Virus record (IMG/VR): IMGVR_UViG_3300036046_000374
Location: 1-32,623 of that record
Source of the DNA: a virus
DNA: 32,623 bases
Strand: one strand, 5' to 3'
The notes under the pieces were generated by a model, which did no database searches, had not been told where the DNA came from, and was given only the letters and a program-made list of their open reading frames with translations. The translations under genes and the position numbers were made by a program. Shown here piece after piece: positions 1 through 32,623 of the stretch (position 1 is its first letter; each line of letters opens with the position of its first letter).

Positions 1-195
1 GTCGAGGCTGGCGCCGACGAGGCTGGCGCCGTCGAGGCTGGCGCCGTCGAGGCTGGCGCCGACGAGGCTGGCGCCGTCGAGGCTGGCGCCGTCGAGGCTG
101 GCGCCGACGAGGCTGGCGCGGTCGAGGCTGGCGCCGTCGAGGCTGGCGCCGTCGAGGCTGGCGCCGACGAGGCTGGCGCCGACGAGGCTGGCGCC
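1..195. repeat. 15-bp tandem repeat, 13 copies
   Basis: Thirteen back-to-back 15-mers of the form GWCGAGGCTGGCGCC run from the first base to 195. They differ only at the second base (T or A), plus one C-to-G at position 120. On the minus strand each unit encodes one pentapeptide, GASLD or GASLV (once RASLV). Near-perfect identity at the DNA level points to recent expansion by slippage. The window starts inside the array, so the true copy number is unknown and the edge may be an assembly break. Confidence 0.97.
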
Positions 196-318
196 GACTT
201 TCACAGCCGCCCTGACCGCCAAACCAAGCTTCAACGAAACCGGCGCATCTTCGCCGCACTTGATCCCGGCGGTGAAAATGACGGCGCCGGTGAGGCGCGA
301 TTTGATCTCGAATTGCAT
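1..318 (-). CDS. Pentapeptide-repeat protein (C-terminus cut by window edge)
   Basis: The gene starts with ATG at 318, preceded by a strong ribosome-binding site (AGGAGG, about 6 nt upstream). The first 40 or so residues begin [18 protein letters not shown] and contain one Cys; they form a non-repeat cap. From about residue 42 the protein is pure A-S-L-x-G pentapeptides, 13 in the window, all in frame. Tandem pentapeptides fold as a right-handed square beta-helix, four repeats per turn, so at least three turns are present. The cap resembles N-termini I recall from pentapeptide proteins of alphaproteobacterial prophages, whose role is not established; some other pentapeptide proteins mimic DNA and protect gyrase. 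It is the last visible gene of a minus-strand operon, one base after the stop of the membrane microprotein gene. The 3' end lies outside the window. Confidence 0.85.
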
Positions 319-319
319 G

Positions 320-481
320 TCACATTCCTCCTAGAAAAGCCTGCCCGAAGGCGGCGACGACGGCGACGACTGCCGCCAGTGCCAGCAACGCCGACACGCG
401 CTCGCGGTGGATGCGCGCGGCATAGTCGGCCGGGATCGGGCCATCGTCGTGGCGACGGCCGGCGCGGGTTGAGCGGGTCAT
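320..481 (-). CDS. Small membrane protein, 53 aa
   Basis: A short protein starting [20 protein letters not shown] with one clear hydrophobic segment near the C-terminus ([18 protein letters not shown], about residues 29-46). The N-terminal half is rich in Arg and His, suggesting a cytoplasmic basic face and a single transmembrane helix. I chose the ATG at 481 because its first four bases form an ATGA overlap with the stop of the preceding gene, as at every other junction in this operon. An in-frame ATG 12 codons upstream would overlap that gene more deeply. No family recognised. It could be a holin-like, exclusion or regulatory microprotein; only the membrane segment is supported. Confidence 0.6.
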
Positions 482-630
482 TGGTCGTGCTCCCAAAGCC
501 GCATGCAGATGACGCAAAGGAGCGCAACGATAAGCGCCGGATAGGCATCACGACCGGCTAGTGAGAGCACCGCTGCGACGGCCACATTGACCAAGGCCGC
601 AATCGACGCCACGAACTGGACGGTATTCAT
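478..630 (-). CDS. Small two-helix membrane protein, 50 aa
   Basis: Begins MNTVQFVASIAALVNVAVAA and has two hydrophobic stretches, about residues 5-24 and 30-44, separated by a short polar turn (AGRDAY). This is a typical hairpin membrane microprotein ending in a charged WEHDQ tail. The start at 630 forms an ATGA overlap with the stop of the gene before it, and its own stop overlaps the start of the next, so it is translationally coupled on both sides. A longer reading beginning at 690 would overlap the upstream gene almost completely and is less likely. Two-helix proteins of this size include holins and superinfection-exclusion factors, but no family-specific motif is visible. Confidence 0.6.
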   Translation of the reverse strand: MNTVQFVASIAALVNVAVAAVLSLAGRDAYPALIVALLCVICMRLWEHDQ

Positions 631-731
631 AGCAAATCCCGCAGCGCCAGCAGCGCGACCATGACGGCGACAAAGGCGACTGCTGCCCAAGCGAGGCGCT
701 GCGCGTCGGGGTCGTTCGGGTGGTGGGTCAT
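627..731 (-). CDS. Membrane microprotein, 34 aa
   Basis: A 34-residue reading frame with a polar N-terminus (MTHHPNDPDAQR) followed by one hydrophobic helix (LAWAAVAFVAVMVALLAL) and a short RDLL tail. It sits exactly between its neighbours with ATGA overlaps at both ends (731-728 and 630-627), which is the main evidence that it is a real gene despite its size. No family recognised. Together with the next two genes it makes three consecutive single- or double-pass membrane microproteins. Confidence 0.55.
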   Translation of the reverse strand: MTHHPNDPDAQRLAWAAVAFVAVMVALLALRDLL

Positions 732-1060
732 TGGCCGGTCGCCTTGGCGATGGCGGCGCGGGCGGTCATATAGTCCTCGACCGCGATGGCCTTGCGCCAC
801 CGCTCGGCCTCGGCCTTGTCTGGCCAGGCGTCGCAGACAAGAAGCAGCGTGTCGGTCAGCGTCGGCGAGGCGCCCATCGCCCGGCGCGCGAAGGCGAGGC
901 TGGCGACGTGGTGCCGGGCCAGCAGCTCCTCATCGGCCGCGAAATTGGGCCGCGGCTGCCCTTCTTGATCGGCCGCATAGGGACGCGGCGGCGGGACATA
1001 GCCAACAGGCGCGCCGACTGCGGCGAGGATGTCGGCGAAGATGGGGTGAGGGCCAGTCAT
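728..1060 (-). CDS. Hypothetical protein, 110 aa
   Basis: Starts MTGPHPIFADILAAVGAPVG. It has a Pro-rich region around residues 20-30 (YVPPPRPYA) and an alpha-helical C-terminal half containing LARHHVASLAFARRAMGAS and DAWPDKAEAERWRKAI. It has no membrane segment and no motif I recognise. The start forms an ATGA overlap with the end of the upstream gene and the stop overlaps the 34-aa gene, so it belongs to the coupled operon led by the gene starting at 1386. Soluble and probably cytoplasmic; function unknown. Confidence 0.65.
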   Translation of the reverse strand: MTGPHPIFADILAAVGAPVGYVPPPRPYAADQEGQPRPNFAADEELLARHHVASLAFARRAMGASPTLTDTLLLVCDAWPDKAEAERWRKAIAVEDYMTARAAIAKATGQ

Positions 1061-1386
1061 TGCGCCGCCTCCGCCACCTGCGGATTGACGACACGGAAAC
1101 GGGCGAGGAGAGTGAGGTCGCGGCGGAACCTGTCGCGTTCATGCCGCCAGACCTTGGCCTCATGCTCGGCGCCGAGGCTGGGCACATCGAAAAGCTCGTC
1201 GGTCTTGCCGTCGCGGTAGCAGGCGGCAAGGCGGGCCTGTGCGGCGGCTTCCTGATTGGCGACCTGGCGTTCGGCAACATCGGGTCCGCCGACAGCCTCA
1301 ATCCAGCGCGCGAAATTGGCCAGCATTTCGGCCATCGCCGCATCGACATTGGCCGCTCCCGTCGGCCTCAACTCGGGGATGGTCAT
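1057..1386 (-). CDS. Hypothetical protein, 109 aa; first gene of the small operon
   Basis: Starts at the ATG at 1386 (MTIPELRPTGAANVDAAMAE), which has a good ribosome-binding site (GGGAGA, about 5 nt upstream); an ATG six codons earlier has none. The sequence is mostly helical and charged, with a possible coiled coil across residues 40-60 (ERQVANQEAAAQARLAA) and an Arg-rich stretch HERDRFRRDL. No family recognised. A probable promoter and dyad-symmetric operator lie 60-110 nt upstream, so this gene likely opens a transcription unit that runs to the pentapeptide gene. Confidence 0.65.
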   Translation of the reverse strand: MTIPELRPTGAANVDAAMAEMLANFARWIEAVGGPDVAERQVANQEAAAQARLAACYRDGKTDELFDVPSLGAEHEAKVWRHERDRFRRDLTLLARFRVVNPQVAEAAQ

Positions 1387-1445
1387 CTTCGTCTCCCACA
1401 TCACCGCCGTCTCGCGAGCCGGGCGGCTGGTCGGGCGTTATCAGG

Positions 1446-1493
1446 AGACTATTAGTCCGCGGCAGGGCGGTCAAGAAAATTATTAGTGGACTA
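1446..1493 (-). promoter_or_regulatory. Probable promoter and operator of the small minus-strand operon
   Basis: On the minus strand there is TTGACC (1474-1469), followed after 17 nt by TAGTCT (1451-1446). The -10 region lies within a perfect 11-nt dyad GACTATTAGTC (1447-1457). A second dyad, TAGT-GG-ACTA (1484-1493), lies just upstream and overlaps the stop codon of the previous gene. The core CTAATAGT of the first dyad recurs in the repressor/Cro intergenic region (2978-2985). This suggests that the same regulator binds both places. Promoter assignment is by eye only. Confidence 0.5.
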
Positions 1494-1760
1494 TTTTTTA
1501 GGGCACGGAAGCCCTGCTTCGCGCGCTTCCCCGCAAGTCAGAATGACCGGCGGCTCGTATCCCCTCACGGTGAAGAGATAGTAGCGCGTGCGATCCGAGC
1601 AGGTCGCGATGATCGCTCTTCGCTCAGTGCGCCATGCGTCGACGACACGATGGCATGGCCTATCGGCTTCTCGTAGAAGCGCATATGCAACCTGGGCGGC
1701 GTCGCCTGCCGGAGCAGGCGCGATTGTCGCGAGCCCGGCCGCAGCGCTAGCCCAGATCAA
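1491..1760 (-). CDS. Small exported cysteine-containing protein, 89 aa
   Basis: The N-terminus MIWASAAAGLATIAPAPAGD looks like a signal peptide or membrane anchor (short, hydrophobic, Ala-rich, with plausible cleavage near APA-G). The mature part has four cysteines (CHRVV, ATCSD, LTCGE, LPCP), which suggests disulfides in the periplasm. It overlaps the end of the zinc-ribbon gene by 14 nt, so the two are probably co-transcribed from the repressor promoter. The stop codon lies inside the downstream operator region. No family recognised. As a repressor-linked exported protein it could act in lysogeny (for example exclusion), but that is inference. Confidence 0.6.
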   Translation of the reverse strand: MIWASAAAGLATIAPAPAGDAAQVAYALLREADRPCHRVVDAWRTERRAIIATCSDRTRYYLFTVRGYEPPVILTCGEAREAGLPCPKK

Positions 1761-2250
1761 GGCCAGCCGCCGACAGCAAGGCCACTCGTTTGCCCGAGCG
1801 ATAGCCGTAGATCACAACCGATTCGAGATCGGGCGGCATGCTCTGCCCCCAAATCTCGCACGCAACGGCTTGGGCAAGCATGCGTTTCACCTCGGCCGGA
1901 GCCGCCGCCCAGACTTCGTCTTCGACCTCGAGTTTGTCGGGCTTAGGGCGCCGCATGACAAGGCCCCCTTCAACGGCGCGCGCAATGAAGCGCGTGCACA
2001 GATCCCGCTCAGCCTGTGAAAGGCTGGGCTGCGACGGCGGTCCATAGTTGCTCGCGTCCGGCGCGCTTCCTCGGCGATCGGACAGGAGTGCCGTCACAAT
2101 GACGCCTGCCCCAACGAGTAGGATGACAGCATTGATTCGGCGCTGGCGAGCCTCGCCCTCAAGCTCGGCCTCCGAAAACTCGTAACGGCAGAACCGACAA
2201 ATGGCGGCGCGGTCTTGAATGCGCTCGCGGCATCCAGGGCAACGCTTCAT
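1747..2250 (-). CDS. Zinc-ribbon membrane protein, 167 aa
   Basis: The start at 2250 gives MKRCPGCRERIQDRAAICRF, a zinc ribbon with two knuckles (CPGC at residues 4-7 and CRFC at about 18-21). A helix rich in Glu/Arg follows, then a single transmembrane segment (INAVILLVGAGVIVTALL, about residues 38-55) and a soluble C-terminal domain of about 110 residues with one Cys in FIARAV-adjacent sequence and one in ACEIWG. Zinc ribbon plus one helix is a common bacterial membrane-protein architecture; the C-terminal domain is not recognised. The start forms an ATGA overlap with the repressor stop, so expression is coupled to the repressor. An ATG seven codons upstream is possible but lacks that spacing. 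Confidence 0.7.
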   Translation of the reverse strand: MKRCPGCRERIQDRAAICRFCRYEFSEAELEGEARQRRINAVILLVGAGVIVTALLSDRRGSAPDASNYGPPSQPSLSQAERDLCTRFIARAVEGGLVMRRPKPDKLEVEDEVWAAAPAEVKRMLAQAVACEIWGQSMPPDLESVVIYGYRSGKRVALLSAAGLDLG

Positions 2251-2909
2251 GCCAGGCGACGACCTGCCCAACGCGCCCTACCATAGATGTCGATTGCCGC
2301 GCGCGCCATTGTCTCTGTGGGATAGAGCGGATCGTCCGCTTTGACGAGAACAGAATCGGCCGAAGCGGCTGCAATCAACCTTCGCAGCATGATCCGACCG
2401 CTGGCTCTCAGCACATAAATGCCATCGACCACAAAGGCGCGTTCGTTGCGATTGACCAGAACCGAGTCGCCGGTTGCCAGCGTGGGGGCCATGCTGTTGT
2501 CGTCCACCGTGAGCATTGCCCAATCAGGCGCGACCTCGGTGTCGATGGACACAATGTCTGCTGGCAGATATCGCACGGCCGGCTCCGCCGCGAAAGCTGA
2601 GACATAGGCGCTCGGCAGATACGAAACCCTGAGAAGGTTGAGAGATCGCGCCATCGCCTCGGTCAGTCCGCCGATGGTGGGCAGATAACCTGGTTGATCT
2701 GCCGGCGGCTCGGGCGAATCGGCCTCCCCCAGCAGATAATCCACACTGGTGCTGAGCACCCGCGCGAGCTCAGGCAAGTAGCGCGACCTACGGGTTTGCC
2801 CAGAGAGGATTTGGTTGAGCGCGCCCTGGGTCAGGCCAACCGCGCGCGCAAGGGTCGACTGGTTATAGCCCTCCCTCAACATCAGTTCCCTAAGCCGATC
2901 GACGCGCAT
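2247..2909 (-). CDS. CI-like repressor: XRE HTH plus S24/LexA-like domain
   Basis: Lysogeny repressor-type protein. Residues 5-55 form an XRE helix-turn-helix (NQSTLARAVGLTQGALNQIL). Residues 110-215 form a LexA/CI-type S24 fold with the nucleophile motif D-N-S-M-A-P-T-L (Ser139) and the family pattern DGIYVLRASGRIMLRRL. In active S24 proteins the residue at position 176 is a Lys (V-K-R-L); here it is Arg (L-R-R-L), encoded CGA. No clear Ala-Gly or Cys-Gly self-cleavage site is seen in the linker. The protein may therefore be non-cleavable and induced by another route. It is divergent from the Cro/YdaS-like gene across an 82-nt operator region and heads an ATGA-coupled minus-strand run. Confidence 0.9.
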   Translation of the reverse strand: MRVDRLRELMLREGYNQSTLARAVGLTQGALNQILSGQTRRSRYLPELARVLSTSVDYLLGEADSPEPPADQPGYLPTIGGLTEAMARSLNLLRVSYLPSAYVSAFAAEPAVRYLPADIVSIDTEVAPDWAMLTVDDNSMAPTLATGDSVLVNRNERAFVVDGIYVLRASGRIMLRRLIAAASADSVLVKADDPLYPTETMARAAIDIYGRARWAGRRLA

Positions 2910-2943
2910 GGCCTATCTGCCAGCCACATCGGGCGACACGCCA

Positions 2944-2989
2944 CGACAGATGCCTATTGACTGCTCTATGAGAGTGCTAATAGTTGTCG
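2944..2989. promoter_or_regulatory. Divergent repressor/Cro operator region with rightward promoter
   Basis: The 82-nt gap between repressor and Cro-like gene holds nested inverted repeats: CGACA (2944-2948) with TGTCG (2985-2989), and CTATT (2954-2958) with AATAG (2979-2983). A rightward promoter candidate is TTGACT (2957-2962), with a -10 near 2978-2985 overlapping CTAATAGT. Binding here would cover the promoter and could switch between the repressor and the early operon. The leftward repressor promoter is not clear by eye. The shared core CTAATAGT with 1446-1457 supports a regulator-binding role. Confidence 0.6.
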
Positions 2990-2991
2990 GT

Positions 2992-3219
2992 ATGGACCGG
3001 CCACTTCCGCTTTCCGAGCTCGTGCGGTTGGCAGGCGGGCAGTCGGCGCTTGCCGACAGGCTTGGCTGCACGCAGGGCAACATCTCGCAACTGCTGAAAC
3101 GCAACTCGCCCCTTCCGGCGCGTTTCGTGCTTGCAGCCGAAACCGCGCTTGCGGTGCCGCGAGAGCGCATCCGCCCCGATCTCTTCGGCACCCCCGCCCC
3201 CGCCGAGGCCGGCCGATGA
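2992..3219 (+). CDS. Cro/YdaS-like HTH regulator, 75 aa
   Basis: Starts MDRPLPLSELVRLAGGQSAL. The pattern A-G-G-Q-S-A-L-A-D-R-L-G-C-T-Q-G-N-I-S-Q-L-L, followed by a basic segment, P-A-R-F-V-L-A-A-E and a terminal R-I-R-P-D-L-F, is characteristic of the YdaS/Cro-like phage regulators (one compact HTH plus a C-terminal RPD motif). It is the first gene rightward from the divergent operator region, the classic Cro position. I prefer the ATG at 2992 because the longer reading from 2908 would run through the promoter and operators. The stop overlaps the next start (ATGA). Confidence 0.85.
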   Translation: MDRPLPLSELVRLAGGQSALADRLGCTQGNISQLLKRNSPLPARFVLAAETALAVPRERIRPDLFGTPAPAEAGR

Positions 3220-3413
3220 CCGCCCGCGCCCAGCATAAGTCTCGTGAGGGCTCCGCCTTTTCCCTGCGACCGGCCGTCGCGCGGGCCCAGCACGACCTGC
3301 CGGCGCGGGGAAGCGCACCGGTCAACGGGGTGGAGCCCGCATCGGCGCGTGCGCCGATGGCAACAGGCCCCGAAGGCGTGAAGACGGCCCCCCATCATCG
3401 CGGCGCGTCCTAG
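3216..3413 (+). CDS. Hypothetical protein, 65 aa (low confidence)
   Basis: Begins at an ATGA overlap with the Cro-like gene and ends three bases before the next start, so its placement fits the early operon. The sequence (MTARAQHKSREGSAFSLRPA...) is low in hydrophobic residues, rich in Ala, Arg, Pro and His, and shows no motif. It may be a small early regulatory or host-takeover protein, or simply an open spacer. Support is positional only. Confidence 0.4.
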   Translation: MTARAQHKSREGSAFSLRPAVARAQHDLPARGSAPVNGVEPASARAPMATGPEGVKTAPHHRGAS

Positions 3414-3416
3414 CCC

Positions 3417-3884
3417 ATGGCCGCCCCCAGAATCCCGGGCAATCGCCCCGACATTTCCAGTTCGCAGGCGCTTAAGGCGTTCGCTCGCGCCCTCTCCGAC
3501 GCGAAAGACCAGGCCGGCCTGACAGATGCGGCCGTCGCCGACACGCTGGGTCGCAGCCTGGAGTCGGCGCGGCTCTACCGGCTGGGCGATTCGGAGATTG
3601 CGCTGAGCGCTTTCCTGCGCGCGATCGCGGCGTTCGGCGAGACGATGAGCCCGGTGCTGGCGCTTGCCGGCTACCGGCTGGTGCCGGTGCAAGCCGAGAT
3701 CACTGCCGATCTGCCCAAGGGAATCGTGCTTTCGAACATGCTGCACGAACTGCTGGTGGCGGTGCAGGACGGCGAACTGTGCGACGCCGACCTGCGGGAC
3801 ATGGCGGACGAGATTGCCCAAAGCGCCGCCTTGCTGGACGAGCTGCGCGACCGGCTGGCGACGGTGCGGGGGGAAAGCCGGTGA
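3417..3884 (+). CDS. HTH-containing early regulator, 155 aa
   Basis: Starts MAAPRIPGNRPDISSSQALK. Residues 25-70 look like an HTH (DAAVADTLGRSLESARLYRL, followed by a helix ALSAFLRAIAAFGE). The C-terminal third is a long amphipathic helix (DMADEIAQSAALLDELRDRL) that could mediate oligomerisation. It occupies the position of a CII-like early activator, second or third after the Cro analogue, but no CII-specific motif is visible. No ribosome-binding site is evident and the start follows the previous stop by 3 nt. The stop overlaps a GTG start (GTGA) of the next gene. Confidence 0.65.
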   Translation: MAAPRIPGNRPDISSSQALKAFARALSDAKDQAGLTDAAVADTLGRSLESARLYRLGDSEIALSAFLRAIAAFGETMSPVLALAGYRLVPVQAEITADLPKGIVLSNMLHELLVAVQDGELCDADLRDMADEIAQSAALLDELRDRLATVRGESR

Positions 3885-4045
3885 GCGCGCCTCCCGCCTG
3901 TCGGACGTGCCGCTTCTGGGAGGGACGCGGCACCTTCGGCGATTGCCGCCGGCAACCGCCCGATCCGACCTGTGGCTGGCCCGCGACGGGTGCTGCCGAC
4001 AGCTGCGGCGAGTGGCGGGCGCGGCAGACGGGGGAACGGCCATGA
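3881..4045 (+). CDS. Cysteine-rich zinc-ribbon-like microprotein, 54 aa
   Basis: Starts at GTG 3881, overlapping the previous stop (GTGA), and ends in an ATGA overlap with the next gene. It contains five cysteines in 54 residues (C-R-T-C near residue 7-10, then FGDC, PTCGW and DSCGEW), with many Gly, Pro and Trp. This looks like a metal-binding knuckle or small zinc finger. No family recognised. The coupled spacing on both sides supports it as a real gene. Confidence 0.6.
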   Translation: MSAPPACRTCRFWEGRGTFGDCRRQPPDPTCGWPATGAADSCGEWRARQTGERP

Positions 4046-4476
4046 GCGCGCCCTGGCTCGACGGCGAGATCGCGACGCTGGTGCGCATGTCGCGCGCCGG
4101 CTGTCGGGCCGGGGCCATTGCCATGACGCTCGGGCGGTCGGTCAACGAGGTGTGGGGCAAGGCGCATGCGCTCGCCTGCCCGCCCTCGAGGCTGCTGGAC
4201 GAGGTGTCATCCTTCCTCGCCGCGCACGGGCTCGCGGCCGACTGGTTCGGACTGCTGGTCGCCGGCGACGAGCGGCTGGTGGAAGCAATCCGAGCCGGGC
4301 GGGTGAGCGATGCGCTGGCGGCGCGGGTGCGCGGCTGGATGACACGCGTCGAGCTCGGCGAGGTGGCGATTCCGCGGCGGCCGACGATGCCCAAGCGAGC
4401 CGAGACGTCGACGCTTCGAATGCCGCCAGGGCCGGCGGCGAAGGTGCAGGATCAACAGCAGGCGAGGAGGATGTGA
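4042..4476 (+). CDS. GcrA-like N-terminal HTH protein, 144 aa
   Basis: The first 45 residues (W-L-D-G-E-I-A-T-L-V-R-M..., then GAIAMTLGRSVNEVWGKAHA) resemble the GcrA/Myb-type HTH: a W at the start of helix 1, then I-A-x-x-L-G-R-S, then W-G-K-x-H. GcrA is an alphaproteobacterial transcription cofactor that senses adenine methylation at promoters. The remaining 100 residues are helical, then basic and Pro-rich (RRPTMPKRAE) at the C-terminus, and do not match GcrA beyond the HTH. ATG overlaps the previous stop (ATGA). A host-regulation role is inference. Confidence 0.6.
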   Translation: MSAPWLDGEIATLVRMSRAGCRAGAIAMTLGRSVNEVWGKAHALACPPSRLLDEVSSFLAAHGLAADWFGLLVAGDERLVEAIRAGRVSDALAARVRGWMTRVELGEVAIPRRPTMPKRAETSTLRMPPGPAAKVQDQQQARRM

Positions 4477-4944
4477 ATGCCTAGGCACGACGAAATTCCC
4501 GAAAGGAAACCGGAGACAATTGATCCTGTCGTGGAGCTTGCGAGTGAGAGCTTGCGCGGCGACATGCGCGACAGCCTGCTTGCGTGGTTCAAGGCGCAAC
4601 CCAAGAGCTGGCCGTTTCTGTCGGAGCGGGAGCAGCGCGATCTTGCGGAAGCGGCCGATCGCTATGCCGCCACCGTGATCAAGGAGGCATGTCGGATTAT
4701 CGCCGGTGAAGAGCGCCCTTCGATCGTCGCCAAGCTCGTGGAATATAAAGAGAAGGACGGGATCGAAGCCAAGCTGAAGTTCCTGAGCAAGGGTGAAGTC
4801 GTGGCGGCGCTGCATGAGGCGTGCGGACGCGAAGTTCTGCTCGTCACTTCCGGCTCGGACGAGTTCATGGGGCAGGCCGGGGACGCGGAAATCTCGCCCG
4901 ACCAGCCCGATCTGGGCATCGGCGACGAATACCTGGGCGCCTGA
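4477..4944 (+). CDS. Hypothetical early phage protein, 155 aa
   Basis: Starts directly after the previous stop (TGA then ATG). The sequence is acidic and well folded-looking: LRGDMRDSLLAWFKAQPKSW, then EREQRDLAEAADRYAATVIK, a beta-like central part, and a C-terminal segment VLLVTSGSDEFMGQAGDAEI ending in Asp/Pro-rich sequence. I recall similar proteins from early operons of alphaproteobacterial phages, without known function. Its position just before a RuvC-like nuclease hints at recombination or replication support, but nothing in the sequence proves it. Confidence 0.7.
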   Translation: MPRHDEIPERKPETIDPVVELASESLRGDMRDSLLAWFKAQPKSWPFLSEREQRDLAEAADRYAATVIKEACRIIAGEERPSIVAKLVEYKEKDGIEAKLKFLSKGEVVAALHEACGREVLLVTSGSDEFMGQAGDAEISPDQPDLGIGDEYLGA

Positions 4945-4948
4945 TCCG

Positions 4949-5548
4949 ATGCGCTTGGGTGAGCCTGGGCACGCGATCGAGCGTGAGCAGCTGCGCGGCG
5001 GCGTGCTTTCGCTCGATCTCGCGACGCGGACGGGGTGGGCGTTTGCGCCGGCCTCGGCCGTGCCTGGCTGGCCCCGATCGCAGCCCTTTTCGGCGTTCGC
5101 GCTTATCCCAGCCGAGCCGCGGCCCGCGGTGCGGTTCGGCACGCTGGTGACGAGCCGGGCGGGTTCGGCCCACGGCGAGCGCGCGGCCGTGCTGGGCGAC
5201 TGGCTGGCGGCTTTCCAGCGCGAGTCTGACCCCGGCGTCATCGTGATCGAGCAGCCGATGCCGGCGAAGTTCTCCAAGAACCTGGCCGCGACGCAGATCG
5301 CGATCGGGCTGTCGATGGTGGTGCAGAGCCACGCGCATCGGCACGGCTGCAGCTTCCGCCAAGTGCCGATCGTCAGCGCCAAGAAGTGGTTCGGATCCAA
5401 GCTGCAAAAGAACAAGGCGCCCATGATCGAGTGTGCCCGCCGCCTGGGCTGGCAGGTGCAGAGCGATCACGAAGCGGATGCGCTGGCCATCCTGGACCTG
5501 ACGCTGGCGCGGGCGGCGGCTGCCCGAGTGCTGCGGAGGGCGGCATGA
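4949..5548 (+). CDS. RuvC-like Holliday-junction resolvase, 199 aa
   Basis: RNase H-fold endonuclease. The acidic catalytic residues of the RuvC family are visible: Asp23 in LSLDLATRTGWA, Glu101 in VIVIEQP, and the C-terminal D-H-E-A-D cluster (Asp173, Glu175, Asp177). Between them is the helical region around KNLAATQIAIGLSMVV and the V-S-A-K-K-W-F segment that contacts DNA in relatives. Length fits phage RuvC homologues. It likely resolves branched DNA during replication or before packaging. The stop overlaps the next start (ATGA), starting the four-gene nucleic-acid cassette. Confidence 0.85.
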   Translation: MRLGEPGHAIEREQLRGGVLSLDLATRTGWAFAPASAVPGWPRSQPFSAFALIPAEPRPAVRFGTLVTSRAGSAHGERAAVLGDWLAAFQRESDPGVIVIEQPMPAKFSKNLAATQIAIGLSMVVQSHAHRHGCSFRQVPIVSAKKWFGSKLQKNKAPMIECARRLGWQVQSDHEADALAILDLTLARAAAARVLRRAA

Positions 5549-6312
5549 GCCGGCCTTTCAGCATGGGAAAGCGGGCCGATGGCGGCTCCGCTCGGCGGTT
5601 TACCGTTCCCGCGCCGAAGGGGCAGCGCGTTAGCCTGCCGCCGAACCACCGCGCGACGGTCAACGGCGAGAGCCTTTTCCCCTCAAGGGTGATGCATGCG
5701 TCGGTGCTGCCGCGCCTTCTCATCGGCGGACACAATGCGGCCAAGATCGGCAAGGATGTTCGCAAAGGCCGGTGGAACGGCATGCCGGTCTTTACCCTGA
5801 CCCTGGAGGAGCGGGCGACCTGCCCGGCGACCTGCCGCCAGTGGGCCGGCTGCTACGGCAACAATATGCACCTGGCCCGGCGGGTGATTGCCGACGAGAC
5901 TTTCGAGAGGCGGCTGTGGGCTGAGCTGGCAGTGCTTCACAGCGCGCATCCGGCCGGCTTCGTGGTGCGGCTGCACATCCTGGGCGACTTCTACAGCCTT
6001 GATTATGTGCGGCTGTGGGATCGCGCGCTGGAGGCGTTCCCGGCGCTGCGCGTGTTCGGCTACACCGCGCACGACCCGGACGGCGAGATCGGTTCAGAGC
6101 TGTTGGGCCTTACGCTCGACCGCTGGGACCGCTTCGCCCTGCGGTTTTCAGGTTGGGGCATGGACGAGCTTGGCGCCGAGGTGATCGACGCCGCCGAAGA
6201 TGTGCCACACGGCGCCTTCGTGTGCCCTGCCCAGACCGGCAAGACCGAGCGCTGCGGCACCTGTGGACTCTGCTGGGAGACGCGCCGCCCCGTCGCGTTC
6301 CTGAGGCATTGA
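5545..6312 (+). CDS. Cysteine-rich GP88-like phage protein, 255 aa
   Basis: Starts MSRPFSMGKRADGG at the ATGA overlap. After a basic N-terminal region comes F-T-L-T-L-E-E-R-A-T-C-P-x-x-C-x5-C-Y-G-N (C-x3-C-x5-C), then a beta/alpha region (VVRLHILGDFYSLDYVRLWD, FGYTAHD) and a C-terminal cluster C-G-T-C-G-L-C-W with another Cys just before. The layout resembles the uncharacterised GP88-type phage proteins, which also begin with a Cys cluster followed by a barrel-like region. The clusters could bind an iron-sulfur centre or zinc; the spacing is not the CX3CX2C of radical SAM enzymes. It is locked between RuvC and the methyltransferase by 4-nt overlaps. Confidence 0.7.
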   Translation: MSRPFSMGKRADGGSARRFTVPAPKGQRVSLPPNHRATVNGESLFPSRVMHASVLPRLLIGGHNAAKIGKDVRKGRWNGMPVFTLTLEERATCPATCRQWAGCYGNNMHLARRVIADETFERRLWAELAVLHSAHPAGFVVRLHILGDFYSLDYVRLWDRALEAFPALRVFGYTAHDPDGEIGSELLGLTLDRWDRFALRFSGWGMDELGAEVIDAAEDVPHGAFVCPAQTGKTERCGTCGLCWETRRPVAFLRH

Positions 6313-6983
6313 GCACGAACCGGACCTTCGGCGATCTCGTGCCGCCCGATGGCGGTTATGGGGCCATCCTTGCCGATCCGCCTTGGCGGTTCAAAGCCTG
6401 GAACGCCGAGACGGCGGTCAAGAGACGGAGCGGCAGCGGCACCAACGTCAGCGCTGCTGTGCACTACCAGACGATGACGATGGACGAGATCGCCGCGCTT
6501 CCCGTCGCGGATCTCGCCGCGCCAGACTGCGCCTTGTTCCTTTGGGTGTGCTGGCCATCCCTGCAGGATGCGCTGCGGGCGATCGAGGCGTGGGGGTTCA
6601 CCTACAAGACCTGCGCCTTCAACTGGACGAAAGCGAGCATCCGGCAGGCGGACTTGTTCCGCGAGGACGCGGACGGGCAAATGGGCTTGGGGTATTGGAC
6701 CCGCGCTAATTCCGAGCCTTGTCTTTTCGCGACGCGCGGCCGGCCGAAGCGACTTAACGCGGATGTGCGACAGGCGATCATCGAGCCTCGCCGCGAGCAT
6801 AGCCGCAAGCCTGATTGCGTCCATCAGCGCATAGGCCGGCTAGTCGCCGGGCCCTACCTGGAGCTTTTCGCGCGGCAGCGGCGGCTGGGTTGGGATTGCT
6901 GGGGGGATGACGTCGGACGATTCTGCCCGGAACCTGTTCCGGCAACCGTTGGCGCGGCGTCATGCGACGGGCTGGCGGCATGA
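6309..6983 (+). CDS. MT-A70-family adenine N6-methyltransferase, 224 aa
   Basis: Carries the family's catalytic motif D-P-P-W (residues 23-26, ILADPPWRF) and the SAM-binding strand with F-L-W-V-C-W. The W-T-R-A-N-S-E-P-C-L-F-A-T-R-G segment and the conserved EPRREHSRKP stretch are typical of phage MT-A70 enzymes that methylate N6 of adenine in DNA (some relatives act on RNA). I start it at TTG 6309, which overlaps the previous stop as TTGA and gives a full-length N-terminus; no ATG fits. The role may be protection from host restriction or control of host/phage promoters. Stop overlaps the next gene (ATGA). Confidence 0.88.
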   Translation: MSTNRTFGDLVPPDGGYGAILADPPWRFKAWNAETAVKRRSGSGTNVSAAVHYQTMTMDEIAALPVADLAAPDCALFLWVCWPSLQDALRAIEAWGFTYKTCAFNWTKASIRQADLFREDADGQMGLGYWTRANSEPCLFATRGRPKRLNADVRQAIIEPRREHSRKPDCVHQRIGRLVAGPYLELFARQRRLGWDCWGDDVGRFCPEPVPATVGAASCDGLAA

Positions 6984-7834
6984 GCCTTCGTCCGAACCTC
7001 TGGCCGACGCTGAGCCGGCCGCTCGATGCGCCGCGACTGCGGGCGCTGAGTTTTGGCGCCGGCGTGCAATCGACGACGCTCGCCCTGATGGCATTGCACG
7101 GCGAGATCGGGCCGATGCCCGACTGCGCCATCTTCGCAGATACCGAAGACGAGCCTGTGCATGTCTACGAACATCTGGCCTGGATCCAGTCGCCCAATGT
7201 CGCGCTGCCGTTTCCAATCGTCACCGTGTCGGCCGGCTCGATCCGCGACCAGTTGCTGGGCGGCGAGAAGATGCATGGCCGCCCACCGCTCTTCATCGCG
7301 CAGAAGGGCGGCAAGCGCGGGCGGCTCAATCGGCAGTGCACGTCGGAATGGAAAATCCGTCCGATCGAGCAGGAAGTGCGCCGGCAGCTCGGCCTGAAGC
7401 CTCGACAGCGCTGGCCGAAACAGGCCGTCGTCGAGCAGTGGATCGGCATCTCGACCGACGAGGTGCAGCGCATGGCGCCGGGCCCGCGCGATGCCACCTA
7501 CAACCGTTATCCGCTCATCGAGATCGGCTTCAGCCGCAACGACTGCGAGCGCTGGCTGTTGAAAAACGGCTATCCGGTGCCGGCGAAGTCGGCCTGCCGG
7601 GTCTGCCCGTTCCGGTCGAACCGGGAATGGCGGCAGCTGTCGGCCGAAGACTTCGCGGCGGCCGTCGAGGTCGACCGGTCGCTACGGTCTGACCGCACCA
7701 TCGCCGAGCTGCGCGGAACGGCCTATTTGCACCCATCGCTGCGGCCGCTGGATGAGGTCGACCTGGGAGACCCGATGGCCAGCGAGTGGACGCTTGGCTT
7801 CGAGGAAGTCTGTGGCGGCGGGTGCGGATCATGA
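6980..7834 (+). CDS. PAPS-reductase-like PP-loop protein, 284 aa
   Basis: N-type ATP pyrophosphatase fold. The PP-loop is S-F-G-A-G-V-Q-S-T-T-L-A-L (about residues 24-36), followed by the strand AIFADTEDEP. Downstream are R-Q-C-T-S-E-W-K (Cys plus basic residues) and a late C-R-V-C-P-F-R-S motif near residue 210. Such phage proteins are usually annotated as phosphoadenosine phosphosulfate reductase family. Relatives activate a substrate with ATP and move sulfur, as in DNA phosphorothioation (DndC) or tRNA thiolation. No partner Dnd genes are present, so substrate is unknown. ATG 6980 overlaps the methyltransferase stop; an upstream ATG at 6962 is possible. Confidence 0.82.
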   Translation: MSLRPNLWPTLSRPLDAPRLRALSFGAGVQSTTLALMALHGEIGPMPDCAIFADTEDEPVHVYEHLAWIQSPNVALPFPIVTVSAGSIRDQLLGGEKMHGRPPLFIAQKGGKRGRLNRQCTSEWKIRPIEQEVRRQLGLKPRQRWPKQAVVEQWIGISTDEVQRMAPGPRDATYNRYPLIEIGFSRNDCERWLLKNGYPVPAKSACRVCPFRSNREWRQLSAEDFAAAVEVDRSLRSDRTIAELRGTAYLHPSLRPLDEVDLGDPMASEWTLGFEEVCGGGCGS

Positions 7835-7848
7835 GCACACCCACCCCC

Positions 7849-8271
7849 TCAAGCCGCGCGGATCTCCGGCCGAACGCCCAGCGCCCTGAACGCGGCGCGG
7901 AACGTTGCGAGCTTGGTACCGTGCCTGGGATCGAGCATGCGGCGGACCTCCTTCTCGTCCTTCCCCATCCGGCGCGCGAGCTCGACGCGGGTGACGCTGT
8001 GCTCGCGCAGGGCCTGGTGGAGGAGCGCGACGGTGGCCGCGTCGATCGGGGCGGCGACCAGCAGCTCGCCGGGCTCGGCGTCGCTAGGAACGGGCACGTC
8101 GCGGCCCATCTCGACCAGCATGTCGATCCAGGTGCCGATGTAATCCTCGGCGGCTTGCAGGGCGGCGGCGCGATCGCGCGCCTGGGTGGCGCCGCCGAAG
8201 TCGCGAACGTGAACGACGAAGCCGCCGTCTGCTTCCGCCTCGAGGCGGACGGGATAGGTGAAGTCGCGCAT
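7849..8271 (-). CDS. HicB-type antitoxin, 140 aa
   Basis: The N-terminal part (MRDFTYPVRLEAEADGGFVV, then residues to about 63) matches the HicB partial RNase-H-like fold that blocks the toxin. The C-terminal part (from about 85) is an HTH (HSVTRVELARRMGKDEKEVR) that would bind the operator upstream of hicA. Ribosome-binding site AAAGG lies upstream of ATG 8271, and the gene follows hicA by 3 nt. It is encoded against the early operon, directly after the PP-loop gene. Confidence 0.88.
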   Translation of the reverse strand: MRDFTYPVRLEAEADGGFVVHVRDFGGATQARDRAAALQAAEDYIGTWIDMLVEMGRDVPVPSDAEPGELLVAAPIDAATVALLHQALREHSVTRVELARRMGKDEKEVRRMLDPRHGTKLATFRAAFRALGVRPEIRAA

Positions 8272-8274
8272 GGT

Positions 8275-8487
8275 CTAGCCTTTCAGGTCTTCCTTGGTGA
8301 GGCCCAGGTCTTTCAGAACCGAGTGGAACGTGCCGGGCCGCAGCTCTTCCTTCCGGCCCGGCAGCACTGTCATCCGGTCGCCGAACCAGACCTTCACATG
8401 GTCGCCGCGGCCGGACTTAGCTTCGAGCTCGACGCACCGGGCCTTCGCCAGCTTGCGGAGGATGCGGAGGAGTTCGTCGCCGTTCAT
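8275..8487 (-). CDS. HicA-type toxin (mRNA interferase), 70 aa
   Basis: Small dsRBD-like fold protein starting MNGDELLRILRKLAKARCVE. The family's catalytic histidine region is present (G-R-G-D-H-V-K-V-W-F, His30; many relatives have S-H), followed by TVLPGRKEELRPGTFHSVLK, the usual HicA pattern. HicA cleaves mRNA when free; HicB neutralises it. The order hicA then hicB with a 3-nt gap is standard. Likely a phage accessory gene for plasmid/prophage maintenance or defence against other phages. Confidence 0.88.
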   Translation of the reverse strand: MNGDELLRILRKLAKARCVELEAKSGRGDHVKVWFGDRMTVLPGRKEELRPGTFHSVLKDLGLTKEDLKG

Positions 8488-8493
8488 GCATGT

Positions 8494-8546
8494 TCTATCG
8501 GGCAGTTTTGTCCGACAGTCAATCGAAATCGGGCGGAAGTGTCCGA
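8494..8546 (-). promoter_or_regulatory. Probable hicAB promoter and operator
   Basis: On the minus strand TTGACT (8522-8517), a 17-nt spacer and GATAGA (8499-8494) form a plausible promoter just upstream of hicA. Two direct copies of TGTCCGA (8509-8515 and 8540-8546, plus-strand sense) flank the -35 and could be HicB binding sites for autoregulation. Called by eye; HicB sites vary among families. Confidence 0.5.
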
Positions 8547-8561
8547 TTGCTGGCGGGCTCC

Positions 8562-8813
8562 ATGGTGATGGCGGCGCTGCTCGGATGGGCGACTCTGGCC
8601 ACCGTGGCGGCGGTGATTGCGGTCTTGCGGGCCTGGCACTGGCGGCGGAGCTACACCCAGGCGCTGGAGCTCTATCGGAGCCTGCCGAGGGCCTCTGAGC
8701 GCACTCCTCATCAGCGAGGGGCGGAGACACGCCGCCGGCGCGAGCTGGCGGCCAAGCGGGCGCATCGGGAGGCGCTGGAGCGATCGATGATGGAGGATGC
8801 GGCGCGTGGGTAA
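8562..8813 (+). CDS. Small single-pass membrane protein, 83 aa
   Basis: Begins MVMAALLGWATLATVAAVIAV, a clear transmembrane helix, followed by a basic, helical cytoplasmic tail (RRRRELAAKRAHREALERSM). A start at ATG 8490 would add 24 residues that lie across the hicAB promoter, so I prefer 8562 (8568 is also possible). It overlaps the 5' region of the replication gene slightly, and GGAGG near its end serves that gene. No family recognised. Confidence 0.5.
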   Translation: MVMAALLGWATLATVAAVIAVLRAWHWRRSYTQALELYRSLPRASERTPHQRGAETRRRRELAAKRAHREALERSMMEDAARG

Positions 8814-9843
8814 GGCAACCGACCAGTGGATGCCGCTCTACGTGGCCGACTATCTTGGGGACACCGGTCGCCTCTCGACGGAGCAGCATGGCGCCTACCT
8901 GCTCATCATCATGGATTATTGGGTCAACGGCCCGCCGCCGGATGACGATGACGTGCTTGCAAGCATCACCCGCCTCGAGGTGAAGACCTGGAAGCGACAC
9001 CGCCGATCGATCGAACGCCTTTTTCGGATTGAACACGACGTGTGGCGGCACAAGCGCGTCGACGCCGAACTGGAGCGAGCGGGCGAGCTGGTAGAGCAGC
9101 GCCGCGCGGCTGGCAAAGCATCGGCAGAGGCGCGAGCGAGGAAACGGGAAGGGCAACGGGAGGCCCAACGAAAAGGCAACGAGCGTTCAACGAGCGTTGC
9201 AACGAGCGTTGCAACGAGCGTTCCAACGGGAGAGGCAACGGAAGGGCAACGAAACGGCAGACCTCTACCTCTACCAGTAACAATAGAACCAATCCCAATC
9301 CCAATCCCAGACTCTGAACCCGCGCGCGCGGGCTTACCGGACGGGTTCGACCAGGTCGTGGCGGCGGCTGGGTTGCGCATCACGGCCCGGAACCGGGAGC
9401 GGGAGGCGGCGGTGCTGTCGGGTTGGGTTGGGATTGGGTTGGGATTGGAGGAGATTATCAATGAAATCAGGAGGGTGCTTGCCGAAAAGGAGGGCCCGAC
9501 GTCGACTCTCGGGCGGTTCGACCGGGGCTTGCGCGACCTGGCAGCACGGCGAGCTTTGCCGAAAGCCGAGCCGCCGGCCGAGGTGCGCGCCGTCGACGCG
9601 ATCGAGGTGGATGGCGCCCAGGCCGTGCGCAATTCGCTGCTTTCCGAGTTCGGCGCGAAGACCTTCGACGCATGGCTTAAGCCATGCCGGCTGGTCGCGG
9701 CCGATGATGGCGCGGGGATCGTGGTGCTCTCGCCGTCGGCGTTCATGCGGGACTGGATTCGCGACCATTTCGCCCCGCAGATCGCGGCTGCGGCCGGCCG
9801 GCATCGCATCGGCCCGGTGGTCGACTATCGGGTGGCGGCATGA
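8806..9843 (+). CDS. Replication initiator-like protein: DUF1376 plus DnaA domain-I-like C-terminus
   Basis: N-terminal DUF1376/YdaU-type domain (WMPLYVADYLGDTGRLSTEQ, HGAYLLIIMDYW; residues 5-100), typical of phage replisome organisers. Next is a low-complexity linker: the iteron region encodes ATSVATSVATSV and the C-tract encodes PIPIPIP. The last 80 residues (AVRNSLLSEFGAKTFDAWLK, then VVLSPSAFMRDWIRDHFAPQ) closely follow the pattern of DnaA domain I (x-x-F-x-x-W-x-x-P, then L-x-P-x-x-F-x-x-x-W-V-R-D). DnaA domain I recruits DnaB, so this protein may load the host helicase. GTG 8806 is preferred because GGAGG ends 9 nt upstream; ATG 8797 directly abuts it. Stop overlaps the next start (ATGA). 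Confidence 0.85.
   Translation: MGKATDQWMPLYVADYLGDTGRLSTEQHGAYLLIIMDYWVNGPPPDDDDVLASITRLEVKTWKRHRRSIERLFRIEHDVWRHKRVDAELERAGELVEQRRAAGKASAEARARKREGQREAQRKGNERSTSVATSVATSVPTGEATEGQRNGRPLPLPVTIEPIPIPIPDSEPARAGLPDGFDQVVAAAGLRITARNREREAAVLSGWVGIGLGLEEIINEIRRVLAEKEGPTSTLGRFDRGLRDLAARRALPKAEPPAEVRAVDAIEVDGAQAVRNSLLSEFGAKTFDAWLKPCRLVAADDGAGIVVLSPSAFMRDWIRDHFAPQIAAAAGRHRIGPVVDYRVAA
9177..9222 (+). repeat. Four iteron-like direct repeats inside the initiator gene
   Basis: Four exact copies of CAACGAGCGTT start at 9177, 9188, 9200 and 9212, spaced 11-12 bp (about one helical turn). Each unit with the next base is itself a dyad, CAACG-AG-CGTTG. Looser CAACGR matches continue on both sides (near 9154-9180 and 9235-9252). 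Iterons within the initiator gene mark the origin in lambdoid phages, so this is a candidate origin. Confidence 0.8.
9289..9448. other. Inverted C-tract / G-quadruplex pair within the initiator gene
   Basis: The C-tract CC-AAT-CCC-AAT-CCC-AAT-CCC spans 9289-9308. About 110 nt later the plus strand has five GGG runs with 2-3 nt loops (9420-9422, 9425-9427, 9430-9432, 9436-9438, 9441-9443) plus GG at 9447. Segment 9430-9448 is almost the reverse complement of the C-tract (one base indel). The plus strand can therefore form a G-quadruplex, and the two segments can pair as a long stem. It lies just after the iterons. Confidence 0.75.
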
Positions 9844-10424
9844 GCAAGCGCAGGGCTCGCGCCAGCCGCAAGGGCCGGCACCGTGCGCAGCGGGTCGTCC
9901 GGCTGGCATCGGGCGCAGGCTCGGCTGCCGCGATTGGGCTGGACGCGCCAGAAGGCTTTGCGCGTGAGCATGTGCTCGACCTGGAGGGACGGCCCTCGAC
10001 CGTCATCCGGCGGATCGACAATCTGACGCGGCTGCGGGCCACGCTGGGTGGCGAGCGGGTGAATGCGCTGATGGCGCTGCGCATGGCAACCGAAGCGATG
10101 GAGCGCGGGCTGACGCCTCGCTGCGGGCTGGACATGAGCCCGGGCGCCGGGCCCGACGGCTTTCTGGCGTTGATGCAGCACCGGCTGAATGCGGCGCTGT
10201 TCGCTGGGCAGATGTGGGGTGCGGTGCCTCGCGACTGCGAGCTGAGCGTGCGCGTGATTGTGTTGCAGGGATGGAGCGTCATAGCCCTCGCTCGCGACCA
10301 AGGCGGCCGGGTCGTGCTGCAGCAGCGGAAGATCAACGGACACCTGAAGGTGGCGGCCGATGCCATCAACGCGCTGCTCGATGAGCGATTCGGGCGCGCG
10401 AAGGTGCGCGCTGGATCGTGGTGA
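9840..10424 (+). CDS. Hypothetical protein of the replication module, 194 aa
   Basis: Starts MSKRRARASRKGRHRAQRVV, a strongly basic N-terminus suited to nucleic-acid binding. The middle has LEGRPSTVIRRIDNLTRLRA, then helices (NALMALRMATEAMERGL) and a C-terminal segment KVAADAINALLDERFGRAKV. It follows the initiator gene with an ATGA overlap and is the last gene before a strong terminator, the position of many late-gene regulators (antiterminators, DUF6456-like proteins). I cannot assign a family; small terminase cannot be excluded. Confidence 0.65.
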   Translation: MSKRRARASRKGRHRAQRVVRLASGAGSAAAIGLDAPEGFAREHVLDLEGRPSTVIRRIDNLTRLRATLGGERVNALMALRMATEAMERGLTPRCGLDMSPGAGPDGFLALMQHRLNAALFAGQMWGAVPRDCELSVRVIVLQGWSVIALARDQGGRVVLQQRKINGHLKVAADAINALLDERFGRAKVRAGSW

Positions 10425-10481
10425 GCGGGGCCTTGACGCGGGAGTCGGTAGGGGCTATTGGGGTGCATCGTCTGAAGCCGC

Positions 10482-10511
10482 GCCCGGAGGTCGTCCTCTC
10501 GGGCGTTTTTT
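10482..10511 (+). terminator. Rho-independent terminator ending the early/replication region
   Basis: Stem GCCCG-GAGG (10482-10490), loop TCGT, CCTC, one bulged T, CGGGC (to 10504), then G and six T residues. This is a textbook terminator 58 nt after the last early gene. It separates early from late transcription and is a possible target for an antiterminator. Confidence 0.88.
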
Positions 10512-10593
10512 GTGCCTGCGGAGGGGTAGGGGGGGCTAAAACCCTAGCGAAAAGCGCCTTCAAACCGCCCCGAAAGTCCGTTGAGAGTTAGTT
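10512..10593 (+). other. G-rich gap before the packaging genes, possible cos region
   Basis: An 82-nt non-coding stretch after the terminator. It holds a purine-rich run GGAGGGGTAGGGGGGG (10520-10535) and a small dyad GCTA-AAACCC-TAGC (10535-10548). It precedes the HNH nuclease and large terminase genes, where cos sites of many HNH-associated phages lie. No late promoter is clear. The cos assignment is positional inference. Confidence 0.3.
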
Positions 10594-10938
10594 GTGGGGG
10601 GCAAGGTTTTTGAGCGGACGGCGAAGTGGCCGTATGTGACTGCGCGGTGGCGGCGGCTGCGGTTGGTCAAGTTGGCCCGCAGTCCGCTTTGTCAGGACTG
10701 TTACGCGGTGGGGTTGGTGGTGGTGGCGACCAATGTCGACCATGTCGTGGCGATATCTTCAGGGGGAGAGGCTTTCCCGCCGGTTGAGGGGCTTCGCAGC
10801 CTTTGTCAGAGCTGCCACTCGGCGAAGACGGCGCGCGGGCCAGAGGCGGGGGCGGTGAGGACGCGCCGGCCCCGCATTCGCAAGGGCTGTCATCCGGACG
10901 GAACGCCTTACGACCCCTCGCATCCCTGGAGACGATGA
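10594..10938 (+). CDS. HNH endonuclease next to terminase, 114 aa
   Basis: GTG start; no ATG fits before the conserved region. The HNH pattern is present: zinc ligands C-Q-D-C (near residues 33-36), the catalytic V-D-H-V motif (about 48-51) and C-Q-S-C-H-S-A-K (near 70-77), followed by a basic C-terminal tail. HNH proteins next to the large terminase in HK97-type phages are needed with the terminase for cos cleavage and packaging. Ends directly against the terminase start (TGA then ATG). Confidence 0.88.
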   Translation: MGGKVFERTAKWPYVTARWRRLRLVKLARSPLCQDCYAVGLVVVATNVDHVVAISSGGEAFPPVEGLRSLCQSCHSAKTARGPEAGAVRTRRPRIRKGCHPDGTPYDPSHPWRR

Positions 10939-12603
10939 ATGGGCAAGCGGGGGCCCGGCGCGCGCCCCCAGGCAAAGGTTCAGGCCGAAGCGACTGAGGC
11001 GGGGCCGCCACCGACGCCCTGGCTTAATCCGATCCTTTCGCGGTCGGGCCGGGTCATTGCCTTCATCGAGTCGCTGCCGGTTACCAAGGGCATCCTTGCG
11101 GGCACATCGTTCAAGCTGCTCGACTTTCAGCTCGAATGGATTCGGGCGATCTACGATCCGGTCACCGAGGACGGCCGGCGGGCGGTGCGCCAGGCGCTGC
11201 TGTCGATCGCGCGGAAGAACGGGAAGACGGGCCTCATCGTCGGCATCGCGCTGGCGCACATGGTGGGGCCCGAAGCCGAAGACCGCGGTGAGATCGCAAG
11301 CGCCGCCAACGACAAGGAGCAGGCTGGCCTTGTCTTCAAGGAACTGGTCGCGATCATCGACGCCGTCCCCTGGATCGCCGCAATCACCAACGTCCAGAGC
11401 TTTAGGAAGACGATCGAGGTGACGGGCACGCCGCCGGCCGCGAACGGCCTGGGCGGCAAGGGCAAGGGAACGACCTACGAGGCGTTGAGTTCAGACGCGG
11501 ACACCAAGCACGGCATGTCGCCGTCGCTCTGGATTTACGACGAGCTGGCGCAATCGAAGAAGCGCGACCTTTTCGACGCGCTGCAAACGAGCCAGGGCGG
11601 CCGTCTTGAGCCGCTGGGTATCGTCATCTCGACGCAGTCCCCGCTCGCCAACCATCCGATGAGCGAGCTCGTCGACTATGGCGAGCAGGTGCTGAAGGGG
11701 ATAATCGACGACGAGACGTTCGTCGGCCGAATCTATGCTTCGCCCCATGGCTGTAATCTGCTGGACGAGGCGGCCTGGAAGGCGAGCAATCCGGCGCTGG
11801 GCACGTTCCGCGATGCCGTAGATTTGCGCACGCTGGCCAATCGCGCGACCCGGTTGCCGAGCTTCGAGAGTGCGTTCAGGAACCTCTACCTGAACCAGCG
11901 GGTGGACGCGGTCGAACGGGCGATCAACCAGGCCGACTGGGATGCCTGCGCAAACCCGGTGCCACTCGATGATCTCGTCGGCCTGCCCTGCTACGGCGGG
12001 CTCGACTTGGGATCGGTGAGCGACCTCAATGCGCTGACGCTTTACTGGCCGGATGTGAACGCTGCCCACACGTGGCTGTGGGTTCCGAAGGAGCGGGTGC
12101 GGGAGCGCGCCGAGAAGGATCGGGTGCCCTACGATGTGTGGGTTCGCGACGGGCACATCACCGCGACGCCCGGCCGCGCGCGCGACGACATGGCCATTCT
12201 GCGGCGGCTGGTTTGGGCGGCGGACAATTTCAACCTGAAAGGCGTCGGCTATGACCGTTGGCGCATCGAGGACCTGAAGAAGAAGCTTGAGGATGAGGGG
12301 TTGGGTGCGCTCCCGCTTGAGGCGCACGGCCAGGGCTTCAGGGATATGGGCCCCGCGTTCGACGCCTTCGAAACTGAACTGATCGATGGTCGGCTGCGGC
12401 ATGACGGCAGCCCGGCGATGCGCTGGATGGCGTCGAACTGCGCCGTGCAGAAGGACGACGCGGGCAACAGCAAGCCTTCGAAGGCGAAGTCGAACGACAA
12501 GATCGACGGCATCGTGACGCTGGTGATGGCAATCGGGCTGGCGAAGCGGACGAAGGGGCCGGTGGAATCGGTCTATGAGGAGCGCGGGATCGTCACGGTC
12601 TGA
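10939..12603 (+). CDS. Terminase large subunit, 554 aa
   Basis: The DNA-packaging motor. ATPase domain: Walker A S-I-A-R-K-N-G-K-T-G (about residues 89-98), Walker B S-L-W-I-Y-D-E-L (Asp201, Glu202) and coupling motif S-T-Q-S (about 231-234). Nuclease domain, RNase H-like: first Asp356 in GLDLGSVSD (with Asp362), and a C-terminal D in NDKIDGIVTLV near residue 530. Length is typical of the Terminase_1/HK97 group. The basic N-terminus MGKRGPGARP is common in this branch. No small subunit gene is recognisable beside it; the HNH protein is the only upstream packaging gene. Confidence 0.96.
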   Translation: MGKRGPGARPQAKVQAEATEAGPPPTPWLNPILSRSGRVIAFIESLPVTKGILAGTSFKLLDFQLEWIRAIYDPVTEDGRRAVRQALLSIARKNGKTGLIVGIALAHMVGPEAEDRGEIASAANDKEQAGLVFKELVAIIDAVPWIAAITNVQSFRKTIEVTGTPPAANGLGGKGKGTTYEALSSDADTKHGMSPSLWIYDELAQSKKRDLFDALQTSQGGRLEPLGIVISTQSPLANHPMSELVDYGEQVLKGIIDDETFVGRIYASPHGCNLLDEAAWKASNPALGTFRDAVDLRTLANRATRLPSFESAFRNLYLNQRVDAVERAINQADWDACANPVPLDDLVGLPCYGGLDLGSVSDLNALTLYWPDVNAAHTWLWVPKERVRERAEKDRVPYDVWVRDGHITATPGRARDDMAILRRLVWAADNFNLKGVGYDRWRIEDLKKKLEDEGLGALPLEAHGQGFRDMGPAFDAFETELIDGRLRHDGSPAMRWMASNCAVQKDDAGNSKPSKAKSNDKIDGIVTLVMAIGLAKRTKGPVESVYEERGIVTV

Positions 12604-12636
12604 CGTCGGCCAAGCGAGATCGGAAGGGTCCGCCCC

Positions 12637-13986
12637 ATGAACCTTTTGAGCCGCGACTTCTGGTGGCCGAGTCCGACGCCGACGCCGGCGCATGAAGTGT
12701 TAAGCGGGGAAGCCGCGGGCGGGCTGCCGGTGACGCGCGCGGAGGTTCGCGGCACGCCGAGCATCGAGAACCCGTCGGTGCCGCTGACCGGCAACAACAT
12801 CCTGGGATCGATCGGGAGCGACGCGAACGGCCAGATGGTGACGCCGGTGACGGCGATGGGGACGAGCGCGATCTACGCCTGCGTCTCGACGATCGCCGAC
12901 ATCAAGGCGATGCTGCCCTGGAACCTGATGGAGCGCAGCCGCGACGGCTCGGTCAGGATCGCATCCGAGCGGCAGCTGCACTTCGTGCTGCACGATCGGC
13001 CGAACAGCTACCAGACGAGCTTCATCCACCGCCAGCAAGGCCAGGCGCAGGCGCTGCTTTGGGGAAATTTCTACGCGGAAGTCCAGCGCGACCGACGAAC
13101 GGGGGAGTGCATCGGGCTCTGGCCGATCCCCGCTTGGCTGGTGACCCCGGAGCTGCGCGATGGCGTGAAGAGCTTCCTCATCAACGGCATGCGCTTTGCC
13201 GACGAGGACATCTTCCATGTGCCGGCGTTCGGCTGGGACGGCGTGCGGGGCATCAGCCCGATCTCGCTGCACCGGCGGTCGATCGGTATGTCGCTGTCGG
13301 CGGAAGCCTTCGGTGAGAATTTCTATCGCAACGGCACCCGATTGGCCGGCGCACTGCAGCATCCGGCGCAGCTGACCGTCGAGGCGATGGGCCGGCTGAG
13401 GACGAGCTGGTCGGACGCCTATTCGGGCGCGGCGAACGCGGGCAAGGTCGCGATTCTCGAGGAGGGCATGACCTTCTCGCCGTTCACGATGCCGCTCGAG
13501 GATGCGCAGTTCGTCGAGACGCGGAAGTTCCAGATCGCCGACGCGGCGCGCATCTACCGGATGCCACTGCACATGGTCGGCGAGATGGACGGCGCCAAGT
13601 TCAACAACATTGAGCAGCAGAACATCGACTTCGTGACGAAGTGCCTGCTGCCCTGGATCGTGCGCTGGGAGCAGGAAGCGCAGGCGAAGCTGCTGACCGA
13701 GACTGAGCGGCGGACGCTGTTCACCAAGATCAACGTCTCCGGCCTGATGCGCGGCGACATGAAGAGCCGCTTCGAGGCCTATGCGCTGGCGCGCCAGTGG
13801 GGCTGGCAGAGCGTGAACGACATCCTCGACCTGGAGGACCGGAACGGCATAGGCCCGGCCGGCGACGTCTACCTGCAACCGATGAACATGGTGCCCGCCG
13901 GTTCGGACCCGGCAAGCATGGATAAGGCGGGCAGCGACCCTGCGGAGACGACTGGAAGTGGAGAGGGGGCGGACGATGGAGATTGA
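12637..13986 (+). CDS. Portal protein, HK97 family, 449 aa
   Basis: Dodecameric DNA gate at the capsid vertex. Family features seen in order: an N-terminal segment with TPVTAMGTSAIYACVSTIAD, WNLMERSRDGS, the HFVLHDRPNSYQTSF stretch, F-Y-A-E-V-Q-R-D, DEDIFHVPAFGWDGVRGISP, and the late D-A-A-R-I-Y-R-M-P-L-H-M-V-G motif followed by NIEQQNIDFV. The last 40 residues are low complexity, ending in Gly/Asp. Ribosome-binding site GGAAGGG lies upstream. The 3' end overlaps the protease gene by 11 nt. Confidence 0.96.
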   Translation: MNLLSRDFWWPSPTPTPAHEVLSGEAAGGLPVTRAEVRGTPSIENPSVPLTGNNILGSIGSDANGQMVTPVTAMGTSAIYACVSTIADIKAMLPWNLMERSRDGSVRIASERQLHFVLHDRPNSYQTSFIHRQQGQAQALLWGNFYAEVQRDRRTGECIGLWPIPAWLVTPELRDGVKSFLINGMRFADEDIFHVPAFGWDGVRGISPISLHRRSIGMSLSAEAFGENFYRNGTRLAGALQHPAQLTVEAMGRLRTSWSDAYSGAANAGKVAILEEGMTFSPFTMPLEDAQFVETRKFQIADAARIYRMPLHMVGEMDGAKFNNIEQQNIDFVTKCLLPWIVRWEQEAQAKLLTETERRTLFTKINVSGLMRGDMKSRFEAYALARQWGWQSVNDILDLEDRNGIGPAGDVYLQPMNMVPAGSDPASMDKAGSDPAETTGSGEGADDGD

Positions 13987-14581
13987 GCGCCGCATCGCGG
14001 AGAGCGCGATCGAGGTGCGCTTCGCGGATGCCGAAGCGCAGACCGGCACCACGATTCGGGGCTATGCCGCGCGGTTCAATTCGCCCTCGCAGCCGATCGG
14101 CGGGCGGTTCGTGGAGCAGATTGCGCCTGGCGCCTTTGACGATGTGCTGGGCGACGATGTCCGGGCGCTCATCAACCACGACCCCAGCCTCATCCTCGGC
14201 CGCTCTGTCGCCGGCACGCTGCGCCTGTCGGTCGACGGGCAGGGCCTCGCCTATGAGGTCGATCTGCCGGACGTGGGCTATGCGCGGGATCTGGCGACGT
14301 CGATCGCGCGCGGGGACATCAACCAGTCGAGCTTCGGATTTTCGCTGGAGCTGGACGGCGAGGAGTGGAGCCGCGGCGAGGGGGGCATGAAGGTACGCAC
14401 CATCACGAAGGTGAAGCGGCTCTACGACGTGAGCCCGGTGACCTATCCGGCCTACGCCGAAGCGACAGTTGGGCTGCGGTCGCTGCAGCGCTTCGAGGAC
14501 GCCGAGAGCGCGGCAGTGCAGGCGTCGGTTGCGGCCGAAGCCGAGCGGCGCGCACGCTGGCTGCAGCTCGCCCGCGCCTGA
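13976..14581 (+). CDS. Prohead protease, HK97 family, 201 aa
   Basis: Capsid maturation serine protease. Starts MEIERRIAESAIEVRFADAE; the ATG at 13976 has AGAGGGGG upstream, while a GTG six codons earlier is weaker. Family motifs: I-R-G-Y-A-A-R-F-N-S, catalytic His in ALINHDPSLILGRS, catalytic Ser in N-Q-S-S-F-G-F-S, and V-S-P-V-T-Y-P-A-Y near the end. It cleaves the capsid delta domain after assembly. Confidence 0.94.
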   Translation: MEIERRIAESAIEVRFADAEAQTGTTIRGYAARFNSPSQPIGGRFVEQIAPGAFDDVLGDDVRALINHDPSLILGRSVAGTLRLSVDGQGLAYEVDLPDVGYARDLATSIARGDINQSSFGFSLELDGEEWSRGEGGMKVRTITKVKRLYDVSPVTYPAYAEATVGLRSLQRFEDAESAAVQASVAAEAERRARWLQLARA

Positions 14582-14614
14582 CGCCACCCCGGATTGAAAG
14601 ACACCCCTCCGACC

Positions 14615-14652
14615 GGGCCGGCCGGCGGAGCAGGGACGACGCTGGCCGGCCC
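14615..14652 (+). other. Strong hairpin upstream of the capsid ribosome-binding site
   Basis: GGGCCGGCCGGC (14615-14626) pairs with GCTGGCCGGCCC (14641-14652), a 12-bp stem with one G-U pair and a 14-nt loop. No U-tract follows; the capsid ribosome-binding site begins a few bases later. It may be an RNA processing or stability element, or an attenuator, isolating capsid mRNA from upstream genes. Confidence 0.7.
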
Positions 14653-14669
14653 TCAGAAAGGAGAATGCA

Positions 14670-15977
14670 ATGACCCTCCAAGAACTTCGCGACGCGCGCA
14701 ATCGCGTCGCCCAGCGCATGCGCGACATGCACGCGGCTGCCGAGACCGAGAACCGCGGATTTTCGGCCGAGGAGCGCGGCGAGTGGGAGCGGCTGGTTGC
14801 CGAGCACAATTCGCTTGAGGAGCGCATTGCCGCTGCCGAGCAGGTCGAGCATGCGAACCGTCGCGATCCCGCCCAGGTGCGCGCCGGCGGCGGCCGCGCG
14901 GCCATCGAGACGCCGGGTATCGGCCACAATGGCGGGCCCGGGCTGGACGAGATGCGCGCCTTCCGCAGCTGGCTGACCCGTGCCCCGCACCTCACGCGCG
15001 CGCTGACCGACGAGGACCGGGCGTGGATGCAAACTCGCATGGGTGCTGTGCCCGAAGACGCGCTGGCCGCACTGCCGCAGGAGCAGCGGGACTTCGCGAT
15101 CGGCGCCGGCAACGCCGGTGGCTTCACGGTGCCGCAGGACTTCTTCAACAGCCTCGAAGTCGCGATGCGGGACTTCGGAGCCATGCTCCGACCGGGGGTC
15201 GCGCAGATCATCCGGACGGATTCGGGTGCGCCGCTGCCGATGCCGACCTTCAATTACACCGCAGTTGTGGCGACGATCATCGGCGAAGGCACGGCGATTG
15301 CCACCGACACCTCGACGCCGTTCGGATCGACCACGCTGGGCGGCTTCATGTATGCGCCGCCGATCCTGCCGATCTCGATCCAGTTCCTGCAGGATACGGC
15401 GTTCGACGAAGCCTTCATCGTGAATGCGATGGGCGAAGCGCTGGGCCGGGGCATGAACGCCCACTTCACGACCGGCACCGGCACCGGCCAGCCTCGCGGC
15501 CTGATGGTGGCCGCAACGATTGGCCGGACGGGTGCGACCGGCAACGCCACCTCCATCAGCTACAACGAGCTGCTGCTGACGGAGCATTCGGTCGACCCGG
15601 CATATCGCATTGGCGCGCAGTGGATGTTCCACGACTCCACCCTTCGCATCCTGAAGGGCCTGGTCGACACCCAGAACCGGCCGCTGTTCCTGCCGACGCT
15701 GGGCGGCATCGCGGGCGCCGCGCCGGCGACGATCATGGGCTACCCCTATGTCATCAACCAGGACGTGGCGGTGATGGCCGCGAACGCCCGGTCGATCGCG
15801 TTCGGGCGGCTCGACAAGTACAAGATTCGCCTGGTCCGTCAGGTGCAGGTGCTGCGCCTTTCCGAGCGCTACGCCGACCGCCTGCAGGTGGGCTTCGTCG
15901 CCTTCCTGCGCGGCGACGGCAACCTGCTGGACGCCGGCACCAACCCGGTGCGGCTGTTCCAGAACTCGGCCACCTGA
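14670..15977 (+). CDS. Major capsid protein, HK97 fold, 435 aa
   Basis: Starts MTLQELRDARNRVAQRMRDM with a strong ribosome-binding site (AAAGGAG). Residues 1-65 are a charged coiled coil, the delta domain that acts as scaffold and is removed by the protease. A linker with GIGHNGGPGLDEMRAFRSWL precedes the mature part, which carries family features: GNAGGFTVPQDFFNSLE, a P-T-F-N-Y segment, GGFMYAPPILPISIQFLQDT, TGTGTGQPRGLM and the C-terminal VLRLSERYADRLQVGFVAFL. Cleavage is likely near residues 90-120. Adjacent to portal and protease in canonical order. Confidence 0.96.
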   Translation: MTLQELRDARNRVAQRMRDMHAAAETENRGFSAEERGEWERLVAEHNSLEERIAAAEQVEHANRRDPAQVRAGGGRAAIETPGIGHNGGPGLDEMRAFRSWLTRAPHLTRALTDEDRAWMQTRMGAVPEDALAALPQEQRDFAIGAGNAGGFTVPQDFFNSLEVAMRDFGAMLRPGVAQIIRTDSGAPLPMPTFNYTAVVATIIGEGTAIATDTSTPFGSTTLGGFMYAPPILPISIQFLQDTAFDEAFIVNAMGEALGRGMNAHFTTGTGTGQPRGLMVAATIGRTGATGNATSISYNELLLTEHSVDPAYRIGAQWMFHDSTLRILKGLVDTQNRPLFLPTLGGIAGAAPATIMGYPYVINQDVAVMAANARSIAFGRLDKYKIRLVRQVQVLRLSERYADRLQVGFVAFLRGDGNLLDAGTNPVRLFQNSAT

Positions 15978-15987
15978 GCCCGGAGGA

Positions 15988-16015
15988 GAGGCGTCGGGCT
16001 GCCACCCGGCGCCTC
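15988..16015 (+). other. Hairpin after the capsid gene
   Basis: GAGGCGTCGGG (15988-15998) pairs with CCCGGCGCCTC (16005-16015) around a 6-nt loop, one G-U pair. It lies 11 nt after the capsid stop and has no U-tract. Probably a stability or processing element rather than a full terminator, as the next gene follows closely. Confidence 0.65.
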
Positions 16016-16051
16016 CAACCGCCGCGCCTGAAATCCAAGGAGTGAACGACC

Positions 16052-16315
16052 ATGACCGACCAGACCACCCCGCCGGCGGAGACGCCGAAGGCCGAGAAGA
16101 CGCGCCGCGTGCTGATCCTGAACGACACCACGATCGACGGCGTTCCCTACAAGTGCCGCAGTGTCGTCGACCTGCCGACGCAGACCGCCGATACGCTCGT
16201 CGCCGGTTCGGTTGCCGACGACAACAAGGCGGCCTGGGAGCAGGCATTGAAGGCCGACAAGGCGAAGCCGGTGAAGCATGTGCCGGTGGCGACCAGCGTC
16301 GACGCCGACGACTGA
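16052..16315 (+). CDS. Small head-region protein, 87 aa
   Basis: Starts MTDQTTPPAETPKAEKTRRV, with CAAGGAG upstream. The core (VLILNDTTIDGVPYKCRSVV, then a helix DNKAAWEQALKADKAKPV) looks like a small beta-strand-plus-helix protein. Genes of this size often follow the capsid gene in HK97-type phages and may encode head decoration or completion factors, but no family is recognised. It is followed by a terminator, so it closes the head transcription unit. Confidence 0.7.
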   Translation: MTDQTTPPAETPKAEKTRRVLILNDTTIDGVPYKCRSVVDLPTQTADTLVAGSVADDNKAAWEQALKADKAKPVKHVPVATSVDADD

Positions 16316-16341
16316 CCCCTGATCCTTCCCAGGGACCAACT

Positions 16342-16379
16342 GCGGCCGGCGGTTTGACGCTGCCGGCCGCCCCTTTTTC
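16342..16379 (+). terminator. Rho-independent terminator after the head genes
   Basis: GCGGCCGGC (16342-16350) pairs perfectly with GCCGGCCGC (16362-16370) around an 11-nt loop, followed by CCC and five T residues. It shares the sequence GACGCTG...CCGGCC with the hairpin upstream of the capsid gene. It should reduce expression of downstream genes relative to capsid. Confidence 0.82.
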
Positions 16380-16393
16380 GGGAGAGGCGGCCC

Positions 16394-17062
16394 ATGGCCT
16401 ATACTGCGAAAGACGCGGCCGGCGCCGTGATCAGCTTCCTGTCTCGCCTCGTCGGGTCGGATCATCTTACGGCAATCGAGCTGTATAACGGCAACACCGC
16501 AGTGGCGGCCAACAACCGACTGCCCGTGGATGCGGTGGGGCCGCTTACGGATGCGCAGCTTCGCGCGGCGGCAATCGCGATTACGGGGGCGTTGACAGAC
16601 GCTCAGCTGCGGGCTGCGGCTGTGGCGGTTTCGGGCTCGGTGTCGCTTGCCGCCTCGCTTCCGGCCGGGGCCAACAACATCGGCGATGTGGACGTGCTTT
16701 CTCTGCCCGCCCTGCCGGCGGGGACGAACAACATCGGCGATGTCGATGTGCTGACCCTGCCGCTCGCCGCCACCACGACGCGTGAACACAACCCGACTGG
16801 CGCGCGCCGCACGTCGCTGGCGGCGTCGAACAATGTTGCGCTGCCCACGCTCGGGGCGAGCCGCGAAATCTACGTCTTCGCCAGTGCCGACTGCTTCGTT
16901 CGCACCGGCGACAACGCCGTGACGGCCGCCGACGATGGCAATTCTCACCCGCTGGTCGCTGGTGAGCGGTTCTACTTCCGCGTCCCTGTCGCGCATACGC
17001 ACATTGCTGCGATCCGCGCCACGGCTGACGGCGTTGTCACGATCCGCTCGGTCAACGGCTGA
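16394..17062 (+). CDS. Repeat-containing structural/appendage protein, 222 aa
   Basis: Starts [26 protein letters not shown] upstream. Two internal repeat types are visible: [11 protein letters not shown] / [11 protein letters not shown] (about residues 51-80) and [14 protein letters not shown] / [14 protein letters not shown] (about 89-120), as in phage fibre shafts or decoration proteins. The last 90 residues look like a beta-rich globular domain ([33 protein letters not shown]). Its place between head genes and a beta-helix spike suggests a virion surface role. The stop shares one base with the next start. Confidence 0.7.
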
Positions 17063-19473
17063 TGCTGATCGGGCCGGGAAGGCTGCTGCAACGGCGGCGA
17101 CGTGCGGCGGCGAGCGCCGAGGCGCCGATCACGGCGATTGCCGCCGACGGGTTTACGCTCACCAGGCGTTCGGCCGGGGCCGGCGGGACGGGCGGGGCTT
17201 CGGGTGCGCGGGTGCTTGACCTGCCCTACACCATTTTGCGGGTGGGACACGACACGAACGGCACGCTGGGGACGCGCTCCGAAACCGGCTACATGCACCA
17301 CGAGAAGCGGCTGTTGGCGACCGGGGCCTATGGCGCGTTCAGCTGGTCGACGACCGAAGGCGTTGCCGACCATCCGATCCTGGTGGGTGACGTGGTTGCC
17401 GGCGTCGTCAACAATTCGACGCGGGTGGCGCCCAAGCCCAACTTCGCCTGGTGGACGCCGCCGACCCAGTTGATCTTCAACGGCGAAGGCTTCTGGCTTC
17501 GGGCGCTCATCAGTAGCCAGTCGGCGCGGGCGGGGCAGCAGGTGCCGTGCGTCGAGTTCATCGTCTCCGATCATCTGGGCGCGCAGGTGCCGTTCAAGGT
17601 TTCGACGCCGACGTGGCGCGCCTGCCCGGTGGCGATGCCGGCCGGAGAGGTCATCGGGTGCGAGGTCTATGAGCGGTTCGTCACCTGGGCCGATATCTCG
17701 ACACTGGCGGCCTCGGCGCTGGTCGATACGCAGTTTCTGACGGCCAATGCCATTGTCTATCCATGGACGGGAGGGGAGGCCTCGCGGTTCCTGACCGCCG
17801 GCCAGGCGCATGCGAACCGGCTGCGGAACGGCCCGCTGCGCATCTACAAATCGGCGCTGAATGCCAAATACGCCTATATCGGCACCGGCGGCACCGGGAC
17901 GCTGAGCGAGACGGAGGCGACGGCGCGGGCCAATCCCTACGCCAGCATGTCGGCGGCGATGACGGCGGCGGTGACGGATCGCTCGGCGTGCGAGCTGATC
18001 GTCTATCGGTTCCGCAACTCGGCGACGGCGATCGGCTTTCCGAGCTCGGGCACGCGGGTTTCGCGGGGCTTTCCGCTGCGCATCGAGCTCGATCCGCTGG
18101 ACATCTTCACCGGCGGCGCTTCGGGCGGCAAGCTGGCGGTGGGCTGGAACGGCACTAACCCCGATGTTATTGGCCGCTCACGGCTGGCAATGTTGGCCGG
18201 CATTACCGACACGACGCGGTGTGGCGTCAGCTTCCGGGGACTGGCGCTCAATCGCACGACGACGGGGAGCATTACCGCCGAAACCGGCGTCACCGGGCTG
18301 GATTATCAGTTTTATGACTGTGAGACCACGGACTCGGTGACGACGCACTTCACCGGCTCAGCCGCCGGCGTCGAGAACCGCACCTACAGCTATGACAGCC
18401 GGTGGGAAAAGAGTGTCACCGGCTCCTACGCCTGCACGACCGACGGCCATGAGAGCTACTGGTATGGCTCGCGGTTGACCGGCCTGGTGACGGGCACGCT
18501 GACCCTGACGGCGCGAGTGTTTGCCGGCTGCTATGGCGACCGGATCGTCTCGGTAAATGTCGGCAACTCCAGCTCACCGCAAGGGAACGGCTGCTGGCAG
18601 GACTCGGTGTTCCACGATGTGCGCGGCGATATCTCGCCCATCGATCTCACGCAGGACTGGCACGGGTTCAACCTGAACCAGTGCATCATCCTGTCGCTTA
18701 GCCCGACGGCGGGCAATGTCCTTGGATTCAAAGGCGGCGACACCTCGGCCGGGCGCGTCACCAATGTCACCACGCACCACATGGTCAATCCGGCGGCGCA
18801 ACTCGAAGGCCGGATGAACATGCTCTACGACAACAATGGCGGGACGGTGACGGCGTCGATCTCGGGCACGACGATGACGGTGACGGCGGTGGCGCTGGGC
18901 GCGCTGGCTGTTGGGCAGGGTATTTCCGGCACGGGGGTGACGCCGGGGACGACGATCACGGCGCTGGGCACCGGCACGGGAGGGACGGGCACCTACACGG
19001 TGAGCGCGTCGCAGACCGTCGGTTCGACGACCATCGTTGCCCACCTGCCGCGCAACCACACGGACATCAGCCGGACGAACATGGTGCTGGGGCCGAGCTC
19101 GGCGCGCAAGGGCGACATCACGCTCCAGAACCCGGCAGCCACCGGCATCATCGAGGATTCGCACGCGGTGGGGACGACGGGCATGGTGATCGGCAGCTTC
19201 CAGCAGTTCGGGCATGTGACCTACGGCCGCGGCTCGCTGAACACCGGCGCGGCGGACGGCAGCCCGACCAACCTGCAATTCGTGGCCAATAACTGCGTCA
19301 CCTACTCGGGCGGGGTGCCGGTGGCCGGCACCCGGGCGCTTTCCGGCGTGGGCGACTATCGGCCGGCAGTGGGCAGCCCGCTGCGCCGGCCGACGGTGGA
19401 GCATGTGCTGAAATTCGACATCGTGGGCAATGTGCGGGCGGTGGATAGCTGGCCCGGGGCGATTGCGGCGTGA
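17062..19473 (+). CDS. Beta-helix spike-like protein, 803 aa
   Basis: A long, Gly/Thr/Ser/Asn-rich protein with regular short strands and N-turns, typical of right-handed parallel beta-helix (pectate-lyase-like) phage spikes. The N-terminal 270 residues look globular ([40 protein letters not shown]). The helix spans roughly 300-780 ([38 protein letters not shown]). Residues about 594-659 are a separate module ([20 protein letters not shown], then [18 protein letters not shown]) that recurs in many unrelated phage proteins. Likely binds or degrades host surface polysaccharide. No catalytic residues identified. Confidence 0.78.
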
Positions 19474-20417
19474 CGACGCTGACGCTCAAATCCGGCGACC
19501 ATGTCGAGCTGGCGGACGATGAGCCGTTCGAGCTGCTGCACGCGCCGCGTGGAACGGTGGGGGCGAGCGTTCGCGGTGGCACCTTCGGGCGCATCCTTGG
19601 CAGCACCGGGGCGAGTTTCACGGCGGAGGGCTTCACCCTTCGGATGGGGCCGGTGCCGACGACGCGCATTGCCGCGATCCGGCTGGTGACGCCGATGGGT
19701 GTGGTGCTGCGCGGTGCGCGGTGCGAGGGCTGGATCGCTGACATGGGCGTGCCCGAGACGGCGACGGCGCTGGACGCCACCGGCATGGTGATCGGGCGCC
19801 CGGCCGGCACGCTGCTGAGCGCCGAGCAGGGCGGCGACGGGCTGGTGATCGAGGACATGATCGGGCGGGACTTCCACCGGGGCCTGACCTTCGGCAAGCA
19901 GCATCGCGTGCTCAATCGCGCGGTGGCGCTTTCCGGGCTGCGAACGACGGGCTGGCGCGGCGGGCTGGGCAACGACTGCCTGTTCGACGGCATCAGCTAC
20001 ACCGACGCCGATCCGTGGCGCTACGGCCGCGACGGCGACCATGGCGACTTCTTCCACCCCTGGACGGATACCGGCTGGGCGACGCACGGGCTGACCTTGC
20101 GCGACGCGACCTTTTCGCAGGGCATCGGCTATCCGCTGATGGGGGTTTATCTCGACGACAACCAGAACCGCATGGGCTTCCACGGGACGCTGCTGGAGCG
20201 GGTGACGGTGATGAGCGGCCACGGGCAGGGGTTCCTGCTGGAGAATGTGCACGGGGCGCTGCGGGACTGCATGACCATTTGGAGCCGGCGCGGATCGCGC
20301 GGGCTGGACGACGCGCGCGACACGCCGCGCTTCAACCTTAATAAGGGCAGCCGGGTTTCGATGGCGGGGTGCGTGGGGCCGGTGGTGGTTGAGGCGGGTT
20401 CGGAGATCGTCGCATGA
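19470..20417 (+). CDS. Second beta-helix protein, 315 aa
   Basis: GTG start overlapping the previous stop (GTGA). The sequence [20 protein letters not shown] is followed by regular beta-helix-like repeats ([54 protein letters not shown]). A central [11 protein letters not shown] segment with clustered Asp/His resembles active-site or metal sites of polysaccharide lyases/hydrolases. It pairs with the longer spike gene and probably forms part of the same appendage. Enzyme activity is inference. Confidence 0.7.
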
Positions 20418-21022
20418 TCGGCTCCATCTTCATCCTGCTGTTCGCCGCTGCCGATGCCGAGGACGCCTCTGCCTGGCTGACGCTGGCGGAAGCCAAGGCG
20501 CACTGCCGCGTGACGGACTCGACCGAGGATGCGCTGATCGACCATCTGATTGCGACGGTCGCGCGGGTGGTCGAGCGGGAAAGCTGGCGCTTCACCTCGC
20601 GCGCCTCGCGCGAGTTCAGCTTTCAGGGATTCGGCTGCCACCCGCGCGATCGGGTGATCATTCCGGCGCTGCCGGTGGTGGCGATCGAGGCTGTCACCTA
20701 CCTGGACGCGAATGGCGCGGAGCAGACGCTGACGCCAGCGGACTATCGGCTGGGGAACTGGCACGGGCTGGCGAGCCTGCAGCCGTCGCCGGGCACGAGC
20801 TGGCCGGCGACGGCGGCGCTCGACGGCGCAGTCACGGTGCGGGCGCTGTGCGGCCATGTCGGCGCGGAGGACTTCCCCGCCGATCTGAAGAACTTCGCGC
20901 TGCTGATGCTGACGCATTATTTCGACAATCGCGAGGCCGTTGGTGGTGGCTCCGCAGCTTCGTCGCTGTCGGATGCAGCGGCGAGACTGCTGGCAGACTA
21001 TCGGCCTGGACTGTTCCATTGA
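20414..21022 (+). CDS. Head-tail connector, gp6-like, 202 aa
   Basis: Starts at an ATGA overlap. The short hydrophobic N-terminus ([19 protein letters not shown]) is unusual; the conserved core begins at W-L-T-L-A-E-A-K-A-H-C-R-V (about residue 21). Next come DALIDHLIATVARVVERESW, the loop V-I-I-P-A-L-P-V-V-A-I-E-A-V, and the C-terminal helix NFALLMLTHYFDNREAV. This is the HK97 gp6/phiE125 gp8-type adaptor that docks under the portal. An internal start could also be used, since the first 15 residues look extra. Confidence 0.88.
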   Translation: MIGSIFILLFAAADAEDASAWLTLAEAKAHCRVTDSTEDALIDHLIATVARVVERESWRFTSRASREFSFQGFGCHPRDRVIIPALPVVAIEAVTYLDANGAEQTLTPADYRLGNWHGLASLQPSPGTSWPATAALDGAVTVRALCGHVGAEDFPADLKNFALLMLTHYFDNREAVGGGSAASSLSDAAARLLADYRPGLFH

Positions 21023-21035
21023 TGGGCCGGGCGCC

Positions 21036-21368
21036 GTGATCCAGGCGGGGCGGCTGGATAGGCGCATCCGGCTGATGCAACGCACGGTGGTGCGCGACGC
21101 GGACTTCGGCGGCGCGACCGAAAGCTGGACGCTGCTGGCCGAAGTGTGGGCGCAAAGCCTACCGGCGCGCGGCATGGAGGCGCCGGTCGCCGACGAGGCG
21201 ATGCTGGCGGTGAACGAGCCGGTCGCCTGGCGCATCCGCTGGCGCGACGATCTGAGCCGGGTGCAGCAGGTGGAGTGGGACGGGCGACGCTTCGTGATCC
21301 GCTCCATCCGGGAAATCAGCCGGCGCAACGAGGTGATCATCGAGGCGATCGAGAAGGGGGCGGAGTGA
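21036..21368 (+). CDS. Head-tail adaptor / head closure protein, 110 aa
   Basis: SPP1 gp16-type stopper. GTG at 21036 gives M-I-Q-A-G-R-L-D-R-R-I-R-L, the usual start of the family. Other features: E-S-W-T-L-L-A-E-V-W-A, a central loop, and V-E-W-D-G-R-R-F-V-I-R-S-I-R-E. Length (110 aa) is typical. A longer reading from 20940 would overlap the connector gene and lacks family similarity. Stop shares a base with the next start. Confidence 0.88.
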   Translation: MIQAGRLDRRIRLMQRTVVRDADFGGATESWTLLAEVWAQSLPARGMEAPVADEAMLAVNEPVAWRIRWRDDLSRVQQVEWDGRRFVIRSIREISRRNEVIIEAIEKGAE

Positions 21369-21979
21369 TGCGGCTCGGCTACAAGGTGGACAGCAGTGGC
21401 CGAGGACATGTGCAGCTGTTCACCGGCGGAAAAGTGAGCGGCGGCATGGCTGTGCGGGGGCTAGCCGAAATCGAGACGAAGCTGCTGGCGATCGGGCGGT
21501 TGCCGGCGACCGATGCCGGCCGCGAAGCACTTTGGCATGCCGCCCGGCCGCTGGTGGAAGCGATTGCGGCCGCAGCGCCGGTGAATGCGGCGGGGCCGAC
21601 GCGCAAGAGCTGGCGCACCGGGCGCAAGGCGAAGGGCAAGTCGGGCGGCTTCTACGGCACGCTGCGCGAGAACATCCGGCGCGGCGTGGTGCTGAACGCC
21701 CCCAACGGCACGGTGATGGCGCAGGTGGGCACAGGCGACGCCTTCTGGGGGCTGTTCACCGAGCGGGGCACGGTGAACCGCAGGTTGAAGCTCAATGGCA
21801 CAAACCGCGGCCGGGTCGCCGGCAGTAACTGGATGGCGCGGGCTTTTCAGCATGCGGTGCCGGCGGCGCTCGCTCAGGTTTCGGCGCGCATGGAGCGTGC
21901 GATTGAGAACGCGGCGCGCCGACAGAGCCGGGGCCTGTTGAGCATTCCGGGCATCTGGGCGAAGGTCTATCGACCGTGA
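21368..21979 (+). CDS. HK97 gp10-like neck/tail-completion protein, 203 aa
   Basis: Starts MRLGYKVDSSGRGHVQLFTG. The family core is visible: GLAEIETKLLAIGR, then LVEAIAAAAPVNAAGPTRKS, a Gly/Lys loop, RRGVVLNAPNGTVMAQVGTG, F-W-G-L-F-T-E-R-G-T-V and the N-W-M-A-R-A-F helix near the end. Probably joins the head-tail interface. Longer than many relatives by a C-terminal extension of about 30 residues. Stop overlaps a GTG start (GTGA). Confidence 0.85.
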   Translation: MRLGYKVDSSGRGHVQLFTGGKVSGGMAVRGLAEIETKLLAIGRLPATDAGREALWHAARPLVEAIAAAAPVNAAGPTRKSWRTGRKAKGKSGGFYGTLRENIRRGVVLNAPNGTVMAQVGTGDAFWGLFTERGTVNRRLKLNGTNRGRVAGSNWMARAFQHAVPAALAQVSARMERAIENAARRQSRGLLSIPGIWAKVYRP

Positions 21980-22374
21980 TCGACGCCCTGTTCAAGGCCC
22001 GCCTCGAGGCGGACGCCGACATTGCCGACTTGGTCGGTACGCGCATCTATCCCGGTGCCGCGCCGAAGAATGTGGCGCGCCCGCTGCTGGTGTGGCGGCT
22101 CGATTCCACCGAGCAGCTGCGCACGCTGACGTCGGTTCTGCGCAACGGCCGCGCGCAGTTCGCGGTGCAGGTGCAGGCCGACGACTATGAGACGGCGCGC
22201 CCGCTGGCGGAAGCGGTGAAGCGCGCCATCGACGGCTGGACGGACGCGGGTTCGAGCCCGCGCATCGTCAACGCCTTCGCTGCCGGGCCGCAAATGGCAG
22301 TCGAGCTCGACGCCAACCCGGCGATCCATTTCGGCACGCTGCTGTGCACCGTGCGGTTCATTCTGGACGAGTGA
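21976..22374 (+). CDS. Tail terminator, DUF3168-like, 132 aa
   Basis: GTG start at the GTGA overlap. Family pattern: ALFKARLEADADIADLVGTR, I-Y-P-G-A-A-P, L-V-W-R-L, then FAVQVQADDYETARPLAEAV and a final strand FGTLLCTVRFILDE. DUF3168 proteins cap the tail tube and join it to the head. Position right before the tail tube gene fits. Confidence 0.88.
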   Translation: MIDALFKARLEADADIADLVGTRIYPGAAPKNVARPLLVWRLDSTEQLRTLTSVLRNGRAQFAVQVQADDYETARPLAEAVKRAIDGWTDAGSSPRIVNAFAAGPQMAVELDANPAIHFGTLLCTVRFILDE

Positions 22375-22384
22375 GGAGAAAGAC

Positions 22385-22810
22385 ATGGCCTATCCGAGTG
22401 CGGCGATCGAAGCCCAGGGCACGATCATCAACATCCGCAACCAGGCGGCGTCGGCCTGGCTGGCGATCGGCGAGAGCGCTCAGTTCGACGGGCCCAACGG
22501 CTCGGCGAGTGTGATCGACGTCAGCCACCTGACGAGCCTCAGGCGCGAGAAGCGCATGGGGTTGGCCGACGAGGGCCAGCTGAGCATTTCGGGCAATCGC
22601 GAGCCCGACGATCTCGGCCAGATCGAGTTCCGCCGGGCGCGCGGCACGCGCGAGAAGAAGTCGTTCCAAATCCTCTATTCCGATGGATCGAAGGACGAGT
22701 TCGACGGCTTCTGCCTCTCTTTCTCGACGTCTGGCGCCGTTGACCAGGTGGTTCAGTTCTCGGCAACCGTCGAGATCACCGGCGCTGTCACCTTTACTCC
22801 CGCCCCGTAA
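22385..22810 (+). CDS. Major tail tube protein, 141 aa
   Basis: Starts MAYPSAAIEAQGTIINIRNQ with GAGGAGA upstream. Beta-rich sequence with WLAIGESAQFDGPNGSASVI, DVSHLTSLRREKRMGLADEG, a strand FQILYSDGSKDEFDGFCLSF and VVQFSATVEITGAVTF, the usual tail tube fold. It sits between terminator and assembly chaperone as in GTA-like and HK97-type tails. Its stop codon is inside the loop of a hairpin (22799-22817), which may protect the mRNA. Confidence 0.9.
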   Translation: MAYPSAAIEAQGTIINIRNQAASAWLAIGESAQFDGPNGSASVIDVSHLTSLRREKRMGLADEGQLSISGNREPDDLGQIEFRRARGTREKKSFQILYSDGSKDEFDGFCLSFSTSGAVDQVVQFSATVEITGAVTFTPAP

Positions 22811-22850
22811 GGGCGGGAAGTTCTTCTGGCCGCGAATTCCATGCGCGGCC
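22799..22850 (+). other. Two tandem hairpins after the tail tube gene
   Basis: CCCGCCC (22799-22805) pairs with GGGCGGG (22811-22817) around the 5-nt loop that contains the stop codon. GGCCGCG (22828-22834) pairs with CGCGGCC (22844-22850) around a 9-nt loop. No long U-tract follows either. Probably mRNA stability or attenuation elements for this high-copy protein. Confidence 0.65.
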
Positions 22851-22873
22851 TGGCACCCACGCAAGGAGTTGAC

Positions 22874-23227
22874 ATGCCCCTATCCCGCGAAGCCATTCTC
22901 GCCGCGCAGGACACCCGCACCAAGACGGTCGATGTGCCGGAGTGGGGCGGCGAGGTTATCATCCGCAGCCTGACCGCCGGCTGGCGCAACCAGTTCGAAG
23001 CCGACATGCTGGAGGCGCACCGCCAGGGCCGGCAGGTGCCCGCCGATCTTTCGGCGCGGATGGTGATCGCCAGCCTTGTCGATGAAGCCGGCGCCGAGCT
23101 GTTCACGCTGGACGATGTGAAGGCGATGTCAGCGAAGAACGCCAACGTGATGACCCGGCTGCACGACGCGATCGTCGAGCTGAACGCGCTGCCCGCCGCC
23201 GCGGTGGAGGTGCTGAAGGGAAACTGA
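22874..23227 (+). CDS. Tail assembly chaperone, short form (G-like), 117 aa
   Basis: Starts MPLSREAILAAQDTRTKTVD at ATG 22874 with AAGGAG upstream; an ATG 11 codons earlier has no such site. Contains V-P-E-W-G-G-E-V-I-I-R-S-L-T-A-G, a domain typical of tail assembly chaperones, then helical LHDAIVELNALPAAAVEVLK. The last codons read AAG GGA AAC TGA, so the slippery heptamer GGGAAAC directly precedes the stop. A fraction of ribosomes should shift to -1 and make the longer form. Confidence 0.88.
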   Translation: MPLSREAILAAQDTRTKTVDVPEWGGEVIIRSLTAGWRNQFEADMLEAHRQGRQVPADLSARMVIASLVDEAGAELFTLDDVKAMSAKNANVMTRLHDAIVELNALPAAAVEVLKGN

Positions 23228-23283
23228 TCGCCCGGCCCGGCCGGCGCTTTGCCTTTCGGCTGGCGCTGGAGCTTGGCCGGGCG
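23218..23283 (+). promoter_or_regulatory. Programmed -1 ribosomal frameshift site
   Basis: Slippery heptamer G-GGA-AAC (23218-23224) is in the correct zero-frame phase, one codon before the stop. Four nt after the slip site begins CGCCCGGCC (23229-23237), which pairs perfectly with GGCCGGGCG (23275-23283), a stem around a 37-nt loop that itself can fold. The -1 frame is open through the site and continues to 23556. This matches the lambda G/GT arrangement, whose slippery sequence is GGGAAAG. Confidence 0.9.
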
Positions 23284-23556
23284 GACGTGGACGCGATGCT
23301 GGCCGGGATGACGAGCCGCCAGTTCGGCGAGTGGCAGGCGTTCTTCGAGCTGGAGCCGTTCGGCTCGCGCTGGAAAGATTTGAGGGCCGGGCAGGTGGCG
23401 GCGGTTGTGCGCAACGCCACGCTCGCGGCGGCGGGTGGGAAATCCAGGCCGCTGAACGCCGAAGATGTGATGCCCACCCCCGACGCGACCGAGCGGAAGC
23501 GCCAGAATGAGGCGCGGCTGAAGGCGGCGATGGCGGAACGGCGCAGGAAGGGATAG
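23224..23556 (+). CDS. Tail assembly chaperone, frameshift extension (T-like), 110 aa
   Basis: Read in the -1 frame from 23224 this continues L-I-A-R-P-G-R-R-F-A-F-R-L-A-L-E-L-G-R-A-D-V-D, then AMLAGMTSRQFGEWQAFFEL and E-P-F-G-S-R-W. This L-A-L-E-L-G...M-T-S-R-Q-F-x-E-W-x-x-F-F-x-L-E-P-F-G pattern is characteristic of the T portion of tail chaperones. Joined at the slip site the full product is about 227 aa. A GTG at 23287 could start a shorter protein, but the conserved region begins upstream of it, which favours the fusion. Confidence 0.88.
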   Translation: MIARPGRRFAFRLALELGRADVDAMLAGMTSRQFGEWQAFFELEPFGSRWKDLRAGQVAAVVRNATLAAAGGKSRPLNAEDVMPTPDATERKRQNEARLKAAMAERRRKG

Positions 23557-23559
23557 CGC

Positions 23560-25515
23560 ATGGCAGGACAGACGACCGTCGGCAATCTCGCCGTCGACAT
23601 GACGCTGAACTCGGCGGCGTTCCAGGCGGATTTCTCGCGGCTGACGAAGTCGATGGAGGTCAACAGCAAGGCTATCGAAAAGGGCCTTGGTGGCATTGCG
23701 ACGGGGATGAAGGTGCTGGGCGGCACGCTGGCGAGCGTAAGCTTTGCGGCGCTGATCCAGGGATCCTTGCGCGCGACCGAGCAGCTGAAGGTGCAGGCCG
23801 ACCAGTTGGGCGCGAGCACGACCGAGCTGCAGGAGTTCCGCTACGCCGGCCAGCAGGTGGGGTTGGCGGCCGGCGACATGGACAAGGCGCTGCAGAAGCT
23901 GAACATCCAGATCGGGCTGGCGGCGGCTGGCGCGGACAAGCAGAAGGGCCTGTTCGACGCGCTCGGCATTTCGGTGACAGGCGCCGACGGCAAGGCGCGC
24001 GCCGCCTATGATGTGTTCGCCGATCTGGCCGGCGCGATCGGCAAGATCGAGAATCCGGCAACGCGGGCGGCGACGTTGGCGGCGCTGCTGGGCGAGGAGC
24101 TGGGCCCGAAGCTGGCGCCACTGCTGGCAAAGGGCGCCGACGGCATGCGCACCCTGCGCGACGATGCACACAGGCTGGGCATCGTGCTGAGCGAGGACGC
24201 GATCGCCAAATCCAGCGAGGCGGCGCGCGAGATCGAGACGCTGAAATCTGTGCTGGCGGTGAACATCTCGAACGCGGTCGCCGACAATGCCGCCGGCATC
24301 GCCAAACTTGCCGAATCCATAACCGATCTTTCGGTGGCGGCGATCAAGCTGGCGGCCACGGACATCGATCGGACTGAGGAGGTGGTGGCGGCGCTTGCCG
24401 GCGCGGCGGTCGGTTCCAGATTTGGGCTGTTCGGCGCCGGTGCAGGCGCGTTGATCGGGGGCGTCGGCGCCAAAGCCGCCAACTTTTCTGACGCCAGCTC
24501 CTACATCTACCAGAAGGCCGGCGGCGGCGTTGCCGGCATTCTCGCTCAACAGAAAGCTGCGCTGCCCTGGAATCGCAACTTGCTCGAAGCCGCCAAGCTC
24601 GAGATGGGCCTGATCGGCAACTACGACATCTTCAAGGGCACCGGCCTTTCGCGCTCATCCTCGTCCGGCAGCACGTCGGGCGTGGACATGACGGCGCTGG
24701 CCAAGCTGCTGGCGGCGGCGAAGGCCAAGAGACCTGCCAAGTCGCCGCGCGAGAAAGCAGCGGACACGCTCGATTTTCCGACTCCGGAAGAGATGACGCG
24801 CGCCATCGACGAGCTGCGCCGCGACGCCGAGCGGCGCCTCAAGGATGCCACCGACCTGATCGCCGACAGCGTGAAGCGCGAGGGCGGCGACATCGGCAAG
24901 GCGATCATCGGCGAGGATGGGCTGATCGGCGACGACCGCTGGGCGAAGATGGAAGCTGACGCGCAGCGCTATGTCGAGCTGACCGAGCGCGCCGAGCGGT
25001 TCGCAACCCAGTTCGCCAGTTCGCTCGACAGCGCTTTCGAGGACGCGATTTTTTCGGGCAAGGGGCTGAAGGACATTCTGGCCGGACTGGCCCAGGACCT
25101 GGCGCGGCTGATCATTCGGCTGACCGTCATCGAGCCGCTGGCGCGGCAGATCGGCGGGCTCATCGCCGGCAGCGGTTCGGGCGGCGGCATATTGTCTGGG
25201 CTCGGCTCGCTGTTCGGCGCCAGCGCGACGCCTGAGGCGCGGGCCGCCGGTGGCCCGGTGTCGGCCGGCAGCCTCTACATGGTCGGCGAGCGCGGGCGCG
25301 AGCTGTTCGTGCCGCGAACGCCGGGGATGATCCTGCCCGCCGATGTGACCGATGGGCTGATGGGCGGCGGTGGGCAGCGCGTTGACGTGCATGTGACCGC
25401 CTCGCCCGAACTCATCGTGACCTCGATTGTCGCCGGCCAGCAGGCGGGCGCCGCTGCGGCGGGCGGGGTGGTGCGGCGTGCGACGCGCGGGCAGCTGATG
25501 CGGAGCCGCGGCTGA
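23560..25515 (+). CDS. Tape measure protein, 651 aa
   Basis: Starts MAGQTTVGNLAVDMTLNSAA. N-terminal helices (FQADFSRLTKSMEVNSKAIE) lead to conserved tape-measure segments ATEQLKVQADQLGASTTELQ and E-F-R-Y-A-G-Q-Q-V-G-L. Hydrophobic Gly/Ala-rich stretches lie around residues 280-310 (VVAALAGAAVGSRFGLFGAG) and 540-560. The C-terminal motif G-G-P-V-S-A-G-S-L-Y-M-V-G-E-R-G-R-E-L-F is typical of lambda-family tape measures. At about 1.5 angstrom per residue, tail length would be about 100 nm. Follows the chaperone pair as expected. Confidence 0.94.
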   Translation: MAGQTTVGNLAVDMTLNSAAFQADFSRLTKSMEVNSKAIEKGLGGIATGMKVLGGTLASVSFAALIQGSLRATEQLKVQADQLGASTTELQEFRYAGQQVGLAAGDMDKALQKLNIQIGLAAAGADKQKGLFDALGISVTGADGKARAAYDVFADLAGAIGKIENPATRAATLAALLGEELGPKLAPLLAKGADGMRTLRDDAHRLGIVLSEDAIAKSSEAAREIETLKSVLAVNISNAVADNAAGIAKLAESITDLSVAAIKLAATDIDRTEEVVAALAGAAVGSRFGLFGAGAGALIGGVGAKAANFSDASSYIYQKAGGGVAGILAQQKAALPWNRNLLEAAKLEMGLIGNYDIFKGTGLSRSSSSGSTSGVDMTALAKLLAAAKAKRPAKSPREKAADTLDFPTPEEMTRAIDELRRDAERRLKDATDLIADSVKREGGDIGKAIIGEDGLIGDDRWAKMEADAQRYVELTERAERFATQFASSLDSAFEDAIFSGKGLKDILAGLAQDLARLIIRLTVIEPLARQIGGLIAGSGSGGGILSGLGSLFGASATPEARAAGGPVSAGSLYMVGERGRELFVPRTPGMILPADVTDGLMGGGGQRVDVHVTASPELIVTSIVAGQQAGAAAAGGVVRRATRGQLMRSRG

Positions 25516-26570
25516 TGGCGATCGTCCCCTTCCCGCGCGACATTTTGCGCAGCGCCGCCTGGTCGCAGGCGCGCGGCCGGGCGCTGGTGCAGCAGTCGGC
25601 CTTTTCGGGCCGCTCGCGGCAGCTCGATTTCGGCGTCGCGGCGCGCTGGCAGGCCGAGTGCGAGCCGATCCCGGCTTTTTCGGGCAGCGATCAGGCGCTT
25701 GCGATCGAAGCCTTCGAGGCGGCGTGCCAGCTGCCGGGCAATCACTTCCGCCTGCCGGCCGGCGAGGCGGGCCAGCACGGCCCTACTGCCAATCTTGTTG
25801 GCAACTCCGAGCTTGAGTTCGGGACTGCCGGCTGGATCGTGCCCTCAGACGTTATTCGGCTAGCCTCTAACGGCAGTCTCTTGGAAGTTGAGAATGTTTT
25901 CATCGCCCTAGGCGGTTCGGCGCGAAGCATTGAGGCCAACTCGGGCTCCGGGGTGGCGGTGACGCCGGGCGAGACCATCCTGTTCCAGACATGGGCCTAT
26001 CGGCACACGGCGGCCAACACGGCGGTGGCTGTGCTGAATTGGCGCGACGTCGGCGGCATTGATTTTGGCTCGGCCGGTATCGTCCTCAACCCGGCGGTCG
26101 GGCAATGGGTCTATTTCGCGATCGTTGCGACCGTTCCCGCTTCGGCCGCGACGGCCCGCATCCGCTATGATGTGGACGCGGCAGGCGCCGGTTTTGCGGG
26201 GCTGGGGGGGCTATGGGCGGGGCGCGTTCCTCGCCGTGCGGCAGTCGACGGGGCGGCGAATGCGGGCCGAACGCTTTCGCTCTCCGGGCTTGGGCCCAAC
26301 CTCCTCAACCTGCGCGCGGGACAGTTCCTCACCGTGCTGCTTCCGGGCGGTGACGAGCAGCTGGTTCGGCTGGCGGCCGATCTGATCGCGAATGGGTCCG
26401 GGCTCGGTGCGGCGAGTCTAGTCTCTCCGCTTCGTCGGACGCCGGAGGCTGCGGCTGCGATCGAGCTGGACAAACCCTGGGGATTGATGCGCGCGACCCA
26501 TGCCCCCGGCTGGAACGTCGAGCCGGGCGCGGTGCGCGGCTACCGGCTGGCCTGCGAGGAGGCGTTCTGA
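25515..26570 (+). CDS. Distal tail protein with apparent carbohydrate-binding insert, 351 aa
   Basis: Residues 1-90 (MAIVPFPRDILRSAAWSQAR, SGRSRQLDFGVAARWQAECE) and 241-351 (DGAANAGRTLSLSGLGPNLL, WGLMRATHAPGW, ending R-L-A-C-E-E-A-F) look like two halves of one distal-tail protein found after tape measure genes in GTA-like tails. Between them (about 92-240) is a separate beta-sandwich-like stretch: NLVGNSELEFGTAGWIV, then PGETILFQTWAYRHTAANTA and ATVPASAATARIRYDV, a pattern of carbohydrate-binding modules. The insert has more A/T-ending codons than its neighbours, suggesting acquisition. Start shares a base with the tape measure stop. Confidence 0.7.
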   Translation: MAIVPFPRDILRSAAWSQARGRALVQQSAFSGRSRQLDFGVAARWQAECEPIPAFSGSDQALAIEAFEAACQLPGNHFRLPAGEAGQHGPTANLVGNSELEFGTAGWIVPSDVIRLASNGSLLEVENVFIALGGSARSIEANSGSGVAVTPGETILFQTWAYRHTAANTAVAVLNWRDVGGIDFGSAGIVLNPAVGQWVYFAIVATVPASAATARIRYDVDAAGAGFAGLGGLWAGRVPRRAAVDGAANAGRTLSLSGLGPNLLNLRAGQFLTVLLPGGDEQLVRLAADLIANGSGLGAASLVSPLRRTPEAAAAIELDKPWGLMRATHAPGWNVEPGAVRGYRLACEEAF

Positions 26571-26571
26571 G

Positions 26572-27204
26572 ATGGCGCTCGCCAACGTCGATCTGTCCGC
26601 CGCCGTCGTCCGGCCGGCGATCCTGCTATTCGCCGATTTCGTCGACGAGCCACTGCGCTACGCGCTGGCCCCCTTCCCGCTCACCGTGCCCGGGGGGCTG
26701 ACCGACGCCGACGCCGACTGCGCCGGCTTCACCTTCACCTCGCTCGGAGACGACGTGCTCGACATTTCGCCGGTCGATCACGGCGAGGGCGGCACCGACG
26801 CGGTGACGGTGAGCTTCGCGTGCACACCCGGTCAGCCCGAATTGCAGGCGGCGATTGACGATATTTCGCTCTACCAGGGCCGGCTGTTCCGGCTGTGGCT
26901 AGTGCTGCACGACGGCGCCGGCACCGTCACGGCGATCAGCCCGAGCCTGGGTTACACCGGCTACATGGTGGCGCCGCGCCAGACGGTGGATCCCGAGGCC
27001 GGGGCGTGGCGCTTTTCGATGCAGGTGGAGAATTGGCTGGCGCTGTTCGGCGGCGCGCCGAGCCGCACCTACCTGACGCAAAAGGTCTACGACGCCGCCG
27101 ACGAAAGCGCCAACGCCAGTGCCGGCAACGCCAACAGCGCGCCCGGGATCATCGGCGGCGGCGCGCTGGCCGACGCGGTTGGGCGATGGGCGCAGCAGCG
27201 ATGA
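26572..27204 (+). CDS. Tail baseplate/hub-type protein, 210 aa
   Basis: Starts MALANVDLSAAVVRPAILLF. Beta-rich (PLRYALAPFPLTVPGGLTDA, FTFTSLGDDVLDISPVDHGE), with RLFRLWLVLHDGAGTVTAIS, MVAPRQTVDPEAGAWRFSMQ and VENWLALF. It occupies the place of the hub protein (gp13-like) in GTA-type tails, between the distal protein and an NlpC/P60-like enzyme. The C-terminal 30 residues are Ala/Asn/Gly-rich. Exact family not certain. Confidence 0.72.
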   Translation: MALANVDLSAAVVRPAILLFADFVDEPLRYALAPFPLTVPGGLTDADADCAGFTFTSLGDDVLDISPVDHGEGGTDAVTVSFACTPGQPELQAAIDDISLYQGRLFRLWLVLHDGAGTVTAISPSLGYTGYMVAPRQTVDPEAGAWRFSMQVENWLALFGGAPSRTYLTQKVYDAADESANASAGNANSAPGIIGGGALADAVGRWAQQR

Positions 27205-27656
27205 GGCCGCGCGAGGAATTCGCGGCCAGCGAAAAACTGGTTCGGGTGCCCGACTGGGAGCCGCGGCTGGCAGCGGAAATCGAGCGCTGGGCGGCGCTGA
27301 GCTACGCCTGGGGCACCGCCGATTGCGGGCGGTTTGCCGCCGCCTGCGTGGAGGCGGTGACAGGATCGGCGCTGTGGCCGAAGCTCCCGCGCTACGGCAG
27401 CGAAGCCGGGCTGGCGCGGGCGTTGGGGCGCGGCGGATTTTCGACGCTGGGCGAGGCGGTGAGCGCTTGCCTGGGCGAGCCGATCCCGCCGCTCGCCGCG
27501 CACCGGGGCGACGTGCTCTGGGACGGGCAGGCGGTGGGCGTGCTGGGCTTCTCCGGGCCGCTGGTGTTCGCGCACGAGGGGCTGGTGCAGGTGGCGCGCG
27601 AGAGCCTGGTTAGCGCCTGGGCGGTGGGGCGGGTTTTGGAGCCGGCCGGTGGGTAA
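27201..27656 (+). CDS. NlpC/P60-like (DUF6950-type) tail peptidase, 151 aa
   Basis: ATGA overlap with the previous gene. The pattern Y-A-W-G-T-A-D-C-G-R-F-A-A-A-C-V-E-A-V-T-G (catalytic Cys in T-A-D-C, about residue 42) and later A-A-H-R-G-D-V-L-W-D, followed by F-A-H-E-G-L (candidate His), fits the NlpC/P60 superfamily in its DUF6950 form. Such proteins at the tail tip cut peptidoglycan peptides during entry. Its end overlaps the tip protein start by 8 nt. Confidence 0.82.
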   Translation: MRPREEFAASEKLVRVPDWEPRLAAEIERWAALSYAWGTADCGRFAAACVEAVTGSALWPKLPRYGSEAGLARALGRGGFSTLGEAVSACLGEPIPPLAAHRGDVLWDGQAVGVLGFSGPLVFAHEGLVQVARESLVSAWAVGRVLEPAGG

Positions 27657-29835
27657 GGCGGTCAAGACCGGCCTGAAGGTGGCGCTGGTGGCCGGGGCGG
27701 CGGTGCTTGCTTTCGTGCCGGGCGCGGCGCCGGCGGCGGCGGCGATCATCGCCAGCACGCTGGGCGTGTCGGCAGCGGTGGCCGCGACGATCGTTGCTGT
27801 CGGCACGAGCCTGTCATTCGCAGTGGGATCGACCGCGTTCCTGCCCGGGGCCCGCCGCGGCGGCCTTGTCGCTTTCGACCCCAAGGCGATCAACATCGAC
27901 AAGGCGAGCCCGCGCAAGCTCGTCTTCGGGCAGACGCTGTTCCCGCTCGACCTGCGCTACGCCGAGCCCTCCTCGGACACGAGGCAGGAGTATTTCAGCT
28001 ACGTCTTTGCCCTCGCCGCGCACAAGAGCCAGTCGGTCGACAGCATCTACATCGAGGACAAACTCGCCTGGACTTCGGCCGGCGGGGCGCAGGGGATCTA
28101 CGCCGGCTACCTCACCGTCGAAGTGCGGCTCGAGGCCGGGGCCGGCGCCACGCATACGGTGGAGGCCGGCGCCACCTGGAACGGCACGACGCGCCTGACC
28201 GGTTGCACCACGATAAAGGTGCAGGTGAAGCGCAGCGACAATTCGAAAACCAGCCAGTCGCCGTTCGCATCGGGGATCGCCGGCCGCTGGTCGGTGATCG
28301 GCAAGGGGATGCCCGTCTACGATCCGGCGCGCGACTCCACCGTGCCCGGCGGCAGCGGCAGCCAGCGCGCCAATGACTGCACGACCTGGGCCTACACCGC
28401 GACCGTCGACCGGGGCAACAACCCGGCGCTGCAGCTGCTCGCCTATCTGCTCGGCTGGCGGGTGAACGGGGTGGTGAGCGTCGGCCTCGGCATCCCGCCG
28501 GCCCGGCTAAACCTGCCGAGCTTCGCCGCGGCGGCGGCCATTTGCGACGAGGCGGTGGCGCTGGCCGCCGGCGGATCGCACCGGCGTTACGAGGCGGGGA
28601 AAGCCTACACCGACGCCGACGACCCCGCCGGGGTGATTACCGAGCTGCTCGACGCGATGAACGGCTATCTCGCGCACGACGGCGGCCGGCTGGCGCTGCG
28701 GCTCGCGACCAACGACCTGACCGCAGAAGTGGCGTTGAACGAAGACGATTTCCTGTCCGCCTTCGAGTGGTCGCCGCAGCCCGATCTGGGCGAGCAGTTC
28801 ACCGTGGTGCGCGGGCGCTTCGCCCAGCCCGGCGCGCCGTCGCTCTACAGCCTCGCCGATTATCCCGACGTGGCGACCGGGCGCGCCGGCACCGTGCCGC
28901 GCGTGCTGGCGCTGGAACTGCCCGCCGTGCAGGATATTCGCCGCGCCGAGCGGATCGCCACGCAGGTGGCGCGCCGCTCGATGCACGCCGGCACGCTGAC
29001 GGTGACGCTGGGCGTGCGCGGCTGGCTGCTCAGGCAGCACATGGTGGTGAGCGTCACTTCGGCAGCGCGCGGGATTACGAACAAGCTGTTCCGGGTGCGC
29101 GGGCTCACCCTGAACCCGGACGCGACGGTGACGGTGGAGCTGCGCGAGGAGGCCGCCTCGATCTACAGCTGGGCGACCAGCGAGACGGGCAACCTGGCGC
29201 CGGTGAGCCCGGTGACGCACGACACGCGGCTGGCGGCGAGCTGGCTGATGGCGGGGATCGAACCGGCGGCGACGCGCAACGCCGACATCGGCGATTGGGC
29301 CAGTCTCGCGATTGGCGCCGCGATCGGCGTCGGCGACGAGGCGCAGGATCAGGGCAGCACTTGGGGCGCTATTTCGGCGCACAGCAAGACCGCGATGAAC
29401 GGCCCGCCGACGCTGCCGACGACCAGCAACGCGACCTGGCGGCTGCGGGCGAAGGTGGGGGACACCGGCCCGGCTGGCCCTTCCGGCCCAACCGGCCAGG
29501 ACGTGGCGCTGGGCTTCTCGGCGTCGTCGATCATCCGCTTCACGCTGGGCCCATCGGGCTCTCGGCTTGTCTCCGGGCAGGCGATCCTCGATGTGCCGAC
29601 CGGATCGGGCTCGGCCTACGTGCAAATCGAGTATCGCGAGGAGGGCGGAAGCTGGACGGCCAGCAACGGCGCCACCGAGACGTACGACGTTGGCGAGCCG
29701 GCGCAGCCCGCGCACGAGGTGATCGTTTCGAACGGCAACCCGGTCGCCGCGGCCTTCGAGGTGCGCGGCACCTGCGTGCGCTCGAACACGAACTCCGGGC
29801 CGCTCACCGCGTCCCGCTCGAAGCTGTTCGTCTGA
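27649..29835 (+). CDS. Tail tip / host-specificity protein, 728 aa
   Basis: GTG start giving MGKAVKTGLKVALVAGAAVL, with two hydrophobic Ala-rich segments (residues 9-60) typical of tip proteins that insert during entry. The middle has the J-like pattern: F-G-Q-T-L-F-P-L-D-L-R-Y, WSVIGKGMPVYDPARDST, LLAYLLGWRVNGVVSVGLGI and IPPARLNLPSFAAAAAICDE. Later LFRVRGLTLNPDATVTVELR marks the end of the conserved part. Residues 604-617 are a short collagen-like stretch (GDTGPAGPSGPTGQ) before a beta-rich C-terminal domain, the likely receptor-binding end. Confidence 0.85.
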   Translation: MGKAVKTGLKVALVAGAAVLAFVPGAAPAAAAIIASTLGVSAAVAATIVAVGTSLSFAVGSTAFLPGARRGGLVAFDPKAINIDKASPRKLVFGQTLFPLDLRYAEPSSDTRQEYFSYVFALAAHKSQSVDSIYIEDKLAWTSAGGAQGIYAGYLTVEVRLEAGAGATHTVEAGATWNGTTRLTGCTTIKVQVKRSDNSKTSQSPFASGIAGRWSVIGKGMPVYDPARDSTVPGGSGSQRANDCTTWAYTATVDRGNNPALQLLAYLLGWRVNGVVSVGLGIPPARLNLPSFAAAAAICDEAVALAAGGSHRRYEAGKAYTDADDPAGVITELLDAMNGYLAHDGGRLALRLATNDLTAEVALNEDDFLSAFEWSPQPDLGEQFTVVRGRFAQPGAPSLYSLADYPDVATGRAGTVPRVLALELPAVQDIRRAERIATQVARRSMHAGTLTVTLGVRGWLLRQHMVVSVTSAARGITNKLFRVRGLTLNPDATVTVELREEAASIYSWATSETGNLAPVSPVTHDTRLAASWLMAGIEPAATRNADIGDWASLAIGAAIGVGDEAQDQGSTWGAISAHSKTAMNGPPTLPTTSNATWRLRAKVGDTGPAGPSGPTGQDVALGFSASSIIRFTLGPSGSRLVSGQAILDVPTGSGSAYVQIEYREEGGSWTASNGATETYDVGEPAQPAHEVIVSNGNPVAAAFEVRGTCVRSNTNSGPLTASRSKLFV

Positions 29836-30479
29836 TGCCCTGGCTGGTTTTCAACCTCGCGACCGGCGCCGAGGTGCGGCAGGTGGCCGACGGGGTAAAC
29901 CCCAACCCCAGCGGCAATGAGGGCGTGGTGCTGATGCCGGCCTCGGCGGTGCAGGTGCCGCCGCTTAGCTTGTGGTCGGCGGCGCGGCGCGGCTTTGTCG
30001 ACGCGCCGGCTCACACGATGGCCCAGCGCGCCAGATCGGGGTGGGAAATGGCGGTGCTGGAGGCGGCGTTCGAAATGAGCGCGCTCGCCGCGGTCGCGGT
30101 GCCCGGCCTCGCCTTCGTGCCGCTGCCGGGGCTGCGCTACGAGATCGAGGGGCGGTTCCTGCTGCAGGCGGCCGTCGCCACGACCGGGCCGCGCCCGGGG
30201 GTCAGCTGGCCGACGGGGCTGGTGGACGGCGCCGCCGAGCTGTCGGCGCCCAACAGCGCGACCGCCGGCGCCTTCGTCTGGCTGCGCGCCGGGCAGGCGG
30301 GGTTTGCGGCGTCGACCGGCGTGCCGAGCGCGAACCAGAGCTGGCTCGGCCGGCTGTCGGCAGTGCTCCTCGCCGGCCCCTCGGTCGCCGGCGCCTTCCA
30401 GGTGACGCTGGCGAGCGAGATCGCCGCCTCGGCGGTGCGGATGATGCCGGGCAGTCTCCTTCGCTGGCGGGAGATTTGA
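29835..30479 (+). CDS. Tail tip-associated protein, 214 aa
   Basis: Start shares a base with the tip protein stop (TGATG). Starts MPWLVFNLATGAEVRQVADG. A first domain of 70 residues (GNEGVVLMPASAVQVPPLSL) is followed by a beta-rich, Ala/Gly-rich second domain (FVPLPGLRYEIEGRFLLQAA, AFVWLRAGQAGFAASTGVPS). Position after the tip protein suggests a fibre or adhesin component. Family not recognised. Confidence 0.65.
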   Translation: MPWLVFNLATGAEVRQVADGVNPNPSGNEGVVLMPASAVQVPPLSLWSAARRGFVDAPAHTMAQRARSGWEMAVLEAAFEMSALAAVAVPGLAFVPLPGLRYEIEGRFLLQAAVATTGPRPGVSWPTGLVDGAAELSAPNSATAGAFVWLRAGQAGFAASTGVPSANQSWLGRLSAVLLAGPSVAGAFQVTLASEIAASAVRMMPGSLLRWREI

Positions 30480-30501
30480 CGGTGGTTTTGAAGGAATCGC
30501 G

Positions 30502-30888
30502 ATGCTGAAAGAGTGGCTGCAGGATGTGAACCTCCTGCTTCTCCCGCTCATTGCCGCCGTCGGCGCCTTCGGGCGCGAGGTCGTTGAATGGGTGCGCGGC
30601 CGGCGGACGGATGCTGCGCAGGCCCAGCGCTCCGACATGGAGGTGGGCAAGGCCCTTCGCGACGAGCTGCTGGCCGAGATCGCCCGGCAGGACGCGAAGA
30701 TCGACAAGGCCGACGAGGAGTGCCAGCGCCGGCTGGACGCGATCGACAAGCGCATGCGCGCGGTGCAGGCCGAGGCCGACCGCGCTGGCGAGGAAGCCCG
30801 CAGCCTGCGGGCCGCGCTCGACCATGCCGAGAAGCTGATCGCGACGCTGAAGAAGCAGGTCGCCGAGCTCACCAAAGCGGTGAAGTGA
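30502..30888 (+). CDS. Lysis-region membrane/coiled-coil protein, 128 aa (Rz-like or holin)
   Basis: Starts MLKEWLQDVNLLLLPLIAAV, an N-terminal membrane anchor (residues 10-25). From residue 40 on it is a long charged coiled coil (ELLAEIARQDAKIDKADEEC, then EEARSLRAALDHAEKLIATL). This architecture fits an i-spanin (Rz) or a regulator of lysis. No outer-membrane partner (Rz1, lipobox) is visible in an embedded frame. Lies just upstream of the endolysin. Confidence 0.65.
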   Translation: MLKEWLQDVNLLLLPLIAAVGAFGREVVEWVRGRRTDAAQAQRSDMEVGKALRDELLAEIARQDAKIDKADEECQRRLDAIDKRMRAVQAEADRAGEEARSLRAALDHAEKLIATLKKQVAELTKAVK

Positions 30889-30959
30889 CGGCCCACGCTG
30901 CCGCGGGCGATCGCCGCGAGGAGGCTGGCCTGGCTGAGCTATTCCGACGGGAGGGCGCC

Positions 30960-31697
30960 ATGAGCCTGCAAAACCAGATACGCCTGCTGCAGACGCGCGC
31001 GGGGGTGACCGCCGACGGCGCCATCGGGCCGGCGACCATCGCGGCCATCAATGCAGCGCTCGACCGGGCCGCGCCAACGCCCAGGGCCATTCCGGTCGCC
31101 ACGGCAGTGGGCTGGCGCCATGCGATGCAGGCGCGGCTCGGCGTTCCGGTGGACGGCATCATTGGGCCCGGCACCTATCGGGCGCTGTTCCGCTACATGG
31201 CGAGCGGCGACGTGCAAGGCGAGCGGATCGATGCGCTGGCGGGGGGCGCCGCGCGCCGGCTGCCGGAGTTCGGGATCGATGCCAATCCCAACCGGCTGAT
31301 GGAGTTCTTCGGCGAGACGGCGCACGAAAGCGGCGGCTGGCGGTGGCTGGAAGAGATCGCCAGCGGCGCGGCCTATGAAGGGCGGCGCGACCTGGGCAAC
31401 ACGCAGGCCGGCGACGGCAGGCGCTTCAAGGGACGCGGGCTGATCCAGCTGACGGGGCGCGACAATTACGCGCGCGCGAAGCGAGAGACGGGCTTGCCGC
31501 TGATCGAGCGGCCCGAGCTTGCAGCCGAGCCTGAGAACGCGGTGCTGTGCGCTTGCCTCTACTGGCGCTGGCGCGACCTCAACGCACTCGCCGATCTGTC
31601 GCAGTCGACCCGGATCACCCGGCGCATCAACGGTGGCACGAACGGGCTCGCGGACCGGCGCGAGCGCAAGGCGAAGATGGCGAGGTTGTTCCGATGA
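30960..31697 (+). CDS. Endolysin: GH19 muramidase/chitinase-like with peptidoglycan-binding repeats, 245 aa
   Basis: Start has GGGAGG upstream. Residues 5-35 (IRLLQTRAGVTADGAIGPAT) and 55-80 (MQARLGVPVDGIIGPGTYRA) are two short peptidoglycan-binding-like repeats. The catalytic part has F-G-E-T-A-H-E-S-G-G-W (Glu123), Y-E-G-R-R-D-L-G-N-T-Q-A-G-D-G and K-G-R-G-L-I-Q-L-T-G-R-D-N-Y, the GH19 signature. It would degrade the cell wall at lysis. No signal peptide is seen, so a holin is required. Confidence 0.92.
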   Translation: MSLQNQIRLLQTRAGVTADGAIGPATIAAINAALDRAAPTPRAIPVATAVGWRHAMQARLGVPVDGIIGPGTYRALFRYMASGDVQGERIDALAGGAARRLPEFGIDANPNRLMEFFGETAHESGGWRWLEEIASGAAYEGRRDLGNTQAGDGRRFKGRGLIQLTGRDNYARAKRETGLPLIERPELAAEPENAVLCACLYWRWRDLNALADLSQSTRITRRINGGTNGLADRRERKAKMARLFR

Positions 31698-32071
31698 TGA
31701 ACCGATGGGGCGACCCGCGCGTCGCAATATCCTTTGCGCTGATTGCGATCTTCGCAGTGGCCGTTTTCGACCCACCCGACGACGAGCAGATGAAGGCGGC
31801 GGCCATCAACCTGGTCATCATGGCAATCGGCTATTGGATGGGGGCTGCGAAGTCCAATGAGCAGGCGACCGAGAACACCGGCAAGGCGTTCGATGCCATC
31901 GCGGCCGCTGCCAACAGCGTGCCGCTGGCAGCCTCGGAAGCCGGCGCCGCAAAGGCTGCCGACAGGGTTGCCGATGCCGCAGTGACCAAGGCCGCCGAGA
32001 TCAAGGGTGAAGTCGACGACGACGACGACGACCCGCTGCTTCCGCCGTGGAAAGAGGAGGATGATCGATGA
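31694..32071 (+). CDS. Holin-like membrane protein, 125 aa
   Basis: ATGA overlap with the endolysin stop. Starts MMNRWGDPRVAISFALIAIF: two transmembrane segments (residues 11-26 and 38-52, AAINLVIMAIGYWMGAA) joined by a short polar loop (DPPDDEQMK). The helical C-terminal part is Ala-rich and ends in a D-D-D-D-D-D run. Two helices next to an endolysin suggest a holin, though the long acidic tail is unusual. Confidence 0.72.
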   Translation: MMNRWGDPRVAISFALIAIFAVAVFDPPDDEQMKAAAINLVIMAIGYWMGAAKSNEQATENTGKAFDAIAAAANSVPLAASEAGAAKAADRVADAAVTKAAEIKGEVDDDDDDPLLPPWKEEDDR

Positions 32072-32137
32072 TGGCTGCGCTGTCCCCGATCCTGCGCCCT
32101 GGGCGACCCTGCCGGGCGTGCTGCCCCCGAGGGAAGG

Positions 32138-32347
32138 CTAAACTTGGGCCGACTTGATCTGCCACAACTCCCACAGCGCTGGATCCATCGGCTGTTCGCC
32201 GGCCTCCCAGCGATACCATGCGACCTGGCCGCGATAGACGAGCGCAGCTGCCTCTCGCGCCGACAGGCCGGACGCCTGCCGAGCGGCGCGGATGGCCTCG
32301 GGCGCAGGGTTTGAGGCCCGGCGGCTGCGGTTGGGGTGGTTGGTCAT
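32138..32347 (-). CDS. Small XRE-like HTH protein, 69 aa
   Basis: Starts MTNHPNRSRRASNPAPEAIR. HTH core A-I-R-A-A-R-Q-A-S-G-L-S-A-R-E-A-A-A-L-V, then V-A-W-Y-R-W-E-A-G-E-Q-P-M-D-P-A-L-W-E-L-W. This W-x-x-W-E-x-G...L-W-E-L pattern is common in small phage regulators. Encoded against the late operon at the right end. No ribosome-binding site is clear; it starts 4 nt after the stop of the upstream gene, so it may be translationally coupled. Confidence 0.75.
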   Translation of the reverse strand: MTNHPNRSRRASNPAPEAIRAARQASGLSAREAAALVYRGQVAWYRWEAGEQPMDPALWELWQIKSAQV

Positions 32348-32350
32348 GCG

Positions 32351-32623
32351 CTAGGTCAACCCAACGCGGGCCAGCTCGCCGGCATCGGGAGCGAACGTCC
32401 GGCCGATGCCCCAGCCCTCGAAACTGCCGTCCACGTCAATCGTCAGGCGAGCATTGGCGCGCTGCTCGGCGAGGGACTGCCCGCAGGGCGGGCCAAGCAG
32501 CAACTCGGCGCTGTAAACCTTGCCGCCCTCGATCACGATCTCAAGCGTGCGCGGCGCCAAGTCGTCGATGTAGCCGTCGTCCATAAAGTCGCCCTTGATC
32601 CGGTGGGTCGTGCTGTTGGTCAT
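32351..32623 (-). CDS. Hypothetical protein at the right edge, 90 aa (or 77 aa from 32584)
   Basis: Reads MTNSTTHRIKGDFMDDGYID from the very last base of the window. An internal ATG at 32584 has AAGGG 7 nt upstream and could be the true start. The protein is small and beta-like (TLEIVIEGGKVYSAELLLGP, RLTIDVDGSFEGWGIGRTFA) with one Cys. No family recognised. The gene may also extend beyond the window. It is followed after 4 nt by the HTH gene on the same strand. Confidence 0.6.
   Translation of the reverse strand: MTNSTTHRIKGDFMDDGYIDDLAPRTLEIVIEGGKVYSAELLLGPPCGQSLAEQRANARLTIDVDGSFEGWGIGRTFAPDAGELARVGLT

Follow-up and report, generated by a model that had tools for sequence, protein, structure and literature searches.

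A candidate replication origin embedded in a DUF1376 initiator gene of a phage

Do short repeats in the middle of a phage initiator gene mark the place where replication begins? The window analysed here is the whole 32,623-nucleotide stretch (32.6 kb) of a viral record, and its initial annotation proposed that iterons within the initiator gene form a candidate origin of the lambda O type. An embedded origin would be expected to combine DNA-level repeats beyond what the protein needs, an adjoining AT-rich and strand-biased stretch, and a helicase or loader gene next door. Every point of the proposal that could be tested on the sequence supports it. The array is probably (roughly 0.8) a replication origin that lies within the gene of its own initiator, with a lambda-like layout; it is very probably also the set of binding sites of the encoded DUF1376 protein.

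The initiator gene and its repeat array

The initiator gene (8797..9843, + strand) encodes a protein of 348 aa that consists of a DUF1376 domain, a long helix, a disordered linker which bears the repeats, and a DnaA_N domain. The DUF1376 (PF07120) domain covers aa 11-93 (8827..9075, + strand; Pfam E 3.2e-18, AlphaFold pLDDT 94); its score of 66 bits against a curated cut-off of 30 places the protein in the DUF1376/YdaU family. AlphaFold predicts a winged helix with helices at residues 28-44, 51-58 and 62-73, a wing at 77-84 and a long helix at 86-129; residues 62-73 are a candidate recognition helix. The linker is predicted to be disordered and the C-terminus is modelled with low confidence. 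PDB fold neighbours of the winged helix are for the most part other winged helices or related folds that bind DNA, at E 0.05 or worse; since these E-values are weak, a fold class is claimed here and kinship to a particular protein is not. A sequence search of solved structures with DUF1376 returned nothing relevant, and no paper title in the open-licence literature searched concerns DUF1376 function. The best PHROGs relatives of the initiator are labelled 'primosomal protein'. Just past the domain, aa 105-109 (9109..9123, + strand) read AGKAS, a motif that accompanies AACG/AACA-type iterons and is a candidate specificity element.

Two other features of the window lie outside this gene. A weak HicB-like antitoxin and HicA-like toxin pair is found just upstream of it (7849-8508, - strand), and the contig starts with 13 copies of a 15-bp tandem repeat, GTCGAGGCTGGCGCC, at 95% match (1-196).

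Four exact copies of CAACGAGCGTT start at 9177, 9188, 9200 and 9212, the last ending at 9222; the spacings are 11, 12 and 12 bp, as annotated, and no further copy is present anywhere in the window. Each contains the dyad AACGAGCGTT (9178..9187, 9189..9198, 9201..9210 and 9213..9222, none assigned a strand). The general pattern AACGNNCGTT has exactly four matches in 32.6 kb, all of them inside the array; 100 dinucleotide shuffles average 0.32 matches, with at most 3 in any one of them. The units had been described as dyads throughout. This holds for the outer letters but not for the centre; the dyad is therefore written AACG-NN-CGTT, because the central AG is not itself palindromic.

The four units are real, but the array is longer than the initial annotation proposed. 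It extends over 9154..9251 (+ strand) as nine CAACG half-sites, which start at 9154, 9166, 9177, 9188, 9200, 9212, 9224, 9236 and 9247 (pitch 12, 11, 11, 12, 12, 12, 12 and 11 bp). Their codon phases are, in order, 0, 0, 2, 1, 1, 1, 1, 1 and 0, and CAACG is accordingly translated as QR, N or T.

These phases bear on the possibility that selection acts only on a Thr-Ser-Val-Ala linker, with codon bias producing identical codons. Copies 2-4 are indeed in one frame and encode TSVA or TSVP, as had been claimed for all four; copy 1 falls in a different frame and encodes NERS, which adds weight to identity at the DNA level. When synonymous codons were shuffled within the gene and the protein was kept, none of 20,000 permutations reached the observed 71 6-mer pairs, the 42 out-of-phase pairs or the 11 occurrences of CAACG/CGTTG, and none reproduced the four 11-mers. 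The earlier statement that codon identity exceeds the need of the protein is thus borne out, and the initiator gene carries the DNA-level repeats expected of an embedded origin. Protein-level selection is contradicted already by the half-sites in three phases and is extremely unlikely as an explanation; the array is almost certainly a real DNA-level element.

The AT-richer stretch reported after the repeats is present. A candidate unwinding element at 9260..9309 (no strand assigned) has 57% AT against 33-43% inside the array and is almost free of G on the + strand; the longest G-free run of the window is 9287-9309. The window thus has an AT-rich, strand-biased stretch next to its array. A similar placement is seen in relatives: for 81% of the 179 genes examined, the start of the longest G-free run falls 300-520 nt from the beginning of the gene. 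Two observations count against an origin here. The AT content of 57% is modest, and cumulative GC skew, proposed as a check, has no turning point near 9.2 kb and so lends the origin no support.

Other sequence features follow the array. A GC palindrome, CCCGCGCGCGCGGG, lies after the AT-richer stretch (9319..9332, no strand assigned); its hairpin is no better than those of shuffled sequences. The longest C-free run of the window, the G4-like GGGTTGGGTTGGGATTGGG... (9420..9458, + strand), is also inside the initiator gene and is partly complementary to the C-rich run 9289-9309. In many DUF1376 relatives the array leads immediately into a CCTTCACCTTCACC-type tract that encodes Ser-Pro repeats, and in some cases stable hairpins with TAAC- or TTC-like loops come next. 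A conserved post-array hairpin of this kind in AGCA-class genes (TAAC or TTC loops) is striking by eye; it did not beat codon permutations and was rejected.

Repeats and recognition across the DUF1376 family

The arrangement is not confined to the window. Two sets of genes were tested over the linker, defined as the 225 nt just after the DUF1376 domain: 71 genes (window included) that are long enough among 75 non-redundant DUF1376 genes, and an independent set of 128 genes, also non-redundant, from viral contigs and bacterial genomes. Direct 6-mer pairs in the linker number 31.6 against a null of 8.5 in the first set and 33.2 against 9.8 in the second; for out-of-codon-phase pairs the values are 11.2 against 3.0 and 10.5 against 3.2. 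In both sets repeats are near expectation in the DUF1376 domain and in the C-terminus. Background is low, with out-of-phase p<0.01 in 8 of 667 windows in the neighbouring genes of relatives and 3 of 170 in other genes of the window. For single genes, direct repeats have p>=0.01 in about one quarter to two fifths of cases.

Spacings between repeat pairs peak at 11-12, 22-24, 33-36 and 44-48 bp, in steps of one helical turn. Iteron letters vary by group (AACG, AACA, AGCA, GGCAAA, TGCA and others); pitch and place are constant. Absence of repeats from close relatives had been named as a point that would tell against the origin. Among the relatives found, the nearest is L005 (52% identity over aa 1-171), and it too carries CAACG repeats at the matching place. 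A scan of genome contigs with the window protein alone detected no relative; an alignment-based scan found relatives.

The dyads themselves are rigid. In 54 genes with the AG[KR]AS motif, AACG and the CGTT that faces it stand at a distance of 6 in 75 cases, and distances of 5 or 7 are absent; AACG follows AACG at 11 (82 cases) or 12 (44 cases). The central two bases are free to vary in this group, and dyads are found in every codon phase. Rigid spacing around a variable centre is, as a sequence pattern, the look of a dyadic protein-binding site, unlike the product of slippage or of protein selection.

The array can also be used to find the gene. Viral contigs were scanned for CAACGNNCGTTCAACGNNCGTTG with no protein information, which gave, together with two contigs from an exact-pattern scan, at least 80 contigs. 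A DUF1376 profile match lies immediately upstream of the array in 67 of the 80 contigs listed; L433 is one more DUF1376 by Pfam, giving 68 of 80. Among those 67, AG[KR]AS is present in 49 and an AGxxS variant in 16. Four remaining listed contigs (L431, L455, L463 and L457) encode Lin1244_N or DUF6291 with an AGxxS-type motif before a AACGNNCGTT array. Lin1244_N (PF14297) and DUF6291 (PF19808) are Pfam families separate from DUF1376, and no role is described for them in the open-licence literature searched; the common array suggests that the layout reaches beyond DUF1376 to both.

A disordered linker such as the one predicted here readily gains short tandem repeats, and neutral slippage could in principle leave repeats in DNA that has no function. 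Slippage would have to account for a dyad spacing that stays at 6 throughout 54 diverged genes even though both central bases change, for different motif classes at one place and one pitch, and for a DNA motif that retrieves the DUF1376 gene family by itself. It is very unlikely.

Iteron class appears to track the motif just after the domain. In the first set, where classes were assigned by eye and k-mer, AG[KR]AS is found in 12 of 12 genes with AACG/AACA iterons and in 0 of 63 others. In the second set, with the rule fixed beforehand, AACR exceeds AGCA in 41 of 42 AG[KR]AS genes, with no reverse case and one tie; the genes without AG[KR]AS divide 40 against 37 (Fisher p 2.7e-9, uncorrected for descent). 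Phylogenetically independent contrasts of motif and iteron class had too few independent pairs and were underpowered. The association is strong, and shared descent may contribute to it. It also bears on the proposal that the sites serve partition, packaging or recombination and lie in the initiator gene incidentally. No specific point favours that proposal; an iteron class that follows a motif of the encoded protein, in an array inside the initiator gene itself, makes it highly improbable.

Comparison with lambda O and Rac

The lambda origin sits in the middle of gene O, where iterons are followed by an AT-rich stretch (PMC7466680). When lambda O is put through the permutation test, it is significant exactly over the annotated iterons and nowhere else. 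The window resembles lambda O (Phage_rep_O, PF04492) in having dyad iterons and then an AT-rich stretch inside the initiator gene, and in the division of the protein, predicted for the window, into an N-terminal DNA-binding domain and a C-terminal helicase-loading part. The two systems differ in their sites, which by annotation are 18 bp long at 20-24 bp in lambda and are 10-bp dyads at 11-12 bp in the window, and in the C-terminus, which has a DnaA domain I-like fold in the window protein, unlike lambda O. The window protein has no Phage_rep_O match at E<=1. Homology between DUF1376 and lambda O was considered and rejected at an hhalign probability of 14.5% with a single sequence and 4.4% with an O alignment. 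By both sequence and the length and spacing of its iterons, the window protein falls outside the lambda O family. On the sequences compared, the window has a lambda-type layout in a gene whose protein family shows no homology to O that these comparisons detect. The literature searched consists of open-licence papers, and earlier accounts of iterons in DUF1376 genes may exist.

In lambda, P adjoins O. The gene after DUF1376 among 83 relatives matches DnaB_C in 15, the IstB/DnaC type in 13 and lambda P in 10; many relatives thus have a helicase or loader next door, and none was recognised among the early genes of the window that were scanned. The Acinetobacter plasmid pALWED3.4 (L342, NZ_CP032289.1; 12.4 kb, circular) carries DUF1376 with a DnaC/IstB-type ATPase and no other annotated Rep. 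An integrase is encoded there as well, and the plasmid may be a satellite or an excised element.

Dyads at helical pitch would suit a regulator equally well, and the PDB neighbours of the winged helix are mostly MarR/LexA-type regulators. The array could then be an operator through which the protein binds its own gene and controls transcription of the replication operon or copy number, with replication beginning elsewhere. Its position argues against this: it is located in the interior of the gene, about 350 bp past the start, and is followed by a G-free, AT-richer stretch family-wide. The helicase and loader genes next to DUF1376 in relatives and the similar layout of lambda O point the same way, and an operator array is unlikely.

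A DUF1376 gene is also found in the Rac prophage, where YdaU has this domain family in common with the window protein. Rac YdaU differs from the window in its iteron letters and its C-terminus (DnaT-like in Rac-SA53); the gene after DUF1376 in Rac-SA53 has a lambda P match. In E. coli K-12 ydaU, AACAGGTGTT and AACAGATGTT lie 12 bp apart, downstream of AGKAS. The 10-kb Rac segment has no exact AACANNTGTT sites other than these two (L096:6539-6560; NC_000913.3 about 1421538-1421559). An origin in Rac, oriJ, has been reported to be active but kept repressed (PMC3945230). The AACANNTGTT pair in ydaU is predicted as a candidate oriJ.

Helicase recruitment and a proposed mechanism

Domain I of E. 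coli DnaA contacts DnaB. The window protein ends in a domain I-like DnaA N-terminal domain (aa 276-333; 9622..9795, + strand; E 2.7e-13), which matches the E. coli DnaA domain I structure 2e0g and is a candidate DnaB-recruiting part. Its C-terminal 60 residues are closest to the chromosomal DnaA of Sphingomonadaceae, with up to 51% identity. This domain (DnaA_N, PF11638) is what the protein has in common with bacterial DnaA; unlike DnaA it lacks the AAA+ ATPase and the DnaA-box-binding domain IV, which places it outside the DnaA family, and the iteron sites of the window are not DnaA boxes.

The fusion of DUF1376 to DnaA_N occurs in one of 57 proteins scanned, that of the window itself, and searches of viral contigs and of INPHARED returned no close relative of the DnaA_N end. 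In Rhizobium phages (L006:3276-3848, L012:3250-3705) a stand-alone Bac_DnaA_C gene directly follows the DUF1376 gene. It was considered as an unfused partner of the window protein's C-terminus and rejected, as it encodes domain IV (Bac_DnaA_C) and not domain I.

The scan of early genes that recognised no helicase or loader covered a contig that is possibly incomplete. Since no loader was recognised and the C-terminus is a relative of DnaA domain I, direct recruitment of DnaB by this end would be the likeliest route for this phage, at about even odds.

Together these features suggest a mechanism. The DUF1376 winged helix, probably dimeric and acting cooperatively, would bind the AACGNNCGTT dyads and the CAACG half-sites, which are spaced by one helical turn in the DNA that encodes the linker. 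The resulting nucleoprotein complex would open the adjacent AT-richer, strand-biased stretch at 9260-9309, and the C-terminal part would then bring in the replicative helicase. In many relatives this last step would rely on a phage DnaC/lambda P-type loader, or on DnaB, encoded next door; in this phage, host DnaB would be recruited directly by the DnaA domain I-like C-terminus. All of these steps, from protein binding and the opening of the stretch to the start of replication and the recruitment of DnaB, are inferred from the repeats with their DNA-level constraint, conservation and pitch, from the gene neighbourhood and from the predicted fold.

A wider reading is offered tentatively. DUF1376, Lin1244_N and DUF6291 might belong to a single, very large superfamily of phage initiators in which every gene has its own origin. 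Iteron specificity would come largely from the motif past the winged helix: AGxxS would go with AACR dyads, and different tails with the AGCA or GGCAAA types. The end that recruits the helicase would be freely swapped, and here would be a copy of host DnaA domain I that loads host DnaB in place of a phage loader.

The embedded-origin reading would assign both a function and a mechanism to a domain that is widespread in phages and is named only as a domain of unknown function (DUF1376/YdaU). It predicts the exact origin of hundreds of phages and prophages, oriJ of K-12 Rac included, and extends the lambda layout to an initiator for which no homology to O is detected. The correspondence of iteron letters with a short motif of the protein is a possible recognition code. 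Finally, the DnaA domain I ending suggests that a phage may capture the host helicase without a loader of its own.
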